64,000 bases of DNA from assembly GCA_026874595.1 (NCBI GenBank), contig CM049308.1:25592367-25656366 (forward strand). Direction: 5' to 3'. Source of the stretch: Sipunculus nudus (Eukaryota > Annelida > Sipuncula > Golfingiida > Sipunculidae). Below, one piece after another: positions 1 to 64,000 of this stretch; position 1 is the stretch's first letter, and every line of letters begins with the position of its first letter. Made by a program: the position numbers and the translations under genes. The notes under the pieces are model-generated. The model had not been told where the DNA came from, did no database searches, and saw nothing but the letters and a program-made list of their open reading frames with translations.

Positions 1-123
1 GTTATAAAAGTGTGGGCATAAACCAGGTTTGGTCAGTTTAGTGATGCACTTTAGTGGTGTACATCATGCATGTAACTGTTATCAGGGAGGGTCAGGACCC
101 TCTCACAAGTTTTGACCTTTCAG

Positions 124-281
124 CATGTATTGTAACGGCTGTGAATCTGGCTGCAAGGGTTCAGGGCAATGTTTCCATTGCCCCATTTGTCCAGTTTCCA
201 TTTTTAAACCAGCATGGAAATACAAGTTGGAGAAGCACCTTAGAAGCCACTTTGAACGAAGAGGGAGCCTCATAACTCATG
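124..281 (+). CDS. Exon with Cys-rich segment and C2H2-like finger
   Basis: The acceptor is the tttcag ending at 123 and the donor is CATG|GTATTT at 281/282. The exon reads in the frame starting ATG at 125: MYCNGCESGCKG followed by CFHCPICPVSIF and KHLRSHFER. This gives paired cysteines and a His-x4-His pair consistent with zinc binding. It ends in phase 1, which fits the next exon. The longer open frame over the same bases (54-275) lacks the Cys/His pattern and is a shadow. Confidence 0.6.
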
Positions 282-435
282 GTATTTCAAATTAAATTAT
301 GACTGTATCATTACTATTTATTAATGTCTGTAACAAATATTTGGATATGTAACATATATAAATATAAGTGAAAACTAGTTGCATGTGTAATTTACAACTT
401 TTAAGATAATAACTATTTCTGTGTTTCCTGAACTG

Positions 436-469
436 TATATATATCCATTATATATATATATATATATCC

Positions 470-510
<41 letters not shown>

Positions 511-529
511 AGTATATATATATTACCAT
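436..529. repeat. (TA)n microsatellite with TCCA interruptions
   Basis: Alternating TA runs are broken by tatcca three times. The tract lies in the intron between the first two zinc-finger exons. No other structure is seen in this intron. Confidence 0.9.
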
Positions 530-746
530 TATTTACACCGTACTGTGTCATTTACCTGTAATCACTACTGACACTGAAATTTTAATGTTAAAAACATATT
601 TTCACCAATGACCAATATACTAATAAAAAGTAATTAATACAAATTGTGCTAAATTCAATATTCATGAATATATAATAATCAAAACAATAACTCAAGTGTT
701 ATTTCATTTGCTTTTGGTGTATCATTATATCATTTAAAAATTGCAG

Positions 747-1394
747 GCTATCAGATTGCCGCGTGTCCTCAGGCTTGTGATAGTAATCAGAGAGACTCGG
801 TAAGAAAGAAACATTTCCACTGTCCAAATTGCAGCAAGACTTATAAGAGAAGCTACTGTTTGTCTAGTCACATGTATACGTGCTTAGAGATACCCAACAC
901 TGCAGATGTCCATGACAAATGTGCGCAATCTACAGATGAACCTATAGAGAATGATGTCCTGTCACCAGGTATAAATGATAATGGGTCTGTTGAGCCTCAG
1001 CCACCAACATTATCAACAGACAATTCAGAAGTTCATAGTTCACTGAATTGATATTTGTGAATCTGAAGAATCAAGCAATCATTCAACAGACCTTGGTTCA
1101 GACGGAGTGACTTGTAATAAAGCAAAGTTTAAAGAATGTCACCACTGCAAACTGTTGTTTCACCCTAAAGCAGTCCGTAGGCACATAAACTCAAAGCATT
1201 TGAAGGTCACTAATGGTCTAACACAAATGACCGCAGACAGTCATTTTTCCTGCTGCGTTGATGTGAACAATGGTATATATGCAGTGGCAAGTAATAGGAC
1301 TGGCATAAGATCACCAATACATGTGATACAGCGTTCAACAGGACCAGAACAGCAATTACACTGTGACGTCAAAGAGTGCATGGATGTTGCTCAG
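747..1394 (+). CDS. Exon with two C2H2-type fingers, frameshifted
   Basis: The acceptor is ttgcag at 741-746 and the donor is CAG|GTAAGA at 1394/1395. The first half reads KKHFHCPNCSKTYKR followed by SSHMYTC, then a Ser/Pro/Asp-rich linker that stops at TGA 1049-1051. The next frame is open from 1047 and reads DICESEESSNHSTDLG, then the finger KECHHCKLLFHP with HINSKH. One extra base (or two missing) near 1045 would join them. The linker composition is the same on both sides of the break, so one exon with a frameshift is more likely than two exons. Confidence 0.6.
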
Positions 1395-1666
1395 GTAAGA
1401 ATCTTTGTTATGTTTCAAATTCTAATGTGATATACAGTGTACATCCATATACCCAAGAAAAGTGATCACTTATAACGGAATGAAATTAAATGTAATACTA
1501 CCAGTATTTACAAAGCTTTCTGTTCCGTTTACTACACCTAAGCAGTAATTCCATTTTCTCAGCAGAACTATGGATATATCAAGTTATTAGAATACAATTA
1601 TATGCAAAACCTAAATAACATAGAATATGCATCAGTTTAAACATAAATGAACTTCTCAATTGACAG

Positions 1667-2351
1667 GTGCAATGGAGGAGTGGAAACGCCAGCTTCATGT
1701 GTCTACACTTGCAGTCTGTCCAGTTCTGTGTTCCTGGTGTGGCATGTGATGTTACAACACAGTCATTGGAGGATATGACTAGGGCTGGGTTTATGGGTCC
1801 TGGAAGACAGAGTGACTGTAAGGAACTGGCAGCCAGGGCAACAGAACAACTGAAACCTCTCACAGTTGAAATTCCCAATGACCAGCACACTAGCACAAGG
1901 TACAAATTCTACAGTGTCTTCACCGATGAAATAAGCTATTGGTCCAAGACCGGAAGGACAATTGTTACAGTAGATACAAAAACTTCTATAATGAGTTGTA
2001 GGTGTAGGCAAAAGGGTTGCCAGCATCGTGCTCTTGTGAAATGGAGGTTGTTTCAGGATGGACATGGAGAGATACTGCAAGAGCTGACCGAGAGTGACCA
2101 GGATGATGATGAAGATGAGTCCAGTGATGCATACCCACCAACAGGAACTGCACTGAAACAAATGATTGACTATATACAAGAGCAGAAACAGATACCAAAA
2201 TATGTTCCTATGAATTTTTGTGAGGAAAATCTACCCTCTCACTTGATACCTACTGAAACAACTTGCCACTACTGCAGTGTTCCATTATCACCACCAGTTG
2301 TTATTTCAAGACGAGCCCAAATCTTGACTGTGTATTGTGAACCACTGACAG
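1667..2351 (+). CDS. Exon with SWIM-type zinc-binding motif
   Basis: The acceptor is ttgacag ending at 1666 and the donor is ACAG|GTGAGT at 2351/2352, leaving phase 1. The 228 codons start VQWRSGNASFMC and include CLHLQSVQF, CKELAARATEQL, YSVFTDEISYWSKTGR, the SWIM pattern CxCx4CxH (CRCRQKGCQHRALVKWRLF), the acidic stretch ESDQDDDEDESSD and a CHYC knuckle near the end. SWIM motifs bind zinc and are found in MULE and KDZ-type transposases and their domesticated relatives. The exon is intact; the damage lies in its neighbours. Confidence 0.7.
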
Positions 2352-2436
2352 GTGAGTACCATAATAATTCTGTACATAAAAGCTTTACTAAAAAGTTATC
2401 TAAACGCACTGTGAGTAAATATTGTTTGAGATATAA

Positions 2437-2738
2437 ACTATTTGGGTCGGAACGACACGAATGCCCCCGCCTGGGGCAAATTAGAAACATTTGTTAAATT
2501 TTGTAAATTTTTTTAAGTTCAGGAAGTGTCGTATGGTCAAAAGTAGGTCAACGGGGACGAAACGCGAACCGAATCTGTAACTGGTCATTATCTGCCCACA
2601 CACCAAAAATCAGGCCAATATTTCAGGCATTGCGAAAAAAAGTCCGTACAACTGTTTGATTTCGGAATGACGGAAGGACGGAAGGACGGACATGGGTAAA
2701 ACTATATGCCCCGGCCACTTTGTGGCGGGGGCATAAAA
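2437..2738. mobile_element. One-unit copy of the GTCGGAACGACACG element (MITE-like)
   Basis: It sits in the intron between exons 1667-2351 and 2927-3066. It begins near GTCGGAACGACACGAATG and ends near GGCGGGGGCATAAAA. An 11-bp inverted pair, ATGCCCCCGCC at 2461-2471 and its complement at 2724-2734, marks the ends. The inside holds one unit of the repeat that is reiterated about 15 times at 33172-35925 (recognisable by GGTCAAAAGTAGGTCAAC and CAGGCATTGCGAAAAAAAGT). No transposase is encoded. Confidence 0.75.
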
Positions 2739-2926
2739 ATAGAAATATCACACTTCAAGCAGCATCACATTGCATCTTTTGGCCTAAAAGTTAGAATAAA
2801 TAATGATACAAAAGATTAGTAATTTCAGATTGTGTACATACTAGTACAAATCCATTATTCATTGGTATGCTCAACAGATGGTGTCTGAGATATTATGTGT
2901 CATATGCATGTGTCATTTAATTTCAG

Positions 2927-3066
2927 GCTTTGTCACCTACTACTAGCAGTGTCCAGAATGTCACACTCTATATAAATATCAAAAATGGCAACATGGAATC
3001 TACAACTACAACGATCGCCTACTCTTGTCCTATCCATTTCTGATGGAGTTACGTAGTGGGTTAGTG
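2927..3066 (+). CDS. Exon with CPEC knuckle and premature TAG
   Basis: The acceptor is aatttcag ending at 2926 and the donor is GTG|GTAGGT at 3066/3067. Phase 1 from the previous exon gives GFVTYY, then TAG (2944-2946), then QCPECHTLYKYQKWQHGIYN and NDRLLLSYPFLMELRSGLV. Phases on both sides match, and the residues after the stop fit the family, so the stop looks like a real lesion or a base error in an otherwise good exon. Confidence 0.6.
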
Positions 3067-3370
3067 GTAGGTGCTGTCATTCTGGTACTACTTGTAGTTT
3101 CATAATAGTTAAGGAATATATTTGCATTCCTTTATTGATCGTAGGATTGATCAGTTTTGTACCATGGTTTCTAATCTGTTAAAATATCAAAGATGTAATT
3201 ATCTATATCAAATAAATGTAATTATGTCTTAAAATAATTATGTTCTCAAGTGTCTGTTAGATAGTTATTTTATAAATCTAATGACTGTCTCATTTTAAAC
3301 AAATCTTTATTAACATGTATCCCTAATTAAATCATACCTTACTTATTTAATCAGCACCTGTTTTTTGCAG

Positions 3371-3674
3371 AACCACACAGCATTGAGTCGAGTGTTTGGT
3401 ATGCTAGAATACCGACTGGGCATCCACCTGAACAATCGAGACATAGAGAACGCCTATCTGTCCTTTGAAGCCCTGTATCAACATGAATATGAGTATTCTT
3501 GCATCCTCTGCGGACATCACCCAAAAATTCTCATTCATGATCTCACAAAAAAAGCTGTATTCAGATATGAAGCTAGTGCTCTCAAAGTTCCAAATGACCC
3601 TTCACCCCTGGTAGATACTGTGCAGTTTTGGAGTGATGTTTCTACGGAAATATTAGCACGGGGAGTTGTCAGAG
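3371..3674 (+). CDS. Exon with CILCG knuckle
   Basis: The acceptor is ttttttgcag ending at 3370 and the donor is AGAG|GTGAGT. The exon is open throughout: NHTALSRVFGMLEYRLG, then NAYLSFEALYQHEYEYSC, ILCGHHPKILIHDLTKKAVF and VDTVQFWSDVSTEILARGVV. Phase 0 in and phase 1 out. It continues the protein directly after LRSGLV of the previous exon. Confidence 0.65.
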
Positions 3675-4468
3675 GTGAGTTTATATTTAACAATACAGTA
3701 TCTTGAGGAAAAAAAAAAAACATTTGAAAACTGGCTATATATCCTGCATAGTTGTTTAGTTCATGTTTATATTTCAAGTTTGCATACCATTCAGGATATA
3801 TAGCCAGTACAAAAATAACGATTTCAAGCCTCAAGTTGGAATGTTTTGGAGAAGGGTAACAGTCTAATTTATATAGCACAAGGGCGCCCCCTAGTTGCTG
3901 ATGTTATGCAAAGCAGCCATGTTTAACCAGACGACAGGCTGTCTCTGAGTAGTCAGTTTGTTTCAGCCCCTCAAACAAAAAAGTATAATTATTAAGCCAA
4001 CTAATTTTAATGTAAACCTGCTGTGGATAAATCAACCAAACAGACTAAATAAACTTTTTATGCTGACATCATCCAGATAAAAGGTGAGAAGCTGTCAGTT
4101 TAAAAGTTAGTTCCAATTTTTTTGTTTAGGTATCGGAGTGTATGGACCTGTATACCACTACAAGCAGTTTAGCTTGTGTGGTATGGATACCGCTAGTATC
4201 TGGTGACCATTGATCTCACTAAATATGCGTAGATTTTGCTTGTAATCAAACTAAGGCGAGACATTTTATTGACTGAATATGCGTGGTTTGCCAATAATAG
4301 AACTCGGGTGAGATAATCTTTTGGTAAGTAATTATGGTGAGTTTGGTGAAAATCCGTCAAAGCCCCGGTAAGTTAAAGCGGCAACACTAAAAGTTAACGG
4401 ACGGACGGACATTGGGCATATACCATAATTCTACTGTCATATGACGGCCGAAAAAAAAAATCACAAAG
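3675..4468. other. Intron or intergenic DNA with repeat ends and a hairpin
   Basis: No coding frame is convincing. A strong hairpin lies at 4150-4190 (GTATACCACTACAAGC against GCTTGTGTGGTATGGATAC, loop agttta). The segment at about 4380-4440, with ACGGACGGACGGACATTGGG, looks like the terminus of another dispersed repeat, by its similarity in style to the GACGGAC-bearing termini elsewhere in the window. Confidence 0.5.
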
Positions 4469-6573
4469 TTAATCACAAAATTCACAAATGTTATTATCTT
4501 CACCATCAGTACACGCTACATGAGACCAACCGTGAAAAACTTTACACTGAATCCAGTCTTCTCCTGGAGAAGAATTTGTAATAAATCCCCACAAACTAAA
4601 CATGAAGAATCCTTTGAATATGTCTCATTATTTTTGCTGACAGAATGGTATGGGAAATGCAATGTGTTGGTCTGCTGAGGTTTAGCAAGATGTTTTTGCT
4701 TTTCTACTGACTTGGACTTCGACATACGTCTTTTCTTTGTTATTTTTGATATTGAAATTTTTTTGTGACGCCCTTGCGTTTTAAACCTTTGGATTTTCGC
4801 TCATCCATGAGACGGGTCAGGCGAGTTTTCACTGGCGTGCTGGTCAGAATTTCTGTTGTAGATTTATTCCTCTGGGTTCCCCCGTTTCTCGGTCCAGCTG
4901 TCATGAAAGGCCGAAGCATTTCAGGGGTTATATGTTAAGTGGCTGAAGAGATATCCTGCAGTGCCTGTCGCTGGGGGTTCTTGTCTAGAGTGACGGCCTG
5001 TTGTGCGTGTGGCTGGGTTGCCTGGGGAGTCTGGGCTGCTGTGACGGCCTGCTGTGTGTTTGGCTGGGTTGCCTGGGGAGACTGGGATGGAGTCACGGCC
5101 TGCTGTGCATGTGGCTCAATTGCCTGGGGCGTCTAGGCTGGAGTGACGGCCTGCTCTACGTGTGGCTGGGTTGCCTGGGGAGTCTCAGCTGGAGTAACGG
5201 TCTGCTGTGCGTTTGGCTGGGTTGCCTGGGGCGTCTGGGCTGGAATGACGGCCTGCTGTGGGTGTGGCCCGGTTGCATGGGGAGTCTCGCCTGGAGTGAC
5301 TGCCTGCTGTGATTGTGGCTTGGTTGCCTGGATAGTCTCGGATGGAGTGACGGCCTGTTGTGCGTGTGGCTTGGTTGCCTAGGGAGCCTGGGATGGAGTG
5401 AAGGCCTGCTGTGCGTGTGGCTGGATTGCCTGGCCTGTCGCCGTGGCCTGTTGATCAGCTGATAGTGACCTACCAGTAACAAAAGCTGGCATATACTCTT
5501 CCTCTGAGAAAACATATATGTTGTATGGATGTATTCCTGTGACTGCAAAGCCCTTTTGAATGTTGGATGGTGTTGCTGCAAGAGAGAGCGCATCTCTAAC
5601 AATTCCTGGCAAATCATATATTGTCAGGGTTTTGCCTGGGTGTCTTTTCATCCACCCATCACAAGCTGAGTTTATGTACTTCTTAAATGGCCCATAGACA
5701 GAGCGGTCCAGTGGCTGCAGTTTGTGAGAGCAATGTGGTGGGAACGTTGAGACAACCACAACGTTGTCTCTGCAAAAGTCAATCACCGGCAACGATACAT
5801 GAGAAGCATGGTTATTAAGGAGGAGCAGCACAGGATGCTCATTGGTGCATTTGGTGACAAATACGAAATGCTTGATAAAAATGAGAAAGTCTTCTGCTGT
5901 CATCCAGCCATAAGGATTAGCAGACCCTATACATCCAGCTGGACCATTTGCAACGAAATGCTCACGAAAATGAACACGTGGAAATATCGATAGGTGGTAT
6001 CGAGTTCCCACAAGCATTTACAGCAATAGCCATTGTTACTAGAGCCCCCCTCTCAGCTGAAGTGACGGCCCCCTCTTGCTTCACGACACGATTTGCCACA
6101 ATATGATCAGGCCTTTGAACGGTGGTGACCCCCGTCTCGTCACAGTTGTATACTAGTATCTCATGACTTTGAAATCTGTATTTTTCCAGAACAAAGCCTA
6201 AATTGTCAAAGAATTTCTTGACATTGGTTTCATTGAAACTTGTGGCCCTGCTTAGAGACGTTGCTTCGGGGGTCCTTACGGCCAGCGAGGGGTTACGTTT
6301 AAGAAAGGACGAAAACCAGTCTCGGCCAGCCATCTCAGCTGCTGTCAAAGTTCGTGGAAATGTGTTGTGATTACCCACGGCAAACTGATAGGCTAGCTTT
6401 CTTACATCCTTCGGTGTCAATCCATGGTACATTGATGACACTTTTATAACATAATCTGATAACTGTTTCTCTTGTGCCTGTGTAAACACCAACCGTGACA
6501 TTTTGTATCCTATGGTTGGGTTTTCCCCATCCTTCATTTTCTTGCAGTATCTCTGCAGGGTCATGAAATTGAT
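4469..6573 (-). pseudogene. Tigger/pogo-like (Tc1/mariner superfamily) transposase, frameshifted
   Basis: The last exon starts after an acceptor (tttcag) at 6573. It reads a CENP-B-like helix-turn-helix region (FAVGNHNTFPRTLTAAEMAG, WFSSFLKRNP) and then a DDE_1 core: YNCDETGVTT, IPP break, FPRVHF, LLLLNNHASH, TFPPHCSHKLQPLDRSVYGPFKK, GFAVTGIHPYN. The second catalytic position reads LLNNH where the family has LLDNH, so Asp is replaced by Asn. Breaks: a frameshift near 6000, stops at 5379-5381 and near 5134 inside the repeat tail, and frameshifts near 4745 and 4565. The C-terminus ends with a Cys/His knuckle set (CLVCG, then GEDWIQC, WSHVAC, CEFC) typical of these proteins, with a stop at 4469-4471. 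The N-terminal DNA-binding exon was not found. Confidence 0.85.
4990..5446. repeat. 51-bp minisatellite inside the transposase tail
   Basis: Nine units start at 4990, 5041, 5092, 5143, 5194, 5245, 5296, 5347 and 5398, at exactly 51-bp spacing with no indels, plus a partial unit. On the minus strand in the transposase frame each unit encodes 17 residues of the type QAVTPAETPQATQPHAQ. Exact multiples of three keep the frame, so expansion did not itself break the protein; base substitutions made the stops. Confidence 0.9.
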
Positions 6574-6599
6574 CTGAAATACAAAGTAAGAAATCATTG

Positions 6600-7160
6600 A
6601 CCAGACTATTAAGACACGAGCTTACCTCCACGCACATATATACACAAACACACGCACAAGTCGTGGATCCTTTTTAAAAGCTGAACGGGGGCGCATTGTT
6701 ATGGGTGAAATATCACCGATTTATAATCACACACACATAAATTTCATAAATAGAATTAATATATGGAGATTTGTATCAGACATGTCATGTTCATTTCATG
6801 GAACGAAAAAAATTAAACTTCAGCATGATATGGAGCAAAATTAAAAAAAAAGTCACTTCTATATTTTCACTTATAATTTGCATATCAGCTTATATTAAAG
6901 TTTTCTTTTGTGCCTCTTGCGCCCTTCTATCCCTCTCCACTGGTACAATGGTATTTTTCTTTGGGGGGGGGGGGGGAGGTGTGGGGGGGGGGGGGAGAGA
7001 CATTTGTTACAGAAATCTCCAGAGAAAGCTTTTGAAAATATTAATTATACAGTTATTAATGAACAAACCAATCTATGAAATACACATGAAACTTTAAATG
7101 CATCTGGTAAACAGTATTTCTATAATGTTTCTATATGTAACATCAATATAATTTATCATA
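6600..7160. other. No gene seen; two long G runs
   Basis: Poly-G runs lie at about 6963-6976 and 6983-6995, separated by AGGTGT. The open frame across them is low-complexity translation and is not supported. The upstream HTH exon expected for the Tigger-like transposase is not visible here. Confidence 0.6.
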
Positions 7161-7163
7161 TTA

Positions 7164-7505
7164 GGCCAAAAAAAAAAATAAAAGGTATGGTTCTCAGGCA
7201 CCGCCCGCATCAATTTTAAACCCCCGCATCAAACATTTTTATTTTGATTTTAATAGAAACTTACCAATTTTGAGCTGCAGCTGCTCGGACATTTCTTTCA
7301 AGAAAATAAAATTATACAATTTTTTTGTTATGTAGTACTTTAACTTGTTTAGCAAAATAAATATGTTATTATCATGCTTTTCCCTTATCATTTCACATTT
7401 TTATCGAAACATATATACAAAAAAAATAAAATAAAAAAACCGCACGCCCTCATTAATTTCTGAAAAAAAGTGCCTAAGAACCATACTTTTTTTTTTATTT
7501 TGGCC
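7164..7505. mobile_element. MITE, PIF/Harbinger-type (TTA target duplication)
   Basis: The ends form an inverted repeat of roughly 35 bases: left GGCCAAAAAAAAAAATAAAA followed by GGTATGGTTCTCAGGCAC, right (reverse complement) GGCCAAAATAAAAAAAAAAG followed by TATGGTTCTTAGGCAC. Direct TTA lies immediately outside both ends (7161-7163 and 7506-7508). A TWA target duplication with GGCC-type ends is characteristic of PIF/Harbinger MITEs. The 342-bp inside is non-coding. Confidence 0.8.
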
Positions 7506-7644
7506 TTATATCAATATTGGCACTTGTATAGTTCAGGTACTTTCAAAAATGATTAACTGAAAACTGTAGTCATGTATTTACTGTCTTGATAAGCAATGTC
7601 TTGAAGCAGCATTTTATACATCATAAATATAAAACCACATTCAA

Positions 7645-8040
7645 TAGTCAGGTGGCTTAACTGAATTATCGTTACACGCCGGATAAAAGCACCAAATTTG
7701 GTATGAAGTATCTACAGGTCAATCCTGTTCATTTTGGAGGGGGTGCCCACCCGAACTCCGTTTCTGGTTCTTTCAGCAGGCCCGAGTTCAAAATAACAGG
7801 AATTTACGTAAAATTTCACAAGTTTACAACAATAAAAGGAATGTTGTAAACTCATTTGACACTAAAAAACATTCAAATTAATTAATTTACATAATAAGAA
7901 CACCATTATAACATATAATGAACAGTTATCGTAGAAATTGTGACAAAAATAATGTTAAAGTATAATTGTAGGTCGCAAGAGGTCAAAAGGTCACGTCATC
8001 CATTGATGTTAAACTGTATCCTGTGAGTGTGTTCAAGTGC
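7645..8040. repeat. Dispersed repeat, family with AATTATCGTTAC
   Basis: The segment starts CTTAACTGAATTATCGTTAC, runs through CGGATAAAAGCACCAAATTT and TCAGCAGGCCCGAGTTC, and ends near GGTCAAAAGGTCACGTCATC. The same order of landmarks recurs at 8965-9330, and the first part recurs inverted at 12950-13085. No protein is encoded. Confidence 0.6.
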
Positions 8041-8964
8041 CCTCATGTTCTGTAAAGAAAAACTTGAAGAAGTTAACAAATATATCATTTCAATAAAAAA
8101 AAATAAAATTGCATAATGGTAAGGATTTTAAAGATTAAACACCCATATAATTAAAATATATAGGGAATATACTAGTATATATACACTTTTCCAATGAAAC
8201 CATCCCTTTTAAGCTATATCTGAAGTCATACTGACGAAGAACCCAGGTGATTGAAACAATTTATTGAATGTCCACACCGATTATCAATATTTATCAGGGT
8301 ACAAATACATCTCGATTATAAAATATGGTAAATGCAATAATAAAAGTGTGTCATGAAGCAATATTTGTTTCCACTTATCAAAAATAATATATATCTGGAG
8401 GGAAAAAAGCTACAAGCAAATCCATGGACTTATTGAGTATATAATAAGCTAATGGGCGGTTCTTGAACATCGGTTGGGTATTTATATATGTTTGGAATAA
8501 TAACATTTCCAAGAAATTAATAAATTGCAGTAAAATTATCGGTGGTAGCAATTTAGATCAGGTTTAAATACAATGGAGTTTACATTGGCGTTTAGTCTGT
8601 TGTTGTATTTTTTTTATGTTTAGAGTGAATTATGGTTTGTACATATATTTAATAAATACGTACCTCGCTGATAATCTTATATAACGCCTTAATAACTAAT
8701 TAATTATGAAATTATGTTACTTCAATTTGCAAGGAAAAGACTAAATCAAAGAACTCGGTATTTATTTACATTTTATTTACTTAAAAACTAGTTAATACTA
8801 AATGTATTTTTGCACTGAAGAAAATGTCAGACTACATTTACAATATTGTTTATAATTATTTATTTAGGTAAAATGAATATGCAAATGATATATTATGGTG
8901 ATGTGACCGCCATGTTAGCGTAAGTCTAAAGTTTTGTAGGTAAAACATTATTTTTTCAAATGTC
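8041..8964. other. No gene seen
   Basis: AT-rich sequence without a supported reading frame, RNA gene or recognisable repeat between two copies of a dispersed repeat. Confidence 0.5.
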
Positions 8965-9330
8965 CAAATAGACAGCCAACTTAATGGAATTATCGTTACA
9001 TATCGAACAAAAACACGAAATTTTGTCAGACGTATCTTCAGGTCAGTCCTTCAGATGCCCATTCAGCAGGCTAGAGTCCACAACAGCAGGATAACAAAAC
9101 GTTATCAGACCTTTAAAACAAAGAAGGGAATGCGGTAAAGTCAGTTGAACCTATATTTCATTTTCATTTAACCAATAATCATATTAGGAACACCCAAATA
9201 TATCAACCATCTGTTGCAGTAAATATGACCAAAACCAGTTTAGTTAAATGTAGTAGCTTCAGGTCAAAAGTCACGTCATACGTTCATCCTTTAATTGGTC
9301 CCTCGTTTTAAAGGTAAAATATTGGAGCTC
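8965..9330. repeat. Second, diverged copy of the AATTATCGTTAC repeat
   Basis: Shared landmarks with 7645-8040 are GGAATTATCGTTACATATCG, an AAATTT block, TCTTCAGGTCAGTCCTTCAG, TTCAGCAGGCTAGAGTCCAC and GGTCAAAAGTCACGTCATAC, in the same order and spacing. It lies directly upstream of the TA tract that borders the Penelope-like element. Confidence 0.55.
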
Positions 9331-9344
9331 GGCTTTTAAGAAAT

Positions 9345-9354
9345 ATATATATAC

Positions 9355-9407
<53 letters not shown>
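9345..9407. repeat. (TA)n / (CATA)n microsatellite
   Basis: ATACATACATACATAC leads into a pure TA run that abuts the left inverted repeat of the Penelope-like element at 9408. A TA-rich target is plausible for the insertion. Confidence 0.9.
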
Positions 9408-9410
<3 letters not shown>

Positions 9411-9452
9411 ACTAAAGTACGGTTAGTTTGACTTCATCAGTTTGGTAGGATT
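9408..9452 (+). repeat. Left inverted repeat of the Penelope-like element
   Basis: It starts ATAACTAAAGTACGGTTAG and is exactly complementary to the right end over 25 bases, then similar for about 19 more. Its inner edge falls within a few bases of the position equivalent to the predicted ribozyme cleavage site at the right end. Confidence 0.85.
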
Positions 9453-10228
9453 TACCAGGAGGCATTACTCAACAGTGGATACAGTTTTAACTCAAGTACA
9501 TCCGCTCGCAACAACCCAACACCGACGGAAAGAAGAGAAACAGAAGGAGGAACATAACGTGGTTCAATCCCCCATACAGCGCCAACGTGAAAACGAACAT
9601 AAGAAAAAAAAAGTTCCTACAGCTTCTTGACAAATGTTTCCCTCCTGACCACAGTTTACACAAAATCCTGAACCGTAACACCGTAAAAATCAGCTATAGC
9701 TGCATGCCTAACATGAAGCAGGTCATTTCAGCACACAACAAAGGACGACTTAACAATGAGAGAATTAAAGAAAAGAAAACAGAGAGCATAAGCAAAAACT
9801 GCAACTGTAGAAACCCGAAAGAATGCCCAATCATAGAGGGATGCCTTACTCAAAGCATAATTTACCAGGCCACAGTTACCAGACAAGATAACAAACAAGT
9901 GGAAACATATATCAGACTGACAGAAAACGCATTTAAAACGAGATACTATGGACACATCAGTAGTTTCAGGAATGAAAAATACAGAAATAGCACAACACTA
10001 AGCCAGTACGTGTGGACTCTGAAAGAAAACAACATACCCTATTCGGTCAAATGGAAAATCATGGCTAAATGCAGAGCTTATTCCAACACGTCCAAAAAAT
10101 GTAATTTATGCACCACCGAGAAATACTACATAATTTGCCGACCTGATCTGAGTTCACTAAACTATAGGAACGAGCTGACAACGTCATGCAAACATAGAAC
10201 TAAATACCTCCTTTGTAACCTTAAATAA
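9442..10228 (+). pseudogene. Penelope-like element C-terminal region with GIY-YIG nuclease domain
   Basis: The first frame reads IYQEALLNSGYSFNS, then a frameshift near 9540 leads to RNITWFNPPYSANVKTNI, FLQLLDKCFPPDHSLHKI and NRNTVKISYSCMPNMKQ, the connector typical of Penelope-like ORFs. A zinc-like CxCx5Cx5C motif (CNCRNPKECPIIEGC) precedes the GIY-YIG domain: IIYQATV, then TYIRLTENAFKTRYYGH, SSFRNEK, LSQYVWTLKE, CNLCTTEK and LNYRNELTTSCKH. The YIG position reads YIR, so the conserved Gly is Arg. The frame is open from 9492 to the TAA at 10226-10228. Confidence 0.85.
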
Positions 10229-10539
10229 TTTAAAGCCGATAATAAAGTTAAATATGCAGTCTCAAGATCCCAGCCAATGTATGCAGGAACAGCCAACTGG
10301 ACTACTAATCCACTGATCTCCTGACCGAACCAACACCTGGGGTCTTGATCAACTTTAAGCAATCCAACAAATCCTCGAGCGCTTCATAATAGCCCTAATA
10401 CAGTACAATAAGCCAGGCACCCAGTAACCCTTATTCACCAACAAAACAAAAACTTTAAATACATGCCTCACCGAACATAGTAACCCCAGATAAATCCTAC
10501 CTATTACGACAAACTTCACCTAAATATATGATCACTCCA

Positions 10540-10603
10540 GTTTGTACCTGAAGAGTGAGCCGGCTTAAATGCTGCTCTCACGAAACAGATCTGTAGCACA
10601 AAC
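10540..10603 (+). ncRNA. Hammerhead ribozyme motif (type I, very short palindromic stem III)
   Basis: All core blocks are present in order. CTGAAGA (10548-10554) fits the conserved CUGANGA. Stem II is GTGAG (10555-10559) with CTCAC (10577-10581). GAAA follows at 10582-10585. Stem III is ACAG/CTGT (10585-10588 with 10591-10594), part of the palindrome ACAGATCTGT with almost no loop. The cleavage triplet GTA ends at 10595. Stem I pairs GTTTGTAC (10540-10547) with GCACAAAC (10596-10603), with one A-C mismatch. Such tiny stem III is typical of Penelope hammerheads, which are thought to cleave best as dimers. Predicted cut: after 10595. Confidence 0.85.
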
Positions 10604-10635
10604 CGATGACGTCAAACTAACCGTACTTTAGTTAT
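10592..10635 (+). repeat. Right inverted repeat of the Penelope-like element
   Basis: Bases 10611-10635 are the exact reverse complement of the left end; similarity extends inward through CAAACCGATGAC. It overlaps the 3' strand of hammerhead stem I. Confidence 0.85.
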
Positions 10636-10707
10636 TTATTTATAAACGCTCCCACACGGTAGAGCACTATCACCGCGATGTATTGAATTCACGCCATGTG
10701 AACAATA

Positions 10708-10710
<3 letters not shown>

Positions 10711-10754
<44 letters not shown>
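10711..10754. repeat. (TA)n microsatellite
   Basis: A pure TA run lies about 75 bases downstream of the Penelope-like element. Confidence 0.9.
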
Positions 10755-10758
<4 letters not shown>

Positions 10759-10759
10759 T

Positions 10760-12940
10760 CAATACTGCACAATTGATTTTATGATAAAGATCATAATAGT
10801 ATAGGTGCAATCTTGGCAGCTCAGTGTATGATTGGAGTTTAATTTAGCAGTCTACATGGACTAGACCATTATTTTTACTGGACAACATGCACCTGTACAT
10901 ATAGTAATTTTGGCGGCTGCACATTTTGATTAAGAATTTAAGTGTATCACATCATACACTCGTCGTCTATTCCAGCAAGAACATCTGTTTAATTGCTGTG
11001 TCTAAATTCGTAGTTAAAAAGAAGACAGGTTATTGAATCAATTTGTTGAGCTGCCTAAATATTTAATCATTGAGGGGCTGTGCATTAATGCATCTCCGTC
11101 ACGATAAATCACTCCTTAACAGTACAAATTCAGTTAATGAGGACTTATGAAGATCAGAAGAGTGTTTTATTCGTTTAGAATAAATATGTCTCTATAAAAA
11201 TAAAAGTCAGTATCATTATCGATTTGCGTTGTTTAGACCAATTTTTACATTCAACGTTGTTTAGACATATGAGGAAATGTCCGACTGAGTTAACTTTATA
11301 TGTTTATGATTATGAAGTTATGTAAGTGAATGTTAATGTGCTAAAGTTGTATTATAATGCTGAAACTGGCATTTTAGTGCAAGTCTAAAGTTCTGTGGAA
11401 GCAAACACGACATATCTATCAGGAAAAGGGGGCTTTGTCTTTAATAAATATGAAACGATTTAACAGTACTCACATGCAAAGTATTTGAAAGCAGAGCTTT
11501 CGTCTGGTCTCTACCTGAATGGCGTGAACAAGGCCAGGGGAAATCCTTTGTCATAAGTTTACCTACACATTTTGTTGTTCAGAGGTGCTCGTCAATGTTG
11601 GATTCCTAAACCTAAAAACCTTTAGGGTGAATTTCAGAGAGTGTCTGGAGATACAGATAACGCATATATTGGATTTGGAATATATTTGGTCGATTTTGTT
11701 ATTCAGACATAAACTTTCAACCTTTAATTTATTTATAGACATCTTTTTTTGCGATTAAATCATTTCATGACGATATTTGTTACCTGATACGAGAAATAGA
11801 ATGGCCTGTGAAATTGATTAAACCGCAGGCTTGCATATAATATAGAAAAATTAATCATGTATCTGTGGTATTTATTTTTACATTCCCAAAATAACAAAGA
11901 AAACAGGTCTGAAGTTAAAGAGTTATGGGATGCAGGAATAATAGAGGAATAAGGAATGTAGGCTTATATTCTACAAGACATGATCTCTAGATGAAATAAT
12001 GAATAACACCACATTTATTAAGCCATTTGTAGAAAACCACTATATAAACAAGAGAGTTTGCTGCATAACAAAAATGCTAGACAGATTTATTGTAAAAAGT
12101 ACTACAATATTCCAAGAAGACTAAAAGGCAGAATATATTGAATCATCTGCAATTAAATCTTGGAGATTTAGAACGCATATTATCCGGCTCATAAATAAAC
12201 ATGACTGGATAATTGCAGACTGATAACGTTTATATTTTGCCATGGCGTTTAAGCATATAACATGACTATATGCGAAGTCTGAATCCCAAATTAAAGTCAA
12301 CTACAATGACCGCAAAGACAGTTATCAATAATTCCTAATAGACTATACTCTCCAACTTTGACAAAAGATATAAGGAAATTTTAATATAATCAAATTAATA
12401 AAATTCACTGTGCTGGCCCAGAAGTTTACATTTTGAATTTGCAATAATTTACAGAGATCAGCTGCAATGAATAAAAAGAACAAATATAAATATCAACGTT
12501 AGGTTGATCTTGATCGGAAATATGGTTTATCGGTCATATTTAGTTCAAACACCAGGAACTGCTAAGGCAACTATCCGTTATTATAAACATTCAAAACTTT
12601 CCTAAAAACTTAATCACAAACTCAACAATAGTAAACAAGAAAAATATTTGCACATTTTGTCCGTTAATACACTTAATATCTTGGTTTAATGTTTGCATGT
12701 AGCTTTCCTAGTCCCGAAATCGGGAAAAGGTGGTCACGTGACCATTCTACATTTTTTGGGCTACAGTTGTTTATTAGAACAATGTAAATGGTAATGATAG
12801 AAAGAACACTTCTTTTACTTTCTTTTGGTATATTATTTACTATATTTCATTAAATCATAGTTAATTTTTCCTTCCCTACCCCTCTCAATTTTCATGCGAA
12901 AAGAGGGTACCGTGATACGCAAGGCGCAGATGGTTTTCAG
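10760..12940. other. No gene seen
   Basis: More than 2 kb of AT-rich sequence with no reading frame showing domain motifs, no RNA gene and no repeat shared with the rest of the window that I could recognise. Confidence 0.5.
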
Positions 12941-12949
12941 GCTCTAAAA

Positions 12950-13085
12950 TTTATCTCGTAGGTTCTTAAAGAGGGCAACCCCTCTGAAATCATCCGTTTT
13001 GGTGTAATCTACCCATATACAAAATTTGGTGCTTTTATCCGGTCTGTAACGATATGGCCAAAATCTGACGCTAAGCCACCGGACT
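12950..13085. repeat. Inverted fragment of the AATTATCGTTAC repeat
   Basis: Read on the minus strand it gives GTGGCTTAGCGTCAGATTTT, ATATCGTTACAGACCGG and ATAAAAGCACCAAATTTTGT, matching the start of the 7645-8040 copy. Confidence 0.5.
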
Positions 13086-13430
13086 ACAAAGCTTGCATCC
13101 ACACCTTTGTAGAAAATTTTCACAGTCATCTGAAAATTTCGACATTAAGATTTGAGCTTTGTACATTCATACCCACTATGATGAAGGGTTGTGCAAATAT
13201 TTTCTTCCAGATATTTGACTGAAATTCTTTAGATGAATCAGACCAGTTTGCAGGGTCCACCCACTACATGTGCTGAAACACCTCTGCATTAAAAGAGAAA
13301 AACCGTGTGTGTATGCATGTCACCAGCTTTGGGACAACTTCTGCTTTCAATTTGTTTACACATATGCTGTTTGAGTTGGTCATATTGTTTTATGACAATT
13401 CAGAATACTCCCTATTTTCTTCTCCACGTC

Positions 13431-14045
13431 TCATATGGCCTGGTTTGGCTGTTGTCTGAGTGTGACAAGTTGTTTCTCATTTTCAGCAGGGGTTTCATGG
13501 ACCTTTTTAAATCTCTTAAACACATCATCAATTGACAGTTTCAGATTACTAGCATCTGCATCACCACATTTTTCTATATTTTGAAGGACAACGCACAGAT
13601 CACAGATATACTGGAGTTTCATTCCTTATGACTTGAACAAATATCAACTCTGATGATGTTTTTCTTGCTTGGATCCATCAGATAAGATTGAAAATGCTGT
13701 TGATGCTCCTAGAATTTCGGCATTTTTTTCTCGAATTAAATCAGCGATGACATGTACGAGCTCTCTGGCCCCTTTTGGTTCATCTTTGCCTTCTATTAAG
13801 CACACCCCATTAGCCTTTTGTTCCATCACCATTTGGCGAAAGGCAGAGAATGCCTGGCCTGTTGTGGCCAAGATGTATGCCGATCTTTAATTTTTATGTA
13901 TGCATCCCTAGCTTTGGTGCGTAGTGCCGAATTTATACAGGGCTGCTGCTGGGAAAAAGAGACTGAAAGTGTGACTTCAGGCTTGGCCTCTCAAGAAACT
14001 GACTGGCTAGGAGTGTTTTTTCCCCCAAAAGTTTCTGATATTCCA
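13431..14045 (-). pseudogene. hAT-like / ZNF862-like coding remnant with frameshifts
   Basis: Minus-strand segments in order: CINSALRTKARDAYIKIK, then AYILATTGQAFSAFRQMV, LIREKNAEILGASTAF, SILSDGSKQEKH, SELIFVQVIRNETPVYL and KCGDADASNLKLSIDDVF. This order matches the region around the first catalytic Asp (SDGS) of hAT-derived proteins such as ZNF862-like proteins common in invertebrate genomes. The pieces fall in different frames with shifts near 13880, 13650 and 13600 and an in-frame stop. The C-terminal hAT dimerisation region is absent. Confidence 0.6.
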
Positions 14046-14569
14046 TACCAGCGGAATGTCCCTGGAATAGATAAAATATAGAAAACAAAATAATTACGTT
14101 TGGTTCTTTAATATTATTGAGACATATGGAATATACAAGCTGACTAATGAATCTAAAAATCAGTACTTTTTAAGCTACAAGGAACTTCAACTTTACGATT
14201 ATCTAACTTATTAAATCTTTATATTTAGTCAGTACCTATTTAGTCTGTCTATAAATCTAGTGAACAGTGCTGTTGTTTGACCTGTCACTAATGATATTAT
14301 ACATATTATACTTTTTGCTTATTTATATCATTATATTGATGTGCTATAGATAGGGAAGTTTTATCTGAATAATTATTGATTTTATTACAGTAATGTATAA
14401 TAAATTTCCCAGGTAAGATATTTGTACGTCTCATCTCTCGCATTGATTTCTCCGTTGCTTCGTTATTTTTTTCCACCGTCTTACACCAAAGGAAAATGAG
14501 GCATTCCTTGAGCAGCACGCGTATTATGTAAGCAGGTGCTGCCAGTCTGCAAGTAAAAGATGCTATTAA

Positions 14570-14989
14570 TTATAATACATCAAAAACTACACATTGGTAA
14601 ATAAACATAAGAATGATATAAAATGACCCAACATGTATATTTATTATAAATTCTTGTGCTTTTGCAATGTCCGTAGTGTTTATTGGTTTGTCTATATATG
14701 GACTTGTAAAGTTATTAATATTGTAAAGCAGGCTGTGTTTACCATATTTATATTGATTTTTTTCATTGCTTACTATTAAGTGATAATGCAAGTTATCCTG
14801 AAATGCGTCCAGTTGCTTTGCCAAAGACTTGTTCCATTTCATCACACTGCACAGAAACAAATGATAAATTTTGTTTTTCAAGTTAAACTCCATTTGGACT
14901 AAATAGTTGACTCGTGTTGTAATTACCAGCTTATGTTGAAGAGACTGGTGAATGTGATTCAGTTCCGTAGCAACAGAGGCGTAAGTCAC
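14570..14989 (-). CDS. 139-residue open frame, unrecognised
   Basis: It begins MTYASVATELNHIHQSLQHK and includes HLFLCSVMKWNKSLAKQL. The frame is open for 420 bases in AT-rich DNA, which is moderately unlikely by chance. No domain, splice site or neighbour supports a function. It could be a remnant of a mobile element or chance. Confidence 0.2.
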   Translation of the reverse strand: MTYASVATELNHIHQSLQHKLVITTRVNYLVQMEFNLKNKIYHLFLCSVMKWNKSLAKQLDAFQDNLHYHLIVSNEKNQYKYGKHSLLYNINNFTSPYIDKPINTTDIAKAQEFIINIHVGSFYIILMFIYQCVVFDVL

Positions 14990-14999
14990 ATCAGATGTA

Positions 15000-15565
15000 T
15001 TAATCTGTATCCCTGGTCTTCATATAAATCGGTATATGGTCCTGTCACCTTGACCTTTGATCTTGTGATGTTGAAATAAATATGGTTCTTCTCCAATTGT
15101 TAGGTGAATCATAATTGAAATCTGATAGGTTTAACATGAAACTTTGCTTTAAATGCAGACAAAAGGTTTTTTTATCAAGAAGCAGGTTGTTTGACCTTGA
15201 CCTTTTACCTTGCAGACTCAAAACACATAAAGTATTATTCTCCTATTGGAGCCATATGTGAAGATGAAGGGATTTGATGAACACTTAAGGTTTTGGACAA
15301 GTCCACTAGCTTTTTAAAATGTTTGTCCAGTGACCTCGGCGTCAGACCTGGTGACCTTAACATCTACAAATTTGTTTCACTTTGGGCAGGGTAAGCCATA
15401 TTTGGAAAATGGTATTTTTGGGATGAACAGTTTAGTTTACAATGCATCCTCTTCTTTTTAAAGAAGTGGGTCCTGTTAAGTTTTCAACCAGAAACCAATT
15501 TGCGGATGAATGGATAAGCATAAGGGTGATTTTTATATTGCCTTTTCAAGCGGGGCCCTAATAAT
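15000..15565. repeat. Dispersed repeat ending in CAAGCGGGGCCCTAATAA
   Basis: It contains several ACCTTGACCTTTGAC-type blocks, AGAAGTGGGTCCTGTTAAG, and ends TTTTCAAGCGGGGCCCTAAT. The same end (CTTTTTCAAGCAGGGCCCTA) occurs at about 41320 and 60070, preceded there by the same kind of AGAAGTGGGTCATGTGAC block. Confidence 0.55.
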
Positions 15566-17064
15566 TTGATGACTGGATATCAGATATGCTAACTAAAAGC
15601 TGAATACAAGACTGGCAGCTAACAGTTTCAATTCAAAAGAATATAATGAAATCACCTGACAAGGCAAGTTGTGAATATCTTCAGTGTTTATTTTAAATGT
15701 TTATTAATTATTCATGCTTGCTTCCGTAGCGGATCAGTAAGTTCCTCGGGATCGTTCAGTTCACATTGATTGTCATCATCACCGAATCTGTCGAACATCT
15801 CGTCCCCGGAGTCCGAATAAAGAAATAATTCCGTGGCTCAGATGACTCAGTCAGTTTAGTTAAATACAAGCTAGAGCTAAATATTGATATTACTCAATCT
15901 GATGAGAAAATTCAACTGATAATGTTTGTAGGTTATGATGCAAGGATACTTTTTTTTGTTCACAATACACCAGTTGTCACCAAATCTGTAATTTTCAGTA
16001 AGCTTGAAGTCGAGCAGAGTTTTCAATTTAATACATTTTGTTTAAACTTGAACGTTTTAGGAGTCCAGAGACTGACATATGTTGTGTTCCTGAGACTTAA
16101 ACAACAAAGTGCATGTGAATCTCTACTTATGAGAATCAAAACTATTCTCTATACAAATTATGTTGCTATTTTAATTTCGGTTTAATATGACAGCTTGCTT
16201 TTTTGTAAAATGTGCCATTGATAGTAATATTCTCACACTGAATTATATCAGAGTTGTTTCTCAGATCAGGAATGTCCTTGAATGCTGACTGTATGTAATC
16301 TCTATATAGATCACAATGGAATGAAACGGCCGAAGTGTAGACAGTGGGGATCGGAAAAGTGATCCTGAACTGTATAAAGCTGAAGCAGCTGATGCCTTTT
16401 AGCCAATGACTAGGTAAAATTAATGTTTTTTTTTTATTTTATTTTTCCAAGCGCGCACTTTTCTTACAATAGGAATGCTTGCTCTCGAAGCGCAAAATAC
16501 AAAGAAGGATTAGGGGTCCTCACTTCATTGTCAATTCAGGTTAATGTGCCAGAAAATGGTGTTTTTTCATGTAGCCAGTCTCATCTCAATGTATTATTCT
16601 ATTTGATCAAACATCACTGCAACTTGCTCTTCATGTAGAACTGGAACACACAGTAGTTCTACAATCTGCCGAAGCAAGAGTACGAGCTCTCAAACCTTGT
16701 AATTCTAATCATCAAGTGTTGTCACTGTAAGCAAGGGGAGGAGTCGAAGAAGTACCCATATCTGTACTGCATGCCCACTAACTGCCTTGTTACTTTGTGT
16801 GTATATAGGTTTATTTGACAAATCAATCAGGTTTATTTAACACTTGACCTACTTTTTGGGCCACCATCAGGTTTATTTGACAATTTAGTTCATTAATTTA
16901 CCTGTAAAAGGTAAATAGGGACAGCGGGGTTAATTTATTTATATTTTTATTTATTAAAATTTTTATTCATGTATTTTATTAAAATTTTTATTTATGTATT
17001 TTATTTATATTTTATTTTACATCTATTTTTATATTATTATTTCATTCATGCATGCATACATCAT
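15566..17064. other. No supported gene
   Basis: Open frames at 15922-16185 and 16423-16638 lack domain signals. At about 15836 the sequence GCTCAGATGACTCAGTCAG recalls the terminus of the GTCAGCTGAGC repeat family, as a worn fragment. A TTTATTTATATTTTA-rich tract lies at 16930-17050. Confidence 0.4.
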
Positions 17065-17520
17065 TCATTCTAAAAACATGATTACACATGGAATGGGATA
17101 AAAGTCTGTAGGTGGGCTGATTACTACGCATGGTGGTGCTGTTGGTGTGATGCGCCGAAGGGGTCCTTGTTCCCCCCGCAGGATGCAGTCCACTTTAACC
17201 TCCTTGACACTTGGCTTGGCTTGGTCGAGGAGAAAGTCCAGGACTTCGTTTACTTCGGGATCCTCCGTGAGGCTGTTTGGAGGATCCACCTTGACTGCTT
17301 GAAGCTTGTGCTTCAGCGTCTTGGTTTGCCACCACAATTGCACTCGCTTTAGTAGGCCCATGCTGCATTTGTAGTTGCTGGCTAGAATAGCTGGCGTACC
17401 CTGGTTACCATCGGGAAGGTTAAGATGTGTGTATCGGGACATGGACGCTGGCCCATTAAGTATTGGGATGCCAAAATGGCTAAAGGGTGGACAGGGTTTA
17501 GTTTTCAAGCCATGGACCAA
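17065..17520 (-). CDS. 151-residue GC-richer open frame, unrecognised
   Basis: The frame includes GNQGTPAILASNYKCSMGLL, KRVQLWWQTKTLKHKLQ, PNSLTEDPEVNEVLDFLLDQ and PSVKEVKVDCILRGEQGP. Base composition rises clearly against its AT-rich neighbours and codon use looks protein-like, so a real or recent coding remnant is plausible. No family is recognised. The only start codon beyond the TTG at 17518-17520 is the internal ATG of the residue string NGPASMSRY. Confidence 0.35.
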   Translation of the reverse strand: MVHGLKTKPCPPFSHFGIPILNGPASMSRYTHLNLPDGNQGTPAILASNYKCSMGLLKRVQLWWQTKTLKHKLQAVKVDPPNSLTEDPEVNEVLDFLLDQAKPSVKEVKVDCILRGEQGPLRRITPTAPPCVVISPPTDFYPIPCVIMFLE

Positions 17521-18250
17521 TCAGTATTAAGCTATCAATCTGGAACTTCCCCATTCACAATGCACTCGTCCTCAAGGTTATTGAAATTCAATCATGCTAG
17601 AACATCATCACGTGTACCAGAAACCTCATTCAAATATACACGTGTACCTTTTTAATCTCCAAAAAATCACATAACACCCATAGAAATTTAAATGAATTTT
17701 AATTGTTAACCCATAGAATATTTTTTTGCTTGTATTCTATCTTATTTTTATAATTATTGCATCAATACTATTATTTAAAATGAAAGGTATATCCACCGGA
17801 AGTGATCTTCTTATTCTTAAAACGTGGGAACTGAAACATGTTCTACCGGAACCTGAGATATAAAAACGTTAACTGTAACGGAAGTGGTTCAGAAATTGCT
17901 TATTTTAATAGCTTTACATTACAAACCCTATACTAAACCCTACTACAAGGCCTGCAGCTTGTAGAATGCTATTAAAACAGAGGCAAGAGCCGGCAAGAAG
18001 GCAAAATTTAGGACAACTGACAAACAGACAGACATATTGACAAAATGACACAAATCGATATTATGAAACATGGAGGACTATATCTTCCATGTTAAGTAAT
18101 TAAGGTTACATGGACTCAGTGTATTCTGTTCATTGTTTGTGTGCTTGTATTTATCTAACTATATTAATACATATGTATTTTATGCTACTGATATGTGAAG
18201 TGTTTGACATGTAGTGTCAATGTTTGTATTGTGTTTGTGGTTGAAATTAA
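17521..18250. other. No gene seen
   Basis: AT-rich DNA with poly-A at 18249-18262 bordering the tandem array that follows. Confidence 0.5.
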
Positions 18251-18261
18251 AAAAAAAAAAA

Positions 18262-21065
18262 ATAGATCACTGATGGTCATGATTTTTTTGCATACATATT
18301 GATCATGAGATGTTCCATCAGTTCCTGCAGACTGGTGGCGCCACCTGTATTTTTCGATTTTTTACGAATTGTTTTCTCTATTCTTGAGACCTTTTAAAAC
18401 GTGAACAAACAGGGCACAAACAGGGCACAATTCGTCAAGACTGGACCTAGAATCTTCATTCTTGACATTCTGAGAGACCCATGAAAAGTCTCCATGGAAA
18501 CCAGATATTAGGTCTCTGTTGCCCATATCCTTTGAGCTATGGGGCCTCAAAGTACCCCCAGAATAGTCAAAAATTTCACACAAAACCTTTAATATCTCAT
18601 TGACTACATCACTGATGGTCATGGTTTTTGGCATACATATTAATCATGAGATGCTGCATCTGTTCCTGCAGACTGGTGGCGCCACCTGTATTTTTCGATT
18701 TTTTAAAGATTTTGTTTTCTCTATTTTTGAGACCTTTTAAATGTGAACATCTGTTAACAGGGCACAAATCATAAAGACTGTACCTAGAATCTCCATTCTT
18801 GACACAGTGAGAGACCTATGAAAAGTCTCCATGGATACCTGTAATAAGGTCTCTGTTACCCATATCCTTTGAGCTGTGGGGCTCCCAATTACCCCCCCCC
18901 CCCCCAGAATAATGGAAAATTTGATAAAAACAAACTGCCACATCGCAATAACTACAACACTGATGGTCATGATTTTTGGCATACACATTGATCAAGAGGT
19001 GTTCCATCCGTTTCTGCAGACTGGTGGCACCACCTGTATTTGTACGGGTTTTTTTTACGATTTTTTCTCTATTTTTGAGACCTTTAAAGATATGAACATC
19101 TGTTAACAGGGCACAAATCATAACAACTGGACCTAGAATCTTCATTCTTGACACACAGGGAGACCCATGAAAAGTCTCCATGGAAACCTGAAATTAGGTC
19201 TCTGTTACCCATATCCTTTGAGCTGTATGGCTCCAAAACACCCCCCAGAATAATGAAAAATTTGATACAAAAACTGCAGTATCTCAATAACTACAACACT
19301 GATGGCCATGATTTTTTGCATACATATTGATCATGAGGTGTTCCATCAGGTTCTGCAGACTGGGTGCGCCACCTATAATTTTTTACAATTTTTAAGAGTT
19401 TTTTTCTCTATTTTTTTAGACCTTTAAAGATATGGTTATTTGTCAACAGGGTACAAATCGTAACAACTGGACCTAGAATCTTCATTCTTGTTAGCAAGGA
19501 GGCCCATAAAAAGTGTCTGTGGAAACCTGAAATTAGATCTCTGTTTCCCATATCCTTCGAGCTATAGGACTCCGAAGTATATCTCAGAATAATAGAAAAT
19601 TTGATACAAAAGCTGAAGTATCTGACCAACTAATGCAGAGATCAGCATGATTCTTGGCATGGATATTGACCATTAAGTGTTTTTATTAGTTTCTGCAGAC
19701 TGGTATTTTTGTATGGCAAAAACGAAGTTTTGCGGATACTGTGTTTTTGACGGGGTTCCGCCGCCGCCGCCGCGAGAACTCCTCTGAGACTACAAGAACG
19801 ATTTTTCCGAAACTTACACCAATTATCGGGTCACATGTGAACTGGTGCCTAACCAATTTGCGTTGACCTTTGACCTTTCCTATCTGCCCAGGGTCCATTT
19901 GTGCGTCTGTTTCCACACATAAACCCTCATACCTCGGGAACCGTAGGACCGATCAGGAATTTTTTTTTTATACAAATGTAGCCCTTAAATAACTTTATAA
20001 CATACACAAAAATGGTGGCGCCATCTGCAACCATGTTTGCACAGCGTCCGTCTGTTTAACTGCGGTGGGATAATATCATATCTCATATCTCGGCAGTGGT
20101 TTGACATATCTGCCTAAAATTTTGCAGTTTTATACATCCATGACAGCTTTCTTGATTTTATGACAGGTGGCGCCACCTACATTCTAGTTTACGCTGCTGA
20201 CATCCAAGCTCAAATCTCGGGAACCGTTTGACCGATTGGGCCAAAATTTTGCATGTATATGGACCTAACATAGGTCTTTATCATACAAAAAACTGGAGGG
20301 GCCACCTGCAACCATTTTTGTACAGCGTCTTTCTGTTTGTCTGCCGTGGGCTAAAATCACTCATATCTCTGTAGTTGTTTGAAATAACTGCCTAACATTT
20401 TGCAGGTTTATACATCCTGGACAGCTTTCTTGATTTTATGACAGGTGGCGCCACCTACATTCTAGTTTATGCTGCAGACATCCAGGCTCATATCTCGGGA
20501 ACCATTTGACCGATTGGGCCAAAATTGTGCATGTGTTTAGATCTCACATAGGTCTTTATCATAAACAAAACTGGTAGGGCCGCCTGCAACCATTTTTGCA
20601 CAGCGTCTGTCTGTTTGTCTGCCGTGGGCTAAAATCACTCATATACATGTAGTGGTTTGACTTTCCTTCTTAAATATCGCATTTGTATACAACTTGGACA
20701 GCTTTCTGGATTTGTGGTGGGTGGTACAACCTACACACACATTTAGGCTGCAGACATCCATGCTTATATGCCACACACCTCACTCTATTTCCCCATGCCA
20801 CTCAATCCATGCCTCACTTCACCAATTCCACTCTGATTTTGGCGGATACACGTATTCGCTTGTTGACTATCCGTATTCTAGTTTTTAAAGTTTACGCATT
20901 TTTTCTTTATTTTTGATAGATATAAATACAGACACAATCTTTGCCTGTTGGTTAATCTGTTTGATGCTTCAGTTGAATGGGTATACACTACCGTTATGAT
21001 GATAAAATTTCCTTTTGCGAATCTCTTCCCAGTCAGCTGAGCGTCGTGACCCATGGGTCACTTGT
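18262..21065 (-). repeat. Tandem array element, minus orientation, interrupted by a Helitron-like insertion
   Basis: Units of about 340-350 bp recur at landmarks GATGGTCATG near 18272, 18612 and 18962 and GATGGCCATG near 19301. Each has CTGCAGACTGGTGGCGCCAC, GGACCTAGAATCTTCATTC and AGGTCTCTGTTACCCATATC. The same unit, reverse-complemented, forms 53215-57872. After the insertion at 19714-20881 the sequence resumes (TTTTTAAAG...TTTTTGA) and ends at 21030-21065 with GTCAGCTGAGC plus GTGACCCATGGGTCACTTG, matching the reverse complement of the start of the 53.2-kb array. The opposite end is missing at about 18250. Confidence 0.8.
19714..20881 (+). mobile_element. Non-autonomous Helitron-like element with tandem core
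   Basis: The 3' end is a hairpin CGGATA (20843-20848) with TATCCG (20868-20873), then TATT, then CTAG (20878-20881), followed by host T. The 5' end is worn here (TGGCAAAAACG), but a second copy begins TCCGCCAAAAC. The interrupted array shows that host A and T flank the insertion. Terminal TC...CTRR, a 3' hairpin and A/T insertion without duplication are Helitron hallmarks. The inside has a GCCGCCGCCGCCGCG block and three units of about 280 bp at 19.9-20.8 kb, two with GGTGGCGCCACC. No Rep/helicase is encoded. Confidence 0.7.
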
Positions 21066-21069
21066 TTTT

Positions 21070-22760
21070 TTTCTCTGGGTACTACTGATTTAATTTTCAC
21101 AGCATGTAAATGTAAATATTTTTATTTGTTTAAATCTGAAATTTGAAAATAAAAGCTTGTAAATAAGGCTAGTTATTGATTTTTTTCTTGAAACTCTATT
21201 GTAGTTATTTGCTTTGTCCTGATGATGGCAGCCCTTCCTCATCACTGGTCCCCCTCCCCCGGCAAACCCAACCCTCCAAGTGTTATGCAGTAAGTGTTAT
21301 TGTATTGACTGTATCTCCTTAATTGTAGTGCCGTTTCCATTCCAATAACCAAAAACTTTTCTTGAAAAAGTAATTCAAGGTGAAATCCAGAAGATTCCAT
21401 GTTGTGTTAATGTAGCATTTTAAAATAAATAAGTTTTCTTTTAAATGATTTTAACAAATATAATTAAACCCATCAGTATGCATAAATATACATTTGTATG
21501 CACGATGTGGTGTTATCGGACAAGATTGACGTTTATGGTGATGCAATTTTGAATTATGAAGCAACTTTAATATTCAGATATATATGTTACTAGCTGATAA
21601 ACCCAGTATACCGGGCTTAATACCAGGGTTTGGGAGATACATTAACTGATATGTGGAATGTTTGCTCATTTTTTATTCTAAAAGTTAACAGAAAATATAC
21701 GTTTTTCAAGGGAAATTGTCTCAAAAAGATATGTGTAAATACTTTTTACATTTATTTTGTGGGGCTGTCCTCGTGACAAGAAATTCGTACCCCGGTATGG
21801 TTACCTTGAAGACCTGGTAAGTGATGATGTTCACACTGCGAACCGGAATGGGACGCGGGAGCATTCAGTTTTCGATGATGTTTAACTGGATTCTATCGTA
21901 TGACGTATAAAATTGGGTTGATGTGAGGAACACATGAAAGATTTATTAAATGTACGTTGCAAGGTCACTCCTAAAGTAGCGGGAATCTTACGCTTCTACA
22001 GAAGCTACCGATGCTTATGATATAGGATGGAGGCCTATAGGTAAAGCGTTGTGTAAGGAGCGTAGTTGCAAGGAAACTGTTCCTGAAGAAAGAAAGAGAA
22101 ATATGCATACCTCGTAATTATCTGAAGCGGACCCAACGGGACTCCATGCAGAGGGTCCGTATCCCATTTCTGCCACCGGAACTTTTTTTTTCTCATCGTA
22201 TCAGACAGTTTTTGAGGCCTGAAACCCCTGAAACCACACCACTACCCATCCCACCCCACCCCACCCCACGTCTGTTCCTGAAATTGGGACCATGAATAAG
22301 GTTTTGTAATTAATCCTCCTGAGTTGAACTCACTATTTTATAGAGCAAGATGTATGTTTTTCTCTTTTAATGACCACACACGTGGGTGAGAGCCTCGTTC
22401 ACATGTAAAGCCCGACAGGCCCAAATCCCTCACTGAAAGCAAGCGTTATTCATATGAACAATAGTAGTGTTCGAGGTTGAGTTACCACGATGCACGCAAT
22501 CCGGTCATTGCCGAAGGCAGTTCGGCTGTGCTCAGTCTAACCTCCGCGCAAGTCAGTAAAAACGGAAAAATCACTCCATATTATATGTACATTAAAAATT
22601 ATTTATTCTCATATGGCCTATGTCACCGCGGGGATAATTATCTTTAAAATAATGTATGGCACAGTATTGTACACAACGCGGTTTTTGAGAATATTGCGAA
22701 CAGACGTGAACCGAATTCCTTTTATAAGTATTAGATATTGGAAATGTATAGAAATATTAA
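21070..22760. other. No gene seen
   Basis: The sequence from about 21590 (CTGATAAACCCAGTATACCG) to 22560 is less AT-rich and could be part of a repeat, but no second copy is in the window. A short (CCACC)n tract lies at 22248-22268. Confidence 0.4.
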
Positions 22761-22769
22761 CTTATAGGA

Positions 22770-22838
22770 CGACGGACAAAGAGTGATCGCTATAGCTCAG
22801 ATGACTTATAGTCAGCTGAGCTAAAAACGGAATTATAT
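22770..22838 (+). repeat. Solo terminus of the GTCAGCTGAGC element family
   Basis: GACGGACAAAGAGTGATCGC, then TATAGCTCAGATGAC and GTCAGCTGAGCTAAAAAC. It is the same terminus that closes the big array at about 57812-57872; no array unit precedes it here. Confidence 0.7.
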
Positions 22839-23279
22839 TAAATGCACGGAATATGGCGGAAAGTCGAGCATTAGAGCAGATTTAAACTGCAAATAAAGAA
22901 ATTATCAGCCAATATCTTTTAAATATTTTTTTTTCAAGCTGCGCCAGCCACCTACACAACAAGCAAGGTCTTCCAATTTCAGCTCACAACCGATACAATA
23001 AGCACCAAGTTTTGATGTTATAGTCCAGTCAATGGAAGATTTTTATCAATGGAGGTTGGACAAAATGTTATCAAAGGTTTATTACCTGAAATAGATTCAT
23101 TCATGGTGTTTTAGTGCACAAATAAAACCCCATCCGATTCCACCCATGGCAAAGTGTCATTTTCACCACAAATCCAAGATGGCCGCCATTATGGGTGAAA
23201 TATTGAAATTGCCATAATTCTATAACTTACTGACATAGAAATACATTTAAGGTGACATTTCCATCTAATATAAGGATGC

Positions 23280-23750
23280 CCGTTCATTTGGTGACACTTC
23301 TGAGGTCATCAAAGGTATAAATCATGCATAAAGCCAAGAACAAGATTAAGTTTGGCAGAAAAAAAGCCAAACTCGCCATGATATGGCATTTTTTTCAACC
23401 AAATGTTATAAAAATATATTTCAAGTATTATTTTCATTTGACAGGAAATATCCATTTGGTGATACATCCGAGGTCAAAATGATATATTTCATGCTGTAAG
23501 GTCAAGGTCAAACTTGGAAGAGAAAAAGCAACAATCGCCATGAGATGGCATGTTTTTGTATGAAAATAACATAGAATTTTGGAATGCACAAACATTTGGT
23601 GGTACGGTACTTCTGAGGTCAGGAAAGGTATATACCATGCATAAAAGCGACAGTTAGGTGTAACTTCTAGCAAACATCAGAATGTCCATTGATTCAGTGG
23701 TTCTCCTGAGGTCAGGAAAGGTACATACCATGCACCAATGCCAAACTTGT
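23280..23750. repeat. Degenerate tandem repeat, three to four units
   Basis: Landmark TCTGAGGTCA..AAAGGTATA..CATGCA recurs near 23302, 23461, 23606 and 23699, with GCCATGATATGGCATTTTTT and GCCATGAGATGGCATGTTTT between. Spacing varies from about 95 to 160 bases, so the array is old. Confidence 0.55.
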
Positions 23751-23759
23751 TAGAAAAAT

Positions 23760-26090
23760 GCCCATCCCCATAATTTGGATATCGTGGCACCAATCACTGA
23801 AAACAAACTTGATATAAACTTGTAAAAATACATGTGATTAATAATTTTATATGAATCCATCATTTCATATCGTACATGTATATCTACAACCCAGGGAGCT
23901 GTGAACCTATTCATTACATAGAATATCTTCATTATCTTCTTCATCATCATGATCACAATCATAATCATCATTATCCTTATCTCTGCTCTTAGTTTGTGTT
24001 CATTTCTTGGAAGCAATTACTGTGCATTGGTAACATACTGGTGAAGTATATTACGCCCCTCCGTACGATAGGTACTTGTTTATTTTATTACGTAAACCCT
24101 GCAGTTGCAATTAATTATTTTGGAATATTCAGGTGCTGGTTGTTGTGTAACCCTGACAGACAAAGGACAAATTGAAGATGGAAACCGTTCCCCCGAAGCA
24201 TACATGATAAGGTTAAACCTTAGCGTATATATAAGCGGCTGATTTTGACAGGTTGAGGGAGATCCTTTGCAGAAGAGTAGGTCAAAGCAAATATCTCTGT
24301 TGAGTATGTAGAAGGAGATGCCGATAGCTAAATCTGCAGGACGGCGTATTTCTTAGCAAAAGTAAAAAAAAAGTTCTTGCAGATTGTTCTGATGTATTTA
24401 AGTTACACACACCATGCTGACATCACAGGTAAAAGTTTTAACCTATTCATGGTAACAGCGCTAGTAAAACAGTCAGTTTGGATAACTACACTGAAGAAGC
24501 CTCCACAAAATATATGTGCTTCTAAGTGGATGTGATACATCCTCATGGACACACAGTATGCAGCATAAAAAAAAGCCAGCTGCCTGATAGAAACTCTTAA
24601 ACATGTAGGAAATAGAGAAATTTGTTAGATGCAATTATGAAATGTATTTTCAAAAAGAAATATGTATTCTTTCAAAAATTATTGCGTAAACAAGAAATAT
24701 TCACACACACACACGCACATATATATATCTCCAGGGATTTGACCTTGAAAACATGGATCAAGATCACCGGATTTTTTTAACTTATCTGAGAACTTGCCAG
24801 AAGCAGTTTTGGTTTCAAATTTTGGGAAGAAATAATCAGTCCTTCAGAAGTTTTAGCGATAACAAGAAATCACACAAATCACACAAACATCGACACCTTT
24901 GAAGAAACATAAAATGTTACCTGCAAAGTAAGCTGGAACATGTTTTTTTTCTGTTTATAGAACATATGTGTAACTAAAATATTAATATTTAATATAACCC
25001 ACAATATCATACCTTCAAACTGCATATCTTGAAGGCGCTTGCACTTGAACTTGTTCACCTGGCCTGTGTTCATCAGCAGCAATGATTTCGCAACCTCAGC
25101 TCTTTGCAACAATTCTGATGTTGCCTAAGCTCTTTACACAGCGCTTTAACTATAGGCCTAGTACCTATATCGTAAGCGCTGTTTGTTGTGACCTCGTACC
25201 CTGAATTGCTACACCAGAGGAGAGCACTGTATTTTTGTCCAATCAGGTGAGACCTTTTGCTGGAAGACACTGCCAAGCGAGGAATACACGGAGCCAATCA
25301 TGTTCATTTCGTTTTGATTGACAGCTCATCGCCCCGGTAACCGTCTAAACAGGCCACAGGCTCCGAGAGAATTGCCCCAGACGTGGTTTGCTTAGGGCCT
25401 TGGGCACATAGGGTGCCCGGCCGGTGAGCTGTAAATTTTGTGTGCTTATGGGTCTTGATGAACTTGGCCTAATATGGATGAACCATGATGCCACCTACCT
25501 AGTTACCTGTGTTAGGACATATTGTTAATATGTCAGTCAGCTGAGCTTCATGACCTGTGGGTCACTTACCCTTTAAAAATTGATCATTTTTTAAATTTTA
25601 CAATATCCTTTACTGATTTTCAGACAAAGTACACCTTCTTTGTTACCATAACTCATAAAATTAACACAAAACTGACCTATATGCTGACATGTTCATACTA
25701 AATGTAGAATTATTATAGTGAGGTTTTTAGTGGAAATTTTTATTTGTGGGTCCAACAGTTTCAAATGTGCCCCATCAAAAGGGTCATCACTATAGTTCAT
25801 ATATGACTTACAGTTAGCTTACGCTAACTAATAAAACCATACAAACTTTAATAAAATATGAAAAATTGCCATTTTGTAATTTTTTGTTTGTTTTATTAGT
25901 CACTTGTATAAGATAGTTGCAAGTCTCATGTGGGACTATTATTACATATACCTTTTGAGTACTTTACATTTGCTGTCTCAACACAACTAAAAGGCAACTC
26001 ATCACTGTGTAAAATATATAACTGTGACATATACATATTCATTATTTATTAACATCATGTTTCAATTAATTTGAATTATTTTAAATGACA
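23760..26090. other. No supported gene; repeat termini at 25540-25570
   Basis: At 25532-25565 the sequence GTCAGTCAGCTGAGCTTCAT followed by GACCTGTGGGTCACTT matches the palindrome-bearing end of the 337-bp array family. A CA-rich then TA-rich tract lies at 24704-24728, and a CAT/CTT-rich tract at 23930-23970. Short open frames here show no domain. Confidence 0.4.
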
Positions 26091-26097
26091 CTTGCAG

Positions 26098-28158
26098 TGT
26101 ACACCGACGCAGAGCAGGCAAGGCTTGCCGAGAACTCGTGCAAGTTTTCTCATGGAAAGTATCATTCTTGTTCATAGATATGAAAAATTTTGGAATAAAT
26201 ATCAAACTTTGCTTGTTTGATATTTTTCCATTTTATAACATGTAATTATTGCCATTTTTTCATTTTGTCATGATTTCACTAACTATTCCCATTAGCTATA
26301 AACTTATACTTACCATTATTTTCATGTTCAGTTCTTAAATACATTTTCACCCACTGTCAATCATACATTGTTTGCTGTATAAATGAAAGATCTTTTGATC
26401 CCTTAAATTCCCATGTTTCACCGCTACAGGTTTATACTGATAAAAGCTAACCCATGTGATGTAATTTACATGAATTACATTGACTTTCATTTTTTCTGGA
26501 TTCACAAAGTTTTGTTTTGAAAGAATCCTAAAAAATCCTCCTGATTAATGTTATGTTTGCATGATTTCATCATTCAGATTGGTGTCTGTGTTTCAGCACT
26601 TGCTCATTACTTCGCCCGTCCAAAGATGGGATATGTTGACGAAAGCAGTGTTGAAGAGTTCAAGGTATTGATTCAAACCACTCAGTTTAATGCCGACATA
26701 CCGTTGATACGTACCATGTATGCCACTGTAATCCCTTCAAATGTACCATCTTTATAATACAGTTAACATTATCATGCTTAAATTTTGATTGTCTTAACTT
26801 TAATGTTCTTTCATATTCTTATATCCATGATTATTTTCAGTTATGCTTATTATATGTTGAGTTAAATTACATTTAAAAAACTTTAGTTTCTGCTTAATTA
26901 TGAAGAGTTGCTTTGAAATTATTCAAGAATATAAGTTACACTCAATTTGTGAAATCAGTCATTTCATTAAATGCCTAATTTAGCAGGCATTTCACATCAT
27001 ACATGTGAACACCTGACATTCCATGAAATGACTTAAATGTCTGGTTAATTCATGAAAGACTAAAAGTTAAGGGTTATAATGACACAAAATGCCTGACATG
27101 CTAATCAGGTAATCTGTGTAAAAAATGAAAGATTTAGATTTGACCAGATACTTTGTCAGGAATTAATTTAAATAACTGGCAAATTGTTTTACTATAGATT
27201 TGGATATCTCATTTGTATCCTTTAGGCCCTCATGCAGATAGCCATAAGCAGTAAATTGTGGTGGAGAAAGCCAAATAAAACAAGCATATAAGGTCTACTT
27301 ATATGAATATTGGTGAATTTTTCGCAGATGGAAGAACTCTTCCCAGGTTCTAGGGTATATATATACCCTTGAATAATAACAGAAGCAAGAAGAAAGGCAC
27401 AGAGACTGAGGGAAGGTCAGACCATGACAGATGACAAATTTTACACAACAAGGCAATTGGCAAAGACTTCCATTTCAGACACGCCAACTACAGGACACAC
27501 CCCACTGGACAAAAGCATTATAGAGGCCATAATAGGTAATACACTGCTTCTTAACATATTAAGAATTTAATTTTACCAAAAAAATGGGGGGGGGGGGGGG
27601 AAGAGATAATCACAAAATGTCACAATTGTCCTGTTTGATTGTTTCTATACATGTATGTTTGTATTATCCTGTCACATGTATTTTGAAAATTTATTTGCAC
27701 AAGATGTCACATACTAAACACCAAATCATTATCCCATTTGTTTGTTTCCGAGTTCTTATATTGTCCTTTAAGATGTTTGTAGTTTATAGATTTGACAATA
27801 ATAAGAAAATAATATCCTCAAAACAATCTGCCTTGTAACTATAATATACCTTCGGTGTTGGCTTCATCCATAATTTCACTGCATATATAAGGGTTTACTT
27901 AGTATCTATCTTTTCAATACCATCTATTTGATTTTTGCTAAAATAAGATTAAAAAAACATGATCAATGCAAATTTCTTTACTACTCATTTTCAATTAAAC
28001 AAATATTTTATTAAATGATTTTATATTTAGCAATTTTCTTTATAGACCGAGCTTTGGTGGAAAGTTGTGCCATTAGGGGAGCCATGCGGGCGGCTCCTTG
28101 GGCCAGAATAACAAGTGCCAATGCCTGGCAGAAGAAACAAAACAAAAAGGAAGAATAA
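26098..28158 (+). CDS. Candidate multi-exon gene, 3' part, unrecognised
   Basis: Candidate exons: 26098-26158 (YTDAEQARLAENSCKFSHGK), 26578-26664 (IGVCVSALAHYFARPKMGY, DESSVEEFK), about 27383-27535 (KAQRLREGQTMTDDKFYTTR, then LDKSIIEAIIG) and 28046-28158 (RALVESCAIRGAMRAAPWA, ITSANAWQKKQNKKEE, stop). Acceptors and donors are consensus-like and the last two exons agree in phase (G|AC). The first two do not join cleanly (phase 2 into phase 0), so an exon is missing, the first is not real, or a lesion exists. AATAAA occurs at 28189-28194. I recognise no family. Confidence 0.4.
28046..28158 (+). CDS. Terminal exon of the candidate gene
   Basis: The acceptor is tttctttatag ending at 28045. Joined in phase to the G ending at 27535 it reads DRALVESCAIRGAMRAAPW, then ARITSANAWQKKQNKKEE and TAA at 28156-28158. 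The Lys-rich tail would be a plausible basic C-terminus. Codon use is more protein-like and GC-richer than the flanks. Confidence 0.45.
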
Positions 28159-28334
28159 ATTACACTCTGCTCACCTTGCAGTATTCATAATAAAATTGGT
28201 GTACCTTATATTGTTCTTTTTTCTTTTAGTGCGATCTAGCAATTTGTACTTGTTTAACAAACACAACATTTATTAAAAGCCATATATATATATCACTGAA
28301 ATATGATATATAAAATATATCACTTGAATAATTA

Positions 28335-28700
28335 ATGCAGGAATTATGCTGTTTTCATGCTGAATCATTGATGCTGGAATCATGCTGTATCCCTCACTGG
28401 AATAATGCTGGACTTCATGCTGTTTTTATGCTGGACCTATTGCTAGTTCCACTATGCTGGATTCATACAAGAAATCCCATACTGGAATCATGCTGCAACT
28501 CATTTGCATATTTTAGCTTCCCTCATTTACATTTTTGAAACGACTGATATCATGCTGCAACTTCCAGCATGAATCCAGTGTATAATAAACAATATGATTC
28601 CAGTACAGCAAGATATTAAGTTGTGTACTGAAATCATACTGTGTAGTATATACTGGAATCATGCTGTTATCCATACTGTTTTTATACTGGAATGGCCTGA
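28335..28700. repeat. Cluster of short repeats ATACTGGAATCATGCTG in both orientations
   Basis: The 17-mer and close variants (TGCTGGAATCATGCTG, TACTGGAATCATGCTG, and the complement CAGCATGAATCCAGT) occur about a dozen times at irregular 20-40 base spacing over 360 bases. Both strands are represented, so the cluster can fold into several hairpins. It is not a CRISPR array: spacing is irregular and orientation mixed. Confidence 0.7.
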
Positions 28701-28719
28701 TGACCCCTACTCTAGCAGG

Positions 28720-29215
28720 GGATGTTTGTTTTCGCAGAAACACATATGGTACAAAGTACAAGTCCCGAAGCCTTCTGTTCATTTACTGGGTTGCGGAGTT
28801 CACCATATTTCAGAATTTCTAAAATGACTTAATTGCTAAGCCACAAGGTTTTTCATGTTCTGAGTGAAACCATTTCAGTGTTGCCGATTCCGTTCAACTC
28901 TGGGTTATATTTTCATTCTTAGAGTCTGCCTAGATGTTTAGATGGGTCTTTTTCTGTTGGATAGAGCTTGATGGTGTAACAGAGGAGGTGGGGGGGGGGG
29001 GGGGGGGCACTCGGTCAATAAACCCATCATGGTTCTGCCATGGATCCTGCCGATTAACCATGTACAATGGCTGTATAAATCCTGTCAGATTCAGGGCAGT
29101 AGTAGACATCTTACTACCTGTGCAATAGAAGTTGCGGTTCCGACTAGCCCCTAGCTAGAGAAAGCAGGGTCTTCCGGTCATTATTCCCCATTTCCTGTTG
29201 CTATATTTAGATGAT
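28720..29215 (-). repeat. Inverted, decayed copy of 45540-46120
   Basis: Read on the minus strand it matches the 45.5-46.1 kb segment: AGCAACAGGAAAT, GACCGGAAGACCCTGC, CTCTAGCTAGGGGC, GTCGGAACCGCAACTTC, CATGGATCC..GCAGAACCATGAT and GAACTCCGCAACCCAG. The exon present there (45515-45666) is broken here. A long G run at 28990-29007 sits where the other copy has CCACCCCCT. Confidence 0.75.
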
Positions 29216-32080
29216 ATTTCTTGATTCTATCAGTGTTTATAATATATATGATTAAATATATGTATTTTTTTTTATTTTATAAAATGTATAAAGTTGAAAT
29301 ATAACTAATTATAGTGTATATCCATAGGATTTTCATTTAATTTCTATAATACTTACAGTTCATTCACAATTACTTTATATTTTAAAAAAGTACAAACAGA
29401 CTTGTAGACAAACAAAGCTGATAATATTTATAAACTTTATTTATTTTACATGGATTGTACAAATAGTTATTATAACTAATCGCGGCACTCTCCATGGCTC
29501 AGATTTAGACGTTTGGTAGACTGTAGAGGTGGAGGCAGCCGGAGAAGAAACTGAAGCTAAAATAAACTTGTAGGGGCCAGCAAGTCATGATACAATAGTA
29601 ATAGAACGTTCTAGACTTGGGTCGCATTATTTTACTGTGGTGTAATATATGATTTCAGCTGCGACATGTTCGTGTTTTATTGGCTAAATACTGAAAAATT
29701 GTTGTTATAAAAAATTGTGTGTGGTGGTGACATTCGTGGCGATAACTGAAGACGTTTGTAACGTTACAACATCTTGTATTATCTACAACAACTTGGTATA
29801 ATACAATACACAGACGGGGACAACGATCCCCCAACCGCTCAAATAGACAAGACGGAACAACGATTCATCCCCCCCCCCCCCTTATAGACGGGAAAATGAC
29901 TGCGGTTCCAAGTGAAGGTGATGTAGATTTTTTCGGAGACTTCCTTCGGGGAATATTTTGGGACTATACAAAGTAAATTTCATTTTTTAGGGGGGGGGGG
30001 GGATTTGGGGAGTATTTTTGGGACTTCCAAGTTTATTTTAAATATTTAGTAACCTTTGTCATAGTTCGTACACGCCCCTTGTGGTAGTTTTGACCGACAC
30101 ACACACTCCAAAGTCAATCATAATGCCACATTTTACATGATCATTGAAAAACCCGCTTGTCATTCCGTTTTCCTCCACATCCTTGCATGCATGTTCAAAA
30201 CGTGCTCCCTCCATAAAAATCCGAGAATAGGTCTTTTTTTTATTGAAAAGAATTCCGTTAATTGAAAAGACTATAAAAGTCTAAATATAAGATAAAATTT
30301 ACCGCCAAATTGAGGCACTTGAGTTTTTTTTGTGCAATCGATTTTTTTGTGTCAATTGTTAAGATCCAAGATCTTTTGTATATAGAATGGAGGTACAAGT
30401 ACTCAAGAGACCTGGAGAGCAGAGATATTGGAAGAACGGATTGGAATAAAAGTAACCAGCGAATGTTTTCAGTCAGCTGAAAGGTAATCTGTAAACAGTA
30501 ATTTGTATACAGTGTATGAACTGGGAAGAATTTAGGCGATGGATATTAAAAGTTTATTAAAAGTTTTTTTTTTAAATAAAGTTCGCTAAAAAAAAAACAA
30601 AGTTTAAAATTAAAATATACAGTCGCAGAAATTCACAAGTGGATAAATTTACCAATGGATAATAAAATTTTAAACAATTTTAGATTAGGTGGCCGAATTG
30701 GTGCCCATAGAAACATGAATTTATGCCGATTGAAATATTAAAAAAAAAAGTTTTTATATAAATTTACTTAATAACATGACCAACACGTGGAAATAAATTT
30801 GTATACAGCGTATACGACCATCAGGAGTTAACTCCGCTTCAAGTCTCTTGTTGACTTTTCTGTCCACAAGATCTTGTTCCTGGAGTCCTTGTTCGGGCAG
30901 ATCCCTTGATTTTTCCATGATCGGGCAGTCCTTATTGGCAGACGTTTATTTTGTATTTTTTTTGGGTAGACCTTTGGTTTCAGTTTCTGGGGGGAAATAC
31001 ATGCATATGGTTTAAGAGGTTTTCTTCAATGCTTATTTTAATTTTAATTTTCAAAATCTAAAATGCTAAAATAAGAGCAGACTATGGTTATTAACAACCA
31101 TTCTGATATGGAATAACTAATATTTGTAAACCTGCTATTCCTAAATCTCCTTATGCCACAATCCTAACGCAAGTCCTAATGCACCAATCCTGACGTAATT
31201 AAAGTCCATGCCAAACATTTTATTTAAAACAACCGCTTTTAACATGTTATGGATGTCGAAATTGCAAGTCAGGATTATTTAATCAGAGCAGCGAATGTTG
31301 AACATCGTTAACTTTATCGTGCAAAAGTGCACTGCTCATATTTTATTTAAATAAGACCAACTTATTTTATGGAAATATTTATATTACATTTCATTATTTT
31401 TCGATTTTAGTCATCTAGATTACATTGAACGTACGCCCACCTTTTCACTAAGACATGCAGTTCCACGATGTACGGTATCCGATGTTCCACGATATAAAGG
31501 TACACGATGGTCCCCCCCCCCAAGTTCCACGAACTTTTCCAGCAGGGTAGTCTCTTCAACCGTTCCGAAGATTTGCGACATTACATCATTGCTTGTTGAA
31601 AGGGGCTATAAGTTCAGTTGGTGGATTGACCAATATTGCCCCGCGAGTATTCCGACTTCAACAGGAATTGCAAATGCACTGGATCTTGAAATCGTCGGTT
31701 TGTTTGTTACAATTAGATTATGCCTCTCAAGCTTTGATATGAAAAAAAAGTTCAAATGCTTTAAATTGGAATTCGTCGTAGACTATGCATTTTATGTCCC
31801 CAGAGCGCACAGCCAATGACACTTCCCATTGGCAGTTTTCCTGAGGTGTTGAAGTTGGCCACTGCAAAGTCCCTGTTGAAGTTTCCACACCCCTAAGTCC
31901 ATGTTGAAGTTTCCCTGGTGAAGTTACCCTCTAACTCCCTCCCTGTCTAAGTTAACTTCCCCCTTAAGTCGTACTTGAGACATATTTTTCTGCCATAAGC
32001 AAACCTATCTCTACATCACAACTTAATTTTTACGCTTTGTTAAAGTGGGCACCAAGTTGGCATACAAAATGAAAGATAAT
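29216..32080. other. No gene seen; partial repeat at 29320-29460 and G/C runs
   Basis: At 29320-29460, ATCCATAGGATTTTCATTT and AACAAAGCTGATAATATT resemble 62160-62275. Long C run at 29870-29881 and G run at 29991-30002. The frame 31589-31819 is open but shows no domain and is not supported. Confidence 0.4.
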
Positions 32081-32089
32081 CTACGATTG

Positions 32090-32235
32090 GGCTGTATTGT
32101 AATTCTGACAGGTCTGTAATTCGACAGGTCTGAAGCTCTTATAGGTACCAATCATGTTGTTGAGTTATCGCGCGCGAATTAAAGTGTCACCGACGGAAGG
32201 ACGGATGGACACGGTGATTACTATAGGGCACCGCT
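32090..32235. repeat. One-unit copy of the GACAGGTCTGTAATTC repeat
   Basis: It contains ATTCTGACAGGTCTGTAATT, ATAGGTACCAATCATG, GTTGAGTTATCGCGCGCGAA and the end GACGGAAGGACGGATGGACAC followed by GGTGATTACTATAGGGC. The same unit is repeated about four times at 36110-36715 before the same end. Confidence 0.7.
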
Positions 32236-32630
32236 TTAAACTGGATACATTGAGTGATCTTGATTCAGAACATTTAGAGAGGAAAATAAATAAGAAGAAT
32301 GCTCCAATGCTTTAAAACATTTCCAGCCAAAAAAGTCTTGATAATGATGTTAACAGTTGAAATATATAAACATTTGGTTTCTCTTCGACATTTTTATGAA
32401 AAACCCAGGGAATTATCTTGCTCACAAAACCAAGCAGTTATCATTTTACTTAACTGTATTTTAAAAAAAATGGAGGTCATGTCACTTTTGAATGTAGATT
32501 ATACAATTCAATCAAAAACTTTACCGGTAAAATAAAAAAATAAGGTTAAAAAGTGTTTTGTATTAAAAACAAGTTAAGTGTTTTGCCAAAAAAAAAAATT
32601 AAGGACCATAAAACAAAATATATTAAGGGG

Positions 32631-33003
32631 AGGTATATTCGGGAAAATATTAGAATAATTTCAGATATATAAAATTTTACCGAAAAAAAATCCTGGGCTG
32701 ATCTTAAGTATCGACTTTGAGAAAGCGTTTGATTCCGTAGAATGGAAAACATATTTTTAGTACTGAAAAATGTTATTTCCCTCAATAATTTATTAAATGG
32801 ATACACATACTATAATAAAAGTGAGAGTTACACTACAAATAATGGAAACACTTCAGGTTATTTTAATGTCCAGAGAGGAATTAGACAATTTGATCCCTTG
32901 TCTCCATATTTATTTAACGTGTGGCTGAAATTATGGCTGAAATTGTTGCCCCAACCACGGAATGTATTGGGCTTGGGACCACTGTGGATCAATTCATTAT
33001 TTT
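32631..33003 (+). pseudogene. LINE reverse-transcriptase fragment (L1/Tx1-like)
   Basis: Pieces in order: RYIRENIRIISDI (then a stop), GLILSIDFEKAFDSVEW (RT motif A with its Asp), then NNGNTSGYFNVQRGIRQFD and PLSPYLFNV (RT motif B). The usual RQGD/RQGC reads RQFD. The stretch between motifs A and B is internally deleted and in another frame. No ends are visible, so this is a small relic. Confidence 0.75.
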
Positions 33004-33171
33004 AAATTATATTTAAGACTTAATGGAGATCTTAAGCATCTTTTTAAAGGTAGGCAAAATTGAACTTAAAATCATTTAAAACATGTGATTCAACAACAGA
33101 TACCTTATTTAATAAAAATAAAAAAAAAATAAAACGTGTGGTTCAACAACAGATACCTATTTTAATAATAA

Positions 33172-35925
33172 ACTAGATGTGTCGGAACGACACGAATACC
33201 CCCGCCTGAGGCAAATTAGCAACATTTGTTAAATTTTGTAAAATTTTTTAAGTTCAGGAGGTGTCGTATGGTCAAAAATAGGTCAACGGGGACGAAATGC
33301 AAATTCGATCTGTAACTGGTCATTATCTGCCCACATATAAAAAATCAGGGTGGTATCTGCAGGCATTGCGGAAAAAAAGTCAGTACATATGCATTTGTTA
33401 TGAAAATTTCTGTTTTTCATGAAACTTTCTATGTTCAGGAGCCGTAAAATGGTCAAAAGTAGATCAACTGGGACAAAACAAAAACTTGATCTGTAGATGG
33501 TCATTATCTGCATACACACCAAAAATCAGGCCCGTATCTGCAGTCATTGCGAAAAAAAGTCCGTACATGTGCACTTGTCATGAAAATTTATATTTTCTAT
33601 GAAATTTTCTATGTTAGGGCACCGTCAAACGGTCAAAAGTGGGTCAACTGGGACAAAACATGAACTCAATCTGTAATTGGTCATTATCTGCCCACGCACC
33701 AAAAATCAGGCCAGTACCTGCAGGCATTGCGAAAAAAGTTCGTACATGTGTATTTGTCATGAAAAGTTCTATTTTCATGAAATTTTCAATGTTCAGGAGC
33801 CGTAAAACGGTCAAAAGTAGGTCAACTGGGACAAAACGCGAACTCGATCTGTAACTGGTCAATATCTGCCTACAAACCAAAAATCAGGCCAATATCTGCA
33901 GGCATTGCGAAAAAAGTCCGTACATGTGTATTTGTCATGAAAAGTTCTATTTTCATGAAATTTTCTATGTTCAGGAGCTGTAAAACGGTAAAAAGTAGGT
34001 CAACTGGAACAAAACGCGAACTCGATCTGTAACTGGTCAATATCTGCCTACAAACCAAAATAAGGCCAATATCTGCAGGCATTGCGAAAAAAGTCCGTAC
34101 ATGTGTATTTGTCATGAAAATTTACATTTTTCATGAAATTTTCTTAGTTAAGGAGCCGTAAAATGATCAAAAGTAGGTCAACCGAGACGAAACGCGAAGT
34201 CGATCTGTAACTGGTCATTATCTGCCCACACACAAAAATCAGGTCAATATCTGTAGGCATTGCGAAAAAAAGTCCGTACATGAATATTTGTCATAAAAAA
34301 TTCTAAGTTTAGGAGCCGTTAAATGGTCAAAAGTAGGTCAACCGGGACGAAACGCGAACTCGATCTGTAAATGGACATTATCTGCCACCACACCAAAAAT
34401 CAGGCCAATACCTGCAGGCATTGCGAAAAAAAGTCCGTACATGAATATTTGTCATAAAAAATTTCAATTTTTTATGAAATTTTCTTAGTTTAGGAGCCGT
34501 AAAACGGTCAAAAGTAGGTCAACTGGGACAAAACGCGAACTCGATCTGTAACTGGTCAATATCTGCCTACAAACCAAAAATCAGGCCAATATCTGCAGGC
34601 ATTGCGAAAAAAGTCCGTACATGTGTATTTGTCATGAAAAGTTCTATTTTCATGAAATTTTCTATGTTCAGGAGCTGTAAAACGGTAAAAAGTAGGTCAA
34701 CTGGGACAAAACGCGAACTCGATCTGTAACTGGTCAATATCTGCCTACAAACCAAAATAAGGCCAATATCTGCAGGCATTGCGAAAAAAGTCCGTACATG
34801 TGCACTTGTCATGAAAATTTATATTTTCTATGAAATTTTCTATGTTAGGGCACCGTCAAACGGTCAAAAGTGGGTCAACTGGGACAAAACATGAACTCAA
34901 TCTGTAATTGGTCATTATCTGCCCACGCACCAAAAATCAGGCCAGTACCTGCAGGCATTGCGAAAAAAGTTCGTACATGTGTATTTGTCATGAAAAGTTC
35001 TATTTTCATGAAATTTTCTATGTTCAGGTGCCGTAAAACGGTCAAAAGTAGGTCAACTGGGACAAAACGCGAACTCGATCTGTAACTGGTCAATATCTGC
35101 CTACAAACCAAAAATCAGGCCAATATCTGCAGGCATTGCGAAAAAAAGTCCTTACATGTGTATTTGTCATGAAAAGTTCTATTTTCATGAAATTTTCTAT
35201 GTTCAGGAGCTATAAAACGGTAAAAAGTAGGTCAACTGGGACAAAACGCGAACTCGATCTGTAACTGGTCAATATCTGCCTACAAACCAAAATAAGGCCA
35301 ATATCTGCAGGCATTGCGAAAAAAGTCCGTACATGTGTATTTGTCATGAAAATTTACATTTTTCATGAAATTTTCTTAGTTAAGGAGCCGTAAAATGATC
35401 AAAAGTAGGTCAACCGAGACGAAACGCGAAGTCGATCTGTAACTGGTCATTATCTGCCCACACACAAAAATCAGGTCAATATCTGTAGGCATTGCGAAAA
35501 AAAGTCCGTACATGAATATTTGTCATAAAAATTTCTAAGTTTAGGAGCCGTTAAATGGTCAAAAGTAGGTCAACCGGGACGAAACGCGAACTCGATCTGT
35601 AAATGGACATTATCTGCCACCACACCAAAAATCAGGCCAATACCTGCAGGCATTGCGATAAAAAGTCCGTACATGAATATTTGTCATAAAAATTTCAATT
35701 TTTTATGAAATTTTCTTAGTTTAGGAGCCGTAAAACGGTCAAAAGTAGGTCAACCGGGACGAAACGCGAACTCAATCTGTAACTGGCCACACATTAAAAA
35801 TCAGGCCAATATCTGCAGGCATTGCGAAAAAAAGTCCGGACAACTGTTTGATTTCGGAATGACGGAAGGACGGACATGGGTAAAACTATATGCCCCGGCC
35901 ACTTTATCGCGGGGTAATAAAAAAG
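33172..35925. mobile_element. Expanded copy of the GTCGGAACGACACG element with about 15 tandem units
   Basis: It starts GATGTGTCGGAACGACACG and ends CGGACATGGGTAAAACTATA then TGCCCCGGCCACTTTATCGC, the same ends as 2437-2738. In between the landmark GGCATTGCG recurs at about 33363, 33545, 33724, 33903, 34081, 34259, 34420, 34601, 34779, 34957, 35134, 35312, 35490, 35651 and 35822, mostly at 177-182 bases and twice at 161. A 1231-base offset duplicates several units (about 33590-34500 onto 34820-35730). Small frames inside are repeat translation, not genes. Confidence 0.9.
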
Positions 35926-36109
35926 ACTGCGAGAAGAATCTGAAATTAAATAATAGGGGAATTAGGTTAAATTTGAATAATATGAAAAAAAACAGGTTTT
36001 ATCCATATGCATGAGAGTTAAATCCTACTGGATCAAATAATATTTAAGAAGATATGTCTGAAATAATGTATGAAATAGAAAGTCACCAAATGTAGTCTGT
36101 TAGCCATAT

Positions 36110-36716
36110 TTGATTTTGAGCAAATCTGTAATTCGATAGGTCTGGAGCCCTCATAGGCACCAATGATCCCTGTGATATTGGGAAAGCTACAGCTGGTTGT
36201 TGTTGAGTTATCGCGTGCGAAAGAAAATCAGCGATCGGGCTATGGCGGCCATATTGGAATTCCGAAAGGTCTGTAATTCAACAGGTCTAGAGCCCGTACA
36301 GGTACAAATCATCCCTGTGAATTTGGGAAAGCTGCAGTAGGTTGTTGTTGAGTTATCGCACGTGAAAGAAAATCAGCGATCGGGCTATGGCGGCCTTATT
36401 GGAATCCCGACAGATCTGTAAGTCAATAAGTCTGGAGCCCTTATAGGTACCAACCATCCCTGTGAATTTGGGAAAGCTGCAGAATGTTGTTGTTGGGTTA
36501 TCACGCGCGAAAGAAAATCAGCGATCGGATTATGGCTTCCATACTGGAATTTCGACAGGTCTGTAAGTCAATAGGTCTGGAGCACTCGTAGGTACCAAAC
36601 ATCCCTGTGAATTTTGGAAAGCTGCAGTTTGTTGTAGTTGACTTATCGCGCGCGAAAAAAGTGTCACTGACGGAAGGACGGAAGGACACGGTGATCACTA
36701 TTGGGCCCTAATTATT
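36110..36716. repeat. Four-unit array of the GACAGGTCTGTAATTC repeat
   Basis: Units of roughly 145 bases carry GATAGGTCTGGAGCCC..GGTACCAA..CCTGTGA and GAGTTATCGCGCGCGAAAG. GATCGGGCTATGGCGGCC marks units at about 36232 and 36377, with a variant near 36524. The end GACGGAAGGACGGAAGGACAC then GGTGATCACTATTGGGCCC matches the single-unit copy at 32.1-32.2 kb. Confidence 0.8.
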
Positions 36717-38470
36717 ATAAAAATGTATTAATCATAAAATAGACCAGTATAACACGAAGCAAATTGGTGGCAGGCACAAAATTCACAGACTTCTGTGTTT
36801 TTAGGAACAAAAATCGGTTGCTTCTGAATGTTACAAGCAAGATGAACTATGTGCAAAATGAATATTCTATAATCATAAGATATACAAATATATATGTATA
36901 ATACTGGGTTTATGTTTAGACTTGCCCAGTCAATCCAATGGATAAAACTTTAAATCTCAAACTAACAAAGAGAACAAACTTGCTCTTGCTGGGTTGCACA
37001 ACAACAAGAAGTAAATCATACAACTAAATTATGACTGAAATGATAAGAGCTGGTACTGAGTAACATTTTATGATCCATGGAAACACATTTAATTTAATGC
37101 TTTGCAGTGGTAAACGTAAAAATACAAAAGCCCTGGCAGGGCTAGGTTTATGATGTGTTGAACTAGTACTGATAGTATTTGATTATACTAAATTGCACTA
37201 AACATTACTTTTATATTTTTGTGTTTCATGAAAGGAATTATGCTGTATTTCAATACTTGGGGATGTTGACATGCTTTATTTTGCAGTTATTTTTGAGTAT
37301 TATCTTTTAGGAAAACCTACTGTAATATACTTTACATTTGACCTTCAGGTATTAATTTGGGGTTGCCACAGGCACATCATGTGATCCATGACAGGACTGC
37401 CAACACATGGGCTCAGCCAGGTCACAATGTGGCCCTTGATCTTCTCAGTGAGCACAGCAATAACCTTTTTAGAGGTAATACATGCCATGATATATGCTTG
37501 AAAGAATAAGCATGCAGTGACCACTTAAATTGATATGTCAAATATGCCACAGAAGACGCATCTCCAATAAAACACGCTCCTCTTTTATCTTTAAAGAATC
37601 TGTAATTAATCTTAAATTACCAATTACAAAAAAAAAGAAAAAAAAAAGGTTCAAGTATTACCAGTTAGTACACACTTATACTAACATACATTTAATATTT
37701 GGGTGTGATACTGCACATAATACAGTCAGCAAGGACCATGTACTCTCACCAATACCATGTGCATTTACCGCATCCTAAAGTTTTTACATAATTCGCTGTC
37801 TTCAGTCTTATTTAATAAAGTTAGAAATGGTTTTGGTGTAAGTCATGGTGCGTTGAAAAATTGTACGGTGGCACTCATGTCACATGACCTAATTTTTAAA
37901 TGGGTGATGTCATAATGGTTGTGATGCAACGCCAACTAGGCAGTTAAAGAAATTGGTGTGTTTGAGGCCAGTCAGCCACTGCAGGTGGCAGTTTAAAGGA
38001 CCGCCGTCATCGCTCCCATGAAGGCCACATATTTATTGCATCACGCACCATATACCAATAATCCTGCAGTGTTCATAAACATGACAAATAACTTGAGCTT
38101 TCGAAACTGATGTACGGTCAAGTGAGCAGTATGTACGAGTCACTGCTGAACCAGATAATCAGACCTGTCCGAATGTCCTTTTGCTGCGACCACTATTGCA
38201 TGCACCTGCCTCTGACTTGGAAAAAGACAAACAGCAGCAGCAGGTTCCGTGAAAACCACTTTAATTCTTCCTCAACTTACTGACAAAGAAAAATCACCTG
38301 ACAGCAAAGAGTCGGGATGCTCCAAATGTGGAGTTCATTAACCTATTAATGGAAGATTGGGACATATGGGAGCAAAGCAGACATGATATAACTATACCTC
38401 ATATATTTCTGAAACTTTTGCCTCGTGAAAGCTATCTAAAACCAACTGTGGCTGTTGCATTGATATGTCT
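36717..38470. other. Mostly non-coding; one candidate exon
   Basis: Apart from the candidate exon at 37349-37474 no gene is supported. The stretch 37920-38420 is less AT-rich and may be a decayed coding element (for example CCGCCGTCATCGCTCCCATG), but its frames are broken and I cannot name it. Confidence 0.35.
37349..37474 (+). CDS. Candidate exon with good splice sites, unrecognised
   Basis: The acceptor is tgaccttcag ending at 37348 and the donor is AGAG|GTAATA at 37475. It reads INLGLPQAHHVIHDRTAN, then TWAQPGHNVALDLLSEHSN and NLFRG, phase 1 in and phase 1 out. Codon use looks coding. It could belong to a plus-strand gene whose other exons are not recognised; phase 1 would also fit the exon ending at 3674, but nothing else links them. 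Confidence 0.35.
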
Positions 38471-38472
38471 CT

Positions 38473-38843
38473 TTAAACTTTATACGAGCCAGATTTAATT
38501 TTTTCATGAATGGTCTTTATTTTATTTAAATCTTGCTTAAGACGTAGGAAATCTATATCACGATAGCTTTCCCTGAGCTCTTTTAGTATTGTGGCATATT
38601 TCAAAGTCGGCGGTAGGGACACTGAACTGTACTACCGTCAACAAATTTTCCACCATCACAGGCGTTGGCCCTTGACTTATGGGCCTTGATGAGATCCGTC
38701 ACCAACTTCTCTGGCAAATACATCCATCTACATTTTCCAAAATGAACCCGCCATATGGCTTGCCCTAGTTGCATGTCTCTCGTCGTAGTTGCTAGGCGAT
38801 AAATCTGAGAAGTGGTAATATAGGTCATGATTGGTCGAAGAAA
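38473..38843 (-). CDS. Last exon of copy 1, frameshifted
   Basis: The acceptor is TTTGCAACAG. It reads FLRPIMTYITTSQIYRLATT, then HFGKCRWMYLPEKLVTDLIK, AHKSRANACDGGKFVDGSTV and QCPYRRL. After a frameshift near 38605 it continues TLKYATILKELRESYRDID and FLRLKQDLNKIKTIHEKIKS to TAA at 38473-38475. A Lys/Leu-rich helical C-terminus is evident. The first 45 bases are also present in the repeats at 46.9 and 51.9 kb, so those copies begin inside this exon. Confidence 0.5.
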
Positions 38844-39600
38844 CTGTTGCAAATAATATTTTGTGATCTTACCATGTGTTTCCTAATTGAAAATTTTGAA
38901 AATGTATGCAGTTTGTGAATAAAAGATCTGTATTATTACCATGATCATTGATTGGCTTTTTGATAAGCTGTTGACGGTTCAGCAATTTACACAGTTGTTC
39001 AATTAGATCATACTTTTTTTTATAAAACCAAATTTTTCCCTATTTTATATAATGTATACAGTTGCCATAACATTCCCACTCCAAAGGTGCCGCAGTGGAA
39101 GGATTTGATGGTTGGTGCAACACCTCTGTATACATTTTCATTATTTAATCAATATATTTGGGGGGGGGGGGGGGGGTGATGGGAGTAACAACACCCTTGC
39201 ATATACTACATACAGGATTCGAAATTTATGATGAAGGGAGAAACAACACCCTTGCTTATATTACATACAGGATATGAAATTTAATTCAACAGTGCTTATA
39301 GAAAAGAAGATTATTCATAATTATCAAATATTTAAAAACAGTTGGAAAAACAAACAAATCACTTTAATTTCCATTCTACTGAAGCAGGAAAATAATGAAC
39401 AAATGTTTGCACTAGATCTTCAACTTTTCCATTACATCAATTTTTTTAAGTTTATAAATTTAACTATACATTTACCGTATAACATATATATCTGAATATC
39501 TAAGTTAATTCACGATTCACAAACTGCATCAAAAGTTATAGCTTATTTGGACAGGTAACATCACAGTATGCACACAGATGTATTTATTTATTTATTTTTT
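38799..39600. repeat. Segment shared with 46.9-47.6, 51.9-52.5 and (diverged) 61.7-62.2 kb
   Basis: Shared landmarks in order: GGTCGAAGAAACTGTTGCAA, GATCTTACCATGTGTTTCC, ATTGGCTTTTTGATAAGCTG, GGATTTGATGGTTGGTGCAA, a run of 17-18 G at 39160-39177, AATTTAATTCAACAGTGCTT and CTGCATCAAAAGTTATAGC. It covers the start of the last exon of the minus-strand gene plus its upstream intron. Confidence 0.8.
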
Positions 39601-39940
39601 AATGATTTGCTTGGAAAATTCAGGGTTGACCTTAATATCTCGAAGGAACATAGCCGCAATGACCCAGTTTTCGGTTTGGTAGGGGGTCTTGGGAACATCT
39701 AACAGTATGCTGAATTTTTGATTCGTTGGTCTGTTGGTTTCAAAACATGCCAGTCGGACAACGGACCGTTACTGTAGCTAAGATGACTTGTTGATGTAAT
39801 ACAAAATATGGTAACTTACTTCAGTTGAAAATGTAAATTGTAAACTTTGAAGTATTTTAACATAAATAACGATTCCACTTTTAAAATAAAATTCCTCACT
39901 GATACACTCAAATGCACAACAAACTAAAATTTAACAAGAC

Positions 39941-40267
39941 CTAGCATTGTAAATTAATATTTGGTTGCCAAAGTCCTTGCAAACAAAATGATCTTTTATC
40001 ACAATATGAAATGTTTAGTATTGATGCCCAGGTGTCGACTATAGTGGGCACTTTTGCATCATCTTTGCCAATGACATACTTTTCTATAAACAAACATGTC
40101 ATTTGCAACCTCCGAGGGTATTCGATGGCAAATAACCAAAGAATGTGAACCATGCAGCCATTATCTGTGAGAACTACTTTCTGCCCTTTCAAAAACATGT
40201 TGCCCATCCACTTGCAGCTGGAACTGACCCTTGCTCTCTTGATGGTTGGGAAAGGTGATGTGACATC
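39941..40267 (-). CDS. DVTSPF coding block, copy 1
   Basis: Read on the minus strand: DVTSPFPTIK, then after the indel region TDNGCMVHILWLFAIEYPRR, LQMTCLFIEKYVIGKDDAKV, PTIVDTWASILNISYCDKRS and LWQPNINLQC. Over the last 70 residues 55 match copy 2 (58456-58665), so selection at protein level before duplication, or recent duplication, is likely. The acceptor AG is GG here. The donor is not clear. The family is not recognised. Confidence 0.45.
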   Translation of the reverse strand, partial: DVTSPFPTIKRARVSSSCKWMGNMFLKGQKVVLTDNGCMVHILWLFAIEYPRRLQMTCLFIEKYVIGKDDAKVPTIVDTWASILNISYCDKRSFCLQGLWQPNINLQC

Positions 40268-42115
40268 CCGTAATGGAAAATACTATAGAAATACTCAAGA
40301 GAAACACCAAAATAGTCGAGTTTTAAATTGATGCTCTTATAGCTGTAATTGTATGCTGCTTTATAATGTTTTCCTTGTTGTCAGTTACTTTAAATTATAA
40401 TGCAGCTTTTAGATTGAATAGAACAAACAAGGACAGAGCTGACTCTGAGAATAATGGCATAACTTCCAAGTGGTTGTGTTGACTGTGTACTTTTATGGAC
40501 TACATGAACGTTGTGGGAGACTCGTAATCACATATTTGTAAGAATTCAGTATTTATACTAAGTGATTGGAATATAAATGTAAAAATACCCAGAGAACTTA
40601 TAAAATCATGTAAATTATAGAATACTGGACATGGGCCAAAATATAATAATAAACATAAGTTCATTAGCTGGTATAAAATGCTGTAAAAAATCAAATCAGC
40701 ATAAACTAGATTTGACAATCATGTTAAAACAAACAAATTAGGTATAAATTGCATTTTTACTGTGTAATAAATGACACTTGTGGCCTTGAATCAAAATCTG
40801 GACATGAGTCCTACATCATTGATGTTGTTATTAAACTGTATACATTGCAGCTTTAGCAGGTTCACCAGCCTATTTGTTACAGCAGGTCACCAGCTCAATT
40901 TGTCTATAAAAATATGTTAATGAGCTTTTCAAAATATGGGTCCTAGATATAAATATAGCTGTGATCAGTTTGAAACCAACCTGTCTTCCCAAACTGGAGT
41001 TATCATGCATAAGCTAACATATGAATGGATTGACCTTGAACTTTTACCTAGAGACCCGAAAATCAAGAGAAAACTTCCCCTATTGGCAGGTGCATTATAT
41101 GTGGAAAGTTTGAAATGGAAAGTTTGGCTTAAAATACATCCACAATCTCTTTAAAGAAGTGGGTCATGTGACATTGAACTCATACGTTAGAGGTGGGAGA
41201 ACTATAGGTCGAATTTGAAATTTATATCCAAACTGGAGTTATCACCAGGAATCAAATTTAAAAGACATACAGAAAGATGAACAGATGGACGGACAAGTTG
41301 ATTAATATAGGGCATCTCCTTTTTCAAGCAGGGCCCTAATAAATACACAAGGACACAGATGAAACCACAGTTGCCGATTTGATAGTATCAACATAATTTG
41401 GCAGTCTCAAAATAAAGGAAGAAAATGCATAAAAAACACTTGGCACCATCAGTCTTAAGCAACTGAAGAAACATTCCATGACCAATAACCGATATAAGCA
41501 TGCAAGGAATCATGGAGAACTATGCATTAGTTATTCAGATATTGGAGCTTTTGTATCAAATTTTTCATTATTCTGGGGGGTAAGTTTGAGTTCCATAGCT
41601 CAAAGGATATGGATAACAGAGACCCAATTTCAGGTTTCCATGGAAATTTTTCATGGACATCCCTGGATGTCAAATTACAAGATTCTAGGTCCAGCAGTTA
41701 CGATTTGTGCCTGGTTAACGGACGAACAGACGGATATTGAGTGCTCGTTAATATTATAAAAATTAAGAAAATTTCTTGTGGTGCCACCGGTTTTAGGGAA
41801 CTGACAAATCTAGTAGTTGTTCATATTCAAGGCAATTTCATTGCAATCTATGCATAAATTATCAAAATACTGGAGGTTTTGTATCAAATTTTCAATTATT
41901 ATTGGGGGGGGGGGGGGACCTGCTGGAAGGATATAGGTTGCAGTTACTTATTTTCAGGTTTCCAAGGATAATTTGTATTAACCTACTTGGATTTTAAGTG
42001 ACAATTTTCCAGGATGAGCGTCTTGTGCCCTGCTAATGAACGGCTGGACTGACGACGGACAATACGCCATTCTTATACCTGAGCTGACTTTCAGTCAGCT
42101 GAGCTAAAACCTGAC

Positions 42116-42272
42116 CTGACTTGTCGGTCTTGTCCTTTTTTGGGGTGTTTCCTCATCTTCCCTGGTCAAGTTCTTCCTCTTTCGCCCACTCTTTCCTCGT
42201 CTCTCATACTTTGCTTTCTTGTGGGCAGCATCTGGAGTGTCAGTAAGTAGTATTCTTATTGCTTTCATCCTG
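42116..42272 (-). CDS. Basic exon of the minus-strand gene, copy 1
   Basis: Acceptor CTTCCCAG and donor CAG|GTCAGG. It reads RMKAIRILLTDTPDAAHKKA, then KYERRGKSGRKRKNLTREDE and ETPQKRTRPTSQ, with several Arg/Lys clusters that look like nuclear-localisation signals. Copy 2 (60863-61018) has TGA in place of CGA in YGR*GKSG. A GTCAGCTGAGC-type terminus lies only about 10 bases beyond the donor, in the intron, in both copies. Confidence 0.55.
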
Positions 42273-42556
42273 CTGGGAAGGTGTACTTTGCAGGAATATA
42301 AATCCTACACAGAAATCACTCATATTAATAATAATACTTGAACTGACTCTTCTAAATCTGGCTTTTGCTAACATTGGTTTATCCTGCAGGTAATAATTCC
42401 AAATTAATAACAATTAACAAGTAAAAGCAAAAACCATTCAGATTCTAGTGTACCATCAGAAGTGTATGTGTGATTGCTTACCGTTATTCATTTCACCAAC
42501 ATCACTTATTTCAGGTATCAGACTGTCATATTTCTTTGTATAGATATATTTTAAAA

Positions 42557-43065
42557 CTAGAATACGGGTAGTCGACAAGCGACAGTCGACAAGCGACTAC
42601 GTGTATCCGCCGAAATCAGAGTAGGACGGGTGAAGTGAGGCATGGATTGAGTGGCTCGGGGAAATAGGATGTTTTGCATAAAAGCATGGATGACGCGAAA
42701 CCAGAGTGGGACAGGTGAAGTGTGGCATGGATTGAGTGGCAAGGAGGAACAGAGAGAGGTGTGTTGCATATAAGCATGGGCATCTGCAGCAGAAATATGT
42801 ATGGAGGTGGCGCCACCTGCCACAAAATCCAGAAAGTTATCCAAGTTGTATACAGTTGCAAAATTTAGGGCACATAAGTCAAACCGCTGTCGAGATACGA
42901 GTGATTTTATCCCACGGCAGACAAACAGACGGACACTGTGCAAAAATGGTTGCAGGTGGTGCCACATGTTTTGAGTATGATAAAGAGCTATGTGAGGTCT
43001 ATACACAAAACGCAAAATTTTGGCCCAGTCGGTTAGACGGTTCCTGAGATTTTACCTCGACTACT
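42557..43065 (-). mobile_element. Helitron-like element, 3' half, minus orientation
   Basis: On the minus strand it ends GGCGGATACACGTAGTCGC...CCGTATTCTAG|TTTT, matching the 3' end of 19714-20881. It contains GGTGGCGCCACC at 42806-42817. The partner duplication at 61.3 kb lacks it and reads TTAA|TTTTAAAAG on the minus strand, giving an A/T insertion point. The 5' part is missing beyond about 43065. Confidence 0.75.
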
Positions 43066-43354
43066 CTCCAAGTGTCAGATAAAATTAAATTTTTATTTAT
43101 TTTTTTTTTTACATTCCTGATACAGAAATAATTTTTCCAATACAGCAAATTTATCGTTAAATCTCAAAATAGAACAATATTATGACACTTCCGAAGCCAG
43201 TTTAAAGACTTCCTACCATCTGAATGGACCCCTTGTTTAATTATGGCAACATTAAAAAAGGGATTACAAGCCACTTGATCCAGAGTTTCCCCCCCCCCCC
43301 CCCCCAAGCATCTAGCCATGAAAAACACGACTCAGTTAGACCCCCTACTGAGTC
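43066..43354. other. No gene; C run
   Basis: A run of C at 43289-43306 and short inverted GACTCAGT(A)G blocks at 43330-43358 (GACTCAGTTAGACCCCCTAC against TACTGAGTCGTG). Nothing coding is seen. Confidence 0.4.
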
Positions 43355-43753
43355 GTGACACAAGCCAAATTAAGAAACGCCCTGCAAGTCCACGCCACGC
43401 TTTATAACCGTATCTCCGCATACAGTCAGCAGGCAGACCGCAGGCAGAAATCTCCCGTACATGCAGAACAATATACGAATATATTGGGTTATAACGGTAT
43501 ATTTCACACACATGGTAGGTGTCGTTGGAGAGATAAGAAACTAATTAAAAGGTCTAGTGGGTTTATATTAAGTGACACGATACTTGTCAGCAATGAGGCG
43601 TTGTCAAAAATGACGAAAATATTTGCATCCTCATGGGGCCCTATAATGCGATCCTCAGAGTTAGATGTCCAGGCACTTTGGCAAGCCAGTGATCTGGCCA
43701 TAATGTCAGAGGGCCGATCTGGCGCTACATTATGCTGGGCCAGAATATTTTGA
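43355..43753 (+). CDS. 132-residue GC-richer open frame, unrecognised
   Basis: The frame reads TQAKLRNALQVHATLYNRIS, then CRWRDKKLIKRSSGFILSDT, ASSWGPIMRSSELDVQALWQ and SEGRSGATLCWARIF. It is open for 399 bases, richer in GC than its flanks, and ends at TGA 43751-43753. No domain or second copy is recognised. A mobile-element remnant is as likely as a host exon. Confidence 0.3.
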   Translation: MTQAKLRNALQVHATLYNRISAYSQQADRRQKSPVHAEQYTNILGYNGIFHTHGRCRWRDKKLIKRSSGFILSDTILVSNEALSKMTKIFASSWGPIMRSSELDVQALWQASDLAIMSEGRSGATLCWARIF

Positions 43754-43759
43754 CTAGCA

Positions 43760-44555
43760 TGGTTTGCTGTAGAGGCCCTACCTGAAGTATATACTTAAAT
43801 TTCAACACTGAACACAACCATAAGAAAAAAAATTATGGATTTATTTATTCCCGTTTTAAAATAGATGTAACATATAATTACTTGTACAATTTTTTTGGTA
43901 AGAGATTGAGAGATTATTCCAAAACCGTTCCATGATCATACTCCTACAATAACATTATTTCCTGTCAAAACTAACACATCGACATTCAAGTTTTGTGGGC
44001 GAGTTGCTTTCCTTTCAACAGACCTACCATGGATTATCTCCGTGCTGTACTCTGCAGCCAGGTTATTGAAATGTACAAACGTGTCACAAGCCTTTTTGTA
44101 AGTTTCAGTATCACAGCTATTCTTGTTTACCTTATTCAACGTGGCTTGTAAGTTTCAGTTTTAGAGGTTGTGGATTCTCTACCGGAGAGTGTCAGACGCC
44201 AGTATCAAAGCGGCAGCAAACGTTATGGTTAACTAGTTATTCATGAAAGTTATTTGTGAGGAACACCTGTACCTGATTTTATTTAAAGACTGAAAATCAA
44301 GTTAAAGATCTGTCTGAGACCCCTTTCCCTATTACTGCTGTAAAGACTTCTTACGATTTATTTTAACAAAATCTTTATTCCTCTCAAAGAGTGAAACTTA
44401 ACGAAACGGTAAATAAATGGATTAGTAAGGTCCATCATGCTGACATCTGATCTCTTTAAAAAATATGAACAGCAATTTGCCCTACAGCCAAGCACACAAG
44501 CCAAAATATGAAAGAAAGAAAATACAATGAATTACTCGATCAAAAAAGTTGTATT
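43760..44555. other. No supported gene
   Basis: A 67-residue minus-strand frame at 43936-44139 (KKACDTFVHFNNLAAEYST, GRSVERKATRPQN) has a coding look, but there is no domain and no splice support. Confidence 0.35.
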
Positions 44556-44559
44556 GCTT

Positions 44560-44900
44560 CACTTTAGTCAAAATGCAGGCAGAAGGACCTTATGCAACGA
44601 TATAAATGATGGGAAGATGCCCCTTTCAGGAAACTTCTTGACTTATCGAAAGCGTTTGACACAATAGACCTTGAAGTTACTAATTTCATTACTTCACTTG
44701 TATGGACTTCAATAATTGTTCTTGGGCTGTGAGAAGAACTCTACGTTATTAAAAGGTCCAACACCGTTAAATAATTTGACAACAATCAGCAAAATACATT
44801 TTATTGAGTACCTGCTCAAGTAATATCAAAACATACTAGTATATCATGTTATATTTTTCTTTATGGCCACGTTTTAGGCTTTCCTTGAACTTAATATACT
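44560..44900 (+). pseudogene. LINE reverse-transcriptase fragment (CR1/Jockey-like)
   Basis: LLDLSKAFDTIDLEV at about 44636-44680 is RT motif A (the family has FLDLSKAFDTIDH). Upstream LCNDINDGKMPL and downstream LYGLQ..FLGCEKNSTLLK fit the surrounding RT sequence but lie in different frames with stops. It is a short, heavily decayed relic. Confidence 0.6.
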
Positions 44901-44992
44901 GCCCCTGCTAAAGCATTTTTGTAGGATTTTCTTTTAAATTTATGGAAGAGATTTCGCCCCGGATAATTGACACCATTTGATAATCCTGGTGT

Positions 44993-44997
<5 letters not shown>

Positions 44998-45056
<59 letters not shown>
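44998..45056. repeat. (TA)n microsatellite
   Basis: A pure TA run. The YI-repeat peptide predicted across it is an artefact of the microsatellite. Confidence 0.9.
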
Positions 45057-45058
<2 letters not shown>

Positions 45059-45514
45059 CAGTGTAGGGAAATAGTATGAAGCTTCTTCAGCTCCTGCAAA
45101 TGGATTGTGAATCCCTAGATGGCTCGAGACACCATGACAGGCATAGCATGTGCTATAGTGTAAGGATACCAGAGTCATAAATGGTGTAATAAATGATAAT
45201 GTGTAAGAAATCATAATAAAATGTATTGTTCAATGGCCGACAGGAGGAAAGAGTGTTGAAAATAATAATATTTTAACATGTACAATGCTCGTAATGTTCC
45301 AGATGATGTATTGTCTATGTCAGCCTGTCACTTATTGTCTGTGGTTCTTATGGGACCTGTTATTCTTAAAGGAATTATTTCAATGATATTTCCCCGATCC
45401 TGAAGATGCCACATTTGATTAACACGTTATAGGAAGGGCAACCTTTGTATTTAATTTGTTTACTGGATTATTGCAACACCGACTGTGCTTAGAGATATAT
45501 CCTTGTTATTGCAG

Positions 45515-45666
45515 CCTATGCAGAACAACAACAATTCTATGATTTTACTTAGTGATGAATTGGAATATCATCTGAATGGAGCAACAGGAAATTGGAATAA
45601 TAACCGGAAGACCCTCCTGTCTCTAGCTAGGGGCAAGTCGGAACCGCAACTTCAAATGCACAAGTG
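45515..45666 (+). CDS. Candidate exon with good splice sites, unrecognised
   Basis: The acceptor is tgttattgcag ending at 45514 and the donor is AAGTG|GTAAGA at 45667. It reads PMQNNNNSMILLSDELEYHL, then NGATGNWNNNRKTLLSLARG and KSEPQLQMHK. A decayed inverted copy lies at 28.7-29.2 kb. The existence of a second copy points to a mobile or duplicated unit; no family is recognised. Confidence 0.4.
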
Positions 45667-46120
45667 GTAAGATGATAACGACTGCCCTGAATCTGACTGG
45701 ATTTATTCAGCCATTGTACATCGTGAATCGGCTGGATCCATGGCAGAACCATGATTGGTTCATTGACCGATTCCTGGTTTGCGCCCCACCCCCTAGGTGA
45801 ACCTGCGGGAAGGATTAGGTGTAGAGTGCCCTGACCATGTTCCAGACTTCCTCCGTTTCACCATCAACCTCCACATCCACTAGGAAAATACCCGTCAAAA
45901 CATCCAGGCAGACTCTAAGAATGAAAATACAACCTAGAGTGAAACAAAATCTGCAACTGTGAAATGGGGACACTCGGAATATGAAAGACCTAGTGAAACC
46001 TTGTGGCTTAGCGATGTAGTTATTATAGAAATTCTGAAATATGGTGAACCCCGCAACCCAGTAGATGAACAGAAGGCCTCGGGACTTTTGTACCATATGT
46101 TTCTCCGGAGACAAACATCC
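45540..46120 (+). repeat. Duplicated segment, partner inverted at 28720-29215
   Basis: Besides the exon at 45515-45666 the shared part includes TGACTGGATTTATTCAGCC, GGATCCATGGCAGAACCATG, CAGGCAGACTCTAAGAATG and GGTGAACCCCGCAACCCAGT. The two copies are about 16.5 kb apart in opposite orientation. Confidence 0.75.
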
Positions 46121-46257
46121 TTCTACAGAACGGATTTTATTCGTGATTGTGTGGTGTCACATCCCCAACCGCACATCATAACTTTAAAGATACAACCTTT
46201 TGCCTTAAGGTTGCAGGATCAAAGTGTGTTCGGCATGCAATTCAGCTTTACAAAATT

Positions 46258-48040
46258 GTCTGAAAATTATCAAATTCCTCATTACTGGTATTATTTAGGG
46301 TGATGGGGGATCGAATTAGACACTGCTTGAATTCAAACTATAATAATTTATAAACAGATAGTGCCTTCAAAACTATCTTGTTTTAAAATGACATCAAAAG
46401 ACATATTTCTTACATGAAATATATAATTTGCAGAATAGCTCGTTTTGTTATCCACTTTCTTCGCTTCTAAGTTGAAAGTCACTTTGCACATATATTAATC
46501 CTTTTCTGTCGGATAATAAATCAAATAAAATCTTTTATTTATCCTTGACCTATATAAGAAAATGATAATAGGTGTAAAATTGTACATTTAAAAACCAGGT
46601 TCTTGTTTCTGAATATTAGAATTTAAGATATGTTGTTCAACATATATTTTATACTTTTAATTATGTGAAGACAATGCTAAAATGTAAAAAAACATTAAAT
46701 TCATTATAGTATTCATGTGAAATAATTTTATGAAACCTGGTAACTCTGTCTTTGGAAACAGTTTTTTTTTTAGAATGGCTTTAAACTTTGACCCATGGGT
46801 CACTGTGCTCAGCTGAAGTTGACCTTGAACGTTAAAATCTAAAAATAATATCAAATGGAGATAAAATCTGAGAAGTGGTGGTAAAATAGGCCATGATTGG
46901 TCGAAGAAACTGTTGCAAATAATATTTTGTGATCTTACCATGTGTTTCCTAATTTTAAAAATGTATGCAGTTTGTGAATAAAGATCTATATTATTACCAT
47001 GATCACTGATTTGCTTTTTGATAAGCTGTTGACAGTTCAGCTGTTAACACATTTGTTCAATTAGATCCTATTTTTTTTTATCAAATCAATGTTTTCCCTA
47101 TTTTATCCAATGTATACAGTTGCCATAACTTTCCCACTCCATAGGTGGAAGGACTTGATGGTTGGCGTAACACCTCTGTATACATTTTCATTATTTTATA
47201 AGTTTTATGCACTTGCAAATAAAACTATTGTTCAAATTGCTCAGGTGCAGGGACAAAGTGATGACGGGGGGGGGGGGGGGGGATAATGAGGGGATTAACA
47301 ACTTCCATTGAATATACTTTATACAGGATATGAAATTTAATTCTACTGTGCTTACAGAAAAAAGGTTATTTATAATTATTAAATATTTAAAAACAGGTAA
47401 AAAATGGAAAGAGAAACAAATCACTTTAATTCCAATTCTATTGAAGCAGGAAAATAATGAACAAATGTTTGCACTAGATCATCTTTTTAATAACATCAAT
47501 TTTTTTTTCAAGTTTATAATTTTACTGTACATTCACCGTATTACATATATATCTGAATATCTAAGTTGATTCACAAACTGCATCAAAAGTTATAGCTTAT
47601 TCGGTCAGGTAACATCACAGTATGTACACAGATTTATTTATTTATTTTTTTATAATATATATTTCTTAAATTTGAAAAACAATAAAAATTTGAAAAAATA
47701 CACTTGATTTAGTATTCACAATTTTAAGTTGCACCTTGACTTATCCATGATTTAGCTCGCATATTATCCAAATTATGCCTACTGATGGGTTTTATTATAT
47801 TTTAATTCACTTAAATTATTTAAAAGGAGCTGCTACATTACCACAACATGGGATTAACTGGATTACTCTTTGAATTATTATTTCAAGAAAAGTTATGTAC
47901 ACTGGTGTAAACAGCTTCACAATTAAAGAAATACAGTTATTGCAATACACTTGGAGAGGGGGAGGGAGAGGTGCCATAAGAATAAATGTACACCTGTGAC
48001 AGCAGGGGTGATCGACTAGTGTTGCATCACTGATAAGGTT
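46258..48040. repeat. 1.7-kb duplication, copy 1 (partner 51256-52915)
   Basis: It runs from GTCTGAAAATTATCAAATTC through TTTGACCCATGGGTCACTGT (46786-46805), the segment shared with 38.8-39.6 kb including a G run at 47265-47282, and AGGGGGAGGGAGAGGTGCC, to GGGGTGATCGACTAGTGTTG. No protein is supported. Confidence 0.85.
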
Positions 48041-49330
48041 ACCTTTTTTCCCACTAATAAATTAGTACTTTGGGGATGGAGAGATAATACTTTTTGTCAG
48101 ATATGACTTTATTACTTAAAACATGTATGCATGTTCCAGTACTTGGAAGAAGAGTGATGGGTTGGACATTTAATATTACTCTCTCACAGATTTATACATA
48201 AAGATAGTTACTATTCCAAACTCACAACAAGGCCCATAGATGTGTATCAAGTGGAATTATTTTTTTTATTATAATTATACCTTACGAGTGCTTAGTATAG
48301 TTACTGTACATATTCTGTGAGAGATAATTGATTATATAATTGAAGAACTAACAAACTGTTGAATTAGTAGGAGGCACTTAACAGGTGTAATTTTCAAATT
48401 CAACAAGTTGTCAAAGAAAAATGTATGGATGTTTTTGTTTATTTTACTTTTTATGCTTGAAGTTGATCATTGGTCCAAGTATGTGTCTGGCCTTTATAAA
48501 TTCTGTAAACTGTTGTCCGCTTTTAATTATATCATATATGTACAGAGGCTACATCATAATGGCATTGTATATGTGTATGGAAGAGATGGATGAGAAATCA
48601 CCATTGCATACTAATTTTTTTATATTAAAGCACTAAGAAACATACTGCTGACAAGGCCCTAAAATGGATACTGCTTCTCAAAATCAGCTGGGTATCATTA
48701 AAAAACAAAGTGAGCTTACAATATAAATTCTAATTTAAAAAAAAAATAATTTTGAGTTTACCAGCACATGCAATGGAATATATGAATAAAAGTAATTTTT
48801 GTACTGTTTGTAAATTTTAAAGGTTAAATCATTTTTTTTAAATATGTTGTCTTATAGCATTCATTAATGTTACTGTTCCTATGTAAGGACTCAGCATTTT
48901 ATTTATTATTTTGTTAACTGTAGTCTGTAACTATATAAATATAAAATTTATGTGGCCTGGATGACATCTAAGGCATCTGATTTGGACTGAACAATATTGT
49001 AAATAATAATAATACAATAAAAAATATAATCTGTATATAGCGAAAATGCCAAGTAATGTAATAAGTAAATATACATGCATGTGTCTGTTGGTAATACCTT
49101 GTACCCAGTAAAAGTATAACTTGGACAAAAGATGTTTGGGGATGCAAATGTCGTTTGTTTACATGCCAAGGGGGGGGGGGGGACCGCTGTTATAGACCGG
49201 CTGAGTAATGCTTATCAAAGTCGTGTTGCTCCTTGCTACCAATGCAATGAATGCTGATTTTATATCTCGCAGACCATATAGGAATCGTCTTTTGTAGGTG
49301 ACATCTGTTAAAAAGCCTTTTCATCGCGAA
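48041..49330. other. No supported gene; G run at 49169-49182
   Basis: AT-rich DNA with short overlapping frames lacking domains. The G run is followed by a GC-richer block that leads into the candidate minus-strand exon. Confidence 0.4.
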
Positions 49331-49504
49331 AACATACCAAGCCACTTGTATTGTCTTACCGGGCCGCCATCTTGAAAATCACACAGCACTAGACGCCGCC
49401 ATGCGCCTAACATTCCACGGCGTAAAACTAAATGTAGATGTACAAAGTTGTTTCACCTGTTTACAAGCAATTGCAAAGATCATCATGATACAAAACTGAC
49501 TTAC

Positions 49505-49683
49505 CTGTAAGCTTGAATTTCTGAGAGTGACGGATTCTCTGCATAAAAAATAGTGATTTGCTGTTGGTCTTTCTGACACCTCATGTCACTGCTGGAGCCG
49601 CCAAGAAGATACACGTCACGCGTGACGTGTACAGTCAAACGCCGGCAGTGCACCCTCCCGTTAATAAAAGGAATTAATGACAC
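49505..49683 (-). CDS. Candidate first coding exon, minus strand, unrecognised
   Basis: It reads MSLIPFINGRVHCRRLTVHV, then TRDVYLLGGSSSDMRCQKDQ and QQITIFYAENPSLSEIQAY, and ends at a perfect donor, CAG|GTAAGT. The region is GC- and CpG-richer than its flanks, as for a promoter-proximal exon. The start codon at 49683 is a guess. No downstream exon was recognised on the minus strand. Confidence 0.35.
49611..49630. other. Perfect 20-bp palindrome with two TGACGTG-type half sites
   Basis: ACACGTCACGCGTGACGTGT is identical to its reverse complement and holds CACGTCA and TGACGTG, which resemble CREB/ATF half sites. It falls inside the candidate exon, where it would encode HVTRDV. Confidence 0.8.
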
Positions 49684-49958
49684 TCTCGCGGGAGAAGGGG
49701 TTTTTTATGGGAAATTCATAAAACAAAACCCTTTACAAGAGGCAACGGGTGGGGGAGGAAAGAACAACCCATTTATCTAGAAACAACCGTTTTATAAAAC
49801 CCTTTCTTCTAACAGTGTGGAGACGGTTTATCCCATTCCGTTTGCGAGTTCCATGAACACTACATCTGGAGGCCTAAAGCTGTGGCTTTTGTATTGAAAT
49901 GTCTTTTGATTTTTTTACGAACCAGCAAAATATTTTTTCATGAATGCTCATAATTGTA

Positions 49959-50180
49959 TCCGCCAAAACAGAGTTTTGCGGATACTAGGTTTTCAGCTCG
50001 CCGCCGCCGCCGCGTAGGTGTCCGGAGAACTCCTCCGTAACCGCTGGGCGGAATTTTACGAAACCCGGGATCATGTTTGTGTCACATGTGAACTGCTGCG
50101 CCCCAATTTTGTTTTGACCTCTGACCTTTCCTCTGCGCTCTGCGTCCGTTTGTGCGTCTGTTTCCACACATAAACCCACA
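49959..50180 (+). mobile_element. Helitron-like element, 5' part
   Basis: It starts TCCGCCAAAACAGAGTTTTG after host A (49958), with GTATCCGCCAAAAC/GTTTTGCGGATAC forming a hairpin at 49956-49985. It shares with 19714-20881 the GCCGCCGCCGCCGCG block, GTCACATGTGAACTG, TGACCTTTCC and TGTGCGTCTGTTTCCACACA. It diverges after about 50180; no 3' end follows. Confidence 0.65.
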
Positions 50181-50635
50181 TGAATATAGCTAACAGATGA
50201 GTACCGCAAATGTGTAAAGGGGGCCCACACCAGGGGCAAAACAAGGATTTTTTAAAAGGGCAGGGTCATACCCAGGAAGACTATATGAAAACCTAAAAAA
50301 GGGTGCGAGTGTCGCTAAATTTGGTTGTAACCCCTAAAAAAAGGTTGTGATTGCCCCAAAATGGAAGGTGGTCATGACCCCCCGGACCCACCCTCCTGGA
50401 ACCCATAATGCACAGCCATATATGCTGTCCACCATAACTCAATTAGAACAGAGGTTAATAACAGTAAAAGTCTATGAAACATACATCACAACACACACAT
50501 GTACCACACAGATTCAAAGGTCATAGAAATATTGAGCCAATGCAATGAATGACACTGTATGACGACTGAGTGTTTCTTGAACATGACAACATGAATGACG
50601 ATTTAGGCCCAAAAAAAATCAAAGGTACACTGTAA
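50181..50635. other. No gene seen
   Basis: The stretch 50225-50410 (GGGCAGGGTCATACCCAGG, GGTCATGACCCCCCGGACCC) is more GC-rich and looks like a repeat fragment, without a second copy in the window. Confidence 0.4.
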
Positions 50636-50850
50636 AAAGAAAAGGTTTTCTAAAGGGTAATAAAAAGGTTTTTATCGTGTCCAAATACAGAAACCCTTAA
50701 ATGTTTTTTTTTTTGAGAAAACCCATTTCCGAAAAACCTTTAATAGGTTTTTTTTAAAACCCTTTAAAGGTTTTATTTAAATTACATCAAACCAAATAAC
50801 CTTTATAGGGCCATGAAAAAAAACCCTTTTGAAAGATTTTGTTTATAGGA
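50636..50850. repeat. Cluster of AAACCTTT / AAAGGTTT motifs
   Basis: AAAAGGTTTT, AAAAACCTTTAATAGG, AAAACCCTTTAAAGGTTTT and AAATAACCTTTATAGGG occur in both orientations within about 210 bases. A related pair lies at 49729 (AAAACCCTTTACAAG) and 49794 (AAAACCCTTTCTTC). It can fold on itself; function unknown. Confidence 0.6.
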
Positions 50851-51255
50851 CAAACAAGAAATCTATAGGTCATATCACGCAGTACATATTGTCTTCTAGG
50901 GTAACTGTGCATAATCTGTAAAATAAAACAAGGAAACAATAATTTGCAGAAATCCAGATCTATTTATTTGATATTAAAACTTTACATGAGTATAACATAA
51001 ACAATTGCCGCTCATGCTAATTCGACTTAAGAACAACATTCTTAGAAGTCCTACAAGATGCTGTTTTGAAATATTAAAAATCTTGCCAGACTTAACTGAA
51101 ACACAAACACCTATACAAACAATTACAATATCTTTGCACATAAGATTAATCAAAAGATAACATAAGTGATATAAAGAAATCACAACTGAGAATTACGCTT
51201 AATAGAAAGCCCATAAAATATATCAGCACTTCATGTCACAGGATATCCATTAAAA

Positions 51256-52915
51256 ATTGTCTGAAAATGTAACAAATTCCTCATTACTGGTATTATTTAG
51301 AGGGATGGGGGAAAGAATTAGACACTGCTTGAATTCAAACTATAATAATTTATAAACAGATAGTACCATCAAAACTTTCTTGTATAAAATGACATAAAAA
51401 CACATATGTCTTACATGAAATGATGTATAATTTGCAGAATAGCTCGTTTTATTATCCACTTTTTTAGCATCTTAAGTTGCAAGCCACTTTGCACATATAA
51501 TAAGCCTTTTCTGTCAGATAATAAATCAAATAAAATCTTTTATTTATCCTTGACCTATATAAGAAAATGATAATAGGTGTAAAATTGTACATTTAAAAAC
51601 CAGGTTCTTGTTTCTGAATATTAGAATTTAAGATATGTTGTTCAACATATTTCATACTTTTAATAATGTGAAGACAATGCTTAAATGTAAAAAAAAACAT
51701 ATAATTCATTATATGTTATTCATGTGAAATAATTTTATGAAACCTGGTTACTCTATCTTTGGAAACATAGTTTTTTATAATGGCTTTAAACTTTGACCCA
51801 TGGGTCACTGTGCTCAGCCGAAGTTGACCTTGAACGTTAAAATATAAATAAAAACAAATGGAGATAAAATCTGAGAAGAAGTGGTAATATAGGCCATGAT
51901 TGGTCGAAGAAACTGTTGCAAATAATATTTTTTGATCTTACCATATGTTTCCTAATTTTAAGAATGTATGCAGTTTGTGAATAAAGATCTATATTATTAC
52001 CATGACCACTGATTGGCTTTTTGATAAGCTGTTGACAGTTCAGCAGGTTAAACATTTGTTCAATTAGATTCTATTTTTTTATAAAACCAATTTGTTCTCT
52101 ATTTTATCCAATGTTTACAGTTCCCATAACATTAACACTCCATAGGTGGAAGGACTTGATGGTTGGTGTAACACCTCTGTATACATTTTCATTATTTTAT
52201 AAATGTTGTGCACTTGCAAATAAAACTATTGTCCAAAGTGCTCAGGTGCAGGGACAAAGTGATGACAAAGGGGGGGGGGGGGGGTGATGAGGGGAGTAAC
52301 AATTTCCATTGAATATACTTCTTACAGGATATAAAATTTAATGTTTGCACTAGATCTTCATCTTTTTAATAACATCAATTTTTTTTCAAGTTTATAAATT
52401 TTACTATGCATTCACCATATAACATATATATCTGAATATCTAAGTTGATTCATAATTCACAAACTGCATCAAAAGTTATAGCTTATTTGGTCAGGTAACA
52501 TCACAGTATGTACACAGATCTATTTTTATTATATATATTTCTTAAATTTGAAAAACAATAAAAATTTGAAAATAACACGATTTAGAATTCACAATTTTAA
52601 GTTGCACCTTGACTTATCCATGATTTGGCTCACATATTATCCAAATTATGCCTACTGATGGGTTTAATTATATTTTAATTCGCTAAAATTATTTAAAAGG
52701 AGATGCCACATTACCACAACACGACATCAACTAGATTACTCTTTGAATAATTATTTCAAGAAAAGTTTGTACACTGGAATGTAAACAGCTTCACAATTAA
52801 AGAAATACGGTTATTGCAATACACTAGGAGAGGGGGAGGGAGAGGTGCCATAAAAATAAATGTACACCTGTGACAGCAGGGGTGATCGACTAGCGTTGCA
52901 TCATTGATAAGGTTA
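51256..52915. repeat. 1.7-kb duplication, copy 2 (partner 46258-48040)
   Basis: Same landmarks as copy 1, including TTTGACCCATGGGTCACTGT (51791-51810), a G run at 52270-52284 and GGGGTGATCGACTAGCGTTG near the end. It lacks about 100 bases around TTACAGGATAT present in copy 1 (the AACAGTGCTT to AACAAATG stretch). Confidence 0.85.
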
Positions 52916-53214
52916 CCCAGGCTGGGCTGATCCATCAGAAGTGGATCTTGACAATGCAAATCATTACAAAAGAGCCTCTGTAGAAAACTTCAATAACTAG
53001 TATAATTTTTTTTTAAACTTTACTTTCAAATTTCAGGTTAAATTCTTATGTTTACCTGCTGTGAATATTAAATCAAATGTAAAAAAAATGCAATGGTCAA
53101 TCTTGGCCAAAATTTAAGGTACTAATTTTATATTTATGCCAATAACATAAAATTTAAAAAAATCAAGTCTAATTTTAGGTATACAATTAAATTTTTATTG
53201 AATAAAGACATATA

Positions 53215-56200
53215 ACTGGAAACAAGTGACCTAGGGGTCATGACGCTCAGCTGACCAGGAAGACATTGACAAAAGTAATTTTATCATCTGAATGTCAAAT
53301 TTGAATGAAATACTTTTTCCAAACTTGACCTTTTGTATAAAATCATCCGATATTCATTGGGGTACTATGGAGCTCTGTAGCATGAAGGATATGGGTAAAA
53401 GACACCTATTTTCAAGGTTTACAAGATGACTTTTCAGGGGTCTCCCAGCATGTCAAAAAATAAAATTCTAGGTCCAGTTATTATGATTTGTGCCCTGTTA
53501 ACAAATCCAAATGTTTATTCTGGGGGTATTTCAAAGCCGCATAGGATGAAGGATATGGGTAACAGAGATGTAATTTCAGGTGCACAAGGAGACTTTTCAG
53601 GGGCCTCCCAGCATATCAAGAAAGGAGATTCTAGGTCAAGTCATTATAATTTGTGCTCTGTTAACAGATGACCAAATCTTTATTCTGGGGAGTACTTCGG
53701 AGCCCCAGAGAATGAAGGATATGGGTAACAGGGACCTTATTTTGGGTTTCCATGTAGACCTTTTATGGGCTTCCCTGGAGGTGAGGACAGAAGATTCTAG
53801 GTCCAGTCATTATGATTTGTGCCCTGTTAATATATGACCAAATCTTTATTCTGGGGGGTACTTCAGAGCCCCATGGCTCACAGAATATGGGTAACAGGGA
53901 CCTTATTTCGGGTTTCCATGTAGACCTTTTATGGGCTTCCCTGGAGGTGAGGACAGAAGATTCTAGGTCCAGTCATTATGATTTGTGCCCTGTTTACAGA
54001 TGACCAAATGTTTAAAGATCACAAAAGTAGAGAAAAAAAATCGTAAAAAAATAAAAAAAATATAGGTGGCGCCACCAATCTCCAGAAATTGATGAAACAC
54101 TCCATGATCAATATCCATGCAAAGAATCATGGTGATTAATGCATTAGTTGTTCAGATACTTGAGCTTTTGTATTAAATTTTGCATCATTCTGGGGGGTAC
54201 TTCACAACCCCATAGCTTGAAGAATATAGGTCACAGTGACCTAATTTCAGGTTTAAAAGGAGAATTTCCATAGACCTCCCAGGATTTCAAGTAAGAAGAT
54301 TCCCGGTCTAGCGGTTACAATTTGTGCCCTGTTAACAGACAGACGCCTGGATGGCCGGACGGACGACGGACAAAAGGTGATCCCTACAGCTCAGATGACT
54401 TTCAGTCAGCTGAGCTAAAAATTGAAAAAATACAGGTGGCGCCACCAGAATGCAGAAACTGATGAAACATTTCATGATCAATATCCATGCAAAGAATCAT
54501 GGTGATCAATATAATAATTGTTCAGATACTTGAACTTTTGTATCAAATTTTCCATTATTCTGGGGGGTACTTCGGAGCCCCATAGCTCAGAGGTTATGGG
54601 TAACAGAGACCTAATTTCAAGTTTTTAAGGAAACTTTTCATGGGCCATTCAGCATGTCAAGAGAGAAGATTCTAGGTCCAGTTGTTACGATTTGTGCCAT
54701 GTTAACAGATGACCGCATCTTATGAGGTCTCAAAAATAGAGAAAAAAATTCGTAAAAATAAAAAAAAATACAGGTGGCGCCACCATACTGCAGAAACTGA
54801 TGACACATTCCATGATCAATATCCATGCAAAGAATCATGGTGATCACTGCAATAGTTGTTTAGATACTTGAGCTTTTGTATCAAATTGTCCATTATTCTG
54901 AGGGATACTTCAGATGACTTACAGTCAGCTGAGCTAAATCACTTAATGGTCAATATCCATGCAAAGAATCATGATGATATCCGTATTAGTTGTTCAGATA
55001 CTTCAGCTTTTGTATCAAATTGTCCATTATTCTGAGGGATACTTCAGAGACCTATAGCTTGAAGGATATGGGTAACAGAGACCTAATTTCAAGTTTCCAC
55101 AGGCAATCTTCATGGGCCTCCTTGCATGACAAGAATGAAGTTTCTAGGTCCAGTTGTTGCAATTTGTACCCTCTTGATAGATAACATAGGTGGCGCCACC
55201 AGTCTGCAGGAACTGATGGAACATCTCATAATCAATATGTATGCCAAAAATCATGACCATCAGTGATGTAGTTATTGAGATATTGAAGTTTTTGTATGAA
55301 ATTTTTGACTACTCTGGGGGGGTACTTTGGGGCCCCATAGCTCGAAGGATATGGGTAACAGAGACCTAATTTCTGGTTTCCATGGAGACTTTTCATAGGT
55401 CTTCTAGTGTGTTGAGAATGAAGATTCTAGGTCCAGTCGTTACTATTTGTGCCATGCTAACAGATGACAGCATCCTTAAAGGTCTCAAAAATTAAGGAAA
55501 AAATCGTAAAAAATCGAACGATACAGGTGGCGCCACCAGTCTGCAGGAACAGATGACACATCTCATGATCAATAGTTATGCCACAAATCATGACCATCAT
55601 TCAAGTAGTTAATGAGATATTGAGGTTTTTGTATGAATTTTTTTACTTTTCTTGGGGGTACTTTAGGGCTCCATAGCTCGAAGAATATGGGTAACAGAGA
55701 CCTAATTTTGGTTTCCATGGAGACTTTTCATAGGTCTCTCAGATGACAGCATCCTTAAAGGTCTCAAAAATAGAGGAAAAAATCGTAAAAAATCAAACAA
55801 TACAGGTGGCGTCACAAGTCTGCAGGAACTGATGGAAAATTTCATAATCAATATGTATGCCAAAAATCATGACCATCAGTGATGTAGTTATTGAGATATT
55901 GAAGTTTTTGTATGAAATTTTTGACTACTCGGGGGGGGGGGGGGGGGGTACTTTGGGGCCCCATAGCTCGAAGGATATGGTTTACAGAGACCTAATATCT
56001 GGTTTCCAAGGATATTTTTCATGGACCTCTCAGTGTGTCAAGAATGAAGATTCTAGGTCCAGTCGTTACGATTTGTGCCATGCTAACAGATGACAGCATC
56101 CTTAAAGGTCTCAAAAATAGAGGAAAAATCGTAAAAAATCAAACAATAAAGGTGGCACCACCAGTCTGCAGGAAGTGATGACACATCTCATGATCAATAG

Positions 56201-57769
56201 TTATGCCATAAATCATGACCATCAGTCAAGTAGTTAATGAGATATTGAAGTTTTTGTATGAAATTTTTTACTTTTCTTGGGGGTACTTTGGGGCCCCATA
56301 GCTCGAAGAATATGGGTAACAGAGACCTAATTTCTGGTTTCCATGGGGACTTTCCATAGGTCTCTCAGTGTGTCAAGAATGAAGATTCTAGGTCCAGTCT
56401 TTACGATTTGTGCCTTGTTAACAGATGTTTACATTTTGAAAGGTCTCAAAAATATAGAAAAAAATTCTTAAAAAATTGAACGATATAGGTGGCGCCACCA
56501 GTCTGCAGGAAGTGATGGAACATCTCATGATCAATATGTATGACAAAAATCATGACCATCAGTCAAGTATTTAATGAGATATTGAAGTTTTTGTTTGAAA
56601 TTTTTTACTTTTCTGGGGGGTAGTTTGGGGCCCCATAGCTCGAAGAATATGGGTAACAGAGACCTAATTTCTGGTTTCCAAGGATATTTTTTATGGACCT
56701 CTCAGTGTGTCAAGAATGAAGATTCTAGGTCCAGTCGTTACGATTTGTGCCATGCTAACAGATGACAGCATCCTTAAAGGTCTCAAAAATAGAGGAAAAA
56801 TCGTAAAAAATCGAACAATAAAGGTGGCACCACCAGTCTGCAGGAAGTGATGACACATCTCATGATCAATAGTTATGCCATAAATCATGACCATCAGTCA
56901 AGTAGTTAATGAGATATTGAAGTTTTTGTATGAAATTTTTTACTTTTCTTGGGGGTACTTTGGGGCTCCATAGCTCGAAGAATATGGGTAACAGAGACCT
57001 AATTTCTGGTTTCCATGGGGACTTTCCATAGGTCTCTCAGTGTGTCAAGAATGAAGATTCTAGGTCCAGTCTTTACGATTTGTGCCTTGTTAACAGATGT
57101 TTACATTTTGAAAGGTCTCAAAAATATAGAAAAAAATTCTTAAAAAATTGAACGATATAGGTGGCGCAACCAGTCTGCAGGAAGTGATGGAACATCTCAT
57201 GATCAATATGTATGACAAAAATCATGACCATCAGTCAAGTATTTAATGAGATATTGAAGTTTTTGTTTGAAATTTTTTACTTTTCTGGGGGGTAGTTTGG
57301 GGCCCCATAGCTCGAAGAATATGGGTAACAGAGACCTAATTTCTGGTTTCCAAGGAGACTTTTCATAGGTCTCTCAGTGTGTCGAGAATGAAGATTCTAA
57401 GTCCAGTCATTACGATTTGTGCCTTGTTAACAGATGTTCACATTTTTAAAGGTCTCAAAAATAGAGAAAAAAATTCGTAAAAAATCGAAAAATACAGGTG
57501 GCGCCACCAGTCTTCAGGAAATGATGGAACCTCTCATGATCAATATGTATGCCAAAAATCATGACCATCAGTCAAGTAGTTAATGAGATATTGAAGTTTT
57601 TGTATGAAATTTTGGACTTTTCTGGGGGGTACTTTGGGGCCCCATAGCTCGAAGGATATGGGTAACAGAGACCTAATTTCTGGTTTCCAAGGAGATTTTT
57701 CATGGACCTCCCAGGATGTCAAGTTAGAAGATTCCAGTTCTAGAGGTTACGATTTGTGCCTGGTTAACG

Positions 57770-57800
<31 letters not shown>

Positions 57801-57872
57801 GGACAGACAGACGGACGACGGACAAAGAGTGATCGCTATAGCTCAGATGACTTTCAGTCAGCTGAGCTAAAA
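53215..57872 (+). mobile_element. 4.6-kb tandem-array element with inverted termini
   Basis: It starts AACAAGTGACCTAGGGGTCA then TGACGCTCAGCTGAC and ends GCTCAGATGACTTTCAGTCAG then CTGAGCTAAAAA; GCTCAGCTGAC at the start is the complement of GTCAGCTGAGC at the end. The first four units are about 165 bp (CTAGGTCCAGT near 53467, 53632, 53798 and 53963). The rest are about 337 bp and carry GGTGGCGCCACC or a variant near 54065, 54435, 54773, 55189, 55526, 55806, 56151, 56488, 56823, 57161 and 57497. The 672-base offset 56150/56822 shows recent two-unit duplication. Internal termini at 54363-54420 and 54905-54945 suggest nesting or fusion of elements. Confidence 0.85.
57770..57812. repeat. (CAGA)n microsatellite at the array end
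   Basis: Ten or so CAGA units grade into GGACAGACAGACGGACGACGG. Other copies of this terminus have only one or two GACGGAC units (54345-54375, 60465), so the microsatellite grew inside the terminus. Confidence 0.9.
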
Positions 57873-58089
57873 ATGCTTTAGCTTCAACAATTATCATGTG
57901 AAGGGATTCAGCTTTCTTTCCCTATTGTTTTACAAAGTGCATTATGTTTTGGCCCATAAGTTTCACAAATTACGTAATACTGACCTAATTTCTGGCATGT
58001 ACATAGGAACTACAGATAGAAATAATTATAGTAAATATTAAGGAAAGAAAAGTGATATTAGGCAGTCCTGAGAGTGTTTAATAACAGGT

Positions 58090-61000
58090 TTTTAATTGAA
58101 AATTCAGGTTTTACCTTAATTTCTCGAAGGAACAAACCTGCAATGACCCAGTGTACGGTTTGGTAGGGGGTCCTGGGAACATCTAAAAGTATGCTGAATT
58201 TTTGATTCGTTGGTCTGATGGTTTCAAAACATGCCAGTCTAAAAGGACAGGCTGACGGACAACGGACCATTACTGTAGCTCAGATTACTTGAAGTCAGCT
58301 GAGCTAAAAATGTAATATAAATATGGTTACTTAATGCAGTTGAAAATCTTAATTGTAAACTTTGAAGTAATTTAACATAAATTACAATTCCACTTTTAAA
58401 ATAAAATATCTCATTGATACACTCAAATGCACAACAGGCTAAAATTTAACAAGAACTAGCATTGTATATTAATATTTGGTTCCCAAAGTCTTTGCAAACA
58501 AAATGGTCTTAAATCACAATATGAAATGTTAAGTTTTGATGCCCAGGTGTCGACTGTAGTGGGCACTTTTGTATCATCTTTGCCAATGGCATACTTTTCT
58601 ATAAACAAACATGTCTTTTGCAACCTCTGAGCGTAACTGATGGCAAATACCCAAAGGTTGTGAACCATGCTGCCATGACCAGTGAAAACTACTTTTCTGC
58701 CCCTTCAATAACAAGTTGCTCATCCACTTTCAGCTGGAACTGGCCCTTGCCGTCTTCCTTGATGGTGGAGAAAGGTGATGTGACATCCTGTAATGGAAAT
58801 ACCATAGAAATACTCAAGAGAATTATCAAAATAGCCAATAAGTGATTGAAATTGATGCTCTTATAGCTGTAATTGTATGTTGCTTTATAATGTTTATTGT
58901 CAGTTACTTTAAATTATAATACAGCTTTAGATTGAACAGAACGAACAAGGGACCTAGGGGTCCCAGAGCTCAGCTGAAACTGACTCTGAGAACAGTGGCA
59001 TAATTTCCAAGTGATTGTGTTGACTGTGCACCTTCATGGCTACATGAAAGTTGTGGGAGACTCATAATCACATATTTGTAAAAGTTTCAGTATTTCTACT
59101 AAGTGATTGGAATATGCATGTAAAAATACCCAGAGAACTTATAAAACCCTGTAAAGTATAGAATACTGGACATGGACCAAAATATAATAATAAACATTAA
59201 TTCATTAGCTTGTATAAAATGCTGTAAAAAATCAAATGAGCATAAACTAAATTTGACAAGCATGTTAAAACAAGCAAATTATGTAATAATTGCATTTGCA
59301 CTGTGTAATAAATGACACTTTTGGCCTCGAATCTATATCTGGACATGTGTCCTGCATCACTTAAACTGTATACATTACAGCTTCAGCAGGTCCACCACCC
59401 TATTTGTCACAACAGGTCACAAGCTGCTTTGTTTACCTTTTTGAATGCTCTATTGCGTAAGTTACTCATTATATAAATATATCCTTATTCACAGCAGCCT
59501 TCAGTGATGAAAACGTCTTCCACAGATAACAGACGACTGTCACTCAGATTTATATTTAACATCTTAGTCACCCTTAGTGTCTACCTTATTCACTGAAGAC
59601 ATCAAATCTGAGTTTGTTCACAAAACTGGGGACCATGGGTCTTGATGCTCAGGTCAATTTGTCTATAAAAATATGATTATGAGCTTTTCAAAATATGGGT
59701 GCCAGATATATATAGATAATTGTGATCAGTTTGAAGCCAACCTGTCTACCCATACTTGAGTTATCATTCATAAACTAATATATGAATGGATGAGTTCTGT
59801 GACTTTGAACTTTAACCTAGAGACCCGAAAATCAAGAGAAAACTTCTCCTATTGGCAAGTTTGAAATGGAAAGTTTGGCTCAAAATACATCCACAATCTT
59901 TTAAAAAGTGTAGGTCATGTGACCTTGACCTCATGCGTTAGAGATGGGTGAACTATAGGTCAAATTTGAAATCCATATCCAAACTGGAGTTATCACCAGG
60001 ATACAAATTTGACAGACATACAGAAAGATGAACAGATGGACGGACAGGGTGATTAATATAGGGCATCTCCTTTCTCAAGCGGGGCCCTAATAAATATAAA
60101 AGGACACAGTTGAAACCACAGTTGCGAATCTGATAGTATCAACATAATTTGGCATTCTGAAAATAAAAGAAGAAATGCATAAAAAATACAGGTGGCACCA
60201 TCAATCTTAGAAACTGAAAAAAACATTCCATGACCAATTAACATGCAAAGAATCATGGAGCTCAATGCATTAGTTATTCAGAAACTGGAGCTTTTGTATC
60301 AAATTTTTCATTATTCTGGGGGGTATGTAAGAGTCCAGTAGCTCAAAGGATATGGGTAACAGAGATCTAATTTCAGGTTTCTATGGAGATTTTTCATGGA
60401 CCTCCCTGGATGTCAAATATAAGATTGTAGGTCCAGCAGTTACGATTTTGTGCCTTATTAACGGACGGACAAAGAGTGTTTGTTATAGTTCAGATGACTT
60501 TTAGTCAGCTGAGCTAAAAAATTGTAAAAATTTTGTGCCACCAGTTTTAGGGAACTGACAAATCTAGTTGTTGTTAACATTCAAGGCAAGATTCATGGCA
60601 ATCCATGCATACATTATCAATATACTGGAGGTTTTCTATCAAATTTTCTATTATTGTGGGGGGGGGGGGGGGGGGTAACTGCTTGAAGGAAATAGGTTGC
60701 AGTGACTTATTTTCATGTTTCCAAGAATATTTTTATAAACCTACTTGGATTTTAAGTAACAAGTTTCCAGGATTAGCGGTTACATTTTGTGGCTGGACTG
60801 ACGACGGACAATGAGCCACTCTTATACCTAAGTTGACTTTCAGTCAGCTGAGCTAAAACCTGACCTGAATTGTCGGTCTTGTCCTTTTTTGCGGTGTTTC
60901 CTCATCTTTACTGGTCAAGTTCTTCCTCTTTTGCCCACTCTTTCCTCATCTCCCATACTTTGCTTTCGTGTGGGCAGCATCTGGAGTGTCAGTAAGTGGT

Positions 61001-61300
61001 ATTCTTATTGCTTTCATCGTGCTGGGAAGGGGTTCCTTCCAGGAATATAAATACTACACAGAAATCACTCATATAAATAATAATACCGACTCTTCTAAAT
61101 CCACCTTTTGCTAACATTTGTTTACCCTGCAGGTAATAATTAAAAAAAAAATAACAATTAACAAGTGAAAACAAAAACCATTCTAGTGTACCAACAGAAA
61201 TATAGTTGTGATTGCTTACAGTTATTATTTCCACCAACATCACTTACTTCAGGTATCAGACTGTCATTGTTATATTTCTTTTTTAGATATCTTTTAAAAT
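58090..61300. repeat. 3-kb duplication, copy 2 (partner 39618-42556)
   Basis: Same order of landmarks as copy 1 (see that entry). It additionally has GGACCTAGGGGTCCCAGAGC then TCAGCTGAAACTGAC at 58948-58982, where copy 1 reads AACAAGGACAGAGCTGACTC. G run at 60658-60675. It provides the empty site for the Helitron-like insertion of copy 1. Confidence 0.85.
58456..61018 (-). pseudogene. Minus-strand multi-exon gene, copy 2, damaged
   Basis: The basic exon (61018-60863) has an in-frame TGA (GGGAGATGAGGAAAG). The middle block (58787-58456) keeps the acceptor TTACAG|GATGTC and reads DVTSPFSTIKEDGKGQFQLK, VDEQLVIEGAEK and then a stop; with one more A in GCAGAAAAGTAG it would continue into FTGHGSMVHNLWVFAISYAQ and TCLFIEKYAIGKDDTKVP. 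The last exon is absent here. Comparison with copy 1 shows independent lesions, so neither copy is intact. Confidence 0.55.
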
Positions 61301-61559
61301 TAAAATAATTCTAAAGTATTGTACAGGCTACAACCCGTTGATCTTAACAGAAAGTACTTACATATTTTCCTATATGAGGATACTGATGTAACAGGATAGT
61401 CATTATTCTTTTATATCCTTTCCTGAATGGGCACCTGAAAAGATTAATATTTGATCATTAAAACATGCAACTCGAACAAAGAGGGAGTGTCTCCTGGTTC
61501 CTCTCCTTTTCGAGGTGAGCACCTTTATTCTTCACTGTACCACTTCTGTTTCCAGTAAA

Positions 61560-62480
61560 ATTCTGAATCTGCCTATATATGATACCACATATATATTACA
61601 CTGGTGAGTAATTAAAATCAAGGGACCAAGGGTCACTGTGCTCTTCTGAAGTTGAACTTGAAGGTAAAAATCTAAAATAATATCAAATGGAGATAAAAGG
61701 GGAAAAGGCAATATAGTCCTTGATGGGTTTGTATTTATGAGTAAGAAATTGTTGCAAATAATGTTCTGTGACCAAACCATGCATTTCCTAATGTTGAAAT
61801 TGAAGCATGTGAGCAGGTTGTGAAAATAAGATGTGTATTATTACCAAGATCATTAGTTGGCCTTTTGATACACAGTTGAAAGTTCAGTAGTTTTCACTTT
61901 TGTTCAATTTGATCTGTTTTTTAATATATATCATTAATATATGGGAGATACAACATCTCTGTATTTTTATAGTGTACATACCAGGGTAGGGACCAGGTAC
62001 TTGTATCTGTACCTAGGTATATTCGAAAGTACCTGTACCTGTACCTATAGGCACTTTACAAAACTGCTGTACCTGTACCTGAACCTGTACCTGACCATTT
62101 TCCAATACCTGTTCCTGTACCTAGGTACTGTCACATGTACCTGGACCCAACCCTGGTGTATATACATAGGATTTTCACTTAATTCTACAATGCTTACAGA
62201 ATAAAAAAGTTCATTTACAATTACTTAATATTTAAAATAGGAGAGAAAGGCTAAGACACACAAAGCTGATAACAAAGAAGTTATTTTTTTGTTTCATTGA
62301 CCCATTTAGATAGGAGATTCAGGGGACATCTAACAGTATGCTGAGTTTTGGATTTGGAGGTTTAACGGTTTAAAATGTGCAAGTCTAACGGACTGAAAAC
62401 AGACGGAAAGACAGACAACAGAAAATTGGACCACGACTATACCTCAATTGACTAATAATCAGCTGAGCTTAAAATAACAA
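61560..62480. repeat. Third, diverged partial copy of the 38.8-39.8 kb segment
   Basis: Shared landmarks: GGGACCAAGGGTCACTGTGC, AAATTGTTGCAAATAATG, CATGCATTTCCTAATG, GGCCTTTTGATA, CACTTAATTCTACAATGCTTAC, then GGGGACATCTAACAGTATGC and AATCAGCTGAGCTTAAAA. The order (38.8-39.6 type followed by the start of the 39.6-42.5 type) is the same as in copy 1. A run of ACCTGTACCT repeats lies at 62005-62150. Confidence 0.65.
62000..62150. repeat. Short tandem repeat of GTACCTGTACCT type
   Basis: About fifteen copies of GTACCT or close variants (TGTACCTGTACCTGAACC, GTACCTGACC, GTTCCTGTACCTAGGTAC) within 150 bases. It interrupts the duplicated segment. Confidence 0.8.
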
Positions 62481-62559
62481 GTGACTGCATTGCCCTATAA
62501 GCTTTAAAACAATTTATTGTGTGTATGAGACTGATATATGAGATATTGACATTGACATA

Positions 62560-62966
62560 TTATTATGTATGTGTACCCATCTTCACTCGACATCAAATAC
62601 ATGGAGGGGGTGGTGAGGGGGGGGGGGGGTTTGAGGTGTTGGAAATGTCAATGTCTCTCTGTTGAATGTAACCAGCTTCACACATACGTGTGTACCTGTC
62701 TTCACTCGACATCAAATACATGGAGTGTGTGTGTGTGTGTGGGGGGGGGGGGGAGTGAGGTGTTGGACAGTACTCTCTGACAAATGTGACTGGCCTCACA
62801 CACATAGGTATGTGTACCTGTCTTCACTCGACATCAAATACATGGAGTGTGTGTGTGTGGGGGGGGGGGGGGGGGGAGAAGGTGTTGGACAGTACTCTCT
62901 GACAAATGTGACTGGCCTCACACACATAAGTATGTGTACCTGTCTTCACTCGACATCAAATACATG

Positions 62967-62999
<33 letters not shown>

Positions 63000-64000
63000 G
63001 GAGTGAGGTGTTGGACAGTACTCTCTGACAAATGTGACTGGCCTCACACACATAGGTATGTGTACCTGTCTTCACTCGACATCAAATACATGGAGTGTGT
63101 GTGTGTGGGGGGGCGGGGGGGGGGGGGGGGGTGGAGTGAGGTGTTGGACAGTACTCTCTGTCAAATGGGACTGGCCTCACACACATAGGTATGTGTACCT
63201 GTCTTCACTCGACATCAAATACATGGAGTGTGTGTGTGGGGGGGGGGGGGGGGGGGGAGTGAGGTTTTGGACAGTACTCTCTGACAAATGTGACCGGCCT
63301 CACACACATAGGTATGTGTACCTGTCTTCACTCGACATCAAATACATGGAGTGTGTGTGTGTGGGGGGGGGGGGGGGGGGGGAGGGTGAGATGTTGGACA
63401 GTACTCTCTGAAAAATGGAGGGGGATGGTGAGGGGAGGGGGGGTTTGAGGTGTTGGACAATACTTTCTGTCAAATGTGACTAGCCTCACACACAAAGGTG
63501 TGTGTACCTGTATTCACTCCACATTAAAAACATGGAGTGGGGGTTCAAGGTGTTGGACAGTACTCTCTGTCAAATGTGACTGGCCTCACACACATAGGTA
63601 TGTGCACCTGTCTTCACTCGACATCAAATACATGGAGTGTGTGTGTGTGTGGGGGGGGGGGAGTGAGGTGTTGGACAGTACTCTCTGACAAATGTGACTG
63701 GCCTCACACACATAGGTATGTGTACCTGTCTTCACTCGACATCAAATACATGGAGTGTGTGTGTGTGTGGGGGGGGGGGGGGTAGTGAGGTGTTGGACAG
63801 TACTCTCTGTCAAATGTGACTGGCCTCACACACATAGGTATGTGTACCTGTCTTCACTCGACATCAAATACATGGAGTGTGTGTGTGTGTTGGGGGGGGG
63901 GGGGGAGTGAGGTGTTGGACAGTACTCTCTGACAAATGTGACTGGCCTCACACACTTAGGTATGTGTACCTGTCTTCACTCGACATCAAATACATGGAGT
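62560..64000. repeat. G-rich minisatellite, unit about 122 bp, runs off the window
   Basis: TCACTCGACATCAAATACATGG recurs (one worn unit) near 62583, 62702, 62824, 62947, 63071, 63205, 63328, 63511, 63614, 63731, 63853 and 63976. Each unit has ACACATAGGTATGTGTACCT, then (GT)n, then a run of 10-20 G, then AGTGAGGTGTTGGACAGTAC. Unit length varies because the GT and G runs vary. The small frames predicted here are repeat translation. The array continues beyond the window. Confidence 0.95.

Follow-up and report, generated by a model that had tools for sequence, protein, structure and literature searches.

The 64,000-nucleotide stretch of the Sipunculus nudus genome analyzed here (the window) contains, at 10540-10603 on the forward strand, a motif that we regard as confirmed at the sequence level to be a real type I hammerhead ribozyme with correctly placed borders. 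It belongs to a known kind, the minimal hammerheads with a palindromic stem III of Penelope-like elements, and its host is a 5'-truncated Penelope-like element, an assignment supported by insertion anatomy and protein motifs. We propose, as a fairly probable overall model, that the motif is the minimal type I hammerhead of a pseudo-LTR, that the RNA of the element starts at 10534 or 10539, that the ribozyme cuts as a dimer, and that the template of reverse transcription is mostly uncut.

The core elements CUGANGA, GAA and UH are found at 10540-10603 together with three helices arranged as in type I. Specifically, the catalytic box CTGAAGA (C3-A9), recognized by direct reading and by a motif descriptor, occupies 10548-10554 and is followed by the stem II region at 10555-10581, in which 10555-10559 pair with 10577-10581 to form 5 bp and the loop may hold an extra CGGC/GCTG helix (10561-10564/10571-10574) closed by a hexaloop. 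The segment 10582-10595 comprises the GAA box (10582-10584), the palindromic stem III and H17. The perfect palindrome ACAGATCTGT spans 10585-10594, and the pair A10585-T10594 closes stem III inside it, whereas the G-T-A at 10593-10595 is followed by the predicted cut between A10595 and 10596. Stem I is formed by 10540-10547 and 10596-10603 with 7 of 8 pairs and an A.C mismatch at 10546/10597; by eye, a tertiary contact between loops I and II would have on one side just this mismatch in place of a distinct loop I, and on the other a long loop II. H17 is not G and the A15.1-U16.1 pair is present; of 28 copies, 23 carry A and 5 carry C at H17, and 27 have U at position 16.1.

The segment 10536-10608 has an ordinary minimum free energy, 20 of 200 shuffled sequences being equally stable (z -1.36). 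In the monomer ensemble, the outer six stem I pairs reach probabilities of 0.83-0.97 and the stem II pairs 0.92-0.94, whereas the inner C-G pair of stem I reaches just 0.17 and stem III 0.02 or less. At -13.7 kcal/mol, the complete hammerhead fold is 3.2 kcal/mol less stable than the best structure (-16.9). On the other hand, the ten-base palindrome forms a self-duplex of -13.6 kcal/mol with a second copy. Dimer action fits the motif, because stem III is unformed in the monomer and the self-duplex of the palindrome is strong, and such action is described for hammerheads of Penelope-like elements in the cited passages (PMC6466107, PMC7761336).

A search of the genome (1.43 Gb, 153 contigs) with a 201-bp query, in which the best 40 of 712 candidates were scored, gave 39 scored copies besides the window with 91-97% identity over the matched stretch. 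Among 28 extracted hammerhead matches, which include the window itself and one 21-nt partial match, 21 share an identical 64-nt sequence that differs from the window by one loop II base (10567); these 21 include four from an array on contig C12. The aligned hammerhead-bearing copies stop and give way to (TA)n either at 10711 or close to 10644, except L016+4820 and L026, which continue past 10711. Locus L016 holds the tandem form, a 3,324-bp unit in which two hammerheads lie 3,324 bp apart with ORF pieces between them, and its sequence continues beyond 10711 into an N-terminal coding part, its ORF also being in pieces. The pseudo-LTR and tandem-unit arrangement of Penelope-like elements is thus found in L016 and not in the window itself. 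The four C12 copies, spaced 6,420 bp apart, were considered as a tandem Penelope-like element and rejected, as they are part of a larger duplicated unit, and they were counted once. This array (L011-L013, C12:8532000-8561700) holds four copies of a tandem unit of about 6,420 bp, all of which contain one and the same truncated Penelope-like fragment, and is young, since identity exceeds 99% in the stretches compared.

Penelope-like elements encode a telomerase-like reverse transcriptase and a GIY-YIG endonuclease. The ORF pieces carry YRDDGL and a Cys-rich linker, which we take to be those of a Penelope reverse transcriptase and endonuclease, and the 213-aa ORF remnant of the window (9587-10228, +), downstream of which the ribozyme lies, is read as the C-terminal endonuclease part. 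The ORF pieces have no Pfam match above the cut-off, the PDB yields no credible relative of the ORF, and IMG/VR yields no relatives by protein or by motif; two fold predictions of the pieces reach a pLDDT of 37-39, too poor for a structure search. The Penelope assignment is therefore built on anatomy and on these motifs, because the libraries confirm no protein. By eye, the reading frame 5' of the 213-aa ORF differs from that of L016.

Taken together, most of the preliminary description holds. CTGAAGA is present, as are the 5-bp stem II, a stem III that is palindromic and a stem I with one mismatch; its Penelope-like host is supported by anatomy and protein motifs; its argument for a dimer is borne out by the monomer ensemble, the self-duplex and published precedent; and its truncated and shifted ORF agrees with a sense part that begins at about 9456, the 213-aa remnant and the deviating upstream frame. 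Its suggestion that the RNA may outlive the protein, however, finds no support, as the window locus holds one hammerhead, where L016 holds a tandem pair, and the descriptor finds no tandem partner in the 64 kb. An intact motif is no proof of such survival, because the youth of the copy alone, in a family whose 39 other scored copies are 91-97% identical, may explain its intactness.

The insertion in the window has two arms. The sense arm (9456-10711, +; left end at about 9453-9456) corresponds to antisense cDNA begun at 10711, and the inverted second arm (9407-9444, -) is complementary to 10599-10636 (95%). By eye, this second arm stops at template position 10599 and is followed by a filler at 9445-9455 (-) and then by the sense arm from about 9456; the filler is mostly the reverse complement of 10491-10501, again by eye, and may reflect a template jump. 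The target flanks are an AT-rich simple repeat, mostly (TA)n, at 9342-9406 on the left and (TA)n at 10712-10755 on the right. In line with this anatomy, insertions across the genome consist of one or two inward-reading antisense cDNA arms, T arms from an outer reverse-transcription start at 10711, beyond which two tandem-like copies extend, and S arms from an inner start at 10644 (outer ends aligned at 10628-10644 in copies). All 7 loci in which the outer ends of both arms could be aligned have one T arm (10711) and one S arm (10644; 10639 in L022). The inverted arm, optional tail and AT-rich target of Penelope-like elements are all found here. The arm anatomy also matches the inverted pseudo-LTRs of rotifer Penelope, for which the authors favor self-priming in the passage cited (PMC3846280).

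Several loci have unusual arm arrangements. L035, L036 and L057 are two-armed with arms that meet at almost the same base, which yields long near-perfect palindromes; the sub-threshold Rfam microRNA-precursor matches of L036 are probably due to its long palindrome. L058 (C7:11489175-11489812) has two directly oriented T arms separated by 125 bp and resembles a second insertion into (TA)n beside an older copy; its inner end lies at most 2 bases from the ribozyme cut site.

To map where arms end, copies were resampled with ribozyme-free queries starting near 10604 or 10639, one of which may include 1-2 ribozyme bases. Each search scored the best 40 of 281-474 candidates, which biases the sample toward well-preserved tails. 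As the majority of tail queries started near 10604, ends at 10607-10644 are under-sampled. With duplicate L068 removed, the count comprises 84 loci with 87 T and 39 S arms (126). L012, L013, L051 and L068 were left out as duplicates of L011, L050 and L055, and L028, L032, L037 and L041 as loci found only by the hammerhead-holding query. Both L054 arms were set by hand to 10607 and the L040 T arm to 10529; the second L058 arm (10250) runs off the fetched piece yet is counted as an end, and the arms of L033, L034, L039, L043, L045, L046 and L086, which run off their pieces at or before 10239, are scored as ending upstream of 10241.

The zone 10534-10607 takes 74 of the 126 arm ends (47/87 T, 27/39 S). 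Per nucleotide, the T arm hazard is 0.0106 in 10534-10603 versus 0.0025 in 10241-10533 (p 9e-8), and the S arm hazard 0.0162 versus 0.0052 in the same intervals (p 0.015). In the second batch alone, the zone excess agrees for T arms (p 0.016), whereas S arm ends are commoner upstream (0.018 in the zone, 13/723 nt, versus 0.054, 3/56 nt; p 0.10). T and S arms differ strongly in length (KS p 5e-13) and weakly in the template coordinates of their ends (KS p 0.02; second batch 0.99). Template position therefore matters, because the T and S starts lie 67 nt apart yet the ends share the zone.

Within the zone, the ends are piled up at 10534-10539, just 5' of stem I, which takes 18 of the 74 ends (6 expected, p 2e-5), or 10 of 38 when the second batch is counted by itself (p 7e-4). 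The most-used position is 10539 (8/74), followed by 10534, 10538, 10585 and 10599 with 4 each. TCACTCC (A+1 at 10534) and CCAGTTT (A+1 at 10539) are two of the three initiator matches in 10401-10700, with the initiator consensus taken as YYANWYY, which occurs once per 81 nt here and was looked up after the pile was known. Exactly at these two initiator A's lie 12 of the 74 zone ends. We therefore put forward, tentatively and with somewhat less than even confidence, that the arm ends record RNA 5' ends, that 10534-10539 (+) marks putative starts 1-6 nt before the hammerhead, and that the reverse-transcription template is not cut by the ribozyme. Arm ends are also scattered throughout the whole ribozyme and, because ends occur inside it, pausing, RNA damage or trimming also contribute.

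The same pile could arise if the transcriptase fell off on leaving the folded ribozyme, or if arm ends were joined there, rather than from an RNA 5' end; we judge this unlikely. The pile does adjoin stem I from outside, arm ends occur all through the ribozyme, and arm-arm junctions overlap by a few bases. A fold, however, should stop the enzyme at its entry, and 10600-10607 is not enriched (5/74, 8 expected). Moreover, 6 of the 48 T arms without an S arm (assigned by rule) end at 10536-10539, although three of these six loci (L053, L080, L085) carry other element pieces and only L067, L073 and L076 are clean, and the fullest position coincides with an initiator A.

Still less probable, in our view, is that ribozyme-cut RNA is the usual template, with cDNA extending to the new 5' end at 10596. 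Individual arms do end there or nearby: the L049 T arm exactly at 10596, T arms at 10594 (L058, L059), 10597 (L081, L084) and 10598 (L072), and the S arms of the window, L048, L049 and L096 at 10599; in addition, the hammerhead of a plant retrozyme LTR trims the transcript at its 5' side in vivo, according to the passage cited (PMC12029980). Against this, 10593-10599 is not enriched, with 10 of 74 zone ends (7 expected, p 0.16) and 4 of 38 in the second batch (3.6 expected), and cut-site ends, a candidate raised by the window arm (10599) and L049 (10596), are not upheld in the enlarged sample. Cut RNA is thus unsupported as the main template, which agrees with the Anolis element PAc, in which hammerhead mutants left in vitro insertion unaffected (PMC11167929).

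A descriptor composed after the motif was known (CTGANGA, 4-bp stem II, GAA, 3-bp stem III with A15.1-U16.1, H17, and a stem I of 7/8 pairs with G-U allowed) has a single match on both strands of the 64 kb, at 10540-10603. Its chance expectation is 0.005 per window (one match in total among 200 first-order Markov sequences), whereas core and stem II alone would be expected 0.375 times. The covariance-model check suggested by the preliminary description failed to return a hammerhead in any of three Rfam searches: at the gathering threshold, the 64-kb window gives 0 matches of any family; no hammerhead is found in 10490-10660 at E up to 10; and none is found in copies L036, L089 and L045 with weak matches admitted. 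The gathering score is a detection rule and does not define the ribozyme, and these negatives are taken as a probable limit of the covariance models. Because the Rfam models miss the motif, the hammerhead call relies on the descriptor and the genomic copies.

Variation was re-measured on tail-chosen copies, since an earlier test on 20 copies from the hammerhead-holding query (0.39% in the hammerhead versus 1.2-2.6% in the flanks) was possibly biased, and the gap is then smaller. Across 28 tail-selected T arms crossing the ribozyme (L078 dropped for a spurious long alignment), the 64-nt hammerhead varies by 1.57%, versus 3.27-3.36% in the two adjoining upstream 64-nt blocks (p 1.6e-4); the third and fourth blocks upstream vary by 3.93% and 2.17% (the latter 10284-10347). 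The tail at 10645-10711, which served to choose the copies, is as low as the hammerhead at 1.76%. Shared variants within the ribozyme are limited to loop II 10567 and H17 A/C, both tolerated positions, versus 23 shared variants in 192 sites at 10348-10539 (Fisher p 0.049, with the quieter block 10284-10347 and its 3 shared variants left out). The core is not untouched, as single copies are changed at 10548, 10550 and 10551. Copy variation lends modest support to function in active source elements, not in the window copy. The possibility that the motif is a chance look-alike in a repeat that was never catalytic fits the missing Rfam match, the weak monomer stem III, the A.C mismatch of stem I and the ordinary fold energy; we hold it to be very improbable, given the rarity of descriptor matches by chance, the presence of the motif in copies across the genome and the confinement of shared variants to tolerated positions. 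A non-autonomous retrozyme in place of a Penelope-like element can hardly be the host, even though animal type I hammerheads are said, in the passage cited, to sit mostly in retrozymes (PMC7229834), as no 150-450 bp non-coding tandem repeats with a hammerhead occur in the window, the motif is absent from all of its tandem arrays, and in the 3,324-bp unit of L016 it is joined to pieces of a reverse transcriptase/endonuclease-like ORF.

The window also holds other repeats. Two tandem arrays, at 18268-19704 (339 bp) and 55740-57768 (337 bp), have consensus units that are alike by eye and in opposite orientation, share a GGTGGCGCCACC-like core and give no match to the hammerhead descriptor. A satellite-like repeat of 178 bp occurs about 15 times at 33241-35842, and a G-rich 122-bp tandem array at 62567-64000 has the strongest GC skew among the 2-kb bins of the window. 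Dispersed repeat copies, direct and inverted, surround the Penelope-like element (7643-7726, 8967-9050, 13017-13054). ORF pieces at 5156-6597 (-), which by their motifs resemble a pogo/Tigger-type DDE transposase, adjoin a 51-bp tandem repeat at 4988-5433.

In the model that we propose, transcription would begin at 10534 or 10539, and the ribozyme would therefore fill about 60 nt at the 5' end of the transcript. Tandem pseudo-LTRs would place a second ribozyme near the RNA 3' end, and the two stem III palindromes could pair. The resulting hammerhead dimer would cut after A10595, possibly aided by the protein of the element, as is the case for Anolis PAc. Using both cut target strands as primers, the element protein would start antisense cDNA at the internal sites 10711 and 10644; cDNAs begun in the 5' pseudo-LTR would run off the RNA 5' end, whereas those begun in the 3' pseudo-LTR would extend into the ORF. 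The template RNA would be mostly uncut, because arm ends show no accumulation at the cut site, and the window copy would be a truncated, single-ribozyme product of such a Penelope-like insertion process. If this is true, the ribozyme is an RNA leader and would act on a different pool of RNA or once the cDNA has been made. Genomic arm ends may provide an RNA-free test of in vivo cutting, which here favors an uncut template and a ribozyme at the start of the RNA, and the map may be applied to other genomes carrying such a family. Among the listings and passages surveyed on Penelope-like elements, hammerheads and transcription starts, none describes arm-end mapping or locates the hammerhead of a Penelope element at the beginning of its RNA.

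Cervera and de la Pena in 2014 and Lunse, Weinberg and Breaker in 2017 reportedly described minimal type I hammerheads from Penelope-like elements. As far as the citing passages describe them, the Sipunculus motif is like these in being of type I, in lying in a pseudo-LTR within tandem units, and in its short stem III, palindromic loop and dimer logic. It has a 3-bp stem III with a GATC loop, whereas many such motifs are described in these passages without helix III, and a position at the putative RNA 5' end is unstated there.

The closest parallels in the insertion process are with the Poseidon element PAc of Anolis carolinensis, in which both target strands are extended by the element protein from two internal start sites, and for which no reads were found to begin or end at the hammerhead cut site (PMC11167929). 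As in PAc, the Sipunculus hammerhead lies near internal reverse-transcription starts, two starts define the tail, the target is AT-rich and both strands are extended (PMC11167929). The PAc ORF starts at stem II, so that the cut falls 26 bp inside the ORF, and cutting needs the protein (PMC11167929); unlike in PAc, the cut in L016 precedes the beginning of the N-terminal coding part. Additionally, the passages cited from PMC7229834 describe newt and axolotl satellite hammerheads that likewise have a very short helix III with a palindromic tetraloop and work better as dimers, yet sit in retrozyme repeats of about 330 bp without an ORF, unlike the Sipunculus copy. Finally, in the passages cited for the plant LTR retrozyme NbRZ1, the repeat carries a promoter and the ribozyme lies downstream of the mapped start, so that the RNA loses its 5' part on cutting (PMC12029980), a likeness in layout to Sipunculus; NbRZ1 differs in that its hammerhead is of type III and that, as a plant LTR retrozyme, it is without a reverse transcriptase of its own (PMC12029980).
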